Part shown: positions 1 to 64,000 of the stretch, piece after piece
Numbering within the stretch: position 1 is the stretch's first letter
Layout: each line of letters starts with the position of its first letter
Assembly (NCBI GenBank): GCA_016788585.1
Contig: JAEURP010000002.1
Coordinates: 1-64,000, forward strand
Length of the DNA: 64,000 nt
Source of the DNA: Chthonomonas sp.
GTDB lineage: Bacteria > Armatimonadota > Fimbriimonadia > Fimbriimonadales > Fimbriimonadaceae
Reading direction: 5' to 3'
Notes under the pieces: model-generated
Told to the model about the DNA's origin: nothing
The model's input: the letters and a program-made list of their open reading frames with translations, nothing else
Database searches by the model: none
Program-made: the position numbers and the translations under genes

Positions 1-96
1 GGCGATATGCACGACGCAGTTTGCATCGCCGCGATGCACGACGACGCCCAGAAGATCGCCGACGCCATCCGCGCGAAGGAGTTCGGCAAAGGATGA
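1..96 (+). CDS. C-terminal end of an upstream gene (partial)
   Basis: An open frame enters from the left edge and ends at TGA 94-96. It overlaps the ATG of the aspartokinase gene in an ATGA junction. Only about 31 residues are visible, including HDAVCIAAMHDDAQKIADAI. The end is rich in Ala, Asp and Lys and probably helical. The 4-base overlap suggests translational coupling with lysC. I do not recognise the family from so short a tail and make no functional claim. Confidence 0.55.
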   Translation, partial: GDMHDAVCIAAMHDDAQKIADAIRAKEFGKG

Positions 97-1448
97 GCCG
101 CATCAAGGTGATGAAGTTCGGCGGCACGAGCGTCGCCACGCCCGAAAACCGCCTCCGCGCCGCGATGAAAGTCGTGAGCGCGCGCGAGCAAGGCTTCAGG
201 CCCGTGGTGGTGGTTAGTGCGATCGGTCGAAAAGGCGCACCCTACGCCACCGACACGCTAATTAACGAACTCAGCCAGATCGACGAGGCCACCGATATCG
301 ACGCCCGCGAGCAAGACCTAATGATCGCCTGCGGCGAGATCTTCAGCGCGGTCATTTTCGGCCAGACCCTGCGATCTCTTGGTCACCGGGCGCGTAGTTT
401 CCGAGGTGGTCAGGCCGGAATCCGAACCGATGGAGTTTACGGAAACGCTCGCATTGTTAGCATCAACCCAGCCGGCATTCTTAAGGCAATCGACGACGGA
501 TTTATCCCGGTCGTGTGCGGCTTCCAAGGCGTCTTTGTGCAGGATCAGGTGACCCCCAGTAGCGAATTGACGACATTGGGTCGAGGCGGCAGCGATACGA
601 CGGCTGCTGCATTGGGCGCGGCTCTTGGGGCGGAGGCGGTCGAGATATTTACCGACGTGGACGGCGTCAAAACCGCCGACCCCGACAGTGTTCAAGACGC
701 CCCAACCCTCAGCCGCATGAGCTACGAGGAAGTCGCCGAAATCGCCCACCTTGGCGCGAAGGTTTTGCACCCTCGCGCCGCCGAAATCGCCGACAAATAC
801 AACACTCCACTCTGGGTGAAGAACACGTTTACTGAGCACAACGGCACCGAAATCGTCAGCCGAGAAGCCCTCGGCGATCGCCACGTGACAGGCGTGACCC
901 ACAGCGGTAAATTGGTTTATCTTCAGTTCGATCTGAGCAAAGTAAGCGACGCCCACCGCAGCGAACTCGAAGCCGGCATCTACGACATGATGGCGCGGTA
1001 CGGCATTAGCCTCTACCTGCCGACCCTCAGCCCCAGCAGCATCGGTTTCGCGGTAAGCCGAGACCAATTTGGTGTCGTTGAAGACCTGATTGACGGCCTC
1101 GTCCTCCCCCTCAACGGCTCCGAGAAATCCATTTACCTCGTCCAACTTGGTGCGAAGGCAAGTCTCGAAGCCGAAACGCAACTGAAGCTCCTTGGCCCTC
1201 TCGGCGAAGTCAAGATTATTCCCATCCAACTCACGGAGGGCTGTACGATGGTCAGCCTCGTCGGCGCGCAGTTCCGCCCCGTCCCGGGCGTCTTCTTCGA
1301 AGTGCTTACCGCGCTCCAAGAGGGCCAGGTGCCGGTCTTACAAACAAGCGACAGCGATCTGAGCATGAGCGTCATCATCCCCGAGTCCGAAACGAACCGC
1401 GCCGTCAAGCTCCTCCACGACCGATTCGGCCTGGACAAGCTGACGTGA
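93..1448 (+). CDS. lysC: Aspartokinase (monofunctional, with C-terminal ACT domains)
   Basis: Phosphorylates L-aspartate with ATP, the first step towards lysine, threonine and methionine. The 451-residue product has the amino-acid-kinase signature KFGGTS at residues 8-13 and the nucleotide/substrate loop TTLGRGGSDT at about 160-169. A C-terminal region from about residue 300 has the length and strand/helix pattern of paired ACT regulatory domains, so feedback inhibition is likely. I chose ATG 93 because the frame upstream of it is Arg-rich low-complexity sequence and belongs to the end of the preceding gene. The stop overlaps the GTG start of folP (GTGA), so the two are probably co-translated. 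Family assignment is firm; the allosteric effector is not visible. Confidence 0.95.
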   Translation: MSRIKVMKFGGTSVATPENRLRAAMKVVSAREQGFRPVVVVSAIGRKGAPYATDTLINELSQIDEATDIDAREQDLMIACGEIFSAVIFGQTLRSLGHRARSFRGGQAGIRTDGVYGNARIVSINPAGILKAIDDGFIPVVCGFQGVFVQDQVTPSSELTTLGRGGSDTTAAALGAALGAEAVEIFTDVDGVKTADPDSVQDAPTLSRMSYEEVAEIAHLGAKVLHPRAAEIADKYNTPLWVKNTFTEHNGTEIVSREALGDRHVTGVTHSGKLVYLQFDLSKVSDAHRSELEAGIYDMMARYGISLYLPTLSPSSIGFAVSRDQFGVVEDLIDGLVLPLNGSEKSIYLVQLGAKASLEAETQLKLLGPLGEVKIIPIQLTEGCTMVSLVGAQFRPVPGVFFEVLTALQEGQVPVLQTSDSDLSMSVIIPESETNRAVKLLHDRFGLDKLT

Positions 1449-2230
1449 TTCCCAAGATCCTCGGCGTTTTGAATGTTACGCCCGACAGCTTCAGCGACGG
1501 CGGGCAGTTTCTCTCGCCTGAGGCCGCCTTAGCCAAGGCTCACCAGATGATTCGGGAAGGAGCCGACCTAATCGATGTTGGAGGCGAATCCACCCGCCCC
1601 GGCTCGTTGCCGATTGCTTTGGAGGAAGAGCGCCGCCGGGTCGAGCCGGTGCTCCGCGCGCTCAAAGACCTGCCTGTCAGCATCGATACGCAAAAGCCCG
1701 AGATCGCCGAAATGGCATTAGACCTTGGCGCACAGATGGTGAACGACGTCGGGGGCCTGCGCGATCCTTCTATGTTTCAACTCATTGCCGAGCGGGCGCC
1801 CAACGTCATCGTCATGCACATGCAAGGCCGGCCCGCGACCATGCAAGACAATCCAATGTATGTGGATGTTGTCCGCGATGTTCGAGAAGAGCTCTTGGGA
1901 ACCGCAAGGCGTCTTGTCGAAGCCGGTCTTCCGAAGCAAAAGATTTGGCTCGATCCGGGAATCGGATTCGGCAAAAACTTCGAGCACAACATCGCCTTAC
2001 TTCAACACATTAGCGACCTGGCAAAAAGTGACTTTCCAGTATTGATCGGAGTTAGCCGAAAGGGTTTCTTGGGCCGAATAACGGGCGAGGAAGACCCGCC
2101 CAGCCGTTTGGCGGCCGCATTGGCGATTCAGTGCTTTGCACAACAGCAGGGAATTTATGCCTTTCGCACCCACGACGTTTGGGCGACCCGACAAGCGGCC
2201 CTTGCTTGGTCGCAGATGCAATCCTCTTAG
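1445..2230 (+). CDS. folP: Dihydropteroate synthase
   Basis: Condenses p-aminobenzoate with 6-hydroxymethyl-dihydropterin pyrophosphate in folate synthesis. The 261-residue product shows the TIM-barrel signatures GVLNVTPDSFSDGG near residue 7, DVGGESTRPG near 43, DPGIGFGK near 175 and GVSRKGFLG near 205. These cover the pterin and sulfonamide-binding sites. Length is normal for the family. It starts with GTG inside the stop of lysC (GTGA overlap). It ends 22 bases before a TTG-initiated membrane protein gene. No unusual residues were noticed. Confidence 0.96.
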   Translation: MIPKILGVLNVTPDSFSDGGQFLSPEAALAKAHQMIREGADLIDVGGESTRPGSLPIALEEERRRVEPVLRALKDLPVSIDTQKPEIAEMALDLGAQMVNDVGGLRDPSMFQLIAERAPNVIVMHMQGRPATMQDNPMYVDVVRDVREELLGTARRLVEAGLPKQKIWLDPGIGFGKNFEHNIALLQHISDLAKSDFPVLIGVSRKGFLGRITGEEDPPSRLAAALAIQCFAQQQGIYAFRTHDVWATRQAALAWSQMQSS

Positions 2231-2252
2231 CCGAACACTGTAAAATCGGGTC

Positions 2253-3053
2253 TTGCCGAGCTTGTCAGATCAAATCGCGAGTAACCCCACCTCCTTTCTC
2301 TTCGGATGCATCATCTGGCTCGCGCTGGCCGTTTGGGGGGTAGCCATTGTTCACTGGATGATCGGGGGCGAAATCGAAGCTTGGCTTGGCGTTTTGGCGC
2401 TGATGATCGGCATTCTGATGTGCTACGTGGCTCAGAAGCCCCCGGCCCCTTGGGTTTCGCCAGTCATCTTTATCAGCATGATGGTGCTTCCCGTTCTTCT
2501 GCCGTTAATTCGTCGTTCCCTCGATGAACGCGAACTCAAAAACATGGAGCTTGAGAGAATGGAGAAGTTCATCACCGCAATTCTGCGGCAGCCCGATAGT
2601 TCGATCAGCCGCATGGAAGTCGGCAGAACGCTCGTGCGTTACGGTTACGTTGCCCACGCCGTTGGTATTTGCGAGATGATCAAGTCGGCCCCTCTCAGAC
2701 AGATGGACGCCGAGAAGCGCGAGGTCAAGCAGTGGGAGTTTGCCCTCAATCCCCAAACATCCCACGTGATTCCATGCCTGAGGTGTGGTAGCCCAGGGCA
2801 TCCGAGCGCGCTTCTGTGCCCTAGATGCCAAAGCAATTACCTCGTGATCTACCTGCGTGGGCGAGTTCTAGGCCCGGCGCTCGCCAAAAAGCTGCTGGTT
2901 GGATGGCTGTTGGGGGTTGGGCTACTGCTGGCAATTCCATGGATTTCTATGGTTCTGCCACCAGCGGGAAGCTTGCTCGTCATTCCCATGATGCTCGCCC
3001 TCGGCGGATACACTGCCTATAAGACATTTTTTGCTGCGCCACTAAACACGTGA
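2253..3053 (+). CDS. Membrane protein with an internal zinc ribbon
   Basis: Family not recognised. The 266-residue protein has three hydrophobic segments near residues 16-36, 43-60 and 67-86, then a soluble helical stretch of about 85 residues. A zinc-ribbon-like CxxC-x10-CxxC follows (Cys 175, 178, 189, 192), then two more hydrophobic segments near 210-228 and 232-255. The order membrane-helix-zinc-membrane suggests an integral protein with a cytoplasmic metal-binding loop. It starts at TTG 2253. Its TGA overlaps the GTG start of the LptF/G-like permease, which places it in the same operon as the LPS transport genes. A role in envelope assembly is only an inference from this context. Confidence 0.75.
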   Translation: MPSLSDQIASNPTSFLFGCIIWLALAVWGVAIVHWMIGGEIEAWLGVLALMIGILMCYVAQKPPAPWVSPVIFISMMVLPVLLPLIRRSLDERELKNMELERMEKFITAILRQPDSSISRMEVGRTLVRYGYVAHAVGICEMIKSAPLRQMDAEKREVKQWEFALNPQTSHVIPCLRCGSPGHPSALLCPRCQSNYLVIYLRGRVLGPALAKKLLVGWLLGVGLLLAIPWISMVLPPAGSLLVIPMMLALGGYTAYKTFFAAPLNT

Positions 3054-4123
3054 AGCTCCTCGATCGCCACATCTACCGCGAAATGCTTCCGCCGTTTCTC
3101 ATCGGAACGGTGTTCGTGGTGCTGATGTTTCAAGGCAATATCCTGATCGCGCTGTACAAGAATTTGAACTTAAGTTCAGTGCCAATCAATGGCATCTTGC
3201 AATTCGTTCTTCTCAAGACGCCCGAGTTTCTAACGCTCACCTTGCCGATCGGAGCTGGACTGGCCGCCTCTCTCGCGTTGAGCCGAATTGTACGCGAGAG
3301 CGAGCTGACGGCGATTCGCGCGGCCGGCGCCTCAGTACGGCGTGTGATGCTGCCCGTGGTGGTTATGGGTGTCTTGGTAAGCGCCCTCAATTGGTTTACA
3401 AGCGAGAAAGTAGCCCCCGTGACCACGGCCCGGGCGAGGTTGGTTGAAAATGAAATGGGAGCGCTCGCCTTGCAACCGACGTTCAAGTCTAACGTGGTCC
3501 TTGCGCTGGATCGCTACGTCGCTAGTTTTGGAAGTGTGCAGTCGACCTCCGACGACCGGATGTTGCTTTCGGATGTCTTACTCATCGAGAGACGCGGGAT
3601 GAATGAGAACACCATCATTCTCGCCAAAGATGGGGTCTACGACAGGGGCATCTGGACCATTCAGGATCCCACAGTTTGGAATGTTCGCGGTGGCACGGCA
3701 GTGAGCATGCAGTCTGGGCGACCACTGATCATTGAAGAGAAGATTGCAGTGCCCGATTTCTTCTTAACTCCCCAGCCAAACGAGCAAACGGCCGATGAGC
3801 TCAAGCGTCAGATTGATCAGAATCGCGCGCTCAAGCGGGATACCTCTCGATTGGAAGTGAGCTACCAGACCAAATTCAGTTTGCCAACCTCTTGCCTCGT
3901 TTTCGCTCTTTCAGGCGCGGCAATGGCTCTCATCTTTGGAAAGCGAAGCGCGTTCATGGGCACACTCATGTCGATGGTTTGCGTTTGGGCGTACTTCAAC
4001 TTCTACATCATCAGCACAGAGGTTCTTGGACGCAATGGATGGGTATCGCCGAGCATTGCCGCGTGGTTGCCAAATGCCATTTTCTTCGCCCTCTCGGCCT
4101 GGATCATCATGAGGTACGAGTGA
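3050..4123 (+). CDS. LptF/LptG (YjgP/YjgQ) family permease
   Basis: Inner-membrane permease of the lipopolysaccharide-extracting ABC transporter, which works with the ATPase LptB. The 357-residue protein begins with the typical MKLLDRHIYREMLPPFLIG leader into TM1. It has further membrane segments near residues 45-70 and 95-115, a periplasmic beta-rich middle of about 130 residues, and three C-terminal membrane segments. This is the standard LptF/G plan of six TM helices around a jellyroll. The GTG start overlaps the preceding stop and its own stop overlaps the GTG of lptD. LptF and LptG cannot be told apart here and only one copy is in the window. Confidence 0.88.
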   Translation: MKLLDRHIYREMLPPFLIGTVFVVLMFQGNILIALYKNLNLSSVPINGILQFVLLKTPEFLTLTLPIGAGLAASLALSRIVRESELTAIRAAGASVRRVMLPVVVMGVLVSALNWFTSEKVAPVTTARARLVENEMGALALQPTFKSNVVLALDRYVASFGSVQSTSDDRMLLSDVLLIERRGMNENTIILAKDGVYDRGIWTIQDPTVWNVRGGTAVSMQSGRPLIIEEKIAVPDFFLTPQPNEQTADELKRQIDQNRALKRDTSRLEVSYQTKFSLPTSCLVFALSGAAMALIFGKRSAFMGTLMSMVCVWAYFNFYIISTEVLGRNGWVSPSIAAWLPNAIFFALSAWIIMRYE

Positions 4124-6387
4124 CGCCAACCCCCCGTTGGCTCGTATCCTTTGCGGTCGCAGTTTTGATGGCGCTGTGCGCGGTTGCGTCGGCCCAGATG
4201 CCGCAGATCGGCAACCTCATGAAGAGCGCTCAGGGTGAGCAGTCGAGCCCGCCTCCGGTCATTCCCGATCTTCCTCCGGACCGCGCTTTCGATTTTTCTG
4301 CCGACGAGTCGGAGCGCAATGGCAACAAGGTCCACTTGAAAGGGAATGTGACGATCAAGTACCGCGAATTCACGGCGATCTGTCAGGAAGCGATTGGCGA
4401 CATTGGAACCAGCATCTTCGATCTTCGAGGAAGTGTGCAGGTTTTTGGTTCAGGATTAAACTATATTGGCGACGCGGTCAAAGTTCATTTCAAAGACAAG
4501 ACAGTTGAGTTCGTAAACGCGAAGACGACGGTTGAACCCAGTCTGATCAAGGGAGGATTTCAACAGAATCTCATCGTCCGCGGCGCTAAGGGTCAGGGTA
4601 GCGAGAAGCGCTATCTCCTCGACGACGGTCTCTGCACAACTTGCGACCTACCCACCCCTCACTATCATCTCTCGGCCAAACAAATTGATATCATTCGAGG
4701 AGACCGAATCATTATGAGGCATGCTCGACTCGAGATCAAGGGAGTGACTGTTCTTGGCTTGCCTTACCTAAGCTTGCCTCTCGACGAGAATCTGCCGAAG
4801 TACTTGCCCGAAGTTGGTAAGAGTGCAGACGAAGGTTATTTCGTGAAGACCCGTTGGGGCATCGGAATGCCGGGGGATGATCTGCTCGACGCCAAGGTTG
4901 ACCTGATGAGCGAACTTGGAGTAGGGGTTGGAGCGGAGCTTCGTTACCTCGACCGTATCAATCGCGGCACGGCAAAGATTTACAATATTTTCGGCCCGCA
5001 GTCAGTTCAAACAGCTTCTTTGGAGCATTTGCAAACCCTGGGGCATGGGACATTTTCAGTCAATGGCAATTACGGAAATCAAAACTACTTGACCGCGCCC
5101 GAGAACGAGCAGTTTAGTGTCCGGGGGACCTATGCTTTTCCATTCTTGAGCGGTCGAACCCGGATTGCAGCAAATCATCAGTCTAACCGGTCGACGAATT
5201 TTCGCTCGACGACCCAGGTACTTTCGATAAGAGATGAGCGGGGATGGAAAGGAGGTCTCAGCACGGTTGTGGACCTAAACCTTAACTCATACGACTCAAG
5301 TTCGGGCTCATTTTCTCAGGAGCGCCAGGTATTGGACGTCAATGCCCTGGCAACCAAGAGGTTTACGACCCTCGATGCTGAACTGGCCTACCAGCGCTCA
5401 ATTCCGATATCTGAAATTGTCAATTTCTTTTCGGCCACCGACCGCACCCCGCTACTCACCTTAAGGAGTGACTACAACCGCCTATTTGGGATCAAGAATC
5501 CGGGCGGCTTTAATTTGATGGCCGAATTCACGGTAGGCGAACTGATCGACGCCGTCAAGCGAGAGCCGATTGGTCGTAGCACGTTTGAGCTCATCTTGCC
5601 TCAGCAACTCCATGCGAGTGGGAGGTCATCAATTCGCATGGCGGGACGATTCAAGCAAGGGTTCTATAGCGACGACACCGCGCAATTCACTTTGGGAACG
5701 GACGCGACCTATCGTTATGAAATTAATAGGGATTCATTCATTAATCTTAGACATAACTACCTCAGGTCGCAGGGCTACACGCCCTTACTAATGGACCGAT
5801 TTGGTCGCACCGATCTCTTTGGCGCCGACGTGAGTTTCCGGCTCCATTCCACGCTTTTGGTAGCCGCGCAGAGCGGATACGATTTGCTTGCGAGAGATCG
5901 AAATCTGCCTTCGAGCTGGCAGAGCATTGGCGCCCGGCTCGAATGGGCGCCTTCGCCGTCCTTTCAGTTCCGCAGTAGCGCAACCTATGACACGTTTGCT
6001 CAGTTGTGGAACAACGTCCGATTCGACATGTTGGCTCTGCAAGGTCAATCGACAAAATTCTATGTCGGAGCGCGATACGATGGAACGAGGAGCCAATTTG
6101 GTGCCGTGAACTTCATTGCTGAAGGGATGCGGTGGGGCAAGCTGACGGCGGGGTTACTTCTGAGCTGGAATGGCTACACAGAGCAGTTTGAAAGTCGGCA
6201 AGTTAGCCTGATGTACGACCTCCACGACGCCGACGCCTTGCTTGAGATTACCGACAATCAAACCGGCTTCCGTAATGGAACGTCCGTAGCCTTCTTTATC
6301 CGACTGAAGGCCATGCCATTCCTAACGCCGTTTCGCCATGGAACACGCGGCCAGGGGTTGGGAACTGGGACAGGATTTAATTTCTAA
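4120..6387 (+). CDS. lptD: LPS-assembly outer-membrane protein LptD / OstA-like
   Basis: Outer-membrane translocon that inserts lipopolysaccharide. The start is taken at GTG 4120, overlapping the permease stop, because this gives a clean signal peptide (TPRW, then the hydrophobic LVSFAVAVLMALCAVASA, cleaved before QMPQ). The 755-residue product has an OstA/LptA-like beta-jellyroll at about residues 35-150 (ADESERNGNKVHLKGNVTI). A long barrel with alternating aromatic strands follows, ending in NF at the C-terminus as barrel proteins do. The jellyroll contains a Cys pair (CTTC) comparable to the disulphide region of LptD. Neighbours support the assignment. An open frame extends upstream antiparallel to nothing useful, so it was trimmed. 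Confidence 0.87.
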   Translation: MTPTPRWLVSFAVAVLMALCAVASAQMPQIGNLMKSAQGEQSSPPPVIPDLPPDRAFDFSADESERNGNKVHLKGNVTIKYREFTAICQEAIGDIGTSIFDLRGSVQVFGSGLNYIGDAVKVHFKDKTVEFVNAKTTVEPSLIKGGFQQNLIVRGAKGQGSEKRYLLDDGLCTTCDLPTPHYHLSAKQIDIIRGDRIIMRHARLEIKGVTVLGLPYLSLPLDENLPKYLPEVGKSADEGYFVKTRWGIGMPGDDLLDAKVDLMSELGVGVGAELRYLDRINRGTAKIYNIFGPQSVQTASLEHLQTLGHGTFSVNGNYGNQNYLTAPENEQFSVRGTYAFPFLSGRTRIAANHQSNRSTNFRSTTQVLSIRDERGWKGGLSTVVDLNLNSYDSSSGSFSQERQVLDVNALATKRFTTLDAELAYQRSIPISEIVNFFSATDRTPLLTLRSDYNRLFGIKNPGGFNLMAEFTVGELIDAVKREPIGRSTFELILPQQLHASGRSSIRMAGRFKQGFYSDDTAQFTLGTDATYRYEINRDSFINLRHNYLRSQGYTPLLMDRFGRTDLFGADVSFRLHSTLLVAAQSGYDLLARDRNLPSSWQSIGARLEWAPSPSFQFRSSATYDTFAQLWNNVRFDMLALQGQSTKFYVGARYDGTRSQFGAVNFIAEGMRWGKLTAGLLLSWNGYTEQFESRQVSLMYDLHDADALLEITDNQTGFRNGTSVAFFIRLKAMPFLTPFRHGTRGQGLGTGTGFNF

Positions 6388-6986
6388 TGCGACTAGTGAT
6401 CGCGACTCATAACGAAAAGAAGGGAGGAGAAATGAGGACCATTTTGTCCGAGCTCCTGCCGGGAGTTGAACTTCTAACGCTCAACGACTTCCCCAAGGTC
6501 GAGGAGCCAGAAGAGACCGGGACCACCTATTCCGAGAACGCGAGCATCAAGGCAGAGCACGCGGCGGCCCACACCGGCGAATGGTGCATCGCCGACGATG
6601 CTGGATTGGAGATCGATGCCCTCGAAGGAGCCCCCGGAGTTTTCTCCAAGCGATTTGGTGGTGAAGCATTGCCATTTCCCGAGAAGATGGTATTGATTTT
6701 GGAAGCGCTCAACGGAAGGGAAGACCGTGCTGCCCGTTTCCGGTGTTGTATCGCCCTGGCAAGGTCGGGCCAGAAAACCGAGGTCATCGAAGCAACCTGC
6801 GAAGGGCAGATAGCCGAGGAGCCCAGCGGGGCAGGGGGGTTTGGTTACGACCCTATTTTTTGGCTCCCCGAACTCGGTTGCACGATGGCGGACTTGTCCG
6901 CGGCTCAGAAACACGAGATCAGCCACCGCGGCAAGGTGTTGCGCTGCTTCGCCGACCGCTTTCCCGGAGTGATACACTCTCGGTAA
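6387..6986 (+). CDS. rdgB: dITP/XTP pyrophosphatase (HAM1/RdgB family)
   Basis: Hydrolyses non-canonical purine nucleoside triphosphates to monophosphates, keeping inosine and xanthosine out of DNA. The 199-residue length is typical. Visible motifs are the N-terminal ATHNEKK (family: TxNxxK), SENASIKA, DDAGLEIDALEGAPGVFSKR and GGFGYDPIF. ATG 6387 overlaps the TAA of lptD (TAATG) and its own TAA overlaps the next ATG in the same way. It is the housekeeping member of an otherwise envelope-oriented operon. Confidence 0.95.
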   Translation: MRLVIATHNEKKGGEMRTILSELLPGVELLTLNDFPKVEEPEETGTTYSENASIKAEHAAAHTGEWCIADDAGLEIDALEGAPGVFSKRFGGEALPFPEKMVLILEALNGREDRAARFRCCIALARSGQKTEVIEATCEGQIAEEPSGAGGFGYDPIFWLPELGCTMADLSAAQKHEISHRGKVLRCFADRFPGVIHSR

Positions 6987-7870
6987 TGGAAGAACTCGTT
7001 GCCCTGTTGACACCTTTGCTGGGGGATAAGGCTGATGACGTGGGACGTACGCTCATCGCCTTGATTCGAGAGAGCGAGGGGGGAGTTAGGGGCTTCTTTG
7101 ACCGGGTTCGCGCAGCGGGATTTGGTTCTAATCTTGATCGTTGGCTCGAAGGTCAAGTGACCGAGGTCTCTCCCGCACTTGTCGCTAACCTCTTTGGGGC
7201 TGGGTCGCTCGATCAATTGGCAGAGCGATACGAAATGTCGATCGAGACAGTAACCCAAGCGGCCGGTATTGCTCTGCCAATCCTTGCCAAGTTACTTGCA
7301 GGTGAAGCAGAAGGTGGGTCGCGCACTGAAACTGAAACAGCCCAGAACACCAGTGACAAACCGCCTCTTGTTTGGGCTCTGATCGCGGTTGTGCTGACTA
7401 TCGTGGCGATCTGGTTTGCTGCCGGTGCTGGGCAGAGTCAAGGAAGAAACATCTACGAACCCATTCAAAGAGTGGAACATGAAGAGGCTAGTGATCCGAG
7501 CAAGGCCACAATCAAGTTAGCTCAGGCCGAGTTTCAAATTGCTCACGAGGGGCTGGGCATCAAATATAGCGGCAAGGTCCCCAAGGACCACGTCGGTCAT
7601 CTCCAATCGGTTCTGGAGGAAGTGCTTGGAGACAAGGCAAGTGGTGCCCTCATCGGCATCGATGCGGCCGAGCCTAAGTGGATGCCTCACTTTGACGAGA
7701 TAGTCAAGCTGATGACGAATCCAAAGCGCGTTTTGGAAATCGAAATCGTTGGCGATGACCTGACCGTTCACGGTGGCGCTTCAGACCTTGAGCAGTTCCA
7801 CACGGAGTTGTCTGAAATGGCTGAGCGACTGGATATTCGATGCGACGCGTCCCATGTCGGTCGCTTCTAA
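6986..7870 (+). CDS. YidB-like / transmembrane / BON-like fusion protein
   Basis: The 294-residue protein has three parts. Residues 1-105 resemble the YidB (DUF937) helical family: a GGVRGFFDRVRAAGFG segment, a W-L-G-like helix, then a region read as LFGAGSLDQLAERYEMS. Residues 126-148 form one membrane helix. Residues 170-294 have a beta-alpha-beta pattern with IVGDDLTVHGGASDLEQ, like the BON-type domains seen in ArfA/OmpATb-like proteins. ATG 6986 is chosen because it overlaps the rdgB stop (TAATG); the longer upstream frame is antisense-like sequence within rdgB. Function is unknown. Envelope attachment or lipid/peptidoglycan binding is plausible from BON biology only. Confidence 0.68.
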   Translation: MEELVALLTPLLGDKADDVGRTLIALIRESEGGVRGFFDRVRAAGFGSNLDRWLEGQVTEVSPALVANLFGAGSLDQLAERYEMSIETVTQAAGIALPILAKLLAGEAEGGSRTETETAQNTSDKPPLVWALIAVVLTIVAIWFAAGAGQSQGRNIYEPIQRVEHEEASDPSKATIKLAQAEFQIAHEGLGIKYSGKVPKDHVGHLQSVLEEVLGDKASGALIGIDAAEPKWMPHFDEIVKLMTNPKRVLEIEIVGDDLTVHGGASDLEQFHTELSEMAERLDIRCDASHVGRF

Positions 7871-7940
7871 GTTGAATCTCCCGTAGTCCTGCTGGGCAAG
7901 TAGGTCCCCAGCCAACGGCATAAATCCATGGGGAAGACTC

Positions 7941-8420
7941 ATGGTAAAGCTATTTTGGGCGATGATTGTCAGTGGCGCGGTGCTCGTGGCGTACCCATTC
8001 TTTGTTAAGCCACCGAAGTACGATCCAAGCTTTACGGAGCCTGCCATCGACGCCTTAGAGTATCCGACTCAGGTTCGAGTCCTCGTTCTGGTGCCCGAAG
8101 GAAGCGGCAAGCAGGCCCTGCAAACGTATTGGCCGGGTGTTGCCGTCTATCGCGAATTCAGTACGCCCAAGGGATGGGGTGACGGCCTGAAGCCGATGCT
8201 AAAGGAGGCGGTCAAGCCGGGTGCCGTCCAGAATGCGCATGGTCAGCCAGACTATGTCATTCGATTCGAGGGTCGCTCCGCGACGGTCGACTTAGTGTGG
8301 GATAAGGACTCCAGTGCGCTCTGGTTTCAAGAGCGCGGAGCTATCAAGCCGTTCTTCGTGAAACAGGTGACAAATAAATCCGACTTGCTGGCGGTTCTCC
8401 GCCCGGTCACGAGCCGCTAA
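7941..8420 (+). CDS. Hypothetical membrane-anchored protein
   Basis: Not recognised. The 159-residue product has one N-terminal hydrophobic helix (KLFWAMIVSGAVLVAYPFF) followed by a soluble mixed alpha/beta domain of about 130 residues. A good Shine-Dalgarno (GGGGAAG) lies 5 bases before ATG 7941. Its TAA shares four bases (CTAA) with the stop of the convergent manC gene. No conserved catalytic motif was seen. It could be a periplasm-facing accessory protein. Confidence 0.65.
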   Translation: MVKLFWAMIVSGAVLVAYPFFVKPPKYDPSFTEPAIDALEYPTQVRVLVLVPEGSGKQALQTYWPGVAVYREFSTPKGWGDGLKPMLKEAVKPGAVQNAHGQPDYVIRFEGRSATVDLVWDKDSSALWFQERGAIKPFFVKQVTNKSDLLAVLRPVTSR

Positions 8421-9508
8421 AGGAGGTGGCTACCGCTCTTTTTGAGCTCGTCAACAATCGTTTTGACCTCTTGGGATCGGCTCTTGGGGAGCACCAAGAC
8501 CGCGTCTTCGGTAATGGCAACGATGACATCGGTAATACCGAGCAAGCATGCCGTCAATCCCTCATGCTCATTCATCACGATCGAATTCTTGCTGTCGACC
8601 AGCAGAACCGAGCCCTGGCTGACGTTGCCATTCTCATCATGCGGCAACGATCGATCGAGGGCATCCCAAGATCCAACGTCGTCCCATTTGAAGTCGGCCT
8701 TGACGACAAACACGTCCTTCGCCCTCTCCATGAGCGCATAGTCGATCGAGATACTGGGCAAATTTGCAAAAGTGTCTTGGGCTGCTTGCTCATCTCCTTC
8801 ACGCAATTGAAAGGCAATTTTCTCTAGCCCTTCATAGAGTTCGGGAGCGGCGGCCGCAAGTTCATTCAGGAAGGAATCTAGTCGCCAGAAAAATGTGCCG
8901 CTATTCCAGAGGAATCGCCCAGACGCGAGAAATTGGGCGGCTGTAGCGGCATCCGGCTTTTCCTTAAAGGCTCTAACGCCGTGGCACGATACATGATGTC
9001 GGCTCGGCAGATCGCCCGCGAGCTCGATATAGCCAAAACCAGTCTCTGGTCGGTCGGGATGGATACCGATAGTAACCAATCCTCCGGATTCTTCAGCCAG
9101 GTCGAGGGCCGCGCTAATGGTCCGATGAAAGCCGTCGCTCGGTTCGATTCGATGGTCTGCCGTGAGCACCGCCATGGAAGCTGATTCGCGCAGAGAAGGA
9201 TCACGGGCTAGGATACTTGCCACCGTCCACACTAGACAGCCCGCAGTATTTCTCTTGTGTGGCTCCGCCTGAACTTGTGTGGCGTCGAGGAATGGAAGCG
9301 CCTCTGCGATTGGGGTCAAGAGGTGCGAGGCGGTTGCAATAATGATGTTTTCGCGCCCGACAATGGGTTCGACACGTTCGATTGACTGCGCAAGGAGCGA
9401 CTTATCTGGATGGGCGAGCTTTAGCAGTTGCTTGGGGTGGTTTTGCCGCGATAGCGGCCAGAAGCGTTCACCCGAGCCTCCTGCCATGATGACGGCAATT
9501 CGCTTCAA
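8417..9508 (-). CDS. manC: Mannose-1-phosphate guanylyltransferase
   Basis: Makes GDP-mannose from mannose-1-phosphate and GTP for surface polysaccharide synthesis. The 363-residue single-domain enzyme has the nucleotide-binding MAGGSGERFWPLSR at residues 8-21, FKEKPD in the middle and FKWDDVGSWDAL near residue 265. These are hallmark motifs of the family. It lacks the C-terminal phosphomannose-isomerase half found in the bifunctional ManC/AlgA forms. The ATG overlaps the TGA of the upstream lipoprotein gene, so the two form a minus-strand operon. Its end is convergent with the preceding gene by four bases. Confidence 0.93.
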   Translation of the reverse strand: MKRIAVIMAGGSGERFWPLSRQNHPKQLLKLAHPDKSLLAQSIERVEPIVGRENIIIATASHLLTPIAEALPFLDATQVQAEPHKRNTAGCLVWTVASILARDPSLRESASMAVLTADHRIEPSDGFHRTISAALDLAEESGGLVTIGIHPDRPETGFGYIELAGDLPSRHHVSCHGVRAFKEKPDAATAAQFLASGRFLWNSGTFFWRLDSFLNELAAAAPELYEGLEKIAFQLREGDEQAAQDTFANLPSISIDYALMERAKDVFVVKADFKWDDVGSWDALDRSLPHDENGNVSQGSVLLVDSKNSIVMNEHEGLTACLLGITDVIVAITEDAVLVLPKSRSQEVKTIVDELKKSGSHLL

Positions 9509-9945
9509 TTCGACTTCACCCGTCGAAAAATCATCGTGGTCCCTCTGACGTTTTCGATGAGCACAAATGAGTCAGGCGTCTGCCACTGCATGGTGCCGCT
9601 AATCGGCCTCCGGCCAATTCTAGGCATGCGGCGGCGAACTTCGTCATTGAATGCGTCGGGCACCCCAGCGAGCTCAAAATCCTTAATGTCGGCGGTTAGC
9701 CTGCCTTTCTCCAATTTGTACGTTCCCTGGCCAGTGGCATTCAGCGCAATACCGTCTTCGCCAGAAGTCATTTCAACTTCACTTTGAAAGGTCCCGTCAC
9801 TCTTGAAGTCGTACGTGACAACGGCCCGGCCCTGAAGGAGGTCTTTCGTTTCCCATTTGCCCACCAAGCTGGGCAAACCGCATCCGCCAAGCGCGAGCGC
9901 AAGAAGAGGAAGAGCAAATCGCACAATTGAGTTTAGCTTACGCAT
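9505..9945 (-). CDS. Small lipoprotein of unknown function
   Basis: A 146-residue protein with a lipoprotein signal peptide: basic MRKLNSIVR, hydrophobic core, lipobox LGGC ending at about residue 22. The mature part is predicted beta-rich (WETKDLLQGRAVVTYDFKSD then alternating strands), like small lipocalin-like or copper-resistance-NlpE-like barrels. Family not recognised. It begins 14 bases from the divergent NIL-domain gene and is coupled to manC by an ATGA overlap. Confidence 0.75.
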   Translation of the reverse strand: MRKLNSIVRFALPLLALALGGCGLPSLVGKWETKDLLQGRAVVTYDFKSDGTFQSEVEMTSGEDGIALNATGQGTYKLEKGRLTADIKDFELAGVPDAFNDEVRRRMPRIGRRPISGTMQWQTPDSFVLIENVRGTTMIFRRVKSN

Positions 9946-9959
9946 GGGTACACTTTCAG

Positions 9960-10214
9960 ATGCTTATGACGACATCGGTTGACATCAATCTCTCGGGCCG
10001 CGCCGAACAAGGCGGGCAACCTTGGATTTGGCGCCTTTGCCGCGAGTTCAATGTCCAAGTCAACATTGTTAAGGCCAGTATTGAGCCCGATTTTGGTTGG
10101 ATGCAGATTCGTCTCGATGGCCCGGTCGAAGAAATTCAGCGGGCAACCGCATGGTTGATGACCACAGGGTTGCACGTCGACGCAGTGCAGCGCTCGATGG
10201 GCGTTCCCTCCTAA
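9960..10214 (+). CDS. Stand-alone NIL-domain protein
   Basis: About 84 residues. The sequence DINLSG...ILRLCREFNVQVNIVKA-like pattern (seen as WRLCREFNVQVNIVKASIE), then GWMQIRLDGPVEEIQRATAW, matches the NIL fold. That fold is a ferredoxin-like regulatory domain known at the C-terminus of the methionine transporter ATPase MetN and in some ferredoxins. Here it stands alone. ATG 9960 is chosen; ATG 9966 is also possible. It ends two bases before the GTG of the esterase gene, so co-transcription is likely. Ligand unknown; methionine sensing is an inference from MetN. Confidence 0.75.
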   Translation: MLMTTSVDINLSGRAEQGGQPWIWRLCREFNVQVNIVKASIEPDFGWMQIRLDGPVEEIQRATAWLMTTGLHVDAVQRSMGVPS

Positions 10215-10216
10215 AC

Positions 10217-11113
10217 GTGGCCGAGTTCCAGCCGTACGTGCCCGAGGACTTCGATGAGTTCTGGGCCGAAATCGTAGAGGAAACTCTTGATGTTCCACTC
10301 TATTTCAAGCGCGAAACAACCGATCGCGTTTCACCTACTGGGCATTTAGTAGATAAGATTCTATTTTGCGGAGCTGAAGGTCATCCCCTTGAAGGGTGGA
10401 TTGCCTACCCAGCTTCTGCGAAACGCGTCCGCAGTTTCTTGTGGATTCCGCCCTACGGCCGAGAGTCCCTTTTGCCAAACGAGTACGGCACCCGCGAAGG
10501 ATTCGTGAGCATGTCACTCAATCTGCACGGATTGAGTGCGTTTCACCAAGAGAAGTACGAAGTATCTCGCGGGTACTTTGCCGAGGGAGCCCTTTCGCCT
10601 GAGAGTTGGGTTTTTCGACGCTTGATTCAGCATGTCCTAGTTGCTCTTAGGGTGTTGCAAGCCCAAAGCGAGGTCGACGAGGAGCGAATTGGCGCGATGG
10701 GTATGAGCCAGGGGGCTGGGCTCGCCATTTGGGCGGGAGCGATGTCATCGATCGTGAAAGCGGTTGCGGCGGACATGCCTTTCTTGGCGGCGATGCCATT
10801 TGCGTTGAGCCGCAATGCTTATCGTTATCCGCTTAAGGAATTGGTAGACCTGATGGAAGATGCGCCTTTGGGCCGTGAGCGCGTAATGCACACATTGAGC
10901 TATTTCGACACGCTTAACATGGCGACTCGGTGCAAGCTTCCGACTTTGGTTACCTACGGCGAAAAGGACCCAGCTTGTCGTCCCGAGACTGTGGAATCGG
11001 TGTTCGATGCATTAGCGAGCGACGACAAGAAGTTAATTGCTTATCCTGGCGGGCATGATTGGCATCAAGAAATGGTCCAAAACAACTCGGCTTGGCTAGC
11101 CAGCAGGATGTGA
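10217..11113 (+). CDS. Acetyl-xylan esterase / cephalosporin-C deacetylase family hydrolase
   Basis: A 298-residue alpha/beta hydrolase. The nucleophile elbow GMSQG lies at about residue 162-166 (Ser 164), a later GEKDP carries the likely acid, and GGHDW supplies the catalytic His near the C-terminus. The N-terminal PEDFDEFWAEIVEE and GHPLEGWI are typical of the AXE1 family, which removes acetyl groups from sugars. No signal peptide is visible, so it probably acts in the cytoplasm. GTG 10217 is chosen as start because the frame upstream overlaps the NIL gene and is Arg-rich nonsense. Substrate is not determinable from sequence. Confidence 0.88.
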   Translation: MAEFQPYVPEDFDEFWAEIVEETLDVPLYFKRETTDRVSPTGHLVDKILFCGAEGHPLEGWIAYPASAKRVRSFLWIPPYGRESLLPNEYGTREGFVSMSLNLHGLSAFHQEKYEVSRGYFAEGALSPESWVFRRLIQHVLVALRVLQAQSEVDEERIGAMGMSQGAGLAIWAGAMSSIVKAVAADMPFLAAMPFALSRNAYRYPLKELVDLMEDAPLGRERVMHTLSYFDTLNMATRCKLPTLVTYGEKDPACRPETVESVFDALASDDKKLIAYPGGHDWHQEMVQNNSAWLASRM

Positions 11114-11130
11114 ATGAGTAACATGACTGG

Positions 11131-11835
11131 ATGCTTTCTGCCGCCCTGCTTGCTTTACTCGCACAGAACAAGAATGTTTATCCACTGGCGCCGGCAATAA
11201 AGACGCCGATCATTGCTGTCGATACGAGCGCGTATCCAGAAGGAAGGGATTGGGGCCACGATGCCCGGCGAGTGGCTGAGAAATGGTTTCCCATTGTGAC
11301 CACCCTTTTGGCAACCGACGGGCGCGATCCTTTGACCGGGAAGTTGAAGGGAGGCGCGTACCGGCCGCCAACCGTGGTCAGCCTAATCATAAAGCCGTTT
11401 GAGGGTGCGCCTGCGTATGCCAGCGGACCAGCCATAACAATTCAAAGTGAGTGGATCAAATCCCACCCCGAGGACTTGGGGATGGTGGTACACGAACTCA
11501 CGCATGTGATTCAGTCGTATCCGGATTCGGAGCAGAAGCCGGGTTGGTTGGTCGAAGGCATCGCAGACTACATTCGATGGTGGCGCTACGAGCCTGAATT
11601 GCAGTCCGGTCGAGGGCGAACGAAGATTGAACCGGGCAAGAGCAAATACACTGATGGATACCGTACGACGGCCCTTTGGCTGGCTTGGGCCTCGCGCAAG
11701 TACAACATGGCGCTCGTTCCATGCCTCGACCTCGCATTACGAAATGCCGAGGATCCAATGCCTCAGTTTTCTCGGGTGACAGGGAAGGACGCGAATGCCT
11801 TGTGGGAAGAGTTTGTAGAGGAAGTGAACGATTAG
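11131..11835 (+). CDS. Basic secretory protein (BSP) family metallopeptidase
   Basis: A 234-residue protein with a short hydrophobic N-terminus (MLSAALLALLAQ) that may be a signal peptide. The zinc motif HELTH is at residues 121-125, followed by GWLVEGIADYIRW at about 138-150. That arrangement is characteristic of plant and bacterial basic secretory proteins, which resemble zinc metalloproteases. Its TAG shares four bases (TTAG) with the stop of the convergent FKBP gene. It follows the esterase by 17 bases. A secreted protease role is likely but unproven. Confidence 0.83.
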   Translation: MLSAALLALLAQNKNVYPLAPAIKTPIIAVDTSAYPEGRDWGHDARRVAEKWFPIVTTLLATDGRDPLTGKLKGGAYRPPTVVSLIIKPFEGAPAYASGPAITIQSEWIKSHPEDLGMVVHELTHVIQSYPDSEQKPGWLVEGIADYIRWWRYEPELQSGRGRTKIEPGKSKYTDGYRTTALWLAWASRKYNMALVPCLDLALRNAEDPMPQFSRVTGKDANALWEEFVEEVND

Positions 11836-12152
11836 TTGAGCTTTACGAGTTCGATATCGAAGACGAGCGTCGCACCGGGGGGAATGGTCGGCGGGGCGCC
11901 ACGATCTCCGTAGGCGAAATTGCTTGGAATCGTCACTACGCGTCGTTGGCCTTCTTTCATGCCAAAGAGAGCCATCGTGAAGCCCTCGATAAGACTTGTT
12001 TGTCCTAGGACGACCCCCATCGTTTGTCCTCTATCTCGACTAGAGTCGAACTGACGCCCGTCCTCGAACGAGCCGATGTAGTGGACCTCGAGTCGGTCGC
12101 CATCTTGGGCTTGTGGTCCAGTGCCTTCAGTGATTTCTTCAATCGCGATCAT
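11832..12152 (-). CDS. FKBP-type peptidyl-prolyl cis-trans isomerase
   Basis: A 106-residue single FKBP domain: HYIGSFEDGRQFDSSRDRG, FTMALFGMKEGQRRVVTIPS, FAYGDRGAPPTIPPGATLVF. These include the usual active-site aromatic and Asp residues. The ATG at 12152 fits the normal start of cytoplasmic FKBPs; the longer frame upstream lies inside dnaE2. It follows dnaE2 by 13 bases, so it may be the last gene of the imuB-dnaE2 transcript. A functional link to mutagenesis is not indicated. Confidence 0.93.
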   Translation of the reverse strand: MIAIEEITEGTGPQAQDGDRLEVHYIGSFEDGRQFDSSRDRGQTMGVVLGQTSLIEGFTMALFGMKEGQRRVVTIPSNFAYGDRGAPPTIPPGATLVFDIELVKLN

Positions 12153-12165
12153 GCGTATAGGGTAC

Positions 12166-15100
12166 TCAACTGACCAAGAAATCTCCCACCACTTGCGGAA
12201 GGCGCGTGTTTGCGGAGCGAATGACTGGATCGTAAGAAAAGACACTGGTAGCGAGGAAAGCGGGGTAGCCATCACGGTTCTGAAACTCGCCGCGAACTGT
12301 GACATATGGGCTTGTTACAATAGCGTGTCCATAGCGGATATACACGGCATCAAAGCAAGTCACATTGAGCAATCCGGTTTCATCTTCGAGGTCGAAAAAC
12401 ACAACTCGCTTGCCAGATTGAGTGGGGGGAAATCGCAACCGAAGAGGATTCCCAACCACAATAGCGTGCTCTCGGTCTTTCAACCTTTTGGCAGATTCTG
12501 TTGTGATTGCACCCTTTTGCCGCACGCGGTCTCTTTCAAAGCTCATGAGGTGGTCTTTGGTATCCATTCCGAGCAAGGCCCTCTCCCAGATACGGCGCTC
12601 CGCGATTGAAAAGTCAGCAACTTCGCGGGGCAAAGGAGGGGTTGGGTAGTCGAAACTTAACTCACCGGGACGAGGTTGTACGAGCCTCATATACTCTTGC
12701 GCTGCTGGGATCGCCCATAGCATCGCTCGGCGATTGGGGCAAAAGCGATCGAGTGCACCTGAGAGGATGAGTGCTTCAAGATCATCTCTGTTCGGCTCAA
12801 CCTTAGCGACAAAGTCGAAAAATCCCCCAAATGGCTCTAGAGGAGGGGTGGCATGTTCAAGGGTTGCGATTCGGCCATTAGGCAATGCAGGCTGGAACTG
12901 CGCTGGACTCTTTAGGCTGTGCTGATGCTCGAGAATTCGGGTCTTTACCGAGGAACTTAAACCGCTCAACTGCATTAAGCCAGTCCGTATTCCCCCGAGA
13001 GGGACAACCAACCCAAACTCATTTTGAACATCTTCGACATCAAATCGCTCTTTGCTCCGAGAGACATCGAGGCTGAGAATTGGCACTCCGCGGATTCGTG
13101 CTTCATTGGCGATCGTCGCTGAAGGGTAATAGCCCGCTGGTTGAGCCGAGAGAAGTGATGCAAAGTAGGCGGCAGGGTGGTGCTGCATCAGATAGACACT
13201 GCGAAGGCTCACTTCGGCAAATGCCAGTGCATGACCTTGGGCAAAGCCATAACCTTTGAACCCCGACACATACTCAAAAACTTCTTCGGCGATCGATAGC
13301 CCATGACCGTTTGCGATGATTCGGTCGATGAGCTTGCTCTTGAGTTGCGCCCCAAAATCCTCGCGCCGCTTCTTATGAATGTCTTCTCGGAGTTCCTCGG
13401 CTTCACCACTCGTCATCCCCGCGAACGCTTGCAAAAGCTGATCCACTTGTTCTTGGAAGACGATAATCCCGTAGGTGCAGCCAAGGATATCTTCAAGCTT
13501 TGGGTGAGAAAAGTTATATTCTTTTCCTCGACGCCTGGCGATGAGTTCGTTAAGTTTTACTGCGCCTCCAACCCCTGGTCGGATGCCGGCTTGAACTAGG
13601 CTCGCATCATGCAAGTTGTCTGTGCGGAGCCGGACATGAGCTTGGCGCATTGCTGGGGATGCCGATTGAGGGATGCCAATGAGTTCGCCGCTCCGCATCG
13701 CTCGATACACGTCGGGGTCATCGCTGGCGGCAATCCGCTCCGCAGAAAAATCGGGATCGCTGATTCTGACTCGCTCTTCGACACCACAGATCACATCCTG
13801 CCCACGCAGACAAAGAATATCGAACTTATCGAAGAAGTGCTTCGCGCTTCGCTTATCCCACTGGATCATTCTCAGGTGCTCCCCTTCACCTTCTGAAGCG
13901 GACCACATCACTGGCACCGTTTCACAAATCGGTCGGTTACTGATGATTACTCCTGAGGAGTGCGTTCTAACATTTCGAGGCAAGTCCATGAGAGATGAGG
14001 CAAGTTGAATCACCCACCTGAAACGCTCCTTCGAGATATTGGAATCGCGAAGCTCAGGCCGTTTTTCGAGTGCGGATTCCAATTGATCTGGTGCGACTCC
14101 GCCGTGAAGTTTCTTAGCCAAAAATGAGATCGATTCAGGTGGAAGCCCCATGACCTTGCCCACTTCGCGGATGATGCCCCTCGTCATGAAGGTGCCAATG
14201 GCACAGACCGCTGCGACGCGGTCAGATCCGTACTTATGAATGACATAGCGCCGAACATCTTCACGCTTATGAGCCTCGAAATCGATGTCGATATCTGGTC
14301 GTTTGCTACCATCTTCTGGTAAGAAGCGATCGAAATGAAGGCGGTGCTTCATAGCATCGATCCGGGAGAACCCCAGAACGTAGGCGACAGCAGAATCAAC
14401 AACTGAGCCGCGCCCGCTCATATGAATCCCTTGTTCACGGGCCCAGCGGCAGTAATCCCAAGCGGCCAGAAAGTGAGTCGAGAACCCAAGCCTCGTAATC
14501 CGAGACATCTCGTAATCAAGGCGCCTCTGCTGATGCTTCTTTAATGAGCCATAAACCAGTGAGGCATTGAGCTTTACGATATTCTCGAGTGCCTCCTGAT
14601 CATTTTCAAAGAGTTGAGGCAGACTCGCCCTACCCGGTAGGACATCGTCATCGCACATGTCAGCAATCCGGAGAGTGTTGTCGAGAAGCTCTGGGTGGGA
14701 GGAAAACGCGACGCTTGCTTCTTGTACTGATCGAAAGTAACGCTCAGCATTGATGGCACGATCTGGGCGCATAGAAACCTGAGGCTGAGTTTCATCTCGG
14801 TATTGCTTGCGCCCGATTACCTCATCGATCGTACAAAGACTATGAGCACAGATGAGGGTGTCGAGGGCAGGAAAGTCTTCGCGCCGAGAGTGCGTTATAG
14901 AACCCCCTGCTACTGCTTTCAGTCCGATGGCATTTGCTAATTCGAGAAGGCTCTTTGTGACGGAAAGAGTCCAGGGCAGATAGGAGCGTTCGATTTCAAT
15001 CAAGAGGTGCTCTCGCCCAAAGATACGCTTCAATCGTGAGATTAGCGTGAACGCCTCGTCGTTCCTTCCGGCGATTAAGGCGCGATCGAGTGGCCCAGTG

Positions 15101-15795
15101 TCTCCACCTGTGAGACAGATAAGACCATCCGAATACTTCGCGATTCGGTCCCATGATCCCAATGGGAAGCATCTTGGTTCGGCAAGGTGGCATTCGGTAA
15201 CCAACATCGAGAGGTTCTTGTAGCCAGCTTTGTTCTTTGCAATCAGGACGATCTCTCCGCCTTCCGGCAGCTCGATCGACGCGCCTACAAGTGGCTTGAT
15301 ATGAAGCCTGTGGCAAGCCTTCACGTGCTCGACAACTCCCATCAGCGAATGAGTGTCAGATAAGCAGGCAGCCAGACATCCGGCTTCTAATGCCATTGCC
15401 GCTATCTCGCCAGCGAAGACCGTTGATCGGCCGAAGGAGTACCCACTGAGAACGTGCAAAGGCGCATACCCACATGATTTGCGGTGCTGAAATGAGCGCT
15501 TTTCGGCCCACTCCTGTTCTTGCTTTCTCGCTTCGTAATAGCCCTTCGGCACGTACCCTGTTGCCGCTGATACAGTTTCATCACGTACACGCCGAACGCG
15601 TAAGATCAAGTCCTCGTTGTGGCGTTCGTCGAGAGGATTCTGCTTTGAGTTCGTCTCGATGGTTTCAATCGTTCGCTCAGAGATGGCGCGATGGCCTTTC
15701 GCATCGATCGTGATTGCAAACTCTCTGGTAGGTTCACCGAGCCACCATTCGCGAGTTTCTCGCCAGTGCGCGACCTTACTTCCAACTCCAGCCAT
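12166..15795 (-). CDS. dnaE2: Error-prone DNA polymerase III alpha subunit with an extra N-terminal domain
   Basis: Replicative-type C-family polymerase used in damage-induced mutagenesis with ImuB. The 1209-residue product has a PHP-type domain from residue 112 (LHVLSGYSFG, then SDTHSLMGVV), polymerase acidic motif PDIDIDF at about 500-506, helix-hairpin-helix region and a C-terminal OB fold (VVFFDLEDETGLLNV). Two oddities: the PHP HxH is LHVL, so the second metal His is Leu. Before PHP there are about 110 extra residues, starting VAHWRETREWWLGEPTREF, that resemble DUF6504, normally found at the C-terminus of Y-family proteins. It starts 20 bases inside imuB. E. coli DnaE residues are known; equivalence here is by motif. 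Confidence 0.93.
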   Translation of the reverse strand: MAGVGSKVAHWRETREWWLGEPTREFAITIDAKGHRAISERTIETIETNSKQNPLDERHNEDLILRVRRVRDETVSAATGYVPKGYYEARKQEQEWAEKRSFQHRKSCGYAPLHVLSGYSFGRSTVFAGEIAAMALEAGCLAACLSDTHSLMGVVEHVKACHRLHIKPLVGASIELPEGGEIVLIAKNKAGYKNLSMLVTECHLAEPRCFPLGSWDRIAKYSDGLICLTGGDTGPLDRALIAGRNDEAFTLISRLKRIFGREHLLIEIERSYLPWTLSVTKSLLELANAIGLKAVAGGSITHSRREDFPALDTLICAHSLCTIDEVIGRKQYRDETQPQVSMRPDRAINAERYFRSVQEASVAFSSHPELLDNTLRIADMCDDDVLPGRASLPQLFENDQEALENIVKLNASLVYGSLKKHQQRRLDYEMSRITRLGFSTHFLAAWDYCRWAREQGIHMSGRGSVVDSAVAYVLGFSRIDAMKHRLHFDRFLPEDGSKRPDIDIDFEAHKREDVRRYVIHKYGSDRVAAVCAIGTFMTRGIIREVGKVMGLPPESISFLAKKLHGGVAPDQLESALEKRPELRDSNISKERFRWVIQLASSLMDLPRNVRTHSSGVIISNRPICETVPVMWSASEGEGEHLRMIQWDKRSAKHFFDKFDILCLRGQDVICGVEERVRISDPDFSAERIAASDDPDVYRAMRSGELIGIPQSASPAMRQAHVRLRTDNLHDASLVQAGIRPGVGGAVKLNELIARRRGKEYNFSHPKLEDILGCTYGIIVFQEQVDQLLQAFAGMTSGEAEELREDIHKKRREDFGAQLKSKLIDRIIANGHGLSIAEEVFEYVSGFKGYGFAQGHALAFAEVSLRSVYLMQHHPAAYFASLLSAQPAGYYPSATIANEARIRGVPILSLDVSRSKERFDVEDVQNEFGLVVPLGGIRTGLMQLSGLSSSVKTRILEHQHSLKSPAQFQPALPNGRIATLEHATPPLEPFGGFFDFVAKVEPNRDDLEALILSGALDRFCPNRRAMLWAIPAAQEYMRLVQPRPGELSFDYPTPPLPREVADFSIAERRIWERALLGMDTKDHLMSFERDRVRQKGAITTESAKRLKDREHAIVVGNPLRLRFPPTQSGKRVVFFDLEDETGLLNVTCFDAVYIRYGHAIVTSPYVTVRGEFQNRDGYPAFLATSVFSYDPVIRSANTRLPQVVGDFLVS

Positions 15796-16915
15796 TCACG
15801 GCCCTCCAAGCTTGACGAACTCGTTGATAGCGTTCCATAGGAACATGGTCAGCAAGAAAGATGGATTGATTGCCGAACTTACTTCGCAACTGTGAAAGCG
15901 CATTCTGTACTGAGTCGTCTTTTGCATCATTCGCAGTAATCCCGGCCAACGTCCTCTGTACACGGCGCTTAGCCTGAAGATCAGGTAGCCGAACTCGTAT
16001 GCTAACCAGCGGTTGGTCCAATCGTGCGAGCAACTGGCTTAATCCAACGAACAGCGAAGCTGGCGAACCGATCGGCTTGCCAAAGGTCCGCTCTCTTCGC
16101 TCTATCGCGCCATCTTCTGGCTCAAGCCACACGATTAGCTGCTTACTGAACAACCCCTCCTCGACTAACTTCCCACCAACCGATTTACAAATGTGCCGCA
16201 TTCCATTCTCGATCACTTCACGAGATTCCACCGCGCCATCAAAAATGAACCGGTTCGCAATCGAATTCGGAGGGTACGCGGCGACCACCTCAGCTGGACC
16301 ATGCCCCCGAGAGGCTTGAAGAATCAGATGCGCGAGCTTGTCAAAATGCAGTTTTAACTGGCTCTGAGGAATCTGAGCAACATCGCCTATGGTTCTGCAG
16401 CCCAGTGCATTCAATCGTTGGGTGATTACTTTGTCGAAGGGCAAACGGGAGACCGCAAGAGAATCCAAGGTTTGCGATGGTATTGCAGTCCTTAACTGTG
16501 CAATCCATCGACACGAACCAATCCCCAGTTTCACACTAAGGCCGGTCGTTTTTTCAAGTGCGACTTGGACTAGCGTCGCTACCTCGATAGGATCGGGGTG
16601 CGCGGAAAGATCGATGAAGCACTGATGCTGCGATATTGGCTCGATCACATCCGCATACGCGGTAAGGACATCGAGCCAACTGTCACGTGCTTGCGAGTAT
16701 GGGTCACTCTCCCACGCAACGTAAAGTCCCTCGCCGCCAAGCATTGCTTTGGCTTCTGCAAGCCCCATAGATCTAGTGAGGCCACGCACCTCAGCAGCTT
16801 GATTCAAGTCGAGAACTTGCTTGTCACGATGAATCACTGCCGGCTGGCTCCCGGTCATTCCTAGTGCTTTGACGTAAAAAGAATCAAGCTCGACGAATAT
16901 CAAAGAAGAAGACAT
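15776..16915 (-). CDS. imuB: ImuB-like catalytically inactive Y-family polymerase homologue
   Basis: A 379-residue protein with the Y-family fold. The N-terminal FVELDSFYV keeps the shape of the first acidic motif but has Glu 9 in place of the usual Asp. In the second motif, SIDEAYLD of active enzymes reads SQHQCFID (residues 95-102), so both catalytic acids are His and Gln. Later parts include the helix-hairpin-helix region (LGCRTIGDVAQIP) and an ImuB-like ending LADHVPMERYQRV. Loss of catalysis is the hallmark of ImuB, which acts as an adaptor for DnaE2. No imuA is visible nearby. The gene overlaps dnaE2 by 20 bases and starts within the palindromic promoter. Confidence 0.88.
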   Translation of the reverse strand: MSSSLIFVELDSFYVKALGMTGSQPAVIHRDKQVLDLNQAAEVRGLTRSMGLAEAKAMLGGEGLYVAWESDPYSQARDSWLDVLTAYADVIEPISQHQCFIDLSAHPDPIEVATLVQVALEKTTGLSVKLGIGSCRWIAQLRTAIPSQTLDSLAVSRLPFDKVITQRLNALGCRTIGDVAQIPQSQLKLHFDKLAHLILQASRGHGPAEVVAAYPPNSIANRFIFDGAVESREVIENGMRHICKSVGGKLVEEGLFSKQLIVWLEPEDGAIERRERTFGKPIGSPASLFVGLSQLLARLDQPLVSIRVRLPDLQAKRRVQRTLAGITANDAKDDSVQNALSQLRSKFGNQSIFLADHVPMERYQRVRQAWRAVNGWSWK

Positions 16916-16943
16916 GTGTCGATTTAATTATACGACACATGTC
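16911..16943 (-). promoter_or_regulatory. Palindromic promoter/operator of imuB-dnaE2, near-leaderless
   Basis: An 11-base perfect inverted repeat, GACATGTGTCG (16911-16921) and CGACACATGTC (16933-16943), flanks an 11-base AT-rich centre. On the minus strand the centre reads as a perfect TATAAT box. From it to the imuB ATG (16915) there are only about 11 bases, so the transcript would be leaderless or nearly so. The ATG itself lies inside one arm. No clear -35 was found. A repressor bound to the arms would cover the promoter, as in SOS control, but the bound protein is unknown. Confidence 0.68.
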
Positions 16944-16973
16944 TACTATTTTAGAGACAATATTTATGAAACA

Positions 16974-18257
16974 TCACTCATCTACATTGCCGAAGTTTGA
17001 AATGACGACATCTATATCAGCCGCGTCAACTTCCGTACTTCCATCAACATCGGCGTCATTATCGCCAACCGCGCCAAAATCCGCGATCGCCGCATCGATA
17101 TCAGCGGCATCTACTTCGCCCGAATGATCGATATCGCCATTCTGAAGCACAATTTCCAAGTCCTCGATCGGTCCCTCATCCAGATCCACAGATTCTGATT
17201 GTTTCAAACCTGCTCGCATGTCAAACTTCAGAGTCACCCATCCTTCCGCGGTCGGGCTCACCCCAAAATTTCCGGAGGAGTCGAGTGTATCAGTTAGCGT
17301 TTCGATCAATTCGTCATCTTGCCAGACCTCGACGGTCACCTCGACGCCATTAAGAGATCCACTGAAATCATTAAGTGTTATCGTGCCCGATACTGTGGGA
17401 GAGGGCTGGCCAACCTGCATTACGGCATTCTCAGCGCTCCAATGAAGTCCATCACCATCGTACAGTCCGCCAATAACCCCCAAGTTCCCGTAGTACATTC
17501 CGGCTGGGCTGCTGCCCCACTGCCATTTTGAGTGGAGGTCCGTCCGACTCTGTCCAGGAAGAATAGTCTTGCCAAACCAGTCTCCAAGAAAGTCAAGAAA
17601 CGTCAATTGATATTCTGGAATTGCCCCAGGATAACTTATCCCAAACCCAGCGACATACCATGAAGATGTTACGATGGGCAGAGCACCGTTGTTGGTCAGA
17701 GTTACTGAGGCTTCCGTTTGATCAAGCGTTTGAAGTAACGGGTTTGAGAAGCTCGCAACAAGTTGAACATCGAATCCCTGAACCACATGTAGCTGAAAAT
17801 CGATCAGAGCCAACGAGTCGTTTGCCGTTGGAGTATCTCCTCCAGAAATCGCAACCTGAAAATCATACACTCCAGGTGCAACCGGTCCGGCGAACTCACC
17901 GATGCGGTTTACCAATGCACCGAAGTACCAGGTCAGATTTCCGACAAGTTCATCGCCAAGCACATAATCTCCCTGCCCCCAGTTGCCGTTCGTAAATCCG
18001 TAGTAACTGAAGTGTTGGTTAAGGTCGATGTCGCTGTCCCAATTGGTTCCGGGGAGCACCTCGACGTTGTTAATGTAGAGGGGATCCTCCTCAGCGCTCC
18101 GCTCCAGCACCACGCCAAAGTTCGTGCTCGAATAGCTGATGTTTGATGTGTCGATAGGAGCCGAGTGAATCGTGCCGTTGAACGGCGTGAGGACGTATGG
18201 GTAGGCCGATGTGCCGAGGGCAAAGCCCATCGCCGAAAGTAGGCATTTGAGTCGCAT
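16974..18257 (-). CDS. Secreted protein with a C-terminal dockerin-like tandem Asp-rich module
   Basis: A 427-residue protein with a short signal peptide (MRLKCLLSAMGFALGTSAYP). The body of about 340 residues is beta-rich with many Gly, Trp and Asn and is not recognised. The last 55 residues hold two calcium-loop-like repeats: NGDIDHSGEVDAADID...FG and DVDGSTEVDAADIDVVISNFG. These resemble dockerin or thrombospondin-3 type loops. The same tail is found on three other proteins in this window. The gene is divergent from a winged-helix/TPR regulator across a perfect palindrome. Function unknown. Confidence 0.82.
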   Translation of the reverse strand: MRLKCLLSAMGFALGTSAYPYVLTPFNGTIHSAPIDTSNISYSSTNFGVVLERSAEEDPLYINNVEVLPGTNWDSDIDLNQHFSYYGFTNGNWGQGDYVLGDELVGNLTWYFGALVNRIGEFAGPVAPGVYDFQVAISGGDTPTANDSLALIDFQLHVVQGFDVQLVASFSNPLLQTLDQTEASVTLTNNGALPIVTSSWYVAGFGISYPGAIPEYQLTFLDFLGDWFGKTILPGQSRTDLHSKWQWGSSPAGMYYGNLGVIGGLYDGDGLHWSAENAVMQVGQPSPTVSGTITLNDFSGSLNGVEVTVEVWQDDELIETLTDTLDSSGNFGVSPTAEGWVTLKFDMRAGLKQSESVDLDEGPIEDLEIVLQNGDIDHSGEVDAADIDAAIADFGAVGDNDADVDGSTEVDAADIDVVISNFGNVDE

Positions 18258-18283
18258 AGGACAATAATAGTCTTTTGTTTCGT

Positions 18284-18306
18284 GACATATGCGTGACGCA
18301 TATGTC
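18284..18306. promoter_or_regulatory. Perfect 23-bp palindromic operator between divergent genes
   Basis: GACATATGCGT (18284-18294), a central G, then ACGCATATGTC (18296-18306): two perfect 11-base arms. It lies 26 bases upstream of the dockerin-like protein start and 11 bases upstream of the regulator ATG. The half-site is related to the arm at the imuB promoter (GACATRTG core). This position is typical of an autoregulatory operator, probably bound by the adjacent regulator, but that is inferred. Confidence 0.68.
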
Positions 18307-18317
18307 TTAATTACGCC

Positions 18318-19634
18318 ATGGGCGACATTTGGATGGCCGGCAAGTTAGAGGTCAAACCCATTGGTGGTGTTGCGCTGGCCGCACCGCCCACTAGGGTGTG
18401 TGCTGTCATGTTGGTGCTCCTTGCCGAGCGATACCCAGGATGGGTTTCGCGCAGGGAACTCGGCGATGCTCTTCATTCTGAAAGCCCCCTGTCCAAAAGG
18501 AACACCGCCGTTCGGCAAACTCTGGCTCGGCTCAAGCGTTGGCTTCCCAAGGATAGCGTCGTAATCGAGAGGGATAGCATCCGCCTGGCGAGGCCGTGGC
18601 GCATCTTGACCGGTGGCTCGACTGGTCTAGGCATCGCACCGGGGATCGAGCATCCATGGATGGATGAATTCAGAAGACGCCATACACCAGAGGCGGTTGT
18701 CGAAGAACTTTCGCCGGAGGGGTTACTGTTCCAAACCGTCACAGAAGTAGCCAAAACGGACCGCGATGCCGCCAGAAGCATTCTTTGTGCAGCTCCTGAA
18801 ATCGCATTACTATTGCCGGCGCGCGACTTTGTTTGGGCGGTCGGAGCAACTCGTCCAAGTTCTCGCCATGAGCCCAATGCGATCGAGCACGATATGCTGA
18901 TTGCATGGGCCAGTTACTTGGCTGCCGATGTGTCCGAAGCGCTTCGATTGTACTTGCGCGCGTATTCCAATGCGGCAAAGCGTCACGACATCCCAAACAT
19001 GGCCAAAGCCAGCGCCCAAGCGATGTTCGCGCTATTAGAAATGGGTGATCTGGATTCCGCCGCAGAGTGGTTGGAGCGGTTGACCAAGGCGGACCGAGAG
19101 CAGTCCATGCATCTTCTAGTTTTGAACGCAAAGGCTGCGTTCTTTTGGAATAATCATTTGATATCGGAGGGTCTCGCTACCTTGCGCAGCGCTGATCGCT
19201 ATGCCAAAGTCGCGAGCCGCGTCGAGCAGCTCCACTATTTCTCCAACCTCGCCGTTCTCGAAGCTGAGGCTGGAGACGTCACGGAGGCGATGAACAGTAT
19301 CGAGCGTGCGCGAGCGCTCATCGCGGGTCCATGGGACCGCATCTTCCAATGGAATCTCGCGATTGCCGAAGCAGTGGTTCTCTCTCTAAAGGGGCTTGCC
19401 CCCCAGGCCGACGAGATTCTGGTTCAGGCAATCTCCGAATCGAGCCATCCCGAAACTTCGATTTCGTCTTGGTATCTCATCGAAACGCAAGCAGAGACCA
19501 GCGCTCGAAGTGGTAACTCGCTCCGCGCGCAAACGCTCTGGCGCTCGGTCGAATCGGAGCGCTATGCACGCGGCCTCGCCCTCACCCCAAGGTTGTTGGC
19601 AAAAAAGCAGAGAATCTTTACGGAAGGTCGATAG
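18318..19634 (+). CDS. Winged-helix / TPR transcriptional regulator (SARP/BTAD-like)
   Basis: A 438-residue protein. Residues about 20-95 match an OmpR-type winged helix as used in SARP regulators: a PPTRVCAVMLVLLAERYPG entry, VSRRELGDAL, then NTAVRQTLARLKRWLP as recognition helix, then DSIRLARP. Residues about 190-420 are all-helical with repeating Ala/Leu spacing typical of tetratricopeptide repeats. No Shine-Dalgarno precedes ATG 18318, which is only 11 bases from the palindrome, so leaderless expression is possible. It faces a secreted-protein gene and probably regulates it or itself. A signal-sensing domain is not evident. Confidence 0.78.
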   Translation: MGDIWMAGKLEVKPIGGVALAAPPTRVCAVMLVLLAERYPGWVSRRELGDALHSESPLSKRNTAVRQTLARLKRWLPKDSVVIERDSIRLARPWRILTGGSTGLGIAPGIEHPWMDEFRRRHTPEAVVEELSPEGLLFQTVTEVAKTDRDAARSILCAAPEIALLLPARDFVWAVGATRPSSRHEPNAIEHDMLIAWASYLAADVSEALRLYLRAYSNAAKRHDIPNMAKASAQAMFALLEMGDLDSAAEWLERLTKADREQSMHLLVLNAKAAFFWNNHLISEGLATLRSADRYAKVASRVEQLHYFSNLAVLEAEAGDVTEAMNSIERARALIAGPWDRIFQWNLAIAEAVVLSLKGLAPQADEILVQAISESSHPETSISSWYLIETQAETSARSGNSLRAQTLWRSVESERYARGLALTPRLLAKKQRIFTEGR

Positions 19635-19678
19635 GCCCTTCCACTTTTCCAACTAAAGCAAGTTAGAATGAGAGTGTC

Positions 19679-20410
19679 ATGAAGTCAGCAATGAAAGCGC
19701 TTTGGTTTGTTCCTGTTGTTCTCGCCATGAACGGTTGCGGAGGCGATCTAAATTTTGATAGCCGCTATGCGGCCATTTATCGATTCTCCTATGAGCGAGA
19801 TATTCCAACTGCTCGAGGCGATACGGTCTTTGGATACGCCGTTGTGGACGTCCAGGAAGATGGCGATGTCGAGTTCGTGATCGACGATGGTGATTACGGC
19901 CTCATCACGGGGGCTGGAGAGCTCGGTGAAGACGGGACGTTCACCGGAACTGCGACGCTGCCTGATCTTCCGCGCGGCGGCGGCACGATCACCGTCTCAG
20001 GCGAAGTCGAAGGATCAGGCGCCGATGCCAGCGTTAGCGGAACGATCAGTGGTCAATTCTCAGCGAATTTTGCTGGCGGCTACTACGAGGATCGTGACAT
20101 AAACGTGTTCGCCGGTGAATACACCGGATCGATGGCCGCCCCAGTCGACGCTAAGCTAATGCTCACCATCCATGAAGATGGCAGTATCGATGTGTTGGCC
20201 AACAACAAAGGTGGCGACTACATTGGAACTGGAACGATCACGCCCTTAGGCGAGGTGGTCTTCGACGCGGCAGGCAACGGTCAGCAGATGGACTTTACTG
20301 GGCGGTTCTTGTTCAAGGGTGACGGAGATTTCGCCTATGGAGCTGGTCAGTACGAAGCTTTTTCGCTTCGAAGCAATGTTGGCAACTGGAGCGTCGGCCC
20401 CGACGAGTAA
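19679..20410 (+). CDS. Lipoprotein of unknown function, beta-rich
   Basis: A 243-residue protein with a lipoprotein signal (hydrophobic core, lipobox ending MNGC at about residue 20). The mature part is acidic and rich in Gly and Asp, with alternating short strands (VDVQEDGDVEFVIDDGDYG; TATLPDLPRGGGTITVSGEV). It looks like an outer-membrane or surface beta-sandwich. Family not recognised. It starts 44 bases after the regulator and could be in the same transcript. Confidence 0.72.
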   Translation: MKSAMKALWFVPVVLAMNGCGGDLNFDSRYAAIYRFSYERDIPTARGDTVFGYAVVDVQEDGDVEFVIDDGDYGLITGAGELGEDGTFTGTATLPDLPRGGGTITVSGEVEGSGADASVSGTISGQFSANFAGGYYEDRDINVFAGEYTGSMAAPVDAKLMLTIHEDGSIDVLANNKGGDYIGTGTITPLGEVVFDAAGNGQQMDFTGRFLFKGDGDFAYGAGQYEAFSLRSNVGNWSVGPDE

Positions 20411-20551
20411 TCAAGCCTGACAACGAACGCGGATGGCGATTCGATTTGCATCGGTTTCGCCATTCGCGTCGTAAGAACTATTGGGTCTTCTACAGGAAAC
20501 GCAGGGTCGCAATGATGTGGCTGGAAGACCGACTTGGAAACGGATAACCAC

Positions 20552-21571
20552 ATGGCCCACGCACCACATAGCGCATCGAAGGAGCATCCAAAGCCCTTTC
20601 TTCACCAACTCATCACCGACCTCATCATCTTCGCGCCGCTGCTCGCGATTCCCGCGGCGATCGTAGACATGGTCATGCACCCGCCCGCAACCGCCGCCGG
20701 TTGGGCGATGTACCTCGGCACGGCGTTCCTCTTCACGCTCGTCGGTTGCAAGCTGCGCACGCTCGGCATCTCCCTCGGCTTTCACCGCCAGGGCACCCAC
20801 CCGTCCTACCAAGCCAAGCCTTGGCTACGCGGATTCTTCTTCATGCTCGGCGCGACTACCGCGCAGGGCAAGATGGTCAACTGGCTCTCCGACCATCACC
20901 ACCACCACATTCATTCCGACACCGACGAAGACCTCCACAGCCCGCTCCATGGCTTCTGGCATGCTTACATCGGCTGGTTGCGCGGCTTGCTCTTCAACCG
21001 ACACACCTATCCGCAGTTCGAGAAAGACAAGCAGGTCATGTTCTTCAGCAACACGTTCTTTGTGTGGTTGGGGCTTGGTCTTTTTGTCCCGGCGGTCGTC
21101 GGGCACTTCACGGGCTTCGGCTGGTATCGCGGCTTCCTCTATGGCGGCGCGCTGGGGATTTTCTTCGCCAATTACGTCACGTATTGGGTCAATGCCGGCT
21201 GCCACCAGTTCGGCAAGCGCGACTTCAACACCGAAGACGTCAGCACCAATTTCTGGCTCGATGGCTTCTGGGGGCACAAACTCAGCTGGGTCTTTGCCTA
21301 TCTCTCATGGGGCGAGACCAACCACAACAACCACCACGCCCGCTCGATCTCGGCCAATCACGGCATGTTCAAGGGCCAGTTCGATCCGTCGGCAAATCTG
21401 CTCAAGATCCTCGAAAAGCTCGGCCTCGTCTGGAACGTCCAGTGGACCTCTCAGGAACAAGCGTTTGAGCTCCAGAAAGAACTCTCCATGACCAAAGAAG
21501 AGCGCAAAGCCTACGCTCTCCAGAAGCATCGCGAGAAGCTTGAGCAAGAAAGAGAGCTGACTTCCGTCTAA
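20552..21571 (+). CDS. Fatty acid desaturase (acyl-CoA/acyl-lipid delta-9 type)
   Basis: Membrane di-iron desaturase that introduces a cis double bond into acyl chains and controls membrane fluidity. The 339-residue protein has the three histidine boxes: GFHRQGTH (HRxxxH), DHHHHHIHSDTDEDLHSP and ETNHNNHH. Hydrophobic segments lie near residues 25-45, 52-72, 85-105 and 155-210. The second box has a run of His instead of the usual HRxHH. ATG 20552 is used; an in-frame TTG at 20534 is possible. It is followed by a convergent nrdJ gene and a 42-bp repeat array. Confidence 0.92.
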   Translation: MAHAPHSASKEHPKPFLHQLITDLIIFAPLLAIPAAIVDMVMHPPATAAGWAMYLGTAFLFTLVGCKLRTLGISLGFHRQGTHPSYQAKPWLRGFFFMLGATTAQGKMVNWLSDHHHHHIHSDTDEDLHSPLHGFWHAYIGWLRGLLFNRHTYPQFEKDKQVMFFSNTFFVWLGLGLFVPAVVGHFTGFGWYRGFLYGGALGIFFANYVTYWVNAGCHQFGKRDFNTEDVSTNFWLDGFWGHKLSWVFAYLSWGETNHNNHHARSISANHGMFKGQFDPSANLLKILEKLGLVWNVQWTSQEQAFELQKELSMTKEERKAYALQKHREKLEQERELTSV

Positions 21572-21600
21572 TAATTTCGGAATAAGCGATCGCCCTTTCC

Positions 21601-21815
21601 GCGACCAGTTTCTTGAGAAGAGGGCCGTCGAGCCGACTTTTATGATCCAGTTTGTGAGAAAAAGGGCCGTCAAGCTGATTTTTTTGATCTAGCTTGTGAG
21701 AAATAGGGCCGTCGAGCCGACTTTTATGATCCAGTTTGCGAGAAAAAGGGCCGTCGAGCTGACTTTTATGATCCACTTTGTCAGAAACAGGGCCGTCAAG
21801 CTGACTTTGTTGATG
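21601..21815. repeat. 42-bp tandem repeat array, five copies, between convergent genes
   Basis: Five repeats phased exactly 42 bases apart start with GGGCCGTC at 21622, 21664, 21706, 21748 and 21790, with a partial unit before the first and a short last one. Each contains GGGCCGTCRAGC, a GACTTTTATGATC block and a TTTGTGAGAAA block, about 80-90 percent conserved. On the minus strand the units would read as 14-residue (LDGPFSHKLDHK) repeats, each made of two 7-residue halves. The whole stretch 21572-21892 between the desaturase and nrdJ holds this array and nothing else recognised. Confidence 0.9.
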
Positions 21816-21892
21816 CCAAAAATCTGAGAACAGGCAGGAATGCTGGACCAAAACAACTGAGGCAAGGGCACCTGCCTCCACCGATGGCCTCC

Positions 21893-24800
21893 TTAACTGC
21901 ACCCGCTCGTGCTGCCGCAGGTGTTGCACTTCAGGCAAACGCCGTTCCTCACCAACGTAAACGCGCCGCACTCGGTGCAGGGGTCGCCTTCGTAGCCCTT
22001 GATCCTCGCCTCGCGCTGCTGATCCGACAGGGTGCGCGTCGCGCCTCGGGTAGCGGGCAGCGGGTCTCGGGTCTCGGGCCGCTTCGCAGCGGGCGCTCCC
22101 CCAATGCCAAGTGGGCCGACCACATTGGTTGGCGCATCATCTCGAGCCTCGTCCGCCGAAGCGGCATCAAACAGCCCCCGATTAAATCCATTCGCCTCGT
22201 GCTCATCGCGTGCCGCTCCGGGCACCGCGCCTTCGATCTCGTCGCCTTCTTCCTCGTCATCAAAGTCGGGAAGCTGCGCCGGATTGCCGGTTGTATCCGA
22301 CCGCAGATCCTCTGGCTTCACTTGAACAAGGTCGTTGCGACCCAGATAGCTAAACGCGAGCTCGCGGAAGATGAAGTCGATGACCGACGTGCTCATCTTG
22401 ATATTCTCGTGACCAGTGACCGGGCCGTTGGGCTCGAAGCGAGTGAAGACGAACGCCTCCACAAACTCCTCAAGCGGAACGCCATATTGCAAACCGAGCG
22501 AGATCGCAATCGCGAAGCAGTTCATGAGCGAGCGATACGCCGCGCCCTCGCGGTGCATATCAATGAAGAGCTCGCCAAGTGTGCCGTCCTCATATTCGCC
22601 GGTGCGCACGTAAACCTTGTGGCCGCCAATGCGCGCCTTTTGCGTATAACCCTTGCGTCGCGCCGGCATCATGCGGCGCTTGGCGAGATAGCGATAGACG
22701 AGCTTGGTCGCGACTCTTTCGATCTGCTCGTGCTGGCTCAGGTCGAGCGTTTCGGCATCAACTGAGGCCTCCAAGATCGCCGCCGCCGCGTCATCGGTGC
22801 TCGCGTTTAGCGGCTGAGACAACTTCGAACCATCGCGATACAACGCATTCGCCTTGATACCAAGCTTCCAGCTCTGCATATAGGCCGTCTCGACGTCCTC
22901 GACCGTCGCGTGCGCCGGAAGGTTGATCGTCTTGCTGATCGCGCCCGAGAGGAAAGGCTGAGCGGCCGCCATCATGTGGATGTGGCCCATGTATTGAATG
23001 TAGCGCTGGCCCTTCTTGCCGCACTTGTTGGCGCAGTCGAACACCGAATAGTGCTCTAGCTTCAGATGCGGAGCACCTTCGATGGTCATCGTGCCGCAGA
23101 CATAGTCATTCGCATCGGCGATCTCTTGCTTGCTGAACCCAAGCGCTTCGAGCATGTTAAAGCTCCAATCATTGAGTTGGTCATCGCTGAACCCAAGGAA
23201 ATCGCGGCAGAAGTCTTCGCCCAGTGTGAACTTGTTGAAGACAAACTGAATCTCAAACGCGCCCTCAAGGCCCTTCTCAATCTTCTCCAGCGCCTCGGGT
23301 GTGAAGCCCTTAGCCGCAAGCGTCTCATGGTTCACTCCTGGCGCATTGCGCAGCGTGCCAGAGCCGACGCAGTAGTTCACGATGTCCTCGATCTGCTCGG
23401 GGTTGTAGCCGAGTTTGGCCAGCGCGGGCGGAACCGACTGGTTGACGATCTTGAAATACCCACCACCGGCGAGCTTCTTGAACTTCACCAAAGCAAAGTC
23501 AGGCTCGACGCCGGTCGTATCGCAGTCCATGATCAGGCCGATCGTGCCGGTCGGCGCAAGTACCGTGACTTGCGCATTGCGATAGCCATGCGCTTCGCCA
23601 AGATCAACCGCCTTATCCCAAGCTTCGCGAGCAGCCTTCAACAAATCCGTCGGACACTCGTCGGGATCGATGCCAATCGGCGTAATGCTCAGGCCTTCGT
23701 AATCGCTCGCCGGCGCATTGTAAGCTGCGCGGCGATGGTTGCGCATCACGCGCAACATCGAATCCTTGCTCTTGCCAAACGAAGCAAACGGGCCATGCTC
23801 ACGCGCCATGTCGGCGCTCGTCGCATAGCTCTGCCCACCAAGAATCGCAGTCAACGCACCAGCGATCGCGAAGCCCTGCGGGCTGTCGTAAGGAATCGCC
23901 ATCTGCATCAGCAGCGCGCCGAGATTGGCATAGCCCAGACCTAAAGTTCGGAAGTCGTAGCTAAGCTGCGCGATCTCCTTGCTCGGGAACTGCGCCATGA
24001 GCACGCTGATCTCAAGAACGATCGTCCAGAGGTTGATCGCATGCTCGTAAGCCTTGATATCGAATTCGCCGGTCTCCTTATCATAAAGCGTGATCAGGTT
24101 GATGCTGGCGAGGTTGCAGGCCGTGTCGTCGAGGAACATGTACTCGCTGCACGGGTTGCTGGCATTGATCGGGCCGCTCTCCGGGCAGGTGTGCCACTCG
24201 TTGATCGTCGTGTCGTACTGTGTGCCGGGGTCGGCGCTTTGCCAAGCGGCTTCGCAGACTTGCTCCCAAAGATCGCGTGCGCGCATCGTCTTGACGGCCT
24301 CGCCATTGGTGCGCGAGGTGAGCTGCCATTCGCCGTCGTTCTCGACAGCCTCCAGGAACGCATTGCTTAGGCGAATGCTGTTGTTGCTGTTCTGCCCGGC
24401 GACCGTGACATAGGCTTCGCTCTCGTAGCCGGTGTCGAATACAGGGAAGTCGATGCTCGTGACGCCATTGCCGGCGAGCTGAATCGCGCGCTGAATGTAG
24501 TTCGGGCTGATCGCGTCGAGCTTGGCTTCCGCGATCGCGAGGCGGAGTTCCGGATTGCTGCGCGGGTCGGTGTTGGGCTTGTTCTGCGCCTGTTGCTCGT
24601 CGTTGCGAGTACCGGTCCAGCAGGCTTTCACGACCGCATTGCAGTGCCGATTGTTGAGGACCGAGCCGGTGACCAGCGCCGCTACCTTCTGCTCTTCCTT
24701 CACCTTCCAGTTCACGAATTGCTCGATATCTGGATGGTCAACATCGAGGCAGACCATCTTGGCCGCGCGGCGCGTGGTGCCGCCGCTCTTGATCGCGCCC

Positions 24801-25543
24801 GCGCTTCGATCGCCAACGCGAAGGAAGCTCATCAGACCGCTGCTTCGACCGCCGCCGCTCAGCTTCTCGTTCGCGCCGCGGAGCTTGCTAAAGTTGGTTC
24901 CGACGCCGCTGCCGTACTTGAAAATGCGAGCCTCGCGCGTCCAGAGATCCATGATGCCGCCTTCGTTAACGAGATCATCCTTGACGCTCAAGATAAAGCA
25001 AGCGTGGGGCTGCGGCCGCTCGTAAGCATTGACGCTACGGTTCAGCTTCTTGGTTTTGGGGTCGACATAGTGGTGGCCCTGCGAGGTGCCGGTGATGCCA
25101 TAGGCATAGTGGAGGCCGGTGTTGAACCACTGCGGGCTGTTCGGCGCGGCGACCTGCATCGCCAGCATGCGAACGAGTTCGTCATAGAAAGCCTGCGCGT
25201 CGTCCTTCGTGTCGAAGTAGCCAAATTGCTCGCCCCAATGTCGCCAGCAACCGGCGAGGCGGTGAAAGACCTGGCGGCTGTCGGTTTCGTGGTCTTTGGA
25301 TTGGTCGCCATATATGCTGGGGTGGCCCTTTTCATTAGAGGGATCTTTAAGGCCTGCCTTTCGGAAGTATTTCTGAGCAAGGATATCGGTCGCGACTTGG
25401 CTCCAATGGCTCGGCACCATGACGTTCTCCATCAGGAACACGGTGCTGCCGTCGGGATTGCGAATCTCGCTCTTTCGCGCTTCAAACTCGATTCCGGCAT
25501 AGGCATCCTGGCCGGCGGTGGTGAAAACCCTCTTAATCTTCAT
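21893..25543 (-). CDS. nrdJ: Adenosylcobalamin-dependent ribonucleoside-diphosphate reductase
   Basis: Reduces ribonucleotides to deoxyribonucleotides with a radical generated from vitamin B12, independent of oxygen. The 1216-residue class II enzyme has the active-site region [19 protein letters not shown] near residue 460, a substrate-binding [21 protein letters not shown] stretch near 670, and a C-terminal zinc-ribbon tail CTECGAF...[17 protein letters not shown] 25543 opens 30 bases after nrdR, so nrdR-nrdJ form an operon. Length and tail are normal for large NrdJ. No class I or III genes occur in the window. Confidence 0.96.
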
Positions 25544-25573
25544 CTTGCTTTCCTTGCTTTAGTATACAAACTT

Positions 25574-26047
25574 CTACGTTAATATGCGCTCTCTGCGCGA
25601 CTTTTTGATTTGATCGACAATCTTGCTGAACTCGGCTGGGGTTTCGAACTGCTCGTAAACGCTGGCGAACCGAACATAGGCGACCTCGTCCACATCGAGG
25701 AGACGCTCCATGACCATACGGCCAATTTGGGCCGCTGGAATTTCGAGTTCGCCATCATCCATAAGGCTTCTTTCGATTCCCTCCGCGAGTTCCAGGAGCC
25801 GGGTGTGATCCACCGGCCTCTTTCGGCAAGCAACAATGGCGCCCCGCAGGACTTTCTCTCGTGAGAATTCCTCTCTCGAACCATCTCGCTTGACGAGGAA
25901 GAGACGCGGCTTTTCCGGCTCCTCGAACGTCGTAAATCTACGATTGCAAGAAGCGCATTCGCGACGACGTCGTATCGCATGCCCTTCCTTGGCGTCCCGC
26001 GAGTCGAGCACTTTCTGCTCCTCGCCGCCGCAGTACGGACAAATCAA
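25574..26047 (-). CDS. nrdR: Transcriptional repressor NrdR
   Basis: Zinc-ribbon/ATP-cone repressor of ribonucleotide reductase genes. The 157-residue product has CPYCG...CNRRFTTFE (zinc ribbon, residues 3-35), then RDGSREEFSREKVLRG starting the ATP cone. The start is TTG 26047: a strong GAGGGG site (26053-26058) lies five bases before it. It gives MICPYCGG, which matches the usual MxCPxC beginning of NrdR. An in-frame TTG at 26062 would add five residues. The gene precedes nrdJ and has NrdR-type boxes upstream, so autoregulation is likely. Confidence 0.95.
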   Translation of the reverse strand: MICPYCGGEEQKVLDSRDAKEGHAIRRRRECASCNRRFTTFEEPEKPRLFLVKRDGSREEFSREKVLRGAIVACRKRPVDHTRLLELAEGIERSLMDDGELEIPAAQIGRMVMERLLDVDEVAYVRFASVYEQFETPAEFSKIVDQIKKSRRERILT

Positions 26048-26061
26048 TTCAACCCCTCGCA

Positions 26062-26138
26062 ATACAACATCTTGTATCGCGACATTATGGACGACACAAG
26101 ATGTGGTTTGGATGCACTTTTTTCTTCACATCTTGTCC
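26062..26138. promoter_or_regulatory. Three NrdR-type operator boxes upstream of nrdR-nrdJ
   Basis: Three ACAAGATGT-core motifs: ATACAACATCTTGTAT (26062-26077; core on the minus strand 26067-26075), ACACAAGATGTGGT (26094-26107; core 26096-26104) and CACATCTTGTCC (26127-26138; core 26128-26136). Core-to-core spacing is 29 and 32 bases, about three helical turns, as known for paired NrdR boxes (consensus around ACACwATATmTwGTGT). They lie directly before nrdR. Repression by NrdR is an inference from family knowledge. Confidence 0.66.
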
Positions 26139-26249
26139 TACGCTTTTCCCTTGGTTTTGTCGGTGCTTTCCACCGGTTCTACACACTTTTTCCCCATTCA
26201 GAAAACCGCCTGTTTTTAGGGGCAGAATTGGTGACCGAAAACGCAACAC

Positions 26250-26284
26250 AAAAATCCCCCCTCCAGAAGCCTGGAGAGGGGAGA
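26250..26284 (-). terminator. Rho-independent terminator after the fibronectin-III-like gene
   Basis: CCCCTCCAG, loop AAGC, CTGGAGAGGGG (one bulged A). On the minus strand the hairpin is followed by ATTTTTGTG, a proper U-tract. It lies 21 bases after the stop of the gene at 26305-26946. Confidence 0.75.
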
Positions 26285-26304
26285 GTTAACGAGTTGTAGT
26301 AGCC

Positions 26305-26946
26305 TTAAGCGGCCAGTTCCAAGCCCGTGCCCGATCCGCCGAGCGGCCAAATCGTGGCGATGTTGCTCGGAAGGGAAGTCGAGTCGCCTCGAACGGCGCG
26401 AATCCGAATGAAAAGCGGATCGCCTGGCGTGCCCGAAAGCTGCGCCTTGGTCTTGGTCGTCGAGCGCACCATGACCCAGTCCGTAAGACCGTTCGGCGAA
26501 GTCTCGATGTTGTAAACCGTCGCCGGCTTATTGCCATTGGCGCTCCACTTCAGGTTAAACGTGCTCGCGCTCACCATCGTAAAGTCCAGGGTGCTTGGCG
26601 CCGTCGCCGGAGTATGAGTTCCGCCGGTGGCGTGCGGTGGCACGTTCACCTTGTCGAGCGTCTCATTCGGAATCGCGTCGTTAGCGCGCCAAGTCTGCGA
26701 GAACGAACTGATCTGCCTTCGCAGCGTATAAGCCGCCTCATTCTTCGCGCTGACCGCGGCCTTCGCCGCCGCCTTTGTCGCCACAACATCATCCATCGTC
26801 GAGTCGAAAAGGGCAATGTTATCGGTCAGAAGGTCGATCTCCTCTGCGGTCACGCCGAGCTCGGTGGCATTCGCCGTCGTCTGGGCCAGAAAGTTAGGGA
26901 GCTCGTTCTTGAGCTCGACGTCACTATACATTTCCGTAATGTACAT
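26305..26946 (-). CDS. Fibronectin type III-like protein
   Basis: A 213-residue protein. The N-terminal half is helical (MYSDVELKNELPNFLAQ, LLTDNIALFDSTMDDV) and may form a coiled coil. The C-terminal half from about residue 110 is an Fn3-like beta sandwich: MVSASTFNLKWSANGNKPA, VYNIETSPNGLTDWVMVRST, DPLFIRIRAVRGDSTSLPSN. No signal peptide is evident. Shine-Dalgarno AGAGG precedes ATG. Similar Fn3 proteins are common in surface structures. Function unknown. Confidence 0.72.
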   Translation of the reverse strand: MYITEMYSDVELKNELPNFLAQTTANATELGVTAEEIDLLTDNIALFDSTMDDVVATKAAAKAAVSAKNEAAYTLRRQISSFSQTWRANDAIPNETLDKVNVPPHATGGTHTPATAPSTLDFTMVSASTFNLKWSANGNKPATVYNIETSPNGLTDWVMVRSTTKTKAQLSGTPGDPLFIRIRAVRGDSTSLPSNIATIWPLGGSGTGLELAA

Positions 26947-27115
26947 ATCGTTTACCTCTTACGGCGCAATTAGTGCGCTTATCCGGTAGTGTTGGTAGGA
27001 TTTGCCTTTGTCTTTAGTCTTTATCAACAAAAAATTGCTTGCACATGCAAGAACCTATTGCTTTTGAACCTAGAAAGGGCAAAAGTAAACAATTTCCCTT
27101 AAGATATTTTTGTTA

Positions 27116-27325
27116 AACGATGGGGTTTTTCCTTTTTCCGACGGGGTTCAAGAGATTTCCGACGGGGTTCTTGTCATGAATGAAAGGGTTCTTGTCTTGA
27201 ACGACGGGATTCAGGACCTTTCCGATGGGGGATTTTCTCTCAACGATGGGGTTGAGGAGATTTCCGGCAGGAGTTTGGTTTTGTACGAGGTAATTCGAGG
27301 CTTCGATGAGAGGGATTTGAGCCTG
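27116..27325. repeat. 21-bp tandem repeat array, ten copies
   Basis: Ten consecutive 21-base units from 27116 to 27325, alternating between those starting AAY or GAT/TAC and TCC. The conserved core is GAYGGGGTT; the last two units are most degenerate. In one plus-strand frame they encode heptads of the form N/S-D-G-V-x-x-I/L. A TTG at 27110 could open a 97-residue reading frame, but codon use is dictated by the repeat and I do not call a gene. The rest of the 440-base gap (26947-27388) holds short inverted repeats GCGCA...TGCGC (26964-26978) and CTTGC...GCAAG (27038-27051), probably in the promoter region of the Fn3-like gene. Confidence 0.85.
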
Positions 27326-27388
27326 GATCGAATGTTGCCCGTGCTATCCCCCAATGGGCAGGTACGAAGCAATCGTTGGACTTTCCGG

Positions 27389-28525
27389 TCAAGTCTTCGA
27401 TGACTCCCTAGAACAATGCTGGTCCAGTAATCGCTCACACAAAATGAGGCGTGCATTTTCGGCTGCGCCTTTCAGCCCACCGTAGGCAGTGGCCGGGGTC
27501 GTCCCCAGGGCTCGGCACCGAACCATCAACTCTTCGTGGTTCTCATGCGTCACAACGACTCTTGTGAGGACGACCTCCTCGGGCTCCCACACGTCTAGCA
27601 AGGCTTCGAACGAGTGGGCTGAGTGGGTTGCAAAGAGAACACCGCTTTGATGCCGCTGGTGCTGATTCGCCACGTGGCAGTCACCAACAGTTCGGAAGCG
27701 GTAACCAAGCATGAAATCGGTAAATGCTGAATCATGGGTCCGCTCCAACTCGCCAACTGCCATGAGGCAATGTTCGTTTGTCATTCTTGCCCAACTGAGC
27801 TCGCCGGCTAGATCAAGAATTTTGGCCTTCACTCCGTCGATCCATTTCTCTTGTGCGGCTTGAGCGGCGTTCATGTCAATAGAAATAATCGTGGGATGTG
27901 CATCTTCCACCGGCATCTCGGCCGCAAAGAACGCTGCTGTGACGGCACTCTCGGTGAAATCAATGAGATGGGTCGGCATGCCGTAATGTTGTGCCAGTGA
28001 AGCCACCTCGTTGCGTGCAACGCTCCATCGGTCCCGCGTCGAAAGAACGTCGCGATCAATATCGATCAGGCCATTTAGATTCCTCAGGAGAATACGGGCC
28101 TGATTGGCCGCAAACAATGCCGGCGAACTCCAATCCAATCGCGGATCGAATCTCAGCTTTTCAAAAGCAACGAGATACTCCTTGCCTGTCCTAAAGAGGG
28201 ACTCGTCCCCAATTCGCTGGATGGCCCTTGCGAATTTTTCAAGGGACAGGTCGTATTCTGGGGGCGTGTCAAAGAGCGGTTCGGCGGAAATCGCTGCTAG
28301 GGAAGCCGCCTCTTCATGATCCCATTTGTTTCTCAGTTTCTTGTATTCGTAGTTAAACGCGAGTTGGTAGCTTCTGCGGTACAGGGATGATGTCAATTTC
28401 CAGTTGTGAGAGGCGTGACCGCGGAAAAGAAGCTCTTGGTTCCTAGTGAACTCCTTAGAAAGGAACTCAAGCGCTTCCGATAGGGTGCGGACTTCGACGG
28501 TCCGAGTGCCTGGAACATCTTTCAT
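27389..28525 (-). CDS. FRG-domain protein
   Basis: A 378-residue protein. Signature segments are LLFRGHASHNWKLTSSLYRR at about residues 33-52 (the FRG motif itself) and AQHYGMPTHLIDFTESAVTAAFF at about 195-220, both typical of the FRG family. The family has a fold related to ADP-ribosyltransferase-like toxins and is common in defence loci and effector neighbourhoods. No clear partner gene (for example antitoxin or phage gene) sits beside it; the nearest is murJ. Activity is not known. Confidence 0.85.
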   Translation of the reverse strand: MKDVPGTRTVEVRTLSEALEFLSKEFTRNQELLFRGHASHNWKLTSSLYRRSYQLAFNYEYKKLRNKWDHEEAASLAAISAEPLFDTPPEYDLSLEKFARAIQRIGDESLFRTGKEYLVAFEKLRFDPRLDWSSPALFAANQARILLRNLNGLIDIDRDVLSTRDRWSVARNEVASLAQHYGMPTHLIDFTESAVTAAFFAAEMPVEDAHPTIISIDMNAAQAAQEKWIDGVKAKILDLAGELSWARMTNEHCLMAVGELERTHDSAFTDFMLGYRFRTVGDCHVANQHQRHQSGVLFATHSAHSFEALLDVWEPEEVVLTRVVVTHENHEELMVRCRALGTTPATAYGGLKGAAENARLILCERLLDQHCSRESSKT

Positions 28526-28668
28526 CTTGCACCGGCCCGTACACGCCGAGCAAAATCGACTTTTGCCCGTTTGGGATTTGCGCTGTCGTCGTCAGCGATT
28601 TCATGGAGATTCGAAAGGAGCCCCACTCCTAACAGGGGTTGTCTCATTGGTAACTTAGGACGCGAACA

Positions 28669-30279
28669 ATGGCCAGCATGATGCACGGGTACCCTCTGAG
28701 ATTCATGGAAGATCAGGGCGGGAAGCCGCAGGTTGGCCGGGCGAGCCTTATCATGGGCGCCAGTCTCTTGCTAAGCCGGGTGCTGGGCATCGTTCGCGAC
28801 ATGATCATGACGGCCCAATTTGGCCGAAATGAGTTCACCGACGCCTATTCGCTCGCCTTTGTCATCCCCGATCTCCTTTTCTTTCTCATTGCCGGCGGCG
28901 CGCTGAGCTCGGCCTTCATTCCCGTCTTCTCGGAGTACCTGCACACCGACCGAAAGCGCGATGCGTGGCACGTTTTCAGCTCGGTGACGACGATCATGGC
29001 GGCGGCGCTGCTCGTGATGATCGTGCTTGTTGGAGTTTACACCGAGCCGCTCCTGCGCCTCGCCCTGCAGCCCGAGCAGCACGCGAACATCCCCATGATC
29101 GCGCAGATGAGCCGCATTGTTTTGCCGGCCCAGTTCGCCTTCTTTCTGGGCGGCCTGATGTTCGGAACGCTCTATGCCCACCAGCGCTTCTCCATTCCAG
29201 GTTTAGGGCCAAATGTTTACAATATCGGCATCATTCTGGGCGCGCTGATTCTCTCGCACTTCGTGCATCCGGGCATCGCGGGCATGGCTTGGGGCGCGCT
29301 GATCGGGGCCTTTGTCGGCAACTTCTTCCTGCCCGCCTGGGAGATGCGCAAGATCGGCGTGAACTTCAAGATGTCGTTCGACACCAAGCACCCGGGCGTG
29401 CGCAAGGTCTTTGTGTTGATGCTGCCGGTCGTGTTCGGCCTCTCGCTGCCGGGCGTTTACGGCATTCTGATGCGCTATTTCGGTAGCGGCTTCGTGGATG
29501 GCATCGTGACCTCGCTCGACCTCAGCAACAAGCTCATGCAGGCACCGCTTGGCGTGTTCGGTCAAAGCTTCGCGATCGCGGTTTTCCCTGCTTTATCGCA
29601 ATTCTTCGCGCAAGATCGCATGGACATGTTCCGCGAGCAGATCGTGAAGACGATGCGCACCGCGCTGTACATCAGCATCCCGATTTCGATCTACATGGCC
29701 GTCATGGCGCCCGATATCGTGAACGCGCTTTTTGGCTACGGCAAGGGCGCGAAGAGCGATCCGACCGCGCTCATCGTGTGCCTGCGCCTGTTCTGCCTCG
29801 GCATCCCGGCCTGGTGCATGCACCCAATCCTCATGCGCGGCTACTTCGCGATGCAGAAGTCGGTCAAGCCGATCGTTCTGGGCACAGCGACAACGGTCGT
29901 GTTCATCGGCCTGGCCTTTGCTCTGTTGGCCACGCCGCTTTCGTTCATGGGCTTGCCCCTGGCGAGTTCTCTGTCGGCGATCTTCCTCGCGATCCTAATG
30001 ACCTTTACGCTGAGGAAGGATGCAAAAGGTTTGGAACTACGGCAAATCGGTAAGGCCCTTGATCAGAGCCTGCTGGCCGGAGTCGCAATGTGCGTTTTGC
30101 TGGTTGGACTTTGCCTTTTGTGGGCGCCGGCGGCTCAACCGGGCGGCTATGTCTGGTCGTTCACTCGGTTGATCGTTTTTGGATTCCTCGGCATGGGGCT
30201 ATACACTTTCATCACGAAGAAAATGGGCATGCCAGAAACAGCAACCATCGACCGCGCCCTCGCCAAAATGAAGCGATAA
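28669..30279 (+). CDS. murJ: Lipid II flippase MurJ (MviN)
   Basis: Moves lipid II across the inner membrane in peptidoglycan synthesis. The 536-residue polytopic protein has about 14 hydrophobic segments. Characteristic sequences are SLLLSRVLGIVRDM near residue 35, FVIPDLLFFLIAGGALSSAF near 65 and PALSQFFAQDRMDMFREQI near 310. The order and spacing match the MOP superfamily member MurJ. ATG 28669 is the outermost start; ATG 28678 or 28681 are also possible. Codon use is very GC-rich compared with neighbours, as for the other highly conserved genes here. Confidence 0.93.
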   Translation: MASMMHGYPLRFMEDQGGKPQVGRASLIMGASLLLSRVLGIVRDMIMTAQFGRNEFTDAYSLAFVIPDLLFFLIAGGALSSAFIPVFSEYLHTDRKRDAWHVFSSVTTIMAAALLVMIVLVGVYTEPLLRLALQPEQHANIPMIAQMSRIVLPAQFAFFLGGLMFGTLYAHQRFSIPGLGPNVYNIGIILGALILSHFVHPGIAGMAWGALIGAFVGNFFLPAWEMRKIGVNFKMSFDTKHPGVRKVFVLMLPVVFGLSLPGVYGILMRYFGSGFVDGIVTSLDLSNKLMQAPLGVFGQSFAIAVFPALSQFFAQDRMDMFREQIVKTMRTALYISIPISIYMAVMAPDIVNALFGYGKGAKSDPTALIVCLRLFCLGIPAWCMHPILMRGYFAMQKSVKPIVLGTATTVVFIGLAFALLATPLSFMGLPLASSLSAIFLAILMTFTLRKDAKGLELRQIGKALDQSLLAGVAMCVLLVGLCLLWAPAAQPGGYVWSFTRLIVFGFLGMGLYTFITKKMGMPETATIDRALAKMKR

Positions 30280-30310
30280 TTAGGCTAGAAATGCTATAAT
30301 TAAGGTTGCG

Positions 30311-30505
30311 ATGCAGGATAAATCCGAAGGCAAACTTTATCGCAACTTCGAGACGCCAGACGAAGATTTGAAGGCGTACTATCGAAGCCTGACGCCCGAG
30401 GAACGCATCAATATCGCGCTGGAGCTCCGTGGCGACCCCAAAGATCACCCGAAGATGGACCGCAGCGCGATGAGAATCCTGCGGAACTTTGAAACTAGCG
30501 ACTAA
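30311..30505 (+). CDS. Small acidic/basic hypothetical protein
   Basis: A 64-residue product (MQDKSEGKLYRNFETPDEDL...SAMRILRNFETSD). It contains two similar NFET segments near each end. Mostly helical prediction. It starts 32 bases after murJ and overlaps the convergent glgA stop by 11 bases. A weak AAGGT site precedes it. No family recognised. Confidence 0.55.
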   Translation: MQDKSEGKLYRNFETPDEDLKAYYRSLTPEERINIALELRGDPKDHPKMDRSAMRILRNFETSD

Positions 30506-31916
30506 CGACCATCGACCCGAGGCGCGCATTAAGCGCATCCTCATACATGGCGACATACTCCTTGGCGCTCTTGTCCCAGCTGAAGTCGGTCGTCATACAT
30601 CGCTTAACGAACTCAGCCCACTTTGCCTTGTCTTCATAAAGCTCGACGCCGCGCCAGATAGTCTTCAGCAGTTCGCGAGCGGACTTTTGCATGAACACGA
30701 GCCCGTTCTGCTCATCATGGATTGAGTCAGCAAGCCCGCCGGTCTCGCGCACGATGGGCACAGTGCCATAGCGGCACGCGATCATCTGGCCGAGGCCGCA
30801 CGGCTCGAACGCGCTCGGCATCAGGAACATATCGGATCCGGCATAGATACGCTGTGCAAGAGGCGCATCGTAGCGCTCGATGAATCGAACCTGGTCCGGC
30901 CATTCATCTTCGAGTTGGCGAAGCTGCTCGGCCGCCCAAGGATCGCCGGTTCCGAGGGCAATGAACTGTACGCCGAGGCCTAGCATGCCATAGGCTTGCT
31001 TGACGATGAGATCAAAGCCCTTTTGGTCGCTGAGTCGGCTCACAATGCCGAGAATCGGCGAGTCGGATTGAGGCAGGCCGAGCTCGAACTGCAGCGCTTT
31101 CTTGCACTCGGATTTTCCGATGAGGTCATCTGCCGAAAAATTGGCGGCAATAGCCGGGTCAGTCTCGGGATTGAAGAATTCGTAGTGAATTCCGTTCAGG
31201 ATGCCTCGCAGTTTCCCAAGCTGAGCGAGATCGCGCATGAGCCCCCAAAGGCTCGCGCCGTACTCCTCGGTCTGAATCTCCTTGGCGTAAGTCGGGCTGA
31301 CCGTATTCACCATGTCCGCGAAAACCGAGGCCGACTTGATGAAGTTAACCCCGCCCCAGGTCTCGAGCTTGTCCATCGTGAACAGGCTTTCATCGAGCCC
31401 AGCGGCAGTAATCGTGTCAGCTCCGAACGTGCCTTGATAAAGCAAGTTATGGATGGTGAAAATGGTGGCGGTGCGATCCCACTTTGAGCCAGCTTTCTCG
31501 CGAATCATCACGGGCGTGAATCCGGTATGCCAGTCGTTCGCGTGGACGACGTCGGGAATCCAGTCTTCGCCTTCGCAGAGCTCGATGGCAGCCTGACTAA
31601 GAAAGAGGTAAGCATCGCGACCGTAGGCGTAGACTTCCTCGGAGCGCATGGCCGAGCCGAAGAACTCGGGGCAGTTCACCATCCAAACGCCCTCGATTTC
31701 GTAGAGACTGGCCCTGTAAGTGGTCTCTGGATTCACCTTGACGGTGAAAGTCTTGACCGGCTTCTTGCCCTGAACGACCATGCCGTAAGCAGGCATGAGA
31801 ACACGGACGTCATGCCCGAGCTCGCGCAGTGCTTGCGGAAGCGAGCCGGCAACATCGGCCAACCCGCCAACTTTGGCCCAAGGAGCCACTTCGACCGAAA
31901 CGAACAAGATCTTCAT
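30495..31916 (-). CDS. glgA: Glycogen synthase (ADP-glucose type)
   Basis: Transfers glucose from ADP-glucose (or UDP-glucose) to growing alpha-1,4-glucan. The 473-residue GT5 enzyme opens with KILFVSVEVAPWAKVGGLAD (the K-x-G-G-L glucan/nucleotide motif). It has HANDWHTGF near residue 125 and the C-terminal PSAFEPCGLGQMIACRYG and ETGGLADSIHD. All are diagnostic. Its stop overlaps the preceding small gene by 11 bases. Confidence 0.95.
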   Translation of the reverse strand: MKILFVSVEVAPWAKVGGLADVAGSLPQALRELGHDVRVLMPAYGMVVQGKKPVKTFTVKVNPETTYRASLYEIEGVWMVNCPEFFGSAMRSEEVYAYGRDAYLFLSQAAIELCEGEDWIPDVVHANDWHTGFTPVMIREKAGSKWDRTATIFTIHNLLYQGTFGADTITAAGLDESLFTMDKLETWGGVNFIKSASVFADMVNTVSPTYAKEIQTEEYGASLWGLMRDLAQLGKLRGILNGIHYEFFNPETDPAIAANFSADDLIGKSECKKALQFELGLPQSDSPILGIVSRLSDQKGFDLIVKQAYGMLGLGVQFIALGTGDPWAAEQLRQLEDEWPDQVRFIERYDAPLAQRIYAGSDMFLMPSAFEPCGLGQMIACRYGTVPIVRETGGLADSIHDEQNGLVFMQKSARELLKTIWRGVELYEDKAKWAEFVKRCMTTDFSWDKSAKEYVAMYEDALNARLGSMVVSR

Positions 31917-31993
31917 GGACGCGAACGGACTATTCCACGAAGTGACGTTGAGCTCATGACAAACGACACTCTAATCTTCGCCGGTATGGGTCT

Positions 31994-33058
31994 TTATTGA
32001 TCGAATTGACCAAAGTTAGCGATGACGATGTCGATATCGGAGGCGTCCACTTCACCAGAAACATCGGTGTCGGCGTGGATGTTTCCCGTGCCACCCGGCC
32101 AGGTTTGGCCAAAGTTGAAGATGACATCGTCGATGTCTGCTGCATCTACTTCGCCGCTCCCATCCGTGTCGCCATTGGCCATCGCAATGGTCCCTGTGGC
32201 CTGACCCGTTCCGGTCAGATTAATCGTTGTGGTTTGCTTCAGGAATGAAGAGCCGTCCCAATGGATGCTGGCTGCACCGGTAAATGTTGCGCCGACGTTA
32301 ATGCTGAAGGCGGTGGATGGACCGGTTGCATGAACCGTTCCTGAGCCGATGGTGTTTGTGCCTTGCATGACGGTGTAGTTGATCGCCCGTCCGAGCCCAG
32401 ATCCAAAGGTGACCGTGTCGTTTAATTGAAGGCTTCCGGTAATCGTTTGGGCGGGACCGATAATCTGAATGTTGTCGAAGCCGAGCGATGCTGTCACGCT
32501 GGAACCATTGCTCGATGGGCTGCCAACTTGATGCCGGAACATGAAGCGGAAAACGCCAGCCAAGGCGGTTGGATAGTCATTCTCGCCCCCCACGATTGTA
32601 ATATCGCTCGGACCGATAGGGAAATCGTAGGTAGTCCAACCTGATCCGGCCGGGACGGACTTTGCAACAGTTGAAGTCCACTCAGCCCCCATGTTGTCGA
32701 AAATGACCAACCGCATCGAGAGATTTGGACCGCTAAAGCTCTTAAGGGAGACCCTTACGTGAGTTGCGCCTATAGCAAGGAAGTCTCCAACATATCGAGC
32801 CTCTTCGACAAATGCCGCCATTTTTGGAGGATAGGACCCGCCACCACTGTTTATGCGAAGGTACGGGTCTAAGGGGCCACTTACGCCACCATCAGGCATG
32901 GCGGAAATCCCGTTGCCGCCCTGGCCATTGGTCCAACCATTGGTCAAGCCATTTGAAAAGGTATCGACTGTAAAAAGGTCAGCGGCTTCTGAACTGATCG
33001 CGGTCAGAATAAGAGTGGTAAGGAGCGCTGTTCGCTGACATAAGGCCATGGGTCGCAT
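31994..33058 (-). CDS. Secreted protein with a dockerin-like C-terminal tandem module
   Basis: A 354-residue protein. ATG 33058 gives a signal peptide (MRPMALCQRTALLTTLILTAI, then SSEAADL). The body is a jellyroll-like lectin or carbohydrate-binding type with LTNGWTNGQGGNGISAMPDGG and FDNIQII, as in laminin-G-like folds. The C-terminus has two Asp-rich repeats: NGDTDGSGEVDAADIDDVI, NFG; then DTDVSGEVDASDIDIVIANFG. It shares this tail with the proteins at 16974, 40916 and 45890. Likely extracellular; ligand unknown. Confidence 0.82.
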   Translation of the reverse strand: MRPMALCQRTALLTTLILTAISSEAADLFTVDTFSNGLTNGWTNGQGGNGISAMPDGGVSGPLDPYLRINSGGGSYPPKMAAFVEEARYVGDFLAIGATHVRVSLKSFSGPNLSMRLVIFDNMGAEWTSTVAKSVPAGSGWTTYDFPIGPSDITIVGGENDYPTALAGVFRFMFRHQVGSPSSNGSSVTASLGFDNIQIIGPAQTITGSLQLNDTVTFGSGLGRAINYTVMQGTNTIGSGTVHATGPSTAFSINVGATFTGAASIHWDGSSFLKQTTTINLTGTGQATGTIAMANGDTDGSGEVDAADIDDVIFNFGQTWPGGTGNIHADTDVSGEVDASDIDIVIANFGQFDQ

Positions 33059-33153
33059 GGCCTTTATTATGAGCGCGGAACGGGCCAATTCCTAGGCTTT
33101 TGTCAACTCCCAGTAAATGTGCGGTCGCCCATGATATGGGGTAGCGTTCGCAC

Positions 33154-33759
33154 ATGTTGGATATCGAGACTCTTTGGGACTTTGGAGATCCCGAAGGGAC
33201 TGAAGCAATATTCCGGAGCCTGCTCGCAGAGGCATCGGAGGTGGAAAAGGCCATCTTGTGGACGCAGATCGCGCGAACGTTTAGCTTAAGGAAGCGGTTT
33301 GATGAGGCGCGGGCAGCGCTCGAAAATGTCGGGAGGGAAGACCCCGAAGCTCGGACGAGGTTCGAACTAGAAACAGGGCGAATCTACAATAGCTCGGGAC
33401 AGCCCGATGAGGCGGTTCCACACTTCCGATCGGCGATGGAGATTGCCAAAACAGCGGGGTTAGATTACTTGTATCTCGACTCCCTACACATGCTTGCTAT
33501 CGCCGACGAACCAAACGTGATTGAATGGGCTGAAAGGGGGATCGAAGCGGCGAAGACGGCGAGTGAGGAAAAGTGCCGTCGATGGCTGGGTCCCTTCTAT
33601 AACAACCTCGGCTGGACTTACTTTGACCGCGGTCAATATGACAAAGCGCTTGAGCTCTTTGAGCTCGGCTTGGAAGAACGAGAGAGGCAGGGGGTGCCGC
33701 GACCAATCGAGATCGCAAAAGAAGCCGTCGCAGAAGCGAAAAAGGCTCTGGGAAGATGA
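33154..33759 (+). CDS. TPR-repeat protein
   Basis: A 201-residue protein without a signal peptide. Helical pairs with TPR-type spacing are visible: WTQIARTFSLRKRFDEARAAL, RIYNSSGQPDEAVPHFRSAM and NNLGWTYFDRGQYDKALELF. It overlaps the next gene by four bases (ATGA). Probably a scaffold; partner unknown. Confidence 0.82.
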   Translation: MLDIETLWDFGDPEGTEAIFRSLLAEASEVEKAILWTQIARTFSLRKRFDEARAALENVGREDPEARTRFELETGRIYNSSGQPDEAVPHFRSAMEIAKTAGLDYLYLDSLHMLAIADEPNVIEWAERGIEAAKTASEEKCRRWLGPFYNNLGWTYFDRGQYDKALELFELGLEERERQGVPRPIEIAKEAVAEAKKALGR

Positions 33760-34154
33760 GTGAAGTTAGGTTAAAGATCAAGATTCTTACCGTTACGCCG
33801 GGCGTTTGGTGTGCCATTCAAGAAGGTAAAGGTTCAGCTGGAAAGCCTGTCGATCTGCGAAAGCCGGAGGGCGGCGACGTGGAATGGGTTGTGACCCTGA
33901 GTCTGAAGAATGGAAAGCCTACGGGGAGTTATGCTCAAAAGGATTCTAAAGGGGCCTTCATTTACATTCTCTGGGGAACAAACGCGGGCCAAGCCGGGAC
34001 GTGCGTGAGCCGCAGGGCGAAGGTCTACCTGCCGCCAGAGCTAGAAGCGGACGCCTTGTATGAGGTCGAGTTTGAGGGCCGAGACAAGTCGGGCCTTCCA
34101 GCTTGCGCTTCCGTAAAGCCAATAGAGGGCTGGAAGCAGTCTGGTACCTTCTAA
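33756..34154 (+). CDS. DUF5990 family protein
   Basis: A 132-residue protein that resembles DUF5990: VTPGVWCAIQEGKGSAGKP, then WVVTLSLKNGKPTGSYAQ, then IYILWGT with CVSRRAKVYLP. The family has no known function. It is coupled by an ATGA overlap to the TPR protein before it and lies 4 bases before the ferredoxin reductase gene, so the three form an operon. Family identity is from memory of the pattern. Confidence 0.58.
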   Translation: MSEVRLKIKILTVTPGVWCAIQEGKGSAGKPVDLRKPEGGDVEWVVTLSLKNGKPTGSYAQKDSKGAFIYILWGTNAGQAGTCVSRRAKVYLPPELEADALYEVEFEGRDKSGLPACASVKPIEGWKQSGTF

Positions 34155-34158
34155 TCGA

Positions 34159-35133
34159 ATGGCAGACCAAGTAGACGTGACAATCATCGGCGGCGGGCCG
34201 GTTGGGCTCTTTGCCGCTTTCTATGCCGGGTTACGTCACATGTCGGTTCGCATAATCGACTCGCTCCCCGAACTGGGTGGCCAGCTCACCGCTCTCTATC
34301 CCGAAAAGTACGTGTACGACATGCCTGGCTTTCCAAAGGTCTTGGCGAAGGACCTAGCCCGAGAGATGGCGCAGCAGGGAACCCAGTTTTCGCCTCAGAT
34401 TGTGCTTGGGGACACGGCTGAGTCACTTAGTGAGGACATGGTGATTGGGACGCGTAGCGGCCTGCATTTGCCGACTAAGACCGTGATCATTTCGGCAGGA
34501 GCTGGGGCCTTCTCGCCGACCAAGATTGGACTAGCCGATGAGGAGAGTTGGGTTGGTAAGGGGTTGCATTATGGGGTTCGCCATTTAGCCGATTTTGAGG
34601 GCCTACGTGTGGCAGTGATAGGCGGTGGCGACAGCGCTTTCGACTGGGCTTTAGCTTTGTCAGACGTGGCTTCAGAGGTTCACGTTGTCCACCGGCGCGA
34701 CGTGTTCAGAGCACACGAAGATACGGTTGAAAAGGTTCAAGCCTTGCCAGTTGGGTTTCATCTCTTTAAGACGGTCGCGGCTATCCAGGGTGAAGGTCGG
34801 ATCACGGGAATTGAGATGGAAGACACGCAAACCAAGGAGCGCTCGGTTTTGGCGTGCGACACCGTGGTCGTAAACATCGGATTCAAGTCGTCATTGGGGC
34901 CGCTCAAGGATTGGGGTCTCACGATCGAGAAGAATCAAATCGTCGTGGACCATCTCTACCGAACTAATCGCCCCGGGGTTTTTGCCGTTGGCGATGTGTG
35001 TTCGTTTGAAGGGAAGCTGAAGCTGATCGCAACTGGCGTAGGTGAAGCCGCCACTGCCGTATGCATTGCCAAGACTATGATCGAGCCGGAAGCCAAGCTC
35101 TTTCCTGGGCACAGCTCGGATATGAATTTGTGA
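34159..35133 (+). CDS. Ferredoxin/flavodoxin-NADP+ reductase (thioredoxin-reductase-like)
   Basis: A 324-residue FAD/NAD(P)-dependent oxidoreductase of the YumC type. FAD motif IGGGPVGLFAAFYAG is at residue 10; PELGGQL follows at 36; NAD(P)-binding VIGGGDSAFDWAL is near 154; the C-terminal GDVC lies near 278. There is no redox CxxC between the Rossmann folds, which separates it from thioredoxin reductase. It probably supplies electrons to or from ferredoxin. Confidence 0.9.
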   Translation: MADQVDVTIIGGGPVGLFAAFYAGLRHMSVRIIDSLPELGGQLTALYPEKYVYDMPGFPKVLAKDLAREMAQQGTQFSPQIVLGDTAESLSEDMVIGTRSGLHLPTKTVIISAGAGAFSPTKIGLADEESWVGKGLHYGVRHLADFEGLRVAVIGGGDSAFDWALALSDVASEVHVVHRRDVFRAHEDTVEKVQALPVGFHLFKTVAAIQGEGRITGIEMEDTQTKERSVLACDTVVVNIGFKSSLGPLKDWGLTIEKNQIVVDHLYRTNRPGVFAVGDVCSFEGKLKLIATGVGEAATAVCIAKTMIEPEAKLFPGHSSDMNL

Positions 35134-35237
35134 GGATTGGGTAAGGGTTTGTTAGGTTTGGTGAGGGCTACCTCGGACTAACCTCGCGGATCCTAACGAA
35201 CCCTAACAAATCCTAACCAACCCTAACAAAAACCTCA
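35131..35237. repeat. Long imperfect inverted repeat of TTAGG-type words between convergent genes
   Basis: Arms TTTGTTAGGTTTGGTGAGG (35148-35166) and CCTAACCAACCCTAACAAA (35212-35230) match with two differences. An outer TGAGG/CCTCA pair encloses them. Inside the right half the words CCTAACGAA, CCCTAACAAA and TCCTAACC recur. It sits exactly between two convergent genes, so a transcription stop or insulating hairpin is likely. No T-run follows. The words resemble telomere repeats only by chance. Confidence 0.6.
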
Positions 35238-35243
35238 CATAAA

Positions 35244-36779
35244 CTACTGATTTGCCCAGCGATTAATCAGCCACCAACTGGCTTGATCGTGAGGGACGAA
35301 CTTCGGATGAGTGATGATTTCCCAAGCCGGTAGGTAACCCAACGATCCATCGCCGTACGTTCGTACCCGTTGCATGACCTTTTCGATCCACTCCTTGGCG
35401 ATGCGGCAGCGCTCAATATCTGCAAGCGAACCGCCAATGCGTTGATGGTTCCAGCGCGCATACTTAGACAGATCATCGAAGACCTGTCGAGAAGCCGCGA
35501 GCTTCGCGACAGAGGCTTCCGCGTGGCCATGAGCGTATTCGAGTCGGGCTTCTTCGGCAATGCGAACGAAGTCGACTGCGCTCCGGAGGAGCATTGCCGG
35601 TCCCTTGTAGCTCTCTTCTGGGGCGATTTGAAGTGCTCGGTTGGCAATTTCAGATGCCTTCTCGCCACGGTCACCGTGGCAAAATTCTTCGGCATGGTGC
35701 ATCCAGCAGAGAAATGGATTGCTCATCAACAAGAGCCGGGTTTTGAGCGAACTCCGGATTTGGCCCGGCGTGAATGTGCCGCCGAGCCCGGACAGTTGCT
35801 CACTCATCAATCGAGCCCAAGACTCATGTTGCGGACTCTCTTTGGCATAGGCTTCATAAAACGAGCCTTGGCTTCCATTGAGAATTGAGGCGCTCGCACG
35901 CAGTGCAGGAAACAGAGTGTCGTATGCACCAAACATGCCGCACTCCCAGGTAGTGATGCACTCTCCGAAAAGGTTTAGTTCTCGAACATCATCCGCGATT
36001 TCTCGCACGTTTTTCTCACTGGCCTCGACATGGAGCCAAGTTGCGTTGTAGGTCTGGATCGCCGGGCACCCGACGACTTCGAAACCTTTCTCCTTGAAGA
36101 ACGGTGCCCATTCCTTCACATCCTTGAAGTACTGCCACTCAAAAATGAGGGTGCTCTTTGGCATGAAGTCGAGCGCTGTCGGGTGATCGTGGTACATATC
36201 GCCCCAAACAGCAGGTCGCCGTCCCTTCTCGACCACGTACTCGGCCAGGGGTCCAAAGTGGGACCCATATAGGAGGGCTTTGCCATCAAGGCTTTCATCT
36301 CCACCTGTTAGCTCATGGATTCGTGCCTTGCTAGCCTCATTCGCACCAAGCTGCCACGTCTCATCGCCACCAATGTGGATGATCTCAGAATCGAAAGCGG
36401 CGCACGTATCATCTATGATTCGGCGGCACAGTTCAACAAAAGATGGGTTGGCTGGTGATGCTTGAAGGCCAGAAAAGAGCTCTTCTCGATACTGCTTTCC
36501 ATGCTCGGTATAGAGAAATCCCTCAAAGTGGCCCAAGAGATTAATAAAAGGAACCAACGTCAAACTTGGGAACTCTGATCGCAATCGCGAGATCATTTCC
36601 GGTGTGACGCATCCCTTGCCATGCGCCCAAGGCGTGCTTGGGTAGGCATAGCGATGCTCCATGTAGAGCCCCAAAGCGTTGAATCCGGCGTCCTGGGTGA
36701 ACGAAGCGATCTGATAGAGGTGGTCTAGGGTGGGGGCTTGCTCGCGGGCAAGGTCATAAGTCCACATCTTCAACTGCAT
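35244..36779 (-). CDS. Glycoside hydrolase family 20-like protein
   Basis: A 511-residue protein with no signal peptide. IIHIGGDETW at about residues 134-142 carries the Asp-Glu catalytic pair (D139-E140) of GH20 beta-N-acetylhexosaminidases. The surrounding pattern (GLYMEHRYAYPSTPWAHGKG, PFINLLGHFEGFL) fits the TIM barrel of that clan. The C-terminal 170 residues are helical. It would remove terminal N-acetylhexosamine from sugars; intracellular action suggests a recycling or scavenging role. Substrate is inferred. Confidence 0.83.
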   Translation of the reverse strand: MQLKMWTYDLAREQAPTLDHLYQIASFTQDAGFNALGLYMEHRYAYPSTPWAHGKGCVTPEMISRLRSEFPSLTLVPFINLLGHFEGFLYTEHGKQYREELFSGLQASPANPSFVELCRRIIDDTCAAFDSEIIHIGGDETWQLGANEASKARIHELTGGDESLDGKALLYGSHFGPLAEYVVEKGRRPAVWGDMYHDHPTALDFMPKSTLIFEWQYFKDVKEWAPFFKEKGFEVVGCPAIQTYNATWLHVEASEKNVREIADDVRELNLFGECITTWECGMFGAYDTLFPALRASASILNGSQGSFYEAYAKESPQHESWARLMSEQLSGLGGTFTPGQIRSSLKTRLLLMSNPFLCWMHHAEEFCHGDRGEKASEIANRALQIAPEESYKGPAMLLRSAVDFVRIAEEARLEYAHGHAEASVAKLAASRQVFDDLSKYARWNHQRIGGSLADIERCRIAKEWIEKVMQRVRTYGDGSLGYLPAWEIITHPKFVPHDQASWWLINRWANQ

Positions 36780-36809
36780 AGAACTAGTATGCAGTGGTAC
36801 CTTGTATCC

Positions 36810-38195
36810 ATGTTCGCCAGCATCAAGGCAAGTACGGGCAAATCCGCCGCCACCAAGGCCATTTTCGTTGATTCCAGTCTCAAGTCCCCGAAGGGCATTT
36901 CACTCCCCGACAAGTTCAAAGGGAAAAAGGGCGAGATTCGTGAGTCGATCGAGGGTGGGGTTCGAACGTTTTTCGTTGGCACCGGCGATAAGGACAGTTT
37001 CCACGCTGCTGGAACACTCGGGCGAAAACTGGCCGAACACGAGATTGCCGAAGTTGCAATTCTTGGCGCGTTTGATGCCGAACAAGTTGGCGCTGGCCTG
37101 GGCGTCATTGGCTGGAACCCGACGCAATTCAAGGGAACTGCGACGCCAAAGAAGGATCAGGTTGATCTCAACCCTCAGTTTGAGGACGACAAGGATGTAA
37201 AGGCGTTCAAGCGCGGCCTCGGAATCGCCGATGCGATGAACCTCAGCCGCGACCTAAGTATCACGCCGCCGAATATCGCGACAACCGATTACATCGCCGC
37301 AACAGCCGAGAAACTGGCGAAAGACGCCGGCCTTGCGATCACGGTGATGAAAGGCAAAGACCTTGAGAAGGAGAAACTCGTGGGCCATATCAATGTGGGA
37401 AAAGCCAGCGAGAACCTGCCAGTCTTCATTCGCCTCGAATACAAACCGAAGGGTTCCAAGGGCAAGCCGGTCGTGTTGGTTGGCAAGACCATGTGCTATG
37501 ACACGGGCGGACTCAGCCTCAAGATTAGCGGCAGCATGGTCGGCATGAAGCAAGACAAGGATGGCGGCTGCGCCGTGATTGGCGCGATGCACTTGATCGC
37601 CAAGACTCTCAAGCCGGATGTGCCGGTTGTCGCTCTTCTCTGCGTTGCCGAGAATTCGGTGAGTGATGAGGCCTATCGTCCGGACGACATCTTGACCTTT
37701 CGAAACGGAGTTACCGTGGAAGTCACCAACACGGATGCTGAGGGGCGCTTGGTGCTTGCTGACGGCCTGTGTTGGGCGTGCGACAAAGAAGAGCCGGCCG
37801 TAATCGTAGATATCGCGACCTTGACGGGCGGCGTAGTAACTGCTCTGGGCAAGGTCTTTGCGGGCGGATTTGGCAACGACGAATCGAGTTACAAGGCGAT
37901 GGACAAGGCATCGGCTTCAACCGGAGAGCGCGTCTGGCGATTGCCTCTCCACGACGAGTACCGCGATATGATGAAGTCGCCAGTCGCCGACATCCTCAAC
38001 AGCAACCCCAACCGCCAAGCTCACCCAATCCAAGGCGCGGCGTTTTTGTCCTACTTCGTAAAGGAAGGTACGCCCTGGATTCACCTCGATATCGCAGGCG
38101 TTCACAACGCCGAGAAGGACAGCGGCCCGTTCATCAAGGGGCCGAATGGATTTGGAGTGCGATTACTCGCCGAGTTCGCTGCTAGCTGGAAGTGA
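36810..38195 (+). CDS. pepA: Leucyl aminopeptidase (M17 family)
   Basis: Zinc/manganese aminopeptidase. The 461-residue product has VLVGKTMCYDTGGLSLK (Lys and Asp metal ligands), MKQDKDGG (Asp ligand) and NTDAEGRLVLADGL (Asp and Glu ligands plus catalytic Arg). These are the full M17 signature. The N-terminal domain (about 160 residues) is less conserved. ATG 36810 is preferred over 36789 because it gives the usual short N-terminus. The end overlaps the convergent TMEM14-like gene by 33 bases. Confidence 0.95.
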   Translation: MFASIKASTGKSAATKAIFVDSSLKSPKGISLPDKFKGKKGEIRESIEGGVRTFFVGTGDKDSFHAAGTLGRKLAEHEIAEVAILGAFDAEQVGAGLGVIGWNPTQFKGTATPKKDQVDLNPQFEDDKDVKAFKRGLGIADAMNLSRDLSITPPNIATTDYIAATAEKLAKDAGLAITVMKGKDLEKEKLVGHINVGKASENLPVFIRLEYKPKGSKGKPVVLVGKTMCYDTGGLSLKISGSMVGMKQDKDGGCAVIGAMHLIAKTLKPDVPVVALLCVAENSVSDEAYRPDDILTFRNGVTVEVTNTDAEGRLVLADGLCWACDKEEPAVIVDIATLTGGVVTALGKVFAGGFGNDESSYKAMDKASASTGERVWRLPLHDEYRDMMKSPVADILNSNPNRQAHPIQGAAFLSYFVKEGTPWIHLDIAGVHNAEKDSGPFIKGPNGFGVRLLAEFAASWK

Positions 38196-38558
38196 TTTGC
38201 CTTTCGCCATAAAATGCGCGGCTAGTAGCGCGCAAGCGACGCCTAGCCCAACCGCCCATAAGGTCAGGTTAGGCCATGGCTTCCAAGTCGTTTCGCTTAG
38301 ACCAACAAACTTCATTTTGTTGGCTTCGTCGCGTGTCGTCATGGAAAACTGAACGGCAACCAGTAGCGAGATCAAGGTCGCACCGATGTAGCCGATTCGC
38401 GGATTCTTAGGAACCAAAGCGAAGCAGATGAGGAGCAGGACTCCGATGGTGCCGGCCGCAATGAGAGAAGCAATGCTGTTCTTGCTTGAGTAGGCTTCGA
38501 CGCCAACGGCGATGTTAAAGAGTCCGTACAAGCCGACAAGCGCGCGGGGCCAAGCCAT
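38163..38558 (-). CDS. Small TMEM14-like membrane protein
   Basis: A 131-residue protein with four hydrophobic segments. LVGLYGLFNIAVGVEAYSS and NSIASLIAAGTIGVLLLICF resemble the first half of the TMEM14/UPF0136 family. The start at 38558 is chosen because the longer frame upstream is Arg/Cys-rich and lies over the flhA end. It overlaps pepA by 33 bases on the other strand. Function unknown. Confidence 0.62.
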   Translation of the reverse strand: MAWPRALVGLYGLFNIAVGVEAYSSKNSIASLIAAGTIGVLLLICFALVPKNPRIGYIGATLISLLVAVQFSMTTRDEANKMKFVGLSETTWKPWPNLTLWAVGLGVACALLAAHFMAKGKSLPASSELGE

Positions 38559-38575
38559 ATTGCAATTGTACCGGG

Positions 38576-40666
38576 CTAGGCCGCAGCTTCTGCTTCGGCT
38601 TGGACCTGCCCCACAAACTCGACTTCTGCTCGCGACGAAACCTCGTTGTAGCTTAAGACGTGCAGTTGAGGAATGTATCGTTCGACAAGCCTGCGGAGCG
38701 GCAAACGGAGCGTTGCAGAGCAAAGGACGACCGCCTGTAGCCCTTGAGCCATGGCATTCTCGCTCTGTTCGCGAATATTTCTGACCAGCGTCTGCTGAGT
38801 ATGAGGGTCGACCGCCAAGATGCTCCCACCCGCCGTCATTTGGATCTGGTCAGTCAGCCGGCGTTCGAGGCTGGGATCCAACGTGATGCAGTAGAGCTTA
38901 TTCTCGTGGTCAAGATACTGGCGAGTGATTGTTCGGCTAATGGCGGAACGGACAAGTTCACCCATCTGCTCAGGATCCTTTACCCGACCCGAGTAGTCGG
39001 CCATCGTTTCGAGGACAGTTACCATATCTCGAATTGGTACGCGCTCGCGCAGAAGGTGTTGAAGGACTTTCTGAATGTCGCCGATTTGGACGACGTTGGG
39101 CACCAATTCTTCGACGACCGCCGCGTTGACCTGCTTGGCATTCTCGACAATCTGGGCGACCTCTTGTCGTGACAGCAGTTCAGCTGCATAAGCCTTGACG
39201 ATCTCACTCAGGTGAGTGCTGATCATGGCGCTAGGTTCAATAACCGTATATCCATTTCGCTCAGCGACATCGCGCACCTCTCGGCTGATCCAAACGGCAT
39301 CAAGGCCAAACACTGGCTCCTTTACGACTTGGCCTGGAATAGGCTGGACAACGCCGCCGCTGTTGATTGCCAGCAGAAGCTCGGGTTCGACATCAGCACG
39401 AGCAACTTCCTCACCGCGAACTTTGATCACATAGGTGTTTGGAGAGAGAGTGATGGCATCTCGAATGCGAACACTGGGCATGACATAGCCCAAGTCGATG
39501 GCGATTTGGCGCCTTGTTGCCGTAATCCTCTCTGGCAAGTCGCCCCCCGCCTTAACATCGGCAAGTTTGGTTAGTGCATAGCCCACCTCGATTTCGAGCG
39601 CATCGACACTCAACAAGGGCATGACTGCTTCTGGTGAAGAAGGGGCAGGTCCGACAGGTGCCGCCTCGACAGGCTTTTTCTCCACCTTTTTAGCAAATAG
39701 GCTCTCAATCATGTCCCCGTTCTTCTTGAGGTAGCGACTCATCGCAATAAGCGTCCCCCCCACTCCAAGAAAGATCAAGGTAGGGAAGCCGGGTACGAAA
39801 CCGAATAAGCAGAGGAATCCTCCGCTGGCGAGGATGGCTTTTTCCTGGCCGGCCAACTGAGAGAAGACTTCGCCGCCCATACTTCGCTCTTGCCCAGAAC
39901 GGGTTACGAGCAAGCCACTAGCAGTGGAGATAAGCAAGGCTGGGATTTGGGAAACAAGGCCCTCACCAACCGAAAGAAGAGCATAGCGTTGAAGAATCTG
40001 AATCGCGTCTCCCTCACCTCGGAAGAACCCAACCGCGAACCCACCGATAACATTGATGACGATGATTAGTAGCGAAGCAATGGCATCGCCCTTAACAAAC
40101 TTACTGGCACCATCCATCGCTCCATAGAAGTCCGCTTCCTGCTTGACTTCCTTACGTCGCGTACGGGCTCCTTCTTCGTCGATCAAGCCAGCGGCAAGGT
40201 CAGCGTCGATCGCCATTTGCTTTCCTGGCATCGCGTCCAATGTAAACCGGGCCACGACTTCCGAAACTCGCCCAGCACCATTGGTGATGACGAGGAACTG
40301 GACAGCCATCAGGATAAGGAACGCGACGAATCCGACGACAAAGTCGCCGCCCATGACAAAGTTTCCAAAGGTCTCAATGACGTGGCCGCCTTCGCCATGG
40401 CCGAGGATCATTTTGGTCGCCGCGATACTAAGCGCTAACCTGAAAAGAGTTGTTACCAGTAGTAGCGAAGGAAAGATGCTGAATCGCATCGGCTCCTCGA
40501 CATTCACTGCGCTCAAGAGGATGAGAACGGCGCTCGCCAAAGCAATACAGAGTCCGAAGTCGATGATCGCCGTAGGTAGGGGTAAGACTAGCATAGCCAC
40601 AACGACTAGCAACCCGACGCCTAACAGCAGGTCGGTGTTCTTAAGAAGTCGTTGTAGCAAGGTCAT
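38576..40666 (-). CDS. flhA: Flagellar biosynthesis protein FlhA
   Basis: Export-gate component of the flagellar type III system. The 696-residue protein has eight N-terminal membrane helices. The linker signatures are FLVITNGAGRVSEVVARFTL, DAMPGKQMAIDADLAAGLID and FYGAMDGASKFVKGDAIAS, all of the FHIPEP/FlhA family. A C-terminal cytosolic domain follows (PIRDMVTVLETMADY). ATG 40666 matches the usual start. It could also be an injectisome SctV. No other flagellar gene is in the window, so motility cannot be claimed. Confidence 0.9.
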   Translation of the reverse strand: MTLLQRLLKNTDLLLGVGLLVVVAMLVLPLPTAIIDFGLCIALASAVLILLSAVNVEEPMRFSIFPSLLLVTTLFRLALSIAATKMILGHGEGGHVIETFGNFVMGGDFVVGFVAFLILMAVQFLVITNGAGRVSEVVARFTLDAMPGKQMAIDADLAAGLIDEEGARTRRKEVKQEADFYGAMDGASKFVKGDAIASLLIIVINVIGGFAVGFFRGEGDAIQILQRYALLSVGEGLVSQIPALLISTASGLLVTRSGQERSMGGEVFSQLAGQEKAILASGGFLCLFGFVPGFPTLIFLGVGGTLIAMSRYLKKNGDMIESLFAKKVEKKPVEAAPVGPAPSSPEAVMPLLSVDALEIEVGYALTKLADVKAGGDLPERITATRRQIAIDLGYVMPSVRIRDAITLSPNTYVIKVRGEEVARADVEPELLLAINSGGVVQPIPGQVVKEPVFGLDAVWISREVRDVAERNGYTVIEPSAMISTHLSEIVKAYAAELLSRQEVAQIVENAKQVNAAVVEELVPNVVQIGDIQKVLQHLLRERVPIRDMVTVLETMADYSGRVKDPEQMGELVRSAISRTITRQYLDHENKLYCITLDPSLERRLTDQIQMTAGGSILAVDPHTQQTLVRNIREQSENAMAQGLQAVVLCSATLRLPLRRLVERYIPQLHVLSYNEVSSRAEVEFVGQVQAEAEAAA

Positions 40667-40772
40667 GGAAGTTGCGAGTTCAAGGCGCAGTAGGGGCCAA
40701 TTGGATTGTCGGCACAAATGCGGGCGATCTTGAGTCCTCGATTCCCCTGCAACGGGTATCCTTTGGGTTCAC

Positions 40773-40848
40773 GCGCTCGTAGCTCAGTGGATAGAGCATC
40801 AGCTTGCGGAGCTGGGGGTCGGAGGTTCGAGTCCTCTCGAGCGCGCCA
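40773..40848 (+). tRNA. tRNA-Arg (anticodon GCG)
   Basis: A 76-base cloverleaf. Acceptor GCGCTCG (40773-40779) pairs with CGAGCGC (40838-40844), followed by discriminator G and encoded CCA. The anticodon stem TCAGC/GCTGG encloses loop TTGCGGA with anticodon GCG at 40806-40808, reading CGC. The T arm has GGTTCGAGTCC. Confidence 0.95.
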
Positions 40849-40915
40849 CCTCAAACCGCGCACTTATATTAGGTTTGAGCCTTTGAATTGGCACAAAGCT
40901 TTCGTATACTAAGTT

Positions 40916-42172
40916 GTGCGTCGCCAGTTGTTTGTTCTTTCGCTGTTGGGCCTTTGCGTATCTCCGGCCCACGCATTAATCCGTCGGATCGATGTTGCGG
41001 ACTCACAGTATCAAGCCCTCGCGGCTAATATTCCGCTTGCCTGGATTCAGTATTCGACCACCGCGAACCCCGTTAGCGGGGCTCTCATCGGTGACAAGTT
41101 CATCTTGTCAGCAGCGCACACGCAGACAACGGGGACGCATACCATAAAGCTTGCTGGCGAAACTTACACGATCGTCGCTTGGGTGCGACATCCCAGTTAC
41201 TCAGGTTCCAATATTCTAGGCGGATTCGACTTCTCGGTGGCCCGTCTTGACCGACGGGTGTTGAACATTGCTCCTTTGCCGGTACGTTCGGCCGCGGTTC
41301 CCAGTCAAACCCCAATCAAGATTTTTGGAATGGGCGTAACAGGTTTAGGTAATGGTACGGGGTACGTCTACCCTTGGAGCCCGATCCCCGCGAGTTGGCC
41401 CTTGCGTGGAGCGACAAATCTTGTCGATGTGGATACCACCTTGCCAAACATCTTCATGACGGACTTCGACAAGCCAGACGGAACGACAAACTCTCTCTCT
41501 ACCCTTGGCTCGTCTGCCCAATCGACTTCAACCGAGGGACAACTCATTTGGGGCGATAGCGGCGGTCCAGTTACCATGAACGTTAGCGGGCAAGAACAAA
41601 TTGTCGCGGTCAATTCCGCTTTGAGTAACTACAACGGGAACTCAAGTACGGGCGACTTTGGCGATCTCTCCATCTTCGCGCGGGTTTCAACGGCCTATTC
41701 TTGGATCATGTCAAACGCCTGGGAAGCGGGTCGAGTAGCAGGCAAGATCAACCTGGCCGACTTTATTGGATCGCCGATGTTGCGAACTGCCACAATTGAA
41801 CTTAGGAATGTTGGCAGCACTACAGCAATCGAGACCTTCACGGTCCCATTGGCTGTTGATTCCAGCTTCTCATTCGTCACGCCGCGTCGTGGTGCCACCG
41901 ATATCAAGTTCACGATTCCTGGTTTTTGTTCGCGTGTCCTTTCGAATGTAATGATCAGCGATACCGCGCCTGGGAACCTCAATGTGCTACTGCCTAATGG
42001 CGACCCCGATCAGAGCCAAGAAGTCGATGCGTCTGACATAGATCTGGTCATTTCAAACTTCGGCTCGCTTACGACCTCGGCAACCTCAGGGGATCTCAAT
42101 GGGTCTGGTGAAGTTGACGCCTCGGACATCGATGTCTGCATCGGCAACTTCGGACAAACTGGTCAACCCTAG
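40916..42172 (+). CDS. Secreted trypsin-like serine protease with a dockerin-like tail
   Basis: A 418-residue protein. The signal peptide is MRRQLFVLSLLGLCVSPAHA. The chymotrypsin-fold triad is visible: His 68 (LSAAHT), Asp 105 (GGFDFSVARL) and Ser 215 (GDSGGPV). After residue 265 comes a beta-rich linker, then two Asp-rich repeats: NGDPDQSQEVDASDIDLVI, SNFG; then DLNGSGEVDASDIDVCIGNFG. The stop shares four bases (CTAG) with that of the convergent large barrel gene. GTG 40916 is the start. Secreted protein processing is a plausible role. Confidence 0.9.
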   Translation: MRRQLFVLSLLGLCVSPAHALIRRIDVADSQYQALAANIPLAWIQYSTTANPVSGALIGDKFILSAAHTQTTGTHTIKLAGETYTIVAWVRHPSYSGSNILGGFDFSVARLDRRVLNIAPLPVRSAAVPSQTPIKIFGMGVTGLGNGTGYVYPWSPIPASWPLRGATNLVDVDTTLPNIFMTDFDKPDGTTNSLSTLGSSAQSTSTEGQLIWGDSGGPVTMNVSGQEQIVAVNSALSNYNGNSSTGDFGDLSIFARVSTAYSWIMSNAWEAGRVAGKINLADFIGSPMLRTATIELRNVGSTTAIETFTVPLAVDSSFSFVTPRRGATDIKFTIPGFCSRVLSNVMISDTAPGNLNVLLPNGDPDQSQEVDASDIDLVISNFGSLTTSATSGDLNGSGEVDASDIDVCIGNFGQTGQP

Positions 42173-45100
42173 AACCGGAGTTGGTACTCCATTCTTAGGG
42201 TCCAGTTGTCTCGGTTGACATTGGACTCCCGGTGTCCTGCCCAACTGACATTTCCAACGTTCAGATTCAAGAGCTGATTAGGACCAGGACGCTGACTAAA
42301 CTCTAAGCCATAACGGTGCATGGTTCGGCGCAGGCCATTGATGTCAGTCTGCTCGAGTCCGTAACTAAGTCGGATAGGGGACGGGTTCCTCGCGTTGAGT
42401 GTCAGGTTCACCGACGCGATTCTGGATAGCTGCCGCGTGTCGTCGTTGATGCGCTCTTCCCAGGCTGCGCCAAACAGGGTGTTGGCCTTTTCGCTACGTT
42501 GCTGGAGCCGATAGGCGACCGTTCGCGTGGGTTGTACGATCGTGCCGAGCAACGCATCTCCCCGAGGCTGTTCGGGATAGGTTTGGGTTTGGAAAGTGAG
42601 ATCGAAACCAGGAATGTAGCGAGCGGTCACAGAGACATTGCGAATCATGTAAGCCTTATCCCAAGGCATTTGGCGCGACTTGATCATGGCGTCAAAGCTC
42701 AGCTTGCGCGAATCATCCTTCGGAGTCGAGAAGCGATAGGTGCGGTCGATGGCTCGGCGGCCGTTCGTGTGGACTTGGCTCGCGTAGTCATAACCTAAGC
42801 TGAGGTCGCCAATGCGCAATCCTACAGACCCTGTTTGGTTTTCACGTTGCCAAAGGTTGTAGTCCCGAATCGTATCAGAACCAATGGCGAATCGAAAGTC
42901 CTTGATGAAGCCCAGTTGGATTGGCTTGCTGGTTCCGAGTTTGAAGTTGCCCGTCGACCGGTCTCGTTCTTGCCCCCAGGCTTGGTGGGTGTAATTTGCT
43001 CCGCCAAAGTCGATGCCACCAAATGTGCCACCAGTAAGGCTCATGTTGGAGTTCATCGTATCATTGAGACCCAACTCACGGGCGTAGCCATACGTGAACT
43101 TAACGCCACCGCCGAGGTTGATCCAGAAGCCATAGTTCCGGCGGCTCTCATTAGGGCGGTCGCTATGTGTCCGGCGGATATTTACGTCGGTTACGCTTAC
43201 GCCTGTTCGGGCGTTGAACCCGGTGCTAAGCGTATGGGCGCTAATCGTCTCGGTGTTGCCGTCGCCGTATTCCGTGCGCGTTTGCTCGGTTCGAACGTTT
43301 GTATTAGTCGCCAACACGGCTTCTGCACTGAGCGAATTGCGCGTGCTGTCTGGGCTTGTCGCGGTCGTTCCGCCATTTGAAATCACTTCTCGCTCAAATC
43401 GCACGGCGCCAAAATTGCTGAAATTGCGCGAGAGCAACAACCGGTCGATTGATTGATCGAGAAGCAGTGCCTCTGGGTCGGTCAACGAGTTACCGTACTT
43501 GTACCACTGGAGTTTCGTATCCTTGTCGATGTCCCAAGTGAGTAAGGACTCGGCAATGGACCGCTTCTGATCAAGTGAGGCATTATTCGCCTCCATTCGG
43601 TTCATGCGGACATTGAGGCCCCGCATGAGCATGACGTTAACCAGCAATTGCCTTTGTTCTTGCCCAATCATCTGTCCCAAGAGTTCTCGCTCTGGGTCGA
43701 CAAGTGTGGCGACATTGAAGTAACTTGCGTCGACCTTTCGCTCGGAATAAGCGAGTTCAAGTCTCGGGTCTTGGATTCTCAAGCTCCTTCTGCTCGCGCT
43801 GGCATCGCCAACCTGTGCTGCCATTGAGTTGAACTCCAAGGACCTTCCGGCTCCCCAAGACGTAGAGAACGTGGTGTCGGTTTTTTCTAGACCAGGAGTG
43901 CTACCAAGGCGCTCCCGCTCAAAGCCCATCAGCGAGCTCAATTCGACCAAATTTTCGCCCAGAGTTTGGTGCCGGTAGCTTAGCTTGGTGCGGCCCCAGT
44001 CTAGGGTGCCAGAGACCAGACGCCCTGAGTCTTGCGAGCCCTCCAACTGCAGGTCCGATACGCTTAGTCCAATTCCTTTGCCCGGCGAGAAACTCAACCG
44101 CTGCGAAGTTCTCGTCAAGCCCGATGGCCGAGTAAACCAGTGGCGATCCTCGCCCTTTATCTGAATCCCTTTCGGCTGATACATGGCGGCAATGCGCGCC
44201 ATGTTGTCATTTTGCTCGGCTTCGCTCTGCCGCGCTGCACCATCGAAGCCCTGGTCGTTTCCAATGGACTGAAGTTCGTAGTTCCAATTTGCGCCGGTTA
44301 CGGTCAAGTTATTCGCGGAGAATCCTAGCGTGCCGTTGGACATGTCACTTTGTCCATAACTGAGGGCGAATCCCTTTGTAGCCCATCCTAGATTCCATGC
44401 AGTTCGGCTGATGCCGCGCTCTCGGGCCAATTGGCCGCGATCTGCTTCGCGAAGACCCTCGAATTGGCCAAAGCCCTGGCCCACCTCTTGGCTCACGTAT
44501 GCCATCGTCAGCGTTCCGGTTTGGAAGCTCATGCGCATTCGCTGAACTGCGTTCCCGCCCTGATCGCTGACGTTGAAATCGGTGAGGCTAAACTTCGCGC
44601 CGCGTTGGTCGAAGTTCAGGCCAAAGCTATTCGTTCGAAGACCCCGCTCTTTTTCAAGCTGCTTTCGGTCAGACTCGCGAAGGTCGTTGAATCGGTTGAA
44701 CCCGGAATCGACCTCTCGTGAGGAATAGCTGAGGGACCAGCCTGTTCCAGCAATGCCATAAGATTGATTCGTGATAGAGTTGCCGCCTTCGCCAACAACT
44801 TGGTAGCTCTGGTTCAGTTTGAGCGAGCCGGCCATAATGTCCTTAAGGCTCAAACCCATGCGCTTCAATCCACGTTCTTTAGTGAACGCAGAGACCTCTT
44901 GATCACTGTATCCGCTGTCGGAGAAAGCGCTGAATCCCGTGAACTTGCGATCGATGGCCTGGTAGCTCAATGCGACTTTGCCGCCAAGGATATCGCCGCC
45001 TATTTCTTGAACAATGGCAGTGCCCGATTCTTGACCGCCTTCATCAAGACCTGAACTCTCGCCCATCAGCGACTGTGACTGCATGGTTTTGCGGCTCGAG

Positions 45101-45639
45101 TAGGCAAACATGCCGTTCATTCGGAGCGAGCCACCTGGAGTCAAGCCAAAGCTGGTTTTTAAACCATAGAGGTCACTCCGCATGACCTTGCCATTATCAC
45201 CTCGTTCGGCCATGCCAAGGCCCATCATCACGCTGGATTGGCCAAAACTCAGCTTCATGGTGTTCAAGCCATTGCCAAACTTAGAAGCGCTCGACCGGGC
45301 CTCGGCTGGGTCGTGACGATATGTGACTCGCAGGACTTGCCCCGGCTTGGTCGCGACTTTGAGAATTAGCATTCCGGTCGGGCAGTCCAAAGAGTAATCA
45401 TCGCCCAATCGAAGTTGTCGCCCCTCGAGGTTGACCGACTCACTGCCGCGTATCACACCCGCATTGCGGAGGGGAACCGTAGGGGTGCCATCTAGGCGGA
45501 TTAGGTCTGAGGCCGTAGTGCCTCCGACCACAGATAGCTTGGGAGTATCTTCTGTTGGCGTAGGAGATTCTTGCGCAACACCAAAAACCGGCATGGCACA
45601 GAGTAGCAATGCTGTATGGATCAGCCGTCTCCCCTGCAT
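42169..45639 (-). CDS. Large outer-membrane beta-barrel-like protein with repeated ERGL-type motif
   Basis: A 1156-residue protein. A signal peptide (LIHTALLLCAMPVFGVAQ) is followed by a small domain (about residues 45-110) with GDDYSLDCPTGMLILK, resembling the GxDYxxDxxxG strand pairs of SprA-like surface proteins. From 120 on it is a continuous array of amphipathic strands, with C-terminal LRMEYQLRF. A motif with FxxFxxLREaDRxqLxxERGLxR occurs near 310-335 and 386-412, and a degenerate form near 232-260. Later copies are more diverged. The role is unknown; an outer-membrane channel or assembly factor is likely. Confidence 0.72.
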   Translation of the reverse strand: MQGRRLIHTALLLCAMPVFGVAQESPTPTEDTPKLSVVGGTTASDLIRLDGTPTVPLRNAGVIRGSESVNLEGRQLRLGDDYSLDCPTGMLILKVATKPGQVLRVTYRHDPAEARSSASKFGNGLNTMKLSFGQSSVMMGLGMAERGDNGKVMRSDLYGLKTSFGLTPGGSLRMNGMFAYSSRKTMQSQSLMGESSGLDEGGQESGTAIVQEIGGDILGGKVALSYQAIDRKFTGFSAFSDSGYSDQEVSAFTKERGLKRMGLSLKDIMAGSLKLNQSYQVVGEGGNSITNQSYGIAGTGWSLSYSSREVDSGFNRFNDLRESDRKQLEKERGLRTNSFGLNFDQRGAKFSLTDFNVSDQGGNAVQRMRMSFQTGTLTMAYVSQEVGQGFGQFEGLREADRGQLARERGISRTAWNLGWATKGFALSYGQSDMSNGTLGFSANNLTVTGANWNYELQSIGNDQGFDGAARQSEAEQNDNMARIAAMYQPKGIQIKGEDRHWFTRPSGLTRTSQRLSFSPGKGIGLSVSDLQLEGSQDSGRLVSGTLDWGRTKLSYRHQTLGENLVELSSLMGFERERLGSTPGLEKTDTTFSTSWGAGRSLEFNSMAAQVGDASASRRSLRIQDPRLELAYSERKVDASYFNVATLVDPERELLGQMIGQEQRQLLVNVMLMRGLNVRMNRMEANNASLDQKRSIAESLLTWDIDKDTKLQWYKYGNSLTDPEALLLDQSIDRLLLSRNFSNFGAVRFEREVISNGGTTATSPDSTRNSLSAEAVLATNTNVRTEQTRTEYGDGNTETISAHTLSTGFNARTGVSVTDVNIRRTHSDRPNESRRNYGFWINLGGGVKFTYGYARELGLNDTMNSNMSLTGGTFGGIDFGGANYTHQAWGQERDRSTGNFKLGTSKPIQLGFIKDFRFAIGSDTIRDYNLWQRENQTGSVGLRIGDLSLGYDYASQVHTNGRRAIDRTYRFSTPKDDSRKLSFDAMIKSRQMPWDKAYMIRNVSVTARYIPGFDLTFQTQTYPEQPRGDALLGTIVQPTRTVAYRLQQRSEKANTLFGAAWEERINDDTRQLSRIASVNLTLNARNPSPIRLSYGLEQTDINGLRRTMHRYGLEFSQRPGPNQLLNLNVGNVSWAGHRESNVNRDNWTLRMEYQLRF

Positions 45640-45751
45640 GGATCTCCCTATCCCAATATTATAGGACGTTTCACGTTCAAAGTTGCTTCATTTCGTTAAG
45701 TTCTTCGCGAACTTACGGAATTTGGGCCTTTGGGTATCATATGGCCCACAC

Positions 45752-45827
45752 CCGGACGTAGCTCAATGGATAGAGCATCAGTCTTCGGAACTGAGGGTTG
45801 GGGGTTCGAATCCCTTCGTCCGGGCCA
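45752..45827 (+). tRNA. tRNA-Arg (anticodon TCG)
   Basis: A 76-base cloverleaf. Acceptor CCGGACG (45752-45758) pairs with CGTCCGG (45817-45823), followed by discriminator G and encoded CCA. The anticodon stem TCAGT/ACTGA encloses CTTCGGA with anticodon TCG at 45785-45787, reading CGA. A strong terminator follows 13 bases later. Confidence 0.95.
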
Positions 45828-45839
45828 TGATTCTGAGAT

Positions 45840-45875
45840 AAAAGCGGGGCGAAGTTTTTCGCCCCGCTTTTGTTT
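45840..45875. terminator. Bidirectional Rho-independent terminator
   Basis: A 14-base perfect stem: AAAAGCGGGGCGAA (45840-45853), loop GTTT, TTCGCCCCGCTTTT (45858-45871). T-runs flank it on both strands, so it can end the tRNA transcript and the minus-strand gene that finishes at 45890. Confidence 0.9.
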
Positions 45876-45889
45876 TCCAATCTCGACGC

Positions 45890-47263
45890 TTAGTCGTCGA
45901 TTCCGCCAAAGTTAGCGATAACGACGTCGATGTCGGCTGCGTCGACTTCATCAGACAGGTCCACGTCGCCATTGTTCGGTCCGACTCCCGTGCCGCCAAA
46001 GTTCGCGATAACGAGATCGATATCGGCGGCATCGACTTCGCCCGAGCCATCAGGATCGCCATTTTGCATGGGAACCTTGAACTCGAAGAGGCCGGTTTCG
46101 GTGAGATTGATATTCACTTTCTTCTTCAGCCATGAGCCGCCATCGATCACGAGTTGATATTCCCCGCGCACATCGTTCGGGAATCCAACGTTGATCTCAC
46201 CATCGGCATTCATGTTTGCCGTCCATGTGCTGACCGCATTGTTGGTGTTTCCATTGATTGGCACAAGTTCAAGCGAGAAAGGCACTGTTTGCGCTGCGCT
46301 TGGATTGACGACATCGCCAAGGACCGGGATCACTTGCATCGATCCATTCGGGAAGGCTCGAACCTTCATGTTATCCACCCAAGTGTCTTGAGCTGGGGTT
46401 TCAAGCGTAGGATTCAAGATGATCGTATTCAACTGACGGGCTGTGCCTGTTAGATTCGGGTTGATATCCCAGTACCCAAATAGTCGGCGGTCTACGTAAA
46501 ACTCGACTCGGCGAACATTGTAAACGATCGTAAACTTGTGCCAGCCATTTGTGCGGCGGTAGTCTGCACCCACCCCAAAGTAGGTCCAGCTTGGCGCCGT
46601 GATGCCACCCAGTTCCAGGGTAGTGGTGCCTGTGACAAAGCCGCTACCAGGAGCAACAGAAAGGATGCGTCCGGCATAGTGGTTTCCGATCGACTGACCC
46701 GAAGGATTAGCAGTTCCGAACCAACAGTTATTGACAAAGCCAGTACCAAAATTGGTCGTGAAGGCATTCCAGTTGCCCATCGTCACAATCTGGCTCACCG
46801 CAGAGAATGGATTAACGCCATCACCCTGACGCAGAGCCGTAAAGAACCGCTGGCTACCGATGCCATCGGTACCTGACGTTGGCACTCCAACTCCGCCGTA
46901 TTGATCATACATGTACTGGGTGAATACAAGGGTCTCGTCGTTGGTCTGTTGCCGTGTGAACAGGGCTCCGTAACTGATTCGGGGATTGCGAAGCGGGTCA
47001 CCGGTTGGGGCGCCAGACCGTCCAGGGATCTTGCACGAATACTGCCCTTCGAATACATGGTCGGTTGGCGAGGCGGATACGGTGGACGGAGATACTGCCG
47101 TCAAAGTGCCACTGACGGTGGTCGATGGCCAGTTTGCAAGGCTATTCGACTCAAAATTGTCGGCGAATAAGACTTCCGGAGTTAGGGAAGTTTGCGCAAA
47201 AGCGATGGATGCAGAAATGCCCGATAGCACGAAGGCCGTCGTGAGCTTAGTCATGGGTTGCAT
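45890..47263 (-). CDS. Secreted protein with a dockerin-like C-terminal tandem module
   Basis: A 457-residue protein. ATG 47263 has a GAGG site about nine bases upstream and gives the signal peptide MQPMTKLTTAFVLSGISASI. The first part (residues about 30-260) looks like a concanavalin-type laminin-G/LamG lectin fold (ADNFESNSLANWPSTTVSG; HKFTIVYNVRRVEFYVDRR). The C-terminus carries NGDPDGSGEVDAADIDLVIA, NFG and DVDLSDEVDAADIDVVIA, NFG. It matches the other three tails closely. Extracellular binding or adhesion is likely. Confidence 0.85.
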   Translation of the reverse strand: MQPMTKLTTAFVLSGISASIAFAQTSLTPEVLFADNFESNSLANWPSTTVSGTLTAVSPSTVSASPTDHVFEGQYSCKIPGRSGAPTGDPLRNPRISYGALFTRQQTNDETLVFTQYMYDQYGGVGVPTSGTDGIGSQRFFTALRQGDGVNPFSAVSQIVTMGNWNAFTTNFGTGFVNNCWFGTANPSGQSIGNHYAGRILSVAPGSGFVTGTTTLELGGITAPSWTYFGVGADYRRTNGWHKFTIVYNVRRVEFYVDRRLFGYWDINPNLTGTARQLNTIILNPTLETPAQDTWVDNMKVRAFPNGSMQVIPVLGDVVNPSAAQTVPFSLELVPINGNTNNAVSTWTANMNADGEINVGFPNDVRGEYQLVIDGGSWLKKKVNINLTETGLFEFKVPMQNGDPDGSGEVDAADIDLVIANFGGTGVGPNNGDVDLSDEVDAADIDVVIANFGGIDD

Positions 47264-47397
47264 AGGTTGTCCTCGTTGAACGATGCGGAACACGTGCGTC
47301 GTGTCGCTAACCTCTAGCATACGTTACCGGAGACCAAAATGGGGTGCTCTGGAGCCCCATCCTGGTATTGCTTGGGTCGAAGCAGGTATTCATACGA

Positions 47398-47426
47398 GGA
47401 GAGCCGATCAATTTGATCGGCTCTCC
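47398..47426 (-). terminator. Strong hairpin after a lipoprotein gene
   Basis: GGAGAGCCGATCA (47398-47410), loop ATT, TGATCGGCTCTCC (47414-47426): a perfect 13-base stem. It lies 18 bases beyond the stop of the lipoprotein gene at 47445. A U-tract is weak on both strands, so efficiency is uncertain. Confidence 0.65.
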
Positions 47427-47444
47427 TTCTAAGCTCGCAAGCGA

Positions 47445-48239
47445 TCAGATCTTATCGTATCGTCCGCGCTCGGAGTTGCCACGATAGAGCATCTTGCCAC
47501 TCTTCGCGACCATTGCTTCGAAGCTCTTTGCTTCATCTTTGCCAGGTGCCTTGCCGTCGACCATTTTGACGGTGAAAGTGGCAACGCCCCCCTTGACGCT
47601 CCACGTGCCGGTGACCTTCCGGCCGGTAATGAGAGCGTTGTCATCCCACACAAAGGTGCCATCGCTCTTCACGACAAGCATATTCTCGATTGGATAGAGC
47701 TTCTTGCCTCGCTTTTTCTGCAGGGCTTCGACCTGCTTATACTTCGCCCGGAGCTTGGGATCGATAAAGCGCTTCCAAGTTCCAGAGAAGTTTGCGGCAA
47801 CGGCGCCCTTGTTGGCATCCGCCGGTAATGTCGGCTTTGGCTTCGGCTGCTTACTCGGATCGGAAACGTTCGTCCGATCGGCAGGATTGGCCTTGCTGAC
47901 CTTCATGTCGGTGGTCGGAGGCTTCGAAAGCTCTTCCTTCGCCGCTTGTGCCTTCGCGAGTTCGGAGGCCTTTTCATCCGTCATGCCGCTCTCTTTCTTA
48001 AGAGCCTCTTCTTTTGCCTTCGCCTTGGCGACCTCTTCAGGCGTCAGGTCTTTCTTAACCGGCTCCTTAACGGTTTCCGAGCCGCCCGACGGTGTCGCTC
48101 CTTCGACCTTTTTGACGTCGGCAGAGTCAATCTTGGTCTCGCCAGTCTTTCCAGTGCCGTTCTCGTCGGTCGGGTTACAACCAACGATCAACAAGGCGCC
48201 TAGCAAGGCGGCGCTCAAAATCCAGTTCACTTTCCTCAT
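47445..48239 (-). CDS. Lipoprotein with a charged linker and a C-terminal beta domain
   Basis: A 264-residue protein. The signal ends with the lipobox VGC at about residue 21. Residues 22-140 are a long, low-complexity Lys/Glu/Ala/Pro tether (AKAKAKEEALKKESGM). Residues about 145-264 form a compact beta domain with FSGTWKRFIDPKLRAKYK and GTWSVKGGVATFTVKMVDG. The same GTW core is seen in lipocalin-like stand-alone domains. Function unknown. It may span part of the periplasm. Confidence 0.72.
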   Translation of the reverse strand: MRKVNWILSAALLGALLIVGCNPTDENGTGKTGETKIDSADVKKVEGATPSGGSETVKEPVKKDLTPEEVAKAKAKEEALKKESGMTDEKASELAKAQAAKEELSKPPTTDMKVSKANPADRTNVSDPSKQPKPKPTLPADANKGAVAANFSGTWKRFIDPKLRAKYKQVEALQKKRGKKLYPIENMLVVKSDGTFVWDDNALITGRKVTGTWSVKGGVATFTVKMVDGKAPGKDEAKSFEAMVAKSGKMLYRGNSERGRYDKI

Positions 48240-48319
48240 GTTCTTCCCGTTTCAGTATAGGTTATTTTGGCTCAATCTCCAGGTTCAATCAACCGGATTT
48301 GTAACCAGTTTGGTTCCGA

Positions 48320-49732
48320 TTACCAGCGGCTCTCTACAGTAAACGTTATCGTTTTGACTTCGTTTGGCTTCAACGCCACCTCAAATTGGAAGGTGTTGGA
48401 GTCGAGCTGTTGGTACGGCTGACTGTTCTTCGTGACCTTGTACTCGCCCCAATACCGCTCAATGCATGTGACTGTGTCAGCCGTTTCTTTGCGGTTGCGA
48501 AGTTGGATTTCAAACGTCTCGTTGGCGCCTCGAATGCGAGTTCCATCGCGGAAGTACTCGAACTTAGTTCGCTTTCGCTCTCCAACAACATCGAAGGCTC
48601 GCCCAACCACCAAACTGATCATCTCGTCTTTTGGCGTATGTCCGATAGCGTCTTCGCCAAGGAGTTGCAGCGAACCTGATCGGTCACGCTGATAGACCTT
48701 TACCGTTCCCTGTGGCAGGGGCATTCCCATTCGGCTGGCCTGGTCATTTTTGAATTCAATTCGAATCTGGGGCTTCATTGATCCGGTACCAACTTCGCCC
48801 TCCTGTGGTCGCCAGCCACCATAGGCCCGCATGGGGTCGAGGATGAGCTTCTTTTTCACGGGGACCATGAAGGCCTCGAGCAAGGAAACTTGTTTCGATT
48901 CGCGGTTTTTGACCGTGGCAGGGCGTTGCAGAGTGTAAAGGTGGTAGTCCGCAAACTGCTCTTCGGCGAAGCTCTCTTTAGAGGCTCCAGCGTCCATCGT
49001 TGGTGCGCCGGCCATGCCCCCCCTTCGCATTTGTTGCGCACGCTGTACATCCCCCGCTAGCAGTTTAAGTACTGCGTTGTTGAAATTTGCCCCGCTTTGG
49101 TTATCGAGTCTGACCCATCCCTTGAAGTCGCCCATTGCCCCATCTTTTTCAAGGGCCAGCACGTAATCGCAGGACCAACCGATGCCCTGAGTGAGGTAGC
49201 TCAGTTCGACCGTATTGGAACCTGCGCGGTTGGACTCTAAATCCCAAACGAGAGTCGGCTTGCTGATAAGGCCGTCTGGCAAGCTATCTACGCTGATTTC
49301 ACCGCTTGGGTTAAGCAAGATGCGTCCATCGTCAGCGCGGATGACCATACCGCTATAGCTTCCGTCCGTCGGGTTGGTCGGAGCGCTGAGAAGAGTTCCT
49401 CGAACGACTTCGCGTTCACCATTTGGCAATGTTCGGTTAAAAGTGATTCGCTGCCCAACGGCCTTCTGCAGGATCGCGTTTACGCTGATCAGGTCGTATT
49501 GGTAATTCTGCTCCAACACGGTGAATGACCCTGGCGCACTCAAGCTCTTTATCGCGACACTACTCGGTTCAATCCGTTCGGCAACGTCTTCAACATTGAT
49601 CAATTGGCGCCCCGACCTCAGATCGAATGATCTTGTCTCCTTGACCAAAGCAAATCCCTGGTTATAAACGGTTAGTTCGACCGCGGTGGGACCGGCGGCG
49701 ATGGCGGCAGCGAGCGTGACAGCGTGAATCAT
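48320..49732 (-). CDS. DUF4139 domain protein
   Basis: A 470-residue protein with an N-terminal hydrophobic stretch (MIHAVTLAAAIAAGPTA), probably a signal peptide. The pattern VYNQGFALVKETRSFDLRSG and later SYLTQGIGWSCDYVLALEKD match DUF4139, a family of secreted proteins of unknown role. The C-terminal region has a beta-sandwich pattern (IERYWGEYKVTKNSQPY). It is separate from cmk by 36 bases on the same strand. Confidence 0.83.
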   Translation of the reverse strand: MIHAVTLAAAIAAGPTAVELTVYNQGFALVKETRSFDLRSGRQLINVEDVAERIEPSSVAIKSLSAPGSFTVLEQNYQYDLISVNAILQKAVGQRITFNRTLPNGEREVVRGTLLSAPTNPTDGSYSGMVIRADDGRILLNPSGEISVDSLPDGLISKPTLVWDLESNRAGSNTVELSYLTQGIGWSCDYVLALEKDGAMGDFKGWVRLDNQSGANFNNAVLKLLAGDVQRAQQMRRGGMAGAPTMDAGASKESFAEEQFADYHLYTLQRPATVKNRESKQVSLLEAFMVPVKKKLILDPMRAYGGWRPQEGEVGTGSMKPQIRIEFKNDQASRMGMPLPQGTVKVYQRDRSGSLQLLGEDAIGHTPKDEMISLVVGRAFDVVGERKRTKFEYFRDGTRIRGANETFEIQLRNRKETADTVTCIERYWGEYKVTKNSQPYQQLDSNTFQFEVALKPNEVKTITFTVESRW

Positions 49733-49768
49733 TTGATTAACAACCTTCCTCGTTTGATGGGACGGCTC

Positions 49769-50443
49769 TTAGTTAAGTGTCGTTACGCTTCTCGCCCGTT
49801 CAATGATTTTTTCGGCAACTTGTCGCGGCGTCAGCCCATAGGTTTCGATCGCCAATGCGTCGGGCACCCGAATGAGCGGCGAATCAGGCCGGTTCATGTC
49901 GCGGGCGTCTCGCTCAGCAATTTGCTTCATGAGTTCGCCCAAAGTGACTTCATGGCCCGTCGCGACCAACTCGCTTCGGCGGCGCTCTGCGCGTTCTTCG
50001 ATGCTGGCTGTGAGGTAGACCTTGACTTCCGCATCGACCGCCACGACGCTCGTGGTATCTCTGCCCTCCAGCACATAGCCGCCTTCCAAAATGATCTGGC
50101 GCTGACGCGAGGCCAAGACCTTACGAATGGCTGGCTTCGCGCTAAGGGCACTGGCAAGATTAGCAAGGTCGGGAGTGCGAATCGCTTTCGTAACGTCTTC
50201 GCCGTCCAGTAACACGGCGTCAGGGAGAAACTTGATCTTGCTCCGCTCGGCAAGGGCTGCCACTTCTTCGGCGTCGCCTTCGCCGAGTCCGGCCCGCTTC
50301 GCCAGTAGCGCAACGCAACGATACATGGCGCCGGTATCGAGGTAGCTCAACCCGAGTTCGGCGGCGACAATCTTGGCCACTGTGCTTTTTCCGGCGCCAG
50401 CGGGCCCGTCAATGGCAATCACGATCGGTCTAGTACTCAACAA
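49769..50443 (-). CDS. cmk: Cytidylate kinase
   Basis: Phosphorylates CMP and dCMP. The 224-residue P-loop kinase has GPAGAGKST at residues 13-21, LSYLDTGAMYRCVA near 32, and RDTTSVVAVDAEVKVYLTAS near 130. Length is typical. It overlaps aroA by 14 bases, so the pair is an operon, as seen in other bacteria where cmk is near aroA. Confidence 0.95.
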   Translation of the reverse strand: MLSTRPIVIAIDGPAGAGKSTVAKIVAAELGLSYLDTGAMYRCVALLAKRAGLGEGDAEEVAALAERSKIKFLPDAVLLDGEDVTKAIRTPDLANLASALSAKPAIRKVLASRQRQIILEGGYVLEGRDTTSVVAVDAEVKVYLTASIEERAERRRSELVATGHEVTLGELMKQIAERDARDMNRPDSPLIRVPDALAIETYGLTPRQVAEKIIERARSVTTLN

Positions 50444-51689
50444 GTTTCTCCAGATGTTTGACGAATTCAGGATAGCTAGTGTTGATACAATCCGTTCCTT
50501 TCACTTCAGTGGTCCCTTCCGCAATTAGCCCAGCGATAGCCGCACTCATTGCAATGCGATGGTCGCCGGCAGGGTCGATGGTGGTGCCCTTTAGTGGCGT
50601 TGGGCCTTCTATGATCATTCCATCATCGGTTGGCGTCACTTCAGCCCCCATTTGATTGAGAAACTCGGCCGTCTTGGCGACCCTATCGCTTTCCTTGATT
50701 CGGAGTTCAGATGCATCTTGAATCACGCTCCGACCGCGAAGTTGAGTTGCCAGCAAAGCCATGATGGGAATCTCGTCGATGAGCCGTGGAACCAGTTCAC
50801 CACCTATCTGAAACGGCTCGGGCAGGGGTGTCCGCTCGACAATCGCGTCCCCAACTGGCTCGCCGAGTACCTGTCGCCTGCCTTCGACTTTCAAGAGATT
50901 TCCGAGCTCGAGCAAACCCGTTCGAGTTGGATTCAGCCCGAGATCGCGCAAGACGAGTTCGGAACCGGGGAGCAGGCTGGCTGCGATGATCCAAAAAGCC
51001 GCGCTGCTGAAGTCTGAGGGCACCGTGGTCTCAAACCCCCGCACAGGGCTGGGGTCCACGGTAACCGAAAGGCCTTCGGTCATCAAGTCGATTCCCACCG
51101 CCTTCATCATTCTCTCGGTGTGATCACGACTCTGGCTTGGCTCTACCACCGTGGATTCGCTGGTGGCCCGCAAAGTCGCAAATAGAATTGCCGATTTGAC
51201 CTGTGCACTTGCGACTTCTTGGCGATACTGAATTCCATGAAGCCGCCGGCCGTGGATGGTCAGAGGAGGGCGATCTCCCTCTACTTGAGCACCCATCTGC
51301 CGAAGTGGCTCGGAAACGCGCTTCATTGGGCGGCGGCTTAACGACTCATCGCCGATGAGCGTGGCAGCAACGCCATCGAAGCTGGCGATCGCACCGGCGA
51401 GCAGGCGCATTGCGGTACCGCTATTGCCGCAATTGAGAGGAAGTTCTGGGCTGGCCCACGGGCTGGGCTGAATGCGAAAGCCTGGTCCATCTTCAATCGC
51501 GCGTGCGCCAAGGCTGCGGAGGCAGGTCATCATTGCGTGGCAGTCTTCGGCCATCAGGGGGCGTCCAACATAGGATTCGCGCTCGCTTAGCGCGGCAAGC
51601 AGCAAAGCACGGTGTGTGATCGACTTGTCGGAAGGGGGGCGGAATTCGCCGGCAATGCGTTTTGCCTTTCGAATGCGCAAAATCCCCAC
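50430..51689 (-). CDS. aroA: 3-phosphoshikimate 1-carboxyvinyltransferase (EPSP synthase)
   Basis: Sixth step of the shikimate pathway. The 419-residue enzyme has FRPPSDKSITHRAL near the N-terminus (phosphate and shikimate binding), NCGNSGTAMRLLAG near residue 90 and ELRIKESDR near 320. GTG 51689 is preferred because it leads into the first beta strand (GILRIRKAKRIAGEF); TTG 51680 is possible. Sequence further upstream is likely the leader. The product feeds tyrA, 4 kb away. Confidence 0.95.
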   Translation of the reverse strand: MGILRIRKAKRIAGEFRPPSDKSITHRALLLAALSERESYVGRPLMAEDCHAMMTCLRSLGARAIEDGPGFRIQPSPWASPELPLNCGNSGTAMRLLAGAIASFDGVAATLIGDESLSRRPMKRVSEPLRQMGAQVEGDRPPLTIHGRRLHGIQYRQEVASAQVKSAILFATLRATSESTVVEPSQSRDHTERMMKAVGIDLMTEGLSVTVDPSPVRGFETTVPSDFSSAAFWIIAASLLPGSELVLRDLGLNPTRTGLLELGNLLKVEGRRQVLGEPVGDAIVERTPLPEPFQIGGELVPRLIDEIPIMALLATQLRGRSVIQDASELRIKESDRVAKTAEFLNQMGAEVTPTDDGMIIEGPTPLKGTTIDPAGDHRIAMSAAIAGLIAEGTTEVKGTDCINTSYPEFVKHLEKLVEY

Positions 51690-51727
51690 TTCACACTTGT
51701 ACCCAAACCCTGATATGATTGGCACAG

Positions 51728-52357
51728 ATGAACCCTGTAACCGCCACACTAACCTGCGCTGTCGCAATTGGGGCAGTCCTTATGATCGCGCCGAAAGCCG
51801 CGACCATTAATGGCAAGAAGTACTCTGATGCAGCGATCGTCCAGGCGGGCAAGACCTATGTATCCGTGGAGTCGTTAAAGGCGGCTGGAGCTCAGGTCTC
51901 AAACAGTTCTGCTGGACTACAGATTAACTTCGCCCCCCTTGGCGGTCGTGACCAGGTGGATGCCGTTGAAGGCAGAATCGGGGAGTGGATTCAAAACGAC
52001 CTTTGGCGGATTCGGGTCGAGTCCATTTCCGAAACCGTGAATCCTTTTGGCCGCGGTCCGGGCTTAATGGCGAAGATCGAGCTTCGCAACTTGAGTGCAA
52101 AGCCGATCGCGCCCTATAACTCTGGCATGGACAAGCTCCAGATCATTGACAAGAACCAAGCCGTCCTTAACTTCTCGCAAGGCACATTCAAGAGCTTTTT
52201 CAAAGACATTGCGCCCGGTGGGGCCGTAATGGAAGAAATCAAGTTTGGGGACCAAGGTAACAAGCTTGCGGCGATTGCGGACCCGGAGAAGCTGATGATC
52301 TTCTTCCGCGCGACTGGGGGCAAAAAGTCTAAGGACTTTCGTGTCTTTCTTAAGTAA
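51728..52357 (+). CDS. Secreted/membrane protein with a copper-amine-oxidase-N-like stalk domain
   Basis: A 209-residue protein. The N-terminus (TLTCAVAIGAVLMIAPKAAT) is a signal or anchor. NGKKYSDAAIVQAGKTYVSV and the following LKAAGA match the pattern of the copper-amine-oxidase N-like stalk repeats common in surface proteins. The remaining residues are a beta domain. It is five bases ahead of the serine hydrolase gene, so the two form an operon. Function unknown. Confidence 0.65.
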   Translation: MNPVTATLTCAVAIGAVLMIAPKAATINGKKYSDAAIVQAGKTYVSVESLKAAGAQVSNSSAGLQINFAPLGGRDQVDAVEGRIGEWIQNDLWRIRVESISETVNPFGRGPGLMAKIELRNLSAKPIAPYNSGMDKLQIIDKNQAVLNFSQGTFKSFFKDIAPGGAVMEEIKFGDQGNKLAAIADPEKLMIFFRATGGKKSKDFRVFLK

Positions 52358-52362
52358 CACGG

Positions 52363-53235
52363 ATGCTTGCTGCAATGTTGCTCGCTTCCACTGTCATGGC
52401 CAAACCTGACCTTGACCAGATATGCCGTGACGCTTTTGTTTCGGCCAAAACCAAACTGCCAGCGGAAAGACTGACCATTGACGATGTTTCGATCACCGTT
52501 ATGGTGCTCGAGGGAGGAATTTGGAGGACAGGAGGATTCGAACAGGATAACTCCATGTATCCAGCGAGCGTTGTTAAGCTTTTCTGGCTGGCTTTTGCCC
52601 ACCACGCAGTGAAGTCCTGGACCGACGAGGACCTTCGCGCGGCTAGGGATATGATCGTGGACAGTAGCAACGACGCTACCGGTGCGATCGTGAATTTAGC
52701 GACTGGAGCACTCCCGGGGCCCAACTTACATGGCAAGGCCTACCAAGATTGGGTGCACAAACGGCAAGCTGCGAACCGCTGGTTTAGGAGCCGCGGTTTC
52801 GAGAATATCAATGTCCTGAACCGCACCTACAACGAGGCCCCTTATGGCAGGGAGGCTCAGATAATCAAAGAGCACGGTCGAAATCGACTGACCACTCGAG
52901 CGACGGCTCAACTCATGGGCCGGTTTGCCCTTGATAACCTGGAGCCAGGTCAATCAGTCAGTTCCTTTACAGCATTTTTGAAACGGAAGCCTAACTCCAA
53001 GGATGGGCAGTTTGATGAGTACCTTGGCGGAATAATGCCGAAGGGCACGCAGCACTGGTCCAAAGCAGGTTGGACGAGCGAAGTGAAGCACGATGTGAGC
53101 TACGACATCATGCCTGATAATCGCCAATTCGTCTTCTGCGTGTTCACGAAGAGACCAGATAGCGACTCTTTGCTCCAAGCCATTGGTTTGGAGTTGCTAA
53201 AGAGCCTAGGCTATGACGTGAAGACTAAGGACTAG
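52363..53235 (+). CDS. Class A beta-lactamase-like serine hydrolase
   Basis: A 290-residue protein with a short hydrophobic leader. PASVVKLF at about residues 67-74 is the SxxK motif (Ser 69, Lys 72). SND at 102-104 stands at the SDN position with Asn and Asp swapped. KAG in SKAGWTSEV is the KTG-like strand. The ExxLN omega-loop Glu needed for rapid deacylation is not seen, so it may be a peptidase or an orphan hydrolase rather than an antibiotic-degrading enzyme. Its TAG shares four bases with the stop of the convergent BMP gene. Confidence 0.82.
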   Translation: MLAAMLLASTVMAKPDLDQICRDAFVSAKTKLPAERLTIDDVSITVMVLEGGIWRTGGFEQDNSMYPASVVKLFWLAFAHHAVKSWTDEDLRAARDMIVDSSNDATGAIVNLATGALPGPNLHGKAYQDWVHKRQAANRWFRSRGFENINVLNRTYNEAPYGREAQIIKEHGRNRLTTRATAQLMGRFALDNLEPGQSVSSFTAFLKRKPNSKDGQFDEYLGGIMPKGTQHWSKAGWTSEVKHDVSYDIMPDNRQFVFCVFTKRPDSDSLLQAIGLELLKSLGYDVKTKD

Positions 53236-54257
53236 AAATTGTCTTTCGGTACTTCGAGCTTGCCAGACTCAATTTCCTTTCGCGCTAGCTCTACCTTCGT
53301 CATGGCTTCTGGCGAAACTTTCCCAGCGAGAGCAGGGTTCATGACGAAGTCAATTGCTTGCTCTTGCATGCCAAACAACTGGATGCCGCCCTTGTATTCG
53401 CCCGCCTTGACTTGCTCGGCCAAGGCAATAAAAGCTGGCTTGGCGACGATAATTGCCGAAGCCAATACAGACCCACTGGAATTGTCGTTTTGATCCAAGT
53501 TCGCGCCAATTGCGTAAACGCTTTTCTCCTTGGCTGCATCGAAGACACCTTGGGCTGCCGCATTTGCCTGATGGATCAGAACGTCAGCTCCCTGGTCGAT
53601 GGCCGATAAGGCAGCCTGCTTCGCAGCCTGAATATCGGTGTTGATCGCTAGGCTCATATTGATCACTTGGATATCGGGGTTTACGGATTTTGCCCCTGCG
53701 GCAAAAGCCTTGAAAGTGCTGGCGATCGAGGGAATGCTGTCGATGCCTACGCACGCGACTTTCCCAGACTTGCTCGTTCCAGCTGCCAAAATTCCGGCGA
53801 GGTAGAAGCCCTGTTCGAGATAGAAGCGAAAGGCCCCCGCATTTCGGGCGAACTTGCCTCCGGACGAACTGACAAACACCGTGTTTGGGAAGTCCTCAGC
53901 AAGGTCGACGGCCGGCTCGTTGTACTCGAATCCGTGCCCGATAATGAGTTGGTACCCATCTTGGGCGTAGCTCCGCATCGAGTCCTTGATCTTTGCGCCA
54001 CCAGCGACTTCATTGGATGTTTTTGCTCCGACGCTGGCCTGAATGCCCTTAAGACCGGCATAAGCCATTGCGCTCCACCCAGCGTCGCTGACGGGGCCGG
54101 GCGTGATGAGGGCAACTTTGAATTCGCCAGTAATTGGCTTCATCGGCTCGCCTTCGATTGGCTTCTCAGTTGCCTTTGAAGCTTCTTGAGACGATGAAGG
54201 GGCGGGCGAACAACCGACAAGTGCGGCGAGTAAAAGGGCAATCCAGGCAAATCTCAT
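53232..54257 (-). CDS. BMP-family substrate-binding lipoprotein of a nucleoside ABC transporter
   Basis: A 341-residue lipoprotein (lipobox LVGC at about 13-16, Ser/Pro-rich tether). The core starts KVALITPGPVSDAGWSAMAY, typical for BMP/Med (TmpC, BmpA) purine-nucleoside binders. GHGFEYNEPAVDLAEDFPN and INMSLAINTDIQAAKQAAL are further family features. It is on the opposite strand and about 2.3 kb from the matching ATPase and permeases. The pairing is inferred by family. Confidence 0.9.
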   Translation of the reverse strand: MRFAWIALLLAALVGCSPAPSSSQEASKATEKPIEGEPMKPITGEFKVALITPGPVSDAGWSAMAYAGLKGIQASVGAKTSNEVAGGAKIKDSMRSYAQDGYQLIIGHGFEYNEPAVDLAEDFPNTVFVSSSGGKFARNAGAFRFYLEQGFYLAGILAAGTSKSGKVACVGIDSIPSIASTFKAFAAGAKSVNPDIQVINMSLAINTDIQAAKQAALSAIDQGADVLIHQANAAAQGVFDAAKEKSVYAIGANLDQNDNSSGSVLASAIIVAKPAFIALAEQVKAGEYKGGIQLFGMQEQAIDFVMNPALAGKVSPEAMTKVELARKEIESGKLEVPKDNF

Positions 54258-54285
54258 GGCTACGCCATGATGCTACCCGTCAAAA

Positions 54286-54513
54286 TCACATTTCCGGAAA
54301 GGCAGTGGTATCTTCCTGGTCAGCAAAGCTGGGCAAAAGGTAGCGAGGGGCCGTGGTCGCGCTGTCGAATTGCCACGGCTGGTCGAATTCTGATTGGCTA
54401 GCGGTGAAAACACCGCCTTCGAATAAATCCTCGTTTAAGGACATGAAGGTTATGCCTAGCGCAGGAGTTGCCATTATTCCGAGCGAAACGAGTGCAATAA
54501 GTGTCCTTCCCAT
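54286..54513 (-). CDS. Small secreted protein (75 residues)
   Basis: Starts MGRTLIALVSLGIMATPALG, a plausible signal peptide, and leaves about 55 residues of mature acidic sequence. A GGGAG site lies about 14 bases before the ATG. No homologue recognised. It fills part of the 54258-54613 gap; the rest (54514-54613) shows nothing further. Confidence 0.5.
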   Translation of the reverse strand: MGRTLIALVSLGIMATPALGITFMSLNEDLFEGGVFTASQSEFDQPWQFDSATTAPRYLLPSFADQEDTTAFPEM

Positions 54514-54613
54514 ACCTTTTGAATCTCCCTACAACCAGTAGAGACTGTTCTTAGAATGGGATTGAACAAGTAATGTTCCCAACGACCCCCAAAACTTGGA
54601 TCAAGTAGTTCTT

Positions 54614-55102
54614 CTAGCGAATGGTGGGAACGCGGTTGTAGCACTCGTCGGCTTCGCCGGGGACCTTTTCAAGCAGCATTTCCTTCGTGTAAATGAAGTC
54701 CTTGCGCTCATAATTCGCGAGCTCAAAGTTCTGCCGAAGCACAATTGCCCCTGTCGGGCAAGCTTCTTGGCAATAGCCGCAAAAAATACAGCGCAGCATG
54801 TTGATCTCATAGCGCTTGGCATAGCGCTCACCCGGGCTGTATCGCTCTTGATCGGTGTTTTCGTCCGCCTCCACATAAATGCAGCGTGCCGGGCATGCCC
54901 CGGCGCAAAGAGAACAGCCGATGCACTTTTCGAGGCCGGACTCATAGCGAACTAAATAGTGGCGCCATCGTGTGCGTTGATATTGCTCGCGCCGCTCGTC
55001 CGGATAGCTAATCGTGACCTTTTTCTTTTTGAGCCTTTGGGCGGTAATTCCAAATCCCGCCAAGATCGGCTTTGCGACGTCGCGCATCAGGTCGAGGCTC
55101 AC
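54614..55102 (-). CDS. nuoI: NADH-quinone oxidoreductase subunit I
   Basis: Ferredoxin-like subunit of complex I with two [4Fe-4S] clusters. [12 protein letters not shown] at about residues 60-71 and [12 protein letters not shown] at about 105-116 are the two CxxCxxCxxxCP motifs. The 162-residue length is usual. It overlaps nuoB by four bases. Only nuoB and nuoI of complex I are seen here. Confidence 0.95.
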
Positions 55103-55677
55103 TTGGCGACCTCCTCGAGGGTGCGAGGCGCAACTTCAATGATTCTCAGGTCGGCAAACGACTTTGCTTTCTTGCGCTTAATCTTCTCTTGCAGCTTCAT
55201 GATCGCGTAGATCAAGGCATCCGGATTGGGCGGGCAACCGGGCACGTAAACATCCACGGGCACCACCTGGTCGGCACCCTGCACGATGGCGTAGTTGTTA
55301 TATACTCCGCCGCTGCTGGCACAAGCGCCCATGCTGATCACCCACTTTGGCTCGGGCATTTGGTCGTAAATCTGGCGAAGAACCGGCGCCATCTTCTTGC
55401 TCAGGCGGCCTGCGATGATCATCACATCGGCTTGGCGCGGGGTGGCGCGGAAGGCCTCGCTTCCGAAGCGGGCTAGGTCGAATCGAGCTGCCACGGTGGA
55501 CATCATTTCGATCGCGCAACAGGCTAGGCCAAAGGTGAGGGGCCACAGGGCATTTGCCCGGGCTTGGTTCAGAAGCGTCTCGACGGTTGTGACCACAACA
55601 TTGCCGCCCTTCTGGATGTCGCCTAAGACAGGGGTAGAGCTATCGTGCAGAACAACTGTCTCGATCTTCTTCGGCAT
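55099..55677 (-). CDS. nuoB: NADH-quinone oxidoreductase subunit B
   Basis: Carries the N2 [4Fe-4S] cluster. The 192-residue protein has [19 protein letters not shown] and [11 protein letters not shown], which supply the four cluster cysteines. Spacing is standard. It is followed directly by nuoI; a stand-alone nuoBI pair is unusual since nuoC and nuoD usually lie between them. Confidence 0.95.
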
Positions 55678-55695
55678 GGAGCCTTGAGTCTACTT

Positions 55696-56469
55696 CTATT
55701 CCTCGAGGATTTTCTTGATGGCGGCGGAATCCTGGCTTTGTAGCGCTTGCTCTAGGACATCGAGCTGCTGGCGGAGGCTGTCGATCGCCAGTTGGACTTC
55801 GCCTCGATTCTGGAGGAGAACCTGCCCCCAAAGGTCGGGGTTCAGACCAGCATGTACTGGCCAATTTGAAGGCGAGAGATGGGCAAAAGCGAGGTCGCGA
55901 CCCAGGCGGGAAAAGAGGCTCGCGAGCGCGCCCGGCAGATGGCTAAGTGTTGCCATGTGGCGGTCGTGATCGGCTGAAGTCATGTGAACAGGAATCGCGT
56001 CGAGGGCAAAGACCATCTGCTCGATCCGCTTGACCGCAAGTTCATCGGCTCCATTTGGGGTGAGAATCCAGTGGAGGTCAGCAAAAAGAGACGGCGAACT
56101 CTTCTCATGCGTCAGACTGCCTGCGAGTGGGTGCCCACCGACGAACCGGCTCCGAAGATTCTCGGGCACATTCATGCAAATCGATTCCTTCACGCTTGTG
56201 GTGTCGGTGATGACCGCATCGGGGCTAGCAATAGGAGCGAGCCTTTGCAACCACTCAAGGACACCATCGGGAGGGGTTGCCAAAACCCAAATTTGCACAT
56301 TTTCGGCATCCGATGGAAGATTGAGCCGACGTGAGACCTTTGCACGGATGAGCGCCTCGGGCAACATATCTTCGCCAAGGACCTGCGTGGCGAATCCGGA
56401 CTCAAGTAGCCCTTGGGCAATGGATCCGCCAACGAGACCGGTGCCGATAACGGCAACCGTCAATCCCAT
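55696..56469 (-). CDS. tyrA: Prephenate dehydrogenase
   Basis: NAD-dependent oxidative decarboxylation of prephenate in tyrosine synthesis. The 257-residue enzyme has the Rossmann motif VIGTGLVGGSIAQGL at residues 6-20, then DTTSVKESI and FVGGHPLAGS, with the active-site His typical of TyrA. ATG 56469 is chosen because GGTGGAAGAA precedes it; an ATG at 56493 would add eight residues. No chorismate-mutase or ACT domain is attached, so feedback control is not apparent. Confidence 0.93.
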   Translation of the reverse strand: MGLTVAVIGTGLVGGSIAQGLLESGFATQVLGEDMLPEALIRAKVSRRLNLPSDAENVQIWVLATPPDGVLEWLQRLAPIASPDAVITDTTSVKESICMNVPENLRSRFVGGHPLAGSLTHEKSSPSLFADLHWILTPNGADELAVKRIEQMVFALDAIPVHMTSADHDRHMATLSHLPGALASLFSRLGRDLAFAHLSPSNWPVHAGLNPDLWGQVLLQNRGEVQLAIDSLRQQLDVLEQALQSQDSAAIKKILEE

Positions 56470-56592
56470 TTCTTCCACCAATTCGCCGGCCATCCCTCAA
56501 AGTACGCCGTTGGGAGTGACTCCGGTGTCCTAAACCCCTACCGCTCGCCCATTTTGCCTCATATTGTCCTTTCTCGGCTTGAAAGTCTGGGT

Positions 56593-58020
56593 ATGTTCAT
56601 GGCAATGCCAAGCCCGCCGAAGCTAACCCTGCAGGGAATCACCAAGCGATTTGGGTCCTTGGTTGCTCTGGATGGCATTTCGATCGAGTTCATTCCAGGG
56701 CAGATTCACGCAGTTCTTGGCGAAAATGGAGCCGGGAAAAGCACGCTGATGAACGTAATCGGTGGCTTTTTGCGACCGGATTCAGGTGCGGCAAGATTTG
56801 AACCAGGGCACGAACTGCCGCTGGGAGACCCATCGGGGACGCGAGCAGCCGGGATTGAAATGGTTCACCAGCATTTCATGCTCATCCCGGAGTTCACGGT
56901 GATCGAGAATCTGGCCCTTGCTACCATCGGATCGCTTTCTGGCCCACTCGATCTTCCCTTTGATCGGTTTAACACCCTCTTAACGAAATTGGGCTGGGAA
57001 GTAGACCTTCACGCCCGGACAGGCTCGCTTCCGGTTGGCGCACAGCAACGCGTGGAGATTCTCAAGGCCCTGGCTACCGATGGCCCGGTCCTCATTCTCG
57101 ATGAGCCAACTGCCGTCTTGTCGGAGAGCGAGGTGAACGACCTCAACCGCGTGTTGCGAGAACTCCGCGATAGTGGGAAGATCGTCATTTTGATTGCCCA
57201 CAAACTGGCAGAGGTTCTCGCGATTGCTGATTGGATTTCTGTCTTGCGCAACGGCAAGCTAGTGGGTTCTGTATCGGGCGCCATGGCCGACGAAACGCAG
57301 CTAAAGTCATGGATTCTTGGTGACTCCTCGTCGATCGAATCTCCAGCGGCCCAACCTACCGTTGCAAGTGACGAAAGTGAATTCGTCTTGCGCGCTCATG
57401 ACATCTTTGTTCGAGGTGATCGCGGTGAAGAAGCCGTCGCGATCACGAGTCTCGGTGTGAAGCGCGGAGAAATCGTTGGAATCGGTGGCGTCGACGGCAA
57501 TGGGCAGGTCGAGCTAGCGGAGGCGGTCGTCGGAATTCGTCACATTCGCTCCGGCCAACTACGAGCTATCGGCAAAGTAGGTTACATCCCTCAAGACCGC
57601 CAAGTCGATGGCTTAGCACTTGAGATGAGCATCAAAGAGAACTTCGAGATTAAGCAAGATTCGGACCTCGTGGTCCTTCCTTCCGTGGTGTCTGCGAATG
57701 CACGGTCATTGATCGAAAAATACAATATCAAGGCGAATAACATTAACAATAAAGTTGCATCCCTCAGCGGAGGTAATCAGCAGAAGGTGGTCGTAAGCCG
57801 GGTTCTCGAGGGCAAGCCAGACCTCATCGTGGCCGTAAACCCGACTCGAGGATTGGACTTTTCCGCCACCCAATTTGTGCACGATGCAATTCGCCTGGCG
57901 GCACGAGAGGGAGCTGGGGTCTTGCTCATCACGGCAGATCGCGATGAGTTTCGTGAACTGGCGACCAAATTTCTCTATATCGATCGGGGCAATGTCCACG
58001 ATCAAGGATGGGTCAGGTGA
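56593..58020 (+). CDS. ATP-binding protein of a BMP-type nucleoside ABC transporter
   Basis: A 475-residue protein with two ABC domains in tandem. The first has GENGAGKST (Walker A) near residue 42 and DEPTAVLSESE (Walker B). The second has a degenerate Walker A (GVDGNGQVELAEAV) but a good signature LSGGNQQKVVVSRVL. This is the RbsA/YufO type. ATG 56593 is chosen; the longer frame upstream covers the tyrA start. It overlaps the next gene by 13 bases. Confidence 0.92.
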   Translation: MFMAMPSPPKLTLQGITKRFGSLVALDGISIEFIPGQIHAVLGENGAGKSTLMNVIGGFLRPDSGAARFEPGHELPLGDPSGTRAAGIEMVHQHFMLIPEFTVIENLALATIGSLSGPLDLPFDRFNTLLTKLGWEVDLHARTGSLPVGAQQRVEILKALATDGPVLILDEPTAVLSESEVNDLNRVLRELRDSGKIVILIAHKLAEVLAIADWISVLRNGKLVGSVSGAMADETQLKSWILGDSSSIESPAAQPTVASDESEFVLRAHDIFVRGDRGEEAVAITSLGVKRGEIVGIGGVDGNGQVELAEAVVGIRHIRSGQLRAIGKVGYIPQDRQVDGLALEMSIKENFEIKQDSDLVVLPSVVSANARSLIEKYNIKANNINNKVASLSGGNQQKVVVSRVLEGKPDLIVAVNPTRGLDFSATQFVHDAIRLAAREGAGVLLITADRDEFRELATKFLYIDRGNVHDQGWVR

Positions 58021-58988
58021 AACTGGCTATCGCGCTCATCATCGTTATCGCTCTCGCTCTATTGGGCTTTGGCCTTAGTCCGGCTGAGGGCATCAGCACG
58101 ATAGTAAGCGGTGCGTTCGGAGGGGAAGTTGGCTGGGGTCGAACCCTGGTTAACATGGCGCCCCTATTGCTTACGGGGCTCGGGATCACCGTCGCTTGGA
58201 AGGCAGGAATGTATAACATTGGTGGCGAGGGGCAATACATTACTGGCGGATTGTTAGGCGCCGCGATTGCTCGAACCCAATTCGGCGGCCCTTGGGCAAT
58301 CCTCCTAGCCACAGCGATTGGCGGCGCCCTTTGCGGTGCTCTTGCGGGCTGGCTCCAAGTCAAACGCGGCGTTCACGTCGCGATCTCGACAATCCTTCTG
58401 AATTTCATTGCGCTGCAGGCGCTGGCTTGGGCCGTAACGGGGCCGTTGCAAGCGCCCGGCACGACCGCGAGCCAAACAGAAGAACTCGCGCCGCCGCAAA
58501 TGCTCACGCGTTTCTCGAGCCGGACAGATTTGCACATGGGGGTACTGCTTGCCGTCGTGGCGGCAATCATGATTTGGGGATATCTCAATTTCACACGGCC
58601 CGGATTTCAGCTGCGTCTAACGGGGGAGAACCCCAGGGCAGCCCGCGCGGCCCGGCTCAATGCAGACCGCATCCGCTTGCAGGCAATGGCGCTCAGCGGC
58701 GCGCTTTGTGGGCTCGCGGGCGGCGTTCAATTCGCTGGCGTCAGCGGCGTGATCGACACTGGATTTAATCAACAGTGGGGATTTTTGGGCATTCCGGTCG
58801 CCTTACTCGGTGGATTGAATGCCCTCGGCGTGATCGTTTCGAGTTTCCTCTTCGGAGGATTGATGGCAGGAACCCAAACACTGTCGCGCACCGCACCGGG
58901 AGGAGACCTTCTGATCTTCGTTGTTCAAGGGGCCGCGGTGCTGGCATTCCTTTTCTTCCAACCGAAGAGGGAGCCAACCCATGCTTGA
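58008..58988 (+). CDS. Nucleoside ABC transporter permease (YufP-like)
   Basis: A 326-residue integral membrane protein of the BPD_transp_2 type with about 9 hydrophobic segments; GEGQYITGGLLGAA and TGENPRAARAARLNADRIR are typical. ATG 58008 is used; GTG 58017, which overlaps the ATPase stop as GTGA, is an equally good alternative. It overlaps the next permease by eight bases. It forms one half of the membrane channel. Confidence 0.9.
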   Translation: MGQVKLAIALIIVIALALLGFGLSPAEGISTIVSGAFGGEVGWGRTLVNMAPLLLTGLGITVAWKAGMYNIGGEGQYITGGLLGAAIARTQFGGPWAILLATAIGGALCGALAGWLQVKRGVHVAISTILLNFIALQALAWAVTGPLQAPGTTASQTEELAPPQMLTRFSSRTDLHMGVLLAVVAAIMIWGYLNFTRPGFQLRLTGENPRAARAARLNADRIRLQAMALSGALCGLAGGVQFAGVSGVIDTGFNQQWGFLGIPVALLGGLNALGVIVSSFLFGGLMAGTQTLSRTAPGGDLLIFVVQGAAVLAFLFFQPKREPTHA

Positions 58989-59820
58989 CCTCTTGCGCTT
59001 TGCTGCCCCCGTGGCCCTTGCTAGCCTTGGCGAGTCGGTGGGGCAGCGCTCGGGTGTGCTTAATATCGGTCTGGAGGGGATGATGCTTACGGGGGCCTAC
59101 ACGGGGATGCTGGCGACGCGTCAGACCGGAAACCCTTGGGTGGGGGTTTTGGCCGGAATCGTTGCCGCCATGGTGTTAGGATTGGTGCAAAGTTACTTTG
59201 TATTGTGGCGTCAGGCCGATCAGGTCGTCGCTGGCACGGCAATAAATCTTCTTGCACTCGGGCTCACTGGGGCGAGCTATCGACGGATCTTTGGCGAGAG
59301 CGGTGAGTTGCTCAGCATTCCAACGATATCCAATCATGCCCTCATTGCCTTTATGCTGATCAGCGTGCCAGCCCTCGCTTGGCTGCTGTTTCGGTCCAAG
59401 TGGGGATTGGCTGTTCGGGCGGCGGGTGAGCACCCGGAAGCCGTTGCGGCAAGCGGGTTTAGTGTCATCCGCTTGAGGCTTCAGGCGAGCTTGATTGCCG
59501 CATTTTATGCCGGTCTTGCGGGTGCCCACCTGAGCATCGTCAATGCGGCGAGTTTCCAGGAGGAACTTACCAAGGGCCGGGGCTTCATCGCGATCGCGAT
59601 TGTCACCTTTGGAAGGTTCAACCCAATTTGGGCGTTTGTGGCGAGCCTCATCATTGGTGGCGCCGAAGTTCTTCAATACCGCCTTCAGGCTCAGGGAATC
59701 CAGGCTCCGCCCCAGTTCTTCCTCGCCTTGCCCTATGTTTTGGCGCTGTTAGTTCTCGTTTTTGTTGGAAAGGGAGGCCGCGCGCCGCAAGCTTTAGCGG
59801 TTCCATATCGTAAGGACTAG
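58981..59820 (+). CDS. Nucleoside ABC transporter permease (YufQ-like)
   Basis: A 279-residue second permease of the same family. SGVLNIGLEGMMLTGAYTG near residue 25 and RAAGEHPEAVAASGF near 150 are characteristic. ATG 58981 has a GAGGGAG site five bases ahead. The permeases and ATPase are in one operon with the pterin synthase and SDR that follow, so import of purine-type compounds may serve pterin synthesis (inference). Confidence 0.9.
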   Translation: MLDLLRFAAPVALASLGESVGQRSGVLNIGLEGMMLTGAYTGMLATRQTGNPWVGVLAGIVAAMVLGLVQSYFVLWRQADQVVAGTAINLLALGLTGASYRRIFGESGELLSIPTISNHALIAFMLISVPALAWLLFRSKWGLAVRAAGEHPEAVAASGFSVIRLRLQASLIAAFYAGLAGAHLSIVNAASFQEELTKGRGFIAIAIVTFGRFNPIWAFVASLIIGGAEVLQYRLQAQGIQAPPQFFLALPYVLALLVLVFVGKGGRAPQALAVPYRKD

Positions 59821-59823
59821 GAG

Positions 59824-60645
59824 ATGGCAAGACCTGTTCGATTGACTCGGCGCGTGACTTTCAGTAGCGGCCATCGCTATTGGCGATCCGATTTGACGCC
59901 GGAGCAGAATCGAGCCCTCTTCGGCGAATGGGCATCGCCATTTAATCATGGCCACAACTTTGGGTTAGAAGTGACGACCATCGGCACCGTCAACCCACGT
60001 GACGGAATGGTGATCAACATCAAAACGATCGACGATATCCTTCAGCGAGAGGTTGTGGGTGTTTTCGACCAGCGATCGATCAATGATGAGATTTCGGCCT
60101 TCCGCGACATGTCGCCGACGACCGAGAACCTAGCCGCTTACTTGGCGGAATTGTTGTCAAAATGTCTTCCGAAGGAATCCCAACTCGATGAACTCAAACT
60201 CGAAGAGACCGCCACGCTTTCCGCGAAATGGAGGGCTAATCAAGTGACGCTTACGCGCAGTTATGAGTTTGCCGCCGCGCATCGTCTCAACAGTCCTGAA
60301 TTGACCGCCGAGCAAAACGTGGAGATCTTTGGCAAGTGTAACAATGCCGCAGGGCACGGTCACAACTATGTTTTGGAGGTAGAGGTTTCGGGGCCCATTG
60401 ATATGAAATCGGGAATGATGGTGGACTTGGGCCAACTCGATAGTATTGTTAATGAGCAAGTTGTCGATCGGTACGACCACAAGAACTTTAACTGCGACCT
60501 GCCCGAGTTTTCCGATAAGAACCCAACGAGCGAAGTTGTCTGTCTTGAAATCTTTGAACGGCTCGCCAAATCACTTCCTGTAAAGCTCGTGAGCATCCGT
60601 CTGTGGGAGACGGCGAGAAACATGTTCGAGGTGCGAGCTGAGTAA
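59824..60645 (+). CDS. Tandem-domain 6-pyruvoyl-tetrahydropterin synthase / QueD-like protein
   Basis: A 273-residue protein made of two consecutive domains of this fold. The second (residues about 140-273) has all features: His 153, Cys 172 (GKCNNAAGHGHN), His 178 and His 180 for zinc, and RYDHKNFN. The first (1-130) keeps the zinc histidines (His 17, 42, 44) but has Trp 36 at the Cys position and Gln for the catalytic His (VFDQRSIN). The first half is therefore probably not catalytic. It uses dihydroneopterin triphosphate in the family. Product (queuosine or biopterin) cannot be assigned. Confidence 0.88.
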   Translation: MARPVRLTRRVTFSSGHRYWRSDLTPEQNRALFGEWASPFNHGHNFGLEVTTIGTVNPRDGMVINIKTIDDILQREVVGVFDQRSINDEISAFRDMSPTTENLAAYLAELLSKCLPKESQLDELKLEETATLSAKWRANQVTLTRSYEFAAAHRLNSPELTAEQNVEIFGKCNNAAGHGHNYVLEVEVSGPIDMKSGMMVDLGQLDSIVNEQVVDRYDHKNFNCDLPEFSDKNPTSEVVCLEIFERLAKSLPVKLVSIRLWETARNMFEVRAE

Positions 60646-61336
60646 GCGCGTTCTCATCACCGGCGCGAGCAGTGGGATCGGTCATGCGACTGCACTCGAG
60701 CTCGCATCGTTGGGCTATTCGCTAGTGCTTGCCGCCAGAAGGGAAGACCTTCTTCTGCAAACCGTAGCCGACTGCATGGACAGAGGTGCGACTGCCGCGG
60801 TGCCCGTTCCTTGCGACGTGACGCAGGATGACGGCCGCATTCGAGCTGCTCTGGCGTTAGGAGAGTTGCCGAATGACTTGGAGCCGTGCCTCGTCAACAA
60901 TGCCGGAATCGGCGAATTCGGCCCTTTCAGCGAAATGCCTGCCAATGCGATCGAACAGCAGATCCAGACAAATCTTGTCGGTGCGATGCTCCTAACTCAA
61001 ACGGTTCTGCCTCTCTTCGCTAATGGCGGGCGCATTGTCAATGTGCTTAGCGTTGTCGCTGAGATTCCATTGCCAAATTCGGCGGCATACGCAGCCAGTA
61101 AGGCGGGCTTACGCATGTTTGGAAGAGTTCTACAAGAGGAATTGCGCGAGCAAGGGGTGCTGATCACTAACCTAATGCCTGGAGCAACGAGTACTGAAAT
61201 TTGGTCGGAAGGCGCCAATCGGGCCGACATGATGCCGCCATCCGCGGTCGCCGAGACGATTGCTTGGCTCCTTACGTCACCACCCAACCGCGTGGTCGAC
61301 GAGATGATGTTGATGCCGCCAAAGGGCGTTCTCTAA
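60638..61336 (+). CDS. Short-chain dehydrogenase/reductase with a probable CTG start
   Basis: A 232-residue SDR. The Rossmann motif TGASSGIG, NNAG and the catalytic Ser/YAASK (residues Ser..Tyr..Lys) are present. No ATG, GTG or TTG in frame lies upstream of TGASSGIG; the first later one, TTG 60710, would delete it. CTG 60638 gives LSKRVLITGASSGIG, overlaps the preceding stop region, and is preceded by GAGGTG four bases away (60628-60633). I therefore call a CTG start. Substrate unknown; sepiapterin-reductase-like action is possible from context only. Confidence 0.8.
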   Translation: MSKRVLITGASSGIGHATALELASLGYSLVLAARREDLLLQTVADCMDRGATAAVPVPCDVTQDDGRIRAALALGELPNDLEPCLVNNAGIGEFGPFSEMPANAIEQQIQTNLVGAMLLTQTVLPLFANGGRIVNVLSVVAEIPLPNSAAYAASKAGLRMFGRVLQEELREQGVLITNLMPGATSTEIWSEGANRADMMPPSAVAETIAWLLTSPPNRVVDEMMLMPPKGVL

Positions 61337-61337
61337 A

Positions 61338-61874
61338 TCAGCTCGCCAACTCTTGTAGCGGGAATGATTCGAATGCTGGCAAATAGAAGGACCACTGGTC
61401 TTTGCTCTTTGCCTTGAGATAGGCAGGTAGGGAGATGTAAGGAATGAAATGCGGCCGCTTCGGAACGGTGCGGAGCTTCATTCTCGCTTGTTGTGGTGTT
61501 TTATCGCCCTTCTTTAGATTGCACTTGCGGCAGCAGGCGACGAGATTGTCCCAACGATGCGGCCCGCCCATCCATCGAGGAATGACATGATCGATGGTGA
61601 GGTCCTTACCCTTTATTCCGCAGTACATGCAGGTGTATCCGTCCCGCGCCAGGACGCTGTGGCGGCTCAGCCGTAGCTGAGGCAAAGGGCGACGCACGTG
61701 GTACCGCATTTTCACAACAGAGGGCGCGGGCAGCGCACCACGAGTTGTAAAGATGTTCAACTCGTGGCTCTCGATCATCTCGGCCTTACCGAGGAGAATG
61801 AGCGACAATGCTCGCCGAGCGTGGCACACGTTCAGTGGTTCGTAGTCGGAGTTCAGCAGCAAGACCTCTTTCAT
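61338..61874 (-). CDS. HNH endonuclease family protein
   Basis: A 178-residue protein with the HNH/zinc arrangement CMYCGIKGKDLTIDHVIPRW, GGPHRWDNLVACCRKCN. The Cys pairs and the central DH-N-H are intact. ATG 61874 is chosen over the GTG at 61880 because the AAGGTG site is spaced seven bases from it. The N-terminal 75 residues are a small alpha/beta region common in bacterial HNH proteins of this type. It is not in an obvious mobile element. Function is unassigned. Confidence 0.9.
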   Translation of the reverse strand: MKEVLLLNSDYEPLNVCHARRALSLILLGKAEMIESHELNIFTTRGALPAPSVVKMRYHVRRPLPQLRLSRHSVLARDGYTCMYCGIKGKDLTIDHVIPRWMGGPHRWDNLVACCRKCNLKKGDKTPQQARMKLRTVPKRPHFIPYISLPAYLKAKSKDQWSFYLPAFESFPLQELAS

Positions 61875-61897
61875 TTTCACATCACCTTGCCGGGCAC

Positions 61898-61931
61898 AAA
61901 AAAGGGCTGGCGATGCGAGACATGCCAGCCC
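61898..61931 (-). terminator. Hairpin plus T-run just upstream of the HNH gene (attenuator-like)
   Basis: GGGCTGGC (61904-61911), a 12-base loop and GCCAGCCC (61924-61931). On the minus strand the hairpin is followed by six T (complement of A 61898-61903). It precedes the HNH start by about 24 bases on its own strand. A terminator in a leader suggests attenuation or the end of a short leader RNA. The regulator is unknown. Confidence 0.62.
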
Positions 61932-62246
61932 AACAGCAATCGGAAACCGGAGCGCACCGTATTGCGGTGTTCGCCCAGGCCGCCGGCCGGCGTATCAAGA
62001 AGTCGCATCCCATCCAAAAGTGCATGGCTTACTCAGTTTGACGTGGACAATTCGCAAAAGGAATCAGAATAAATACTGGGGAGCGACGGTTTATTTTCCG
62101 CCTTAACATTCGCTTAATTTGTGCCTAGAAGACACGAAAGTTAGGTGAAAACAGTCAGGATGCAACAGAAACCTGAAAACGATTCAGACCTAACTGGTAC
62201 AATTCTCCGTCTTGAACCGCATAGATTTTGCGGAGGTCATCAGGTT
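61932..62246. other. Intergenic region between HNH gene and murA
   Basis: No certain gene. A plus-strand 42-codon frame (61913-62041, start ATGCGAGACATGCCAGCCC) is basic at the end and could be a small protein, but support is weak. CGCCGGCCGGCG is a short palindrome near 61980-61991. An AT-rich area from 62070 to 62130 probably contains the murA promoter, and GGAGG (62232-62236) is its ribosome-binding site. Confidence 0.5.
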
Positions 62247-63545
62247 ATGAACGTGTTTCGAATTCAGGGAGGATATCCCCTCAATGGCGAAGTGCCAATC
62301 GGGGGGAGTAAGAACGCGACACTGGCCATCTTAAGCGCCGTTCTCATGGCGAAGGGTGAGACAGTACTGACCAACTTTCCAAACATCCGAGATGTTGAAG
62401 TCAAACTTCAGCTACTTGAGAAGTTTGGCGTGAGGGTGGAGCGAGAGGGGGCCACGGTTCGCATTGATGCGACCCACCTCAACGGCTACGAAGCCGATGA
62501 GGAGAGTGTCCGCCCCATTCGCACTTCCTTCTATCTCTTGGGTCCGCTGCTGGCTCGCCAGGGCAAGGCTCGCCTTCCCGCCCCCGGTGGCTGCAAAATT
62601 GGCACTCGTCCCGTCGACTTTCACCTCAAGGGCCTCAATCTCATGGGCGCCAACGTGGAACTCAATGGTGGCGTTTATGAAGGCCAAGTAAGCCAACTCC
62701 GTGGAGCAACGATCTATCTCGACTTTCCGAGCGCAGGTGCAACTCAGCACTTGATGACCACGGCGGCGCTCGCCGACGGCATTACCGTGATCGAGAATGC
62801 GGCTGTAGAGCCAGAAGTTCAAATCCTGGCTCACTTTCTTCAGGCCATCGGCGCCAACATCGAAGGAGCAGGTACGAGCACGATTACGATCCAAGGCGTT
62901 CGAGAATTGCGCGGACGCGAATTCCGATTGCCGGAAGATCGCATTCAAGCTGCTACATACTTGATGATGGGAGCTGCAACACGGGGCGATGTCACCGTGA
63001 AGGGCGTATTGCCCGCTTTCCAAACTGCCTTGGTGAGCAAGCTGGTCGAGGCGGGAGCGCATTGCGAAGAAGGTCACGATTGGGTCCGTGTCTGGGCTGA
63101 CCGAAGACTCACAGGCATTCGGGTCAAAACAATGCCCTACCCAGGATTTCCAACCGATATTCAGCAACCAATGGCTGCCCTGTTAGCGGCCGCCGACGGT
63201 CAGAGCGTCATCGAAGAAACAATTTATGAAGCGCGCGTGGGTCACATTAGCGAGCTTAACCGTATGGGTGCGCGAATGCGAATCGAGGGTCGCTCGACCT
63301 TGATCGAGGGAGTTCCTGCTCTGCAGGGCGCGATCGTCGAGGCACCGGATCTTCGTGGTGGGGCAGCGCTCGTGTTAGCTGGACTGGCGGCTGAAGGAGA
63401 GACGATCGTCAAGAACATCTATTGGATCGATCGTGGATATGAGGCTTTGGAAGACAACCTCGCGGCTCTGGGCGGTACCATTGAGCGCGTCTCGCAGGCA
63501 GAGTGGGAAGCATCGCACTCAGCCTATGAGACGAGACTAAATTGA
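62247..63545 (+). CDS. murA: UDP-N-acetylglucosamine 1-carboxyvinyltransferase
   Basis: First committed step of peptidoglycan synthesis. The 432-residue enzyme has GGSKNATL at about residue 19-26, the catalytic loop PGGCKIGTRPVDFH with Cys 116 (E. coli Cys 115), and PGFPTDIQQP near 330. Fosfomycin-sensitive type, since the Cys is present. ATG 62247 has GGAGG ten bases upstream. Its stop overlaps the TTG start of mreB, linking wall precursor and shape genes. Confidence 0.97.
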   Translation: MNVFRIQGGYPLNGEVPIGGSKNATLAILSAVLMAKGETVLTNFPNIRDVEVKLQLLEKFGVRVEREGATVRIDATHLNGYEADEESVRPIRTSFYLLGPLLARQGKARLPAPGGCKIGTRPVDFHLKGLNLMGANVELNGGVYEGQVSQLRGATIYLDFPSAGATQHLMTTAALADGITVIENAAVEPEVQILAHFLQAIGANIEGAGTSTITIQGVRELRGREFRLPEDRIQAATYLMMGAATRGDVTVKGVLPAFQTALVSKLVEAGAHCEEGHDWVRVWADRRLTGIRVKTMPYPGFPTDIQQPMAALLAAADGQSVIEETIYEARVGHISELNRMGARMRIEGRSTLIEGVPALQGAIVEAPDLRGGAALVLAGLAAEGETIVKNIYWIDRGYEALEDNLAALGGTIERVSQAEWEASHSAYETRLN

Positions 63546-64000
63546 GACTCGTCCCCGAAATCGGCATCGACCTTGGCACGGCTAATCTGCTCGTCTACCG
63601 GCGAGGCAAAGGCATCGTGCTTAATGAACCTACGGTCGTTGCCATCAGCACGACTAACGGCAAGGTGCTGGCGGTCGGAAATGAAGCCCGCGATATGCTT
63701 GGGCGGACCCCTGGCAACATCAAAGCGATCCGCCCCATGCAAGAAGGCGTTATTGCGGATTACCGTACGACGGTAAAGATGTTTGAGTACTTGCTGGAAA
63801 AGACCTGCGGCTCCCGCCGGTTCTTTAAGCCGATTGTGCTCGTTTGCGTTCCCAGTGGCGTCACTAATGTTGAACGGCGCGCTGCGATTCAAGCGGCGAA
63901 GGCTGCCGGTGCCGGGCAAGCAATGACAATTGAGGAACCAATGGCCGCGGCGATAGGGGCCGGCCTTCCAATCAGTAGTCCGGGCGGCAACATGGTGGTG
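63542..64000 (+). CDS. mreB: Rod-shape determining protein MreB/Mbl (partial)
   Basis: The first 153 residues of an actin-like protein, cut by the right edge. GIDLGTANLLVYRRGKGIV (phosphate 1), EGVIADYRTT, and later PSGVTNVERRA and EEPMAAAIGAGL match MreB. The start is TTG 63542, within the murA stop (TTGA). Likely cytoskeletal guide of cell wall synthesis at the inner membrane. Confidence 0.95.
   Translation, partial: MRLVPEIGIDLGTANLLVYRRGKGIVLNEPTVVAISTTNGKVLAVGNEARDMLGRTPGNIKAIRPMQEGVIADYRTTVKMFEYLLEKTCGSRRFFKPIVLVCVPSGVTNVERRAAIQAAKAAGAGQAMTIEEPMAAAIGAGLPISSPGGNMVV

Follow-up and report, generated by a model that had tools for sequence, protein, structure and literature searches.

Why do four secreted proteins with unrelated bodies, encoded within a single 64 000-nt stretch of DNA (the window), end in the same pair of dockerin-like repeats, and to what might these repeats dock? 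The window comes from a Fimbriimonadaceae MAG (Armatimonadota; 2.38 Mb, 95% complete), labeled G000 below. All four frames are open over the coordinates listed here, with start codons that fit their ends, and all four carry two C-terminal repeats of the type D-x-[DN]-x-[ST]-x-E-V-D-A-x-D-I-D-x-x-I-x-x-F-G, two near-identical loops with 4–6 residues between the last Phe-Gly and the C-terminus. The original prediction had described the shared tail as these repeats alone; the repeats stood, but the tail proved to be about twice as long. Alignment of the protein ends gave a common part of ∼142–152 residues, in which an Ig-like domain (X domain) of ∼90 residues precedes, in all four proteins, a dockerin of 55–60 residues. 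Pfam scores for the dockerin of the window proteins are under the cut-off or close to it, so that without profiles only the repeats would catch the eye. The features are as follows (XDoc, X domain plus dockerin).

16974..18257, minus strand: secreted protein, body not recognized, with C-terminal XDoc-like tag
17142..17402, minus strand: X domain (Ig-like, ∼87 aa) of this tag, with a weak CarbopepD_reg_2 match
16977..17141, minus strand: two-loop dockerin of the same protein, code DAADID / DAADID
31994..33058, minus strand: secreted protein with C-terminal XDoc-like tag; frame open up to 33088
32177..32452, minus strand: X domain of this tag
31997..32176, minus strand: two-loop dockerin of the same protein, code DAADID / DASDID
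40916..42172, plus strand: secreted trypsin-like protein with C-terminal XDoc-like tag; orthologue with a different code in genome G112 (L268)
41726..41995, plus strand: X domain of this tag, structure modeled
41996..42169, plus strand: two-loop dockerin of the same protein, code DASDID / DASDID, structure modeled
45890..47263, minus strand: secreted protein, possible CBM/LamG-like body, with C-terminal XDoc-like tag; frame open up to 47320
46064..46342, minus strand: X domain of this tag
45893..46063, minus strand: two-loop dockerin of the same protein, code DAADID / DAADID

The tail recurs in its own genome much more often than chance would allow. Searching with a profile built from the four tails gave 81 matches in G000, two of them to the X domain only; the other 79 are dockerin-bearing places (best E-value outside the window, 2.6e-45), and at 62 of these both domains are complete. 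With PF00404 alone we saw 39 places at E <= 0.001, 33 of which passed the curated cut-off, either alone or with neighbours in frame; several others fell below it, among them three of the four window proteins when scored as whole proteins. Nearly all tags end 0–4 residues before the stop codon (maximum 15). Of the tagged frames, 72 were long enough to be assessed, and 67 of these passed a crude, home-made signal-peptide rule; a similar rule was passed by 115 of 383 untagged genes.

The bodies that carry the tag are diverse. The 25 (of 69) Pfam families listed for the 72 tagged proteins include subtilases (7), matrixins (2), NHL (2), DUF642 (2) and singletons, with no glycoside hydrolase among them; the propellers are of NHL and WD40 type, and the tag is also found on a GDSL lipase, on a sorbosone dehydrogenase and on many unknown bodies. 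The trypsin-like protein found nothing when used as a query against the genome contigs. What had been proposed from the window, unrelated secreted proteins sharing a dockerin-like and putatively calcium-binding tag, holds for the genome.

The tagged genes of the window are single, among largely housekeeping genes; elsewhere in the genome they occur in arrays (contig C27, 2–23 kb and 93–105 kb; C22, 53–57 kb; C18, 27–31 kb; C6, 12–16 kb). Because of this clustering, the one tag found outside the window in a 400-kb secretome sample gives a poor estimate of the tagged share of the secretome. Some contigs end inside near-identical tags (C20:14-190, C24:14-190, C13:24129-24386, C19:3-311), which means that assembly stops where a tag was recently duplicated and that the copy number may be underestimated. 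One full module (L020, C19:153150-153569) contains a single in-frame TAG and represents either a pseudogene or an assembly error.

The tag resembles a known module rather than a new one: by sequence and by predicted fold it is homologous to the dyad of X-module and type II dockerin (XDoc) that anchors clostridial cellulosomes. A profile of the 62 complete copies, run against the PDB sequence set, matched XDoc dyads only at E <= 0.01: 2b59_B (the CipA X-module plus dockerin; E 2.6e-6), 3kcp_A (1.1e-5) and 4wi0_B (2.8e-5, matched across profile query positions 12–145), and also 5g5d_B, 4u3s_B and 5k39_B. The AlphaFold2 model of the window tag at 41726-42169 has a mean pLDDT of 94.3; with this model as query, Foldseek ranked XDoc chains first, and VIA-align superposed the top six cohesin-bound XDoc chains over both domains with Z 14.0–14.3 at 2.4–2.5 Å (137–139 of 148 residues), the next row that was not an XDoc having Z 7.6. 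In the 62 copies and in the model, the Ig-like X domain is packed directly N-terminal of the dockerin. The dockerin has tandem F-hand loops in which the ligand positions 1, 3, 5, 9 and 12 hold acidic or polar residues; Asp occupies positions 1 and 12 of both repeats in 62/62 copies, position 9 in 62/62 and position 3 in 56–57/62, and position 5 is mostly Ser.

The known dyads belong to clostridial scaffoldins (CipA/ScaA and CipB of C. thermocellum, ScaA of A. cellulolyticus; PDB 2b59, 3kcp, 5g5d, 5m0y, 4u3s, 4wi0), and the tag shares with them domain order, C-terminal site, paired F-hand loops, predicted fold (Z ∼14) and variability at known recognition positions. In C. clariflavum, however, type II dockerin proteins make up only 4 of 79 dockerin proteins (PMC4582956), sit on scaffoldins and bind cohesins, whereas the tags described here sit on diverse proteins, in 34–92 copies per genome and with no detectable cohesin. 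In being carried in many copies on many secreted proteins, the tag is like the type I dockerins (PF00404) of cellulosomal enzymes, which have species-typical recognition residues (PMC4582956). It differs from these in the preceding X domain and in having type II XDocs as its closest relatives of solved structure, and from type I cellulosomal systems in that the bodies seen in G000 are mostly peptidases, propellers and unknowns and that no cohesin scaffold was found. Non-cellulosomal cohesin/dockerin complexes, the proposed ‘planctosome’ of freshwater Planctomycetes (PMC6461901) and the complexes of Cloacimonadota (PMC8542988), likewise come from environmental diderms whose dockerins are carried by secreted peptidases and further proteins that are not cellulases, but those genomes encode recognizable cohesins and G000 does not.

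It had been suggested that the tail was peculiar to this lineage. Our profile search gave at least one module in 76 of 291 Armatimonadota genomes, and several families carry this two-domain tag in large numbers, so that specificity fails for the tag itself and holds for a residue code inside it, which is specific to species or genus. Forty-eight genomes were tag-rich (>=7 matches among at most 13 scored per genome); they fall in families f1 (some genera only), f3, f4, f5, f13 and f19. In eight fully searched genomes we counted 34, 35, 51, 62, 68, 71, 87 and 92 copies. Within the window's own family the occurrence of the tag appears, by profile search, to be patchy. A single tag in a different genus of this family (L317, G078:C323:1296-1778), with a code close to the G000 type (DAVDID/DALDID), may reflect horizontal transfer or misbinning. 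Among openly licensed papers, whose coverage is incomplete, we found none pairing dockerin with Fimbriimonas, or with Armatimonadetes and C-terminal.

At loop positions 9–14 and 16–18 nearly every copy of a genome carries the same residues, while genomes differ from one another (all genomes were MAGs, and tags from genomes other than G000 were mostly the best-scoring 5–20 per genome). The code is DAADID in G000, G113, G114 and the named relatives SJ46 and SJ800 (Fimbriimonadaceae MAGs); GSSDFD in G112, of the same genus as G000; IGDY/F in G145 and DSDDFD in G146, which differ in code yet share a genus; TLFDFG in G184 and most others read in f19, with close variants in G186 and G182; DLxDLN in G176; DDADLL in f3; and DIADYS in G109. 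In six genomes, identity at positions 10, 11, 13, 14 and 17 was 0.67–0.98 within a genome versus 0.07–0.22 between genomes; the ligand positions 1 and 12 were fixed in all genomes compared. The 86 X-domain columns had a mean identity of 0.31 within versus 0.25 between genomes, with a maximum difference of 0.21. Leave-one-out assignment of repeats to genomes was correct in 264/264 cases with the barcode positions versus 155/264 with the other loop positions, and profiles of repeat 2 assigned repeat 1 to the right genome in 132/132. Label shuffling gave at most 0.053 versus 0.707 observed.

A code nearly fixed within a genome and different between genomes is what is new here. All genomes have a hydrophobic residue at position 13, which may belong to the core. 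The duplet published as ‘11 and 12’ of type II dockerins corresponds to positions 10 and 11 in our numbering. That duplet sets the choice of type II cohesin (PMC5141474), and dockerin recognition residues have been placed at 10, 11, 17, 18 and 22 (PMC4582956); the code positions thus include known cohesin-contact positions, and published XDoc complexes suggest by analogy that they are exposed. The Leu-Phe pair of CipB is found at the same positions in the f19 code TLFDFG. One tagged frame of G000 (L068) departs from the code of its genome; about ten tagged proteins, several of them longer than 800 aa, have a coded dockerin and no recognizable X domain (among them L061, L062, L064, L066 and L067, on contigs C19, C6, C11, C2 and C8).

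Copies may be alike merely because they were copied recently. Some near-identical tails at contig ends (C20, C24, C13) are what recent expansion or gene conversion would leave, and a minority of tails may well be recent copies. Such copying would have left synonymous sites alike as well; in the 62 copies of G000, synonymous codons at the fixed code positions are near codon usage (for Ala-10, GCG 18, GCC 25, GCA 8 and GCT 10), and synonymous identity over all site pairs was 0.434 observed versus 0.391 expected in the dockerin and 0.326 versus 0.314 in the X domain. Synonymous sites are thus close to saturation, so that selection, not gene conversion, keeps the code, and conversion or recent duplication is rejected as the source of uniformity for the bulk of copies. 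The low identity of the X domains of the same copies argues in the same direction, and as a general explanation we hold recent copying to be very improbable. Orthologues tell of concerted change: in eight pairs between G000 and G112, one of them the trypsin-like protein of the window, bodies are 47–60% and X domains 24–42% identical, and the code differs in 8/8, being DAADID-type in G000 and GSSDFD-type in G112. Only 24 of 80 code positions match across these pairs, mostly because position 14 is Asp in both genomes.

What, then, reads the tag? To our knowledge, XDocs all dock to cohesins; with no cohesin found here, the analogy lacks its other half. The original remark that the window encodes no recognized cohesin can be extended to the whole 95% complete MAG: PF00963 had no match over threshold (best E 0.23, inside a tagged protein), and a phylum-specific profile built from 31 Armatimonadota cohesins gave nothing at E <= 1 in G000, G112, G113 or G114. 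A cohesin-bearing scaffoldin, as expected of a cellulosome, was likewise not found in G000 by search at the sequence level. PF00963 does find cohesins in 33 of the 291 Armatimonadota genomes, so that the test works in this phylum; among the 48 tag-rich genomes it finds none (expected 5.4; hypergeometric P 0.0018, a value that ignores relatedness). The 31-sequence profile gave strong matches in its positive control (G259), as expected, and in the other tag-rich genomes weak partial matches only (best E 0.008). Three genomes of family f35 (G240, G241 and G244) each encode a single short cohesin protein together with one or two XDoc-like modules, which may form a minimal cognate pair and could serve as a positive control.

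Other candidate receptors were considered. SLH porins are known from diderm bacteria with an S-layer-like tether. The only SLH domain of G000 (L318, C7:70-201) is N-terminal in a frame of 625 aa that looks like such a porin and not like a cohesin-SLH anchor, and an SLH anchor was rejected. Directly between two tagged genes of the window, at 42169-45639 on the minus strand, lies a gene for an exported protein of 1156 aa whose C-terminus (LRMEYQLRF) is like that of an outer-membrane barrel and which has no Pfam match. Neighbour genes were rejected as a source of the receptor, given the solitary position of the tagged genes of the window; nothing links this gene to the tag.

We favour, with fair though far from complete confidence, the reading that the module is a docking tag, dependent on calcium, whose carriers share one receptor; this receptor would co-evolve with the tags and would not be a recognizable cohesin. 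The same positions drifting together on dozens of unrelated proteins are what a shared binding partner would cause. The nearest competitor is a cellulosome-like, very diverged cohesin–dockerin system, its scaffold unrecognized in these genomes or hidden in the missing 5% of the MAG. Fold, sequence and loop positions of the tag are those of XDocs, and cohesins occur elsewhere in the phylum, in family f35 together with tags; set against this are the lack of PF00963 matches in the tag-rich genomes and the failure of the phylum-specific profile to give more than weak partial matches there, and we regard such a system as possible but doubtful.

A secretion or sorting signal recognized by export machinery, comparable in function to the C-terminal domain of T9SS rather than a ligand for surface docking, would account for the strictly C-terminal site and for an Ig-like domain ending many unrelated exported proteins, and a code common to the whole genome could equally stem from machinery that all carriers share. 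The tag is, however, a complete dyad of the XDoc kind, whose known role is docking, and TIGR04183 (the T9SS type A tail) has no match in G000 and at most 1–5 in other Armatimonadota genomes, which also rejects that domain as the identity of the tag. A sorting machine thus seems a less likely reader than a shared binding partner, and we think this explanation unlikely. PEP-CTERM was rejected as well, as the tails end in FGxxD(E/D/Q) with no hydrophobic helix. The likeness is that both mark the C-termini of many secreted proteins in the same genome; a PEP-CTERM consists of a short motif, hydrophobic helix and basic end, whereas the XDoc-like tag is predicted to be a folded, soluble dyad. At least 28 PEP-CTERM tails (47 candidates) occur in G000 alongside the tags, and no protein in the sampled stretches of this genome has both, which suggests two C-terminal tagging systems in one secretome; since PEP-CTERM occurs alike in tag-rich and tag-poor genomes, the idea that the tag replaces it was dropped. 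Equally improbable, in our judgment, is a module without any partner, self-contained or stabilizing the C-terminus, with a code that records intramolecular packing or dockerin–dockerin self-association. Packing of X and dockerin in known XDocs (PMC5141474) and the same code in both repeats, as in pseudo-symmetric self-packing, agree with it, but the X-domain columns, expected to co-vary in that case, are almost without a genome signature, and simple stabilization does not explain a joint change of code in many paralogues.

The favoured docking tag could work as follows. Tagged proteins would leave the cell by Sec export, judging by their signal peptides; the two F-hand loops would bind calcium and the dockerin would then fold, probably stabilized by the X domain, as in clostridial XDocs (PMC5141474). 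The helix faces of the dockerin, with positions 10, 11, 13, 14 and 17 of both repeats, would bind a single partner common to all tags and located outside the cytoplasm. This partner would most likely be a scaffold of the envelope or surface, and either a cohesin that has diverged beyond the reach of sequence profiles or a protein of different fold. Such a scaffold would hold proteases, propeller proteins, lipases and unknown bodies together, and, by analogy, the tag would sort or anchor its carriers at the surface; within a genome, almost every tag would change in step with the partner, so that each species or genus would come to have a code of its own. Of this picture, the analysis shows architecture, copy number, fold prediction, code and selection on the code; that calcium is bound, that a partner exists and where the proteins reside we infer.

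One could speculate further, and only tentatively, that several Armatimonadota families possess an XDoc-based surface assembly with a non-cohesin receptor, in which tags and receptor drift together into a private code for each species. When dockerins turn up outside cellulosomes, they usually receive the annotation of a dockerin domain and no further attention. In the present case DNA alone reveals selection on a recognition code that is genome-wide and species-specific, in genomes without a recognizable cohesin; it predicts an as yet unknown receptor, a way in which these bacteria may organize their secreted proteins, and docking pairs that would be naturally orthogonal.
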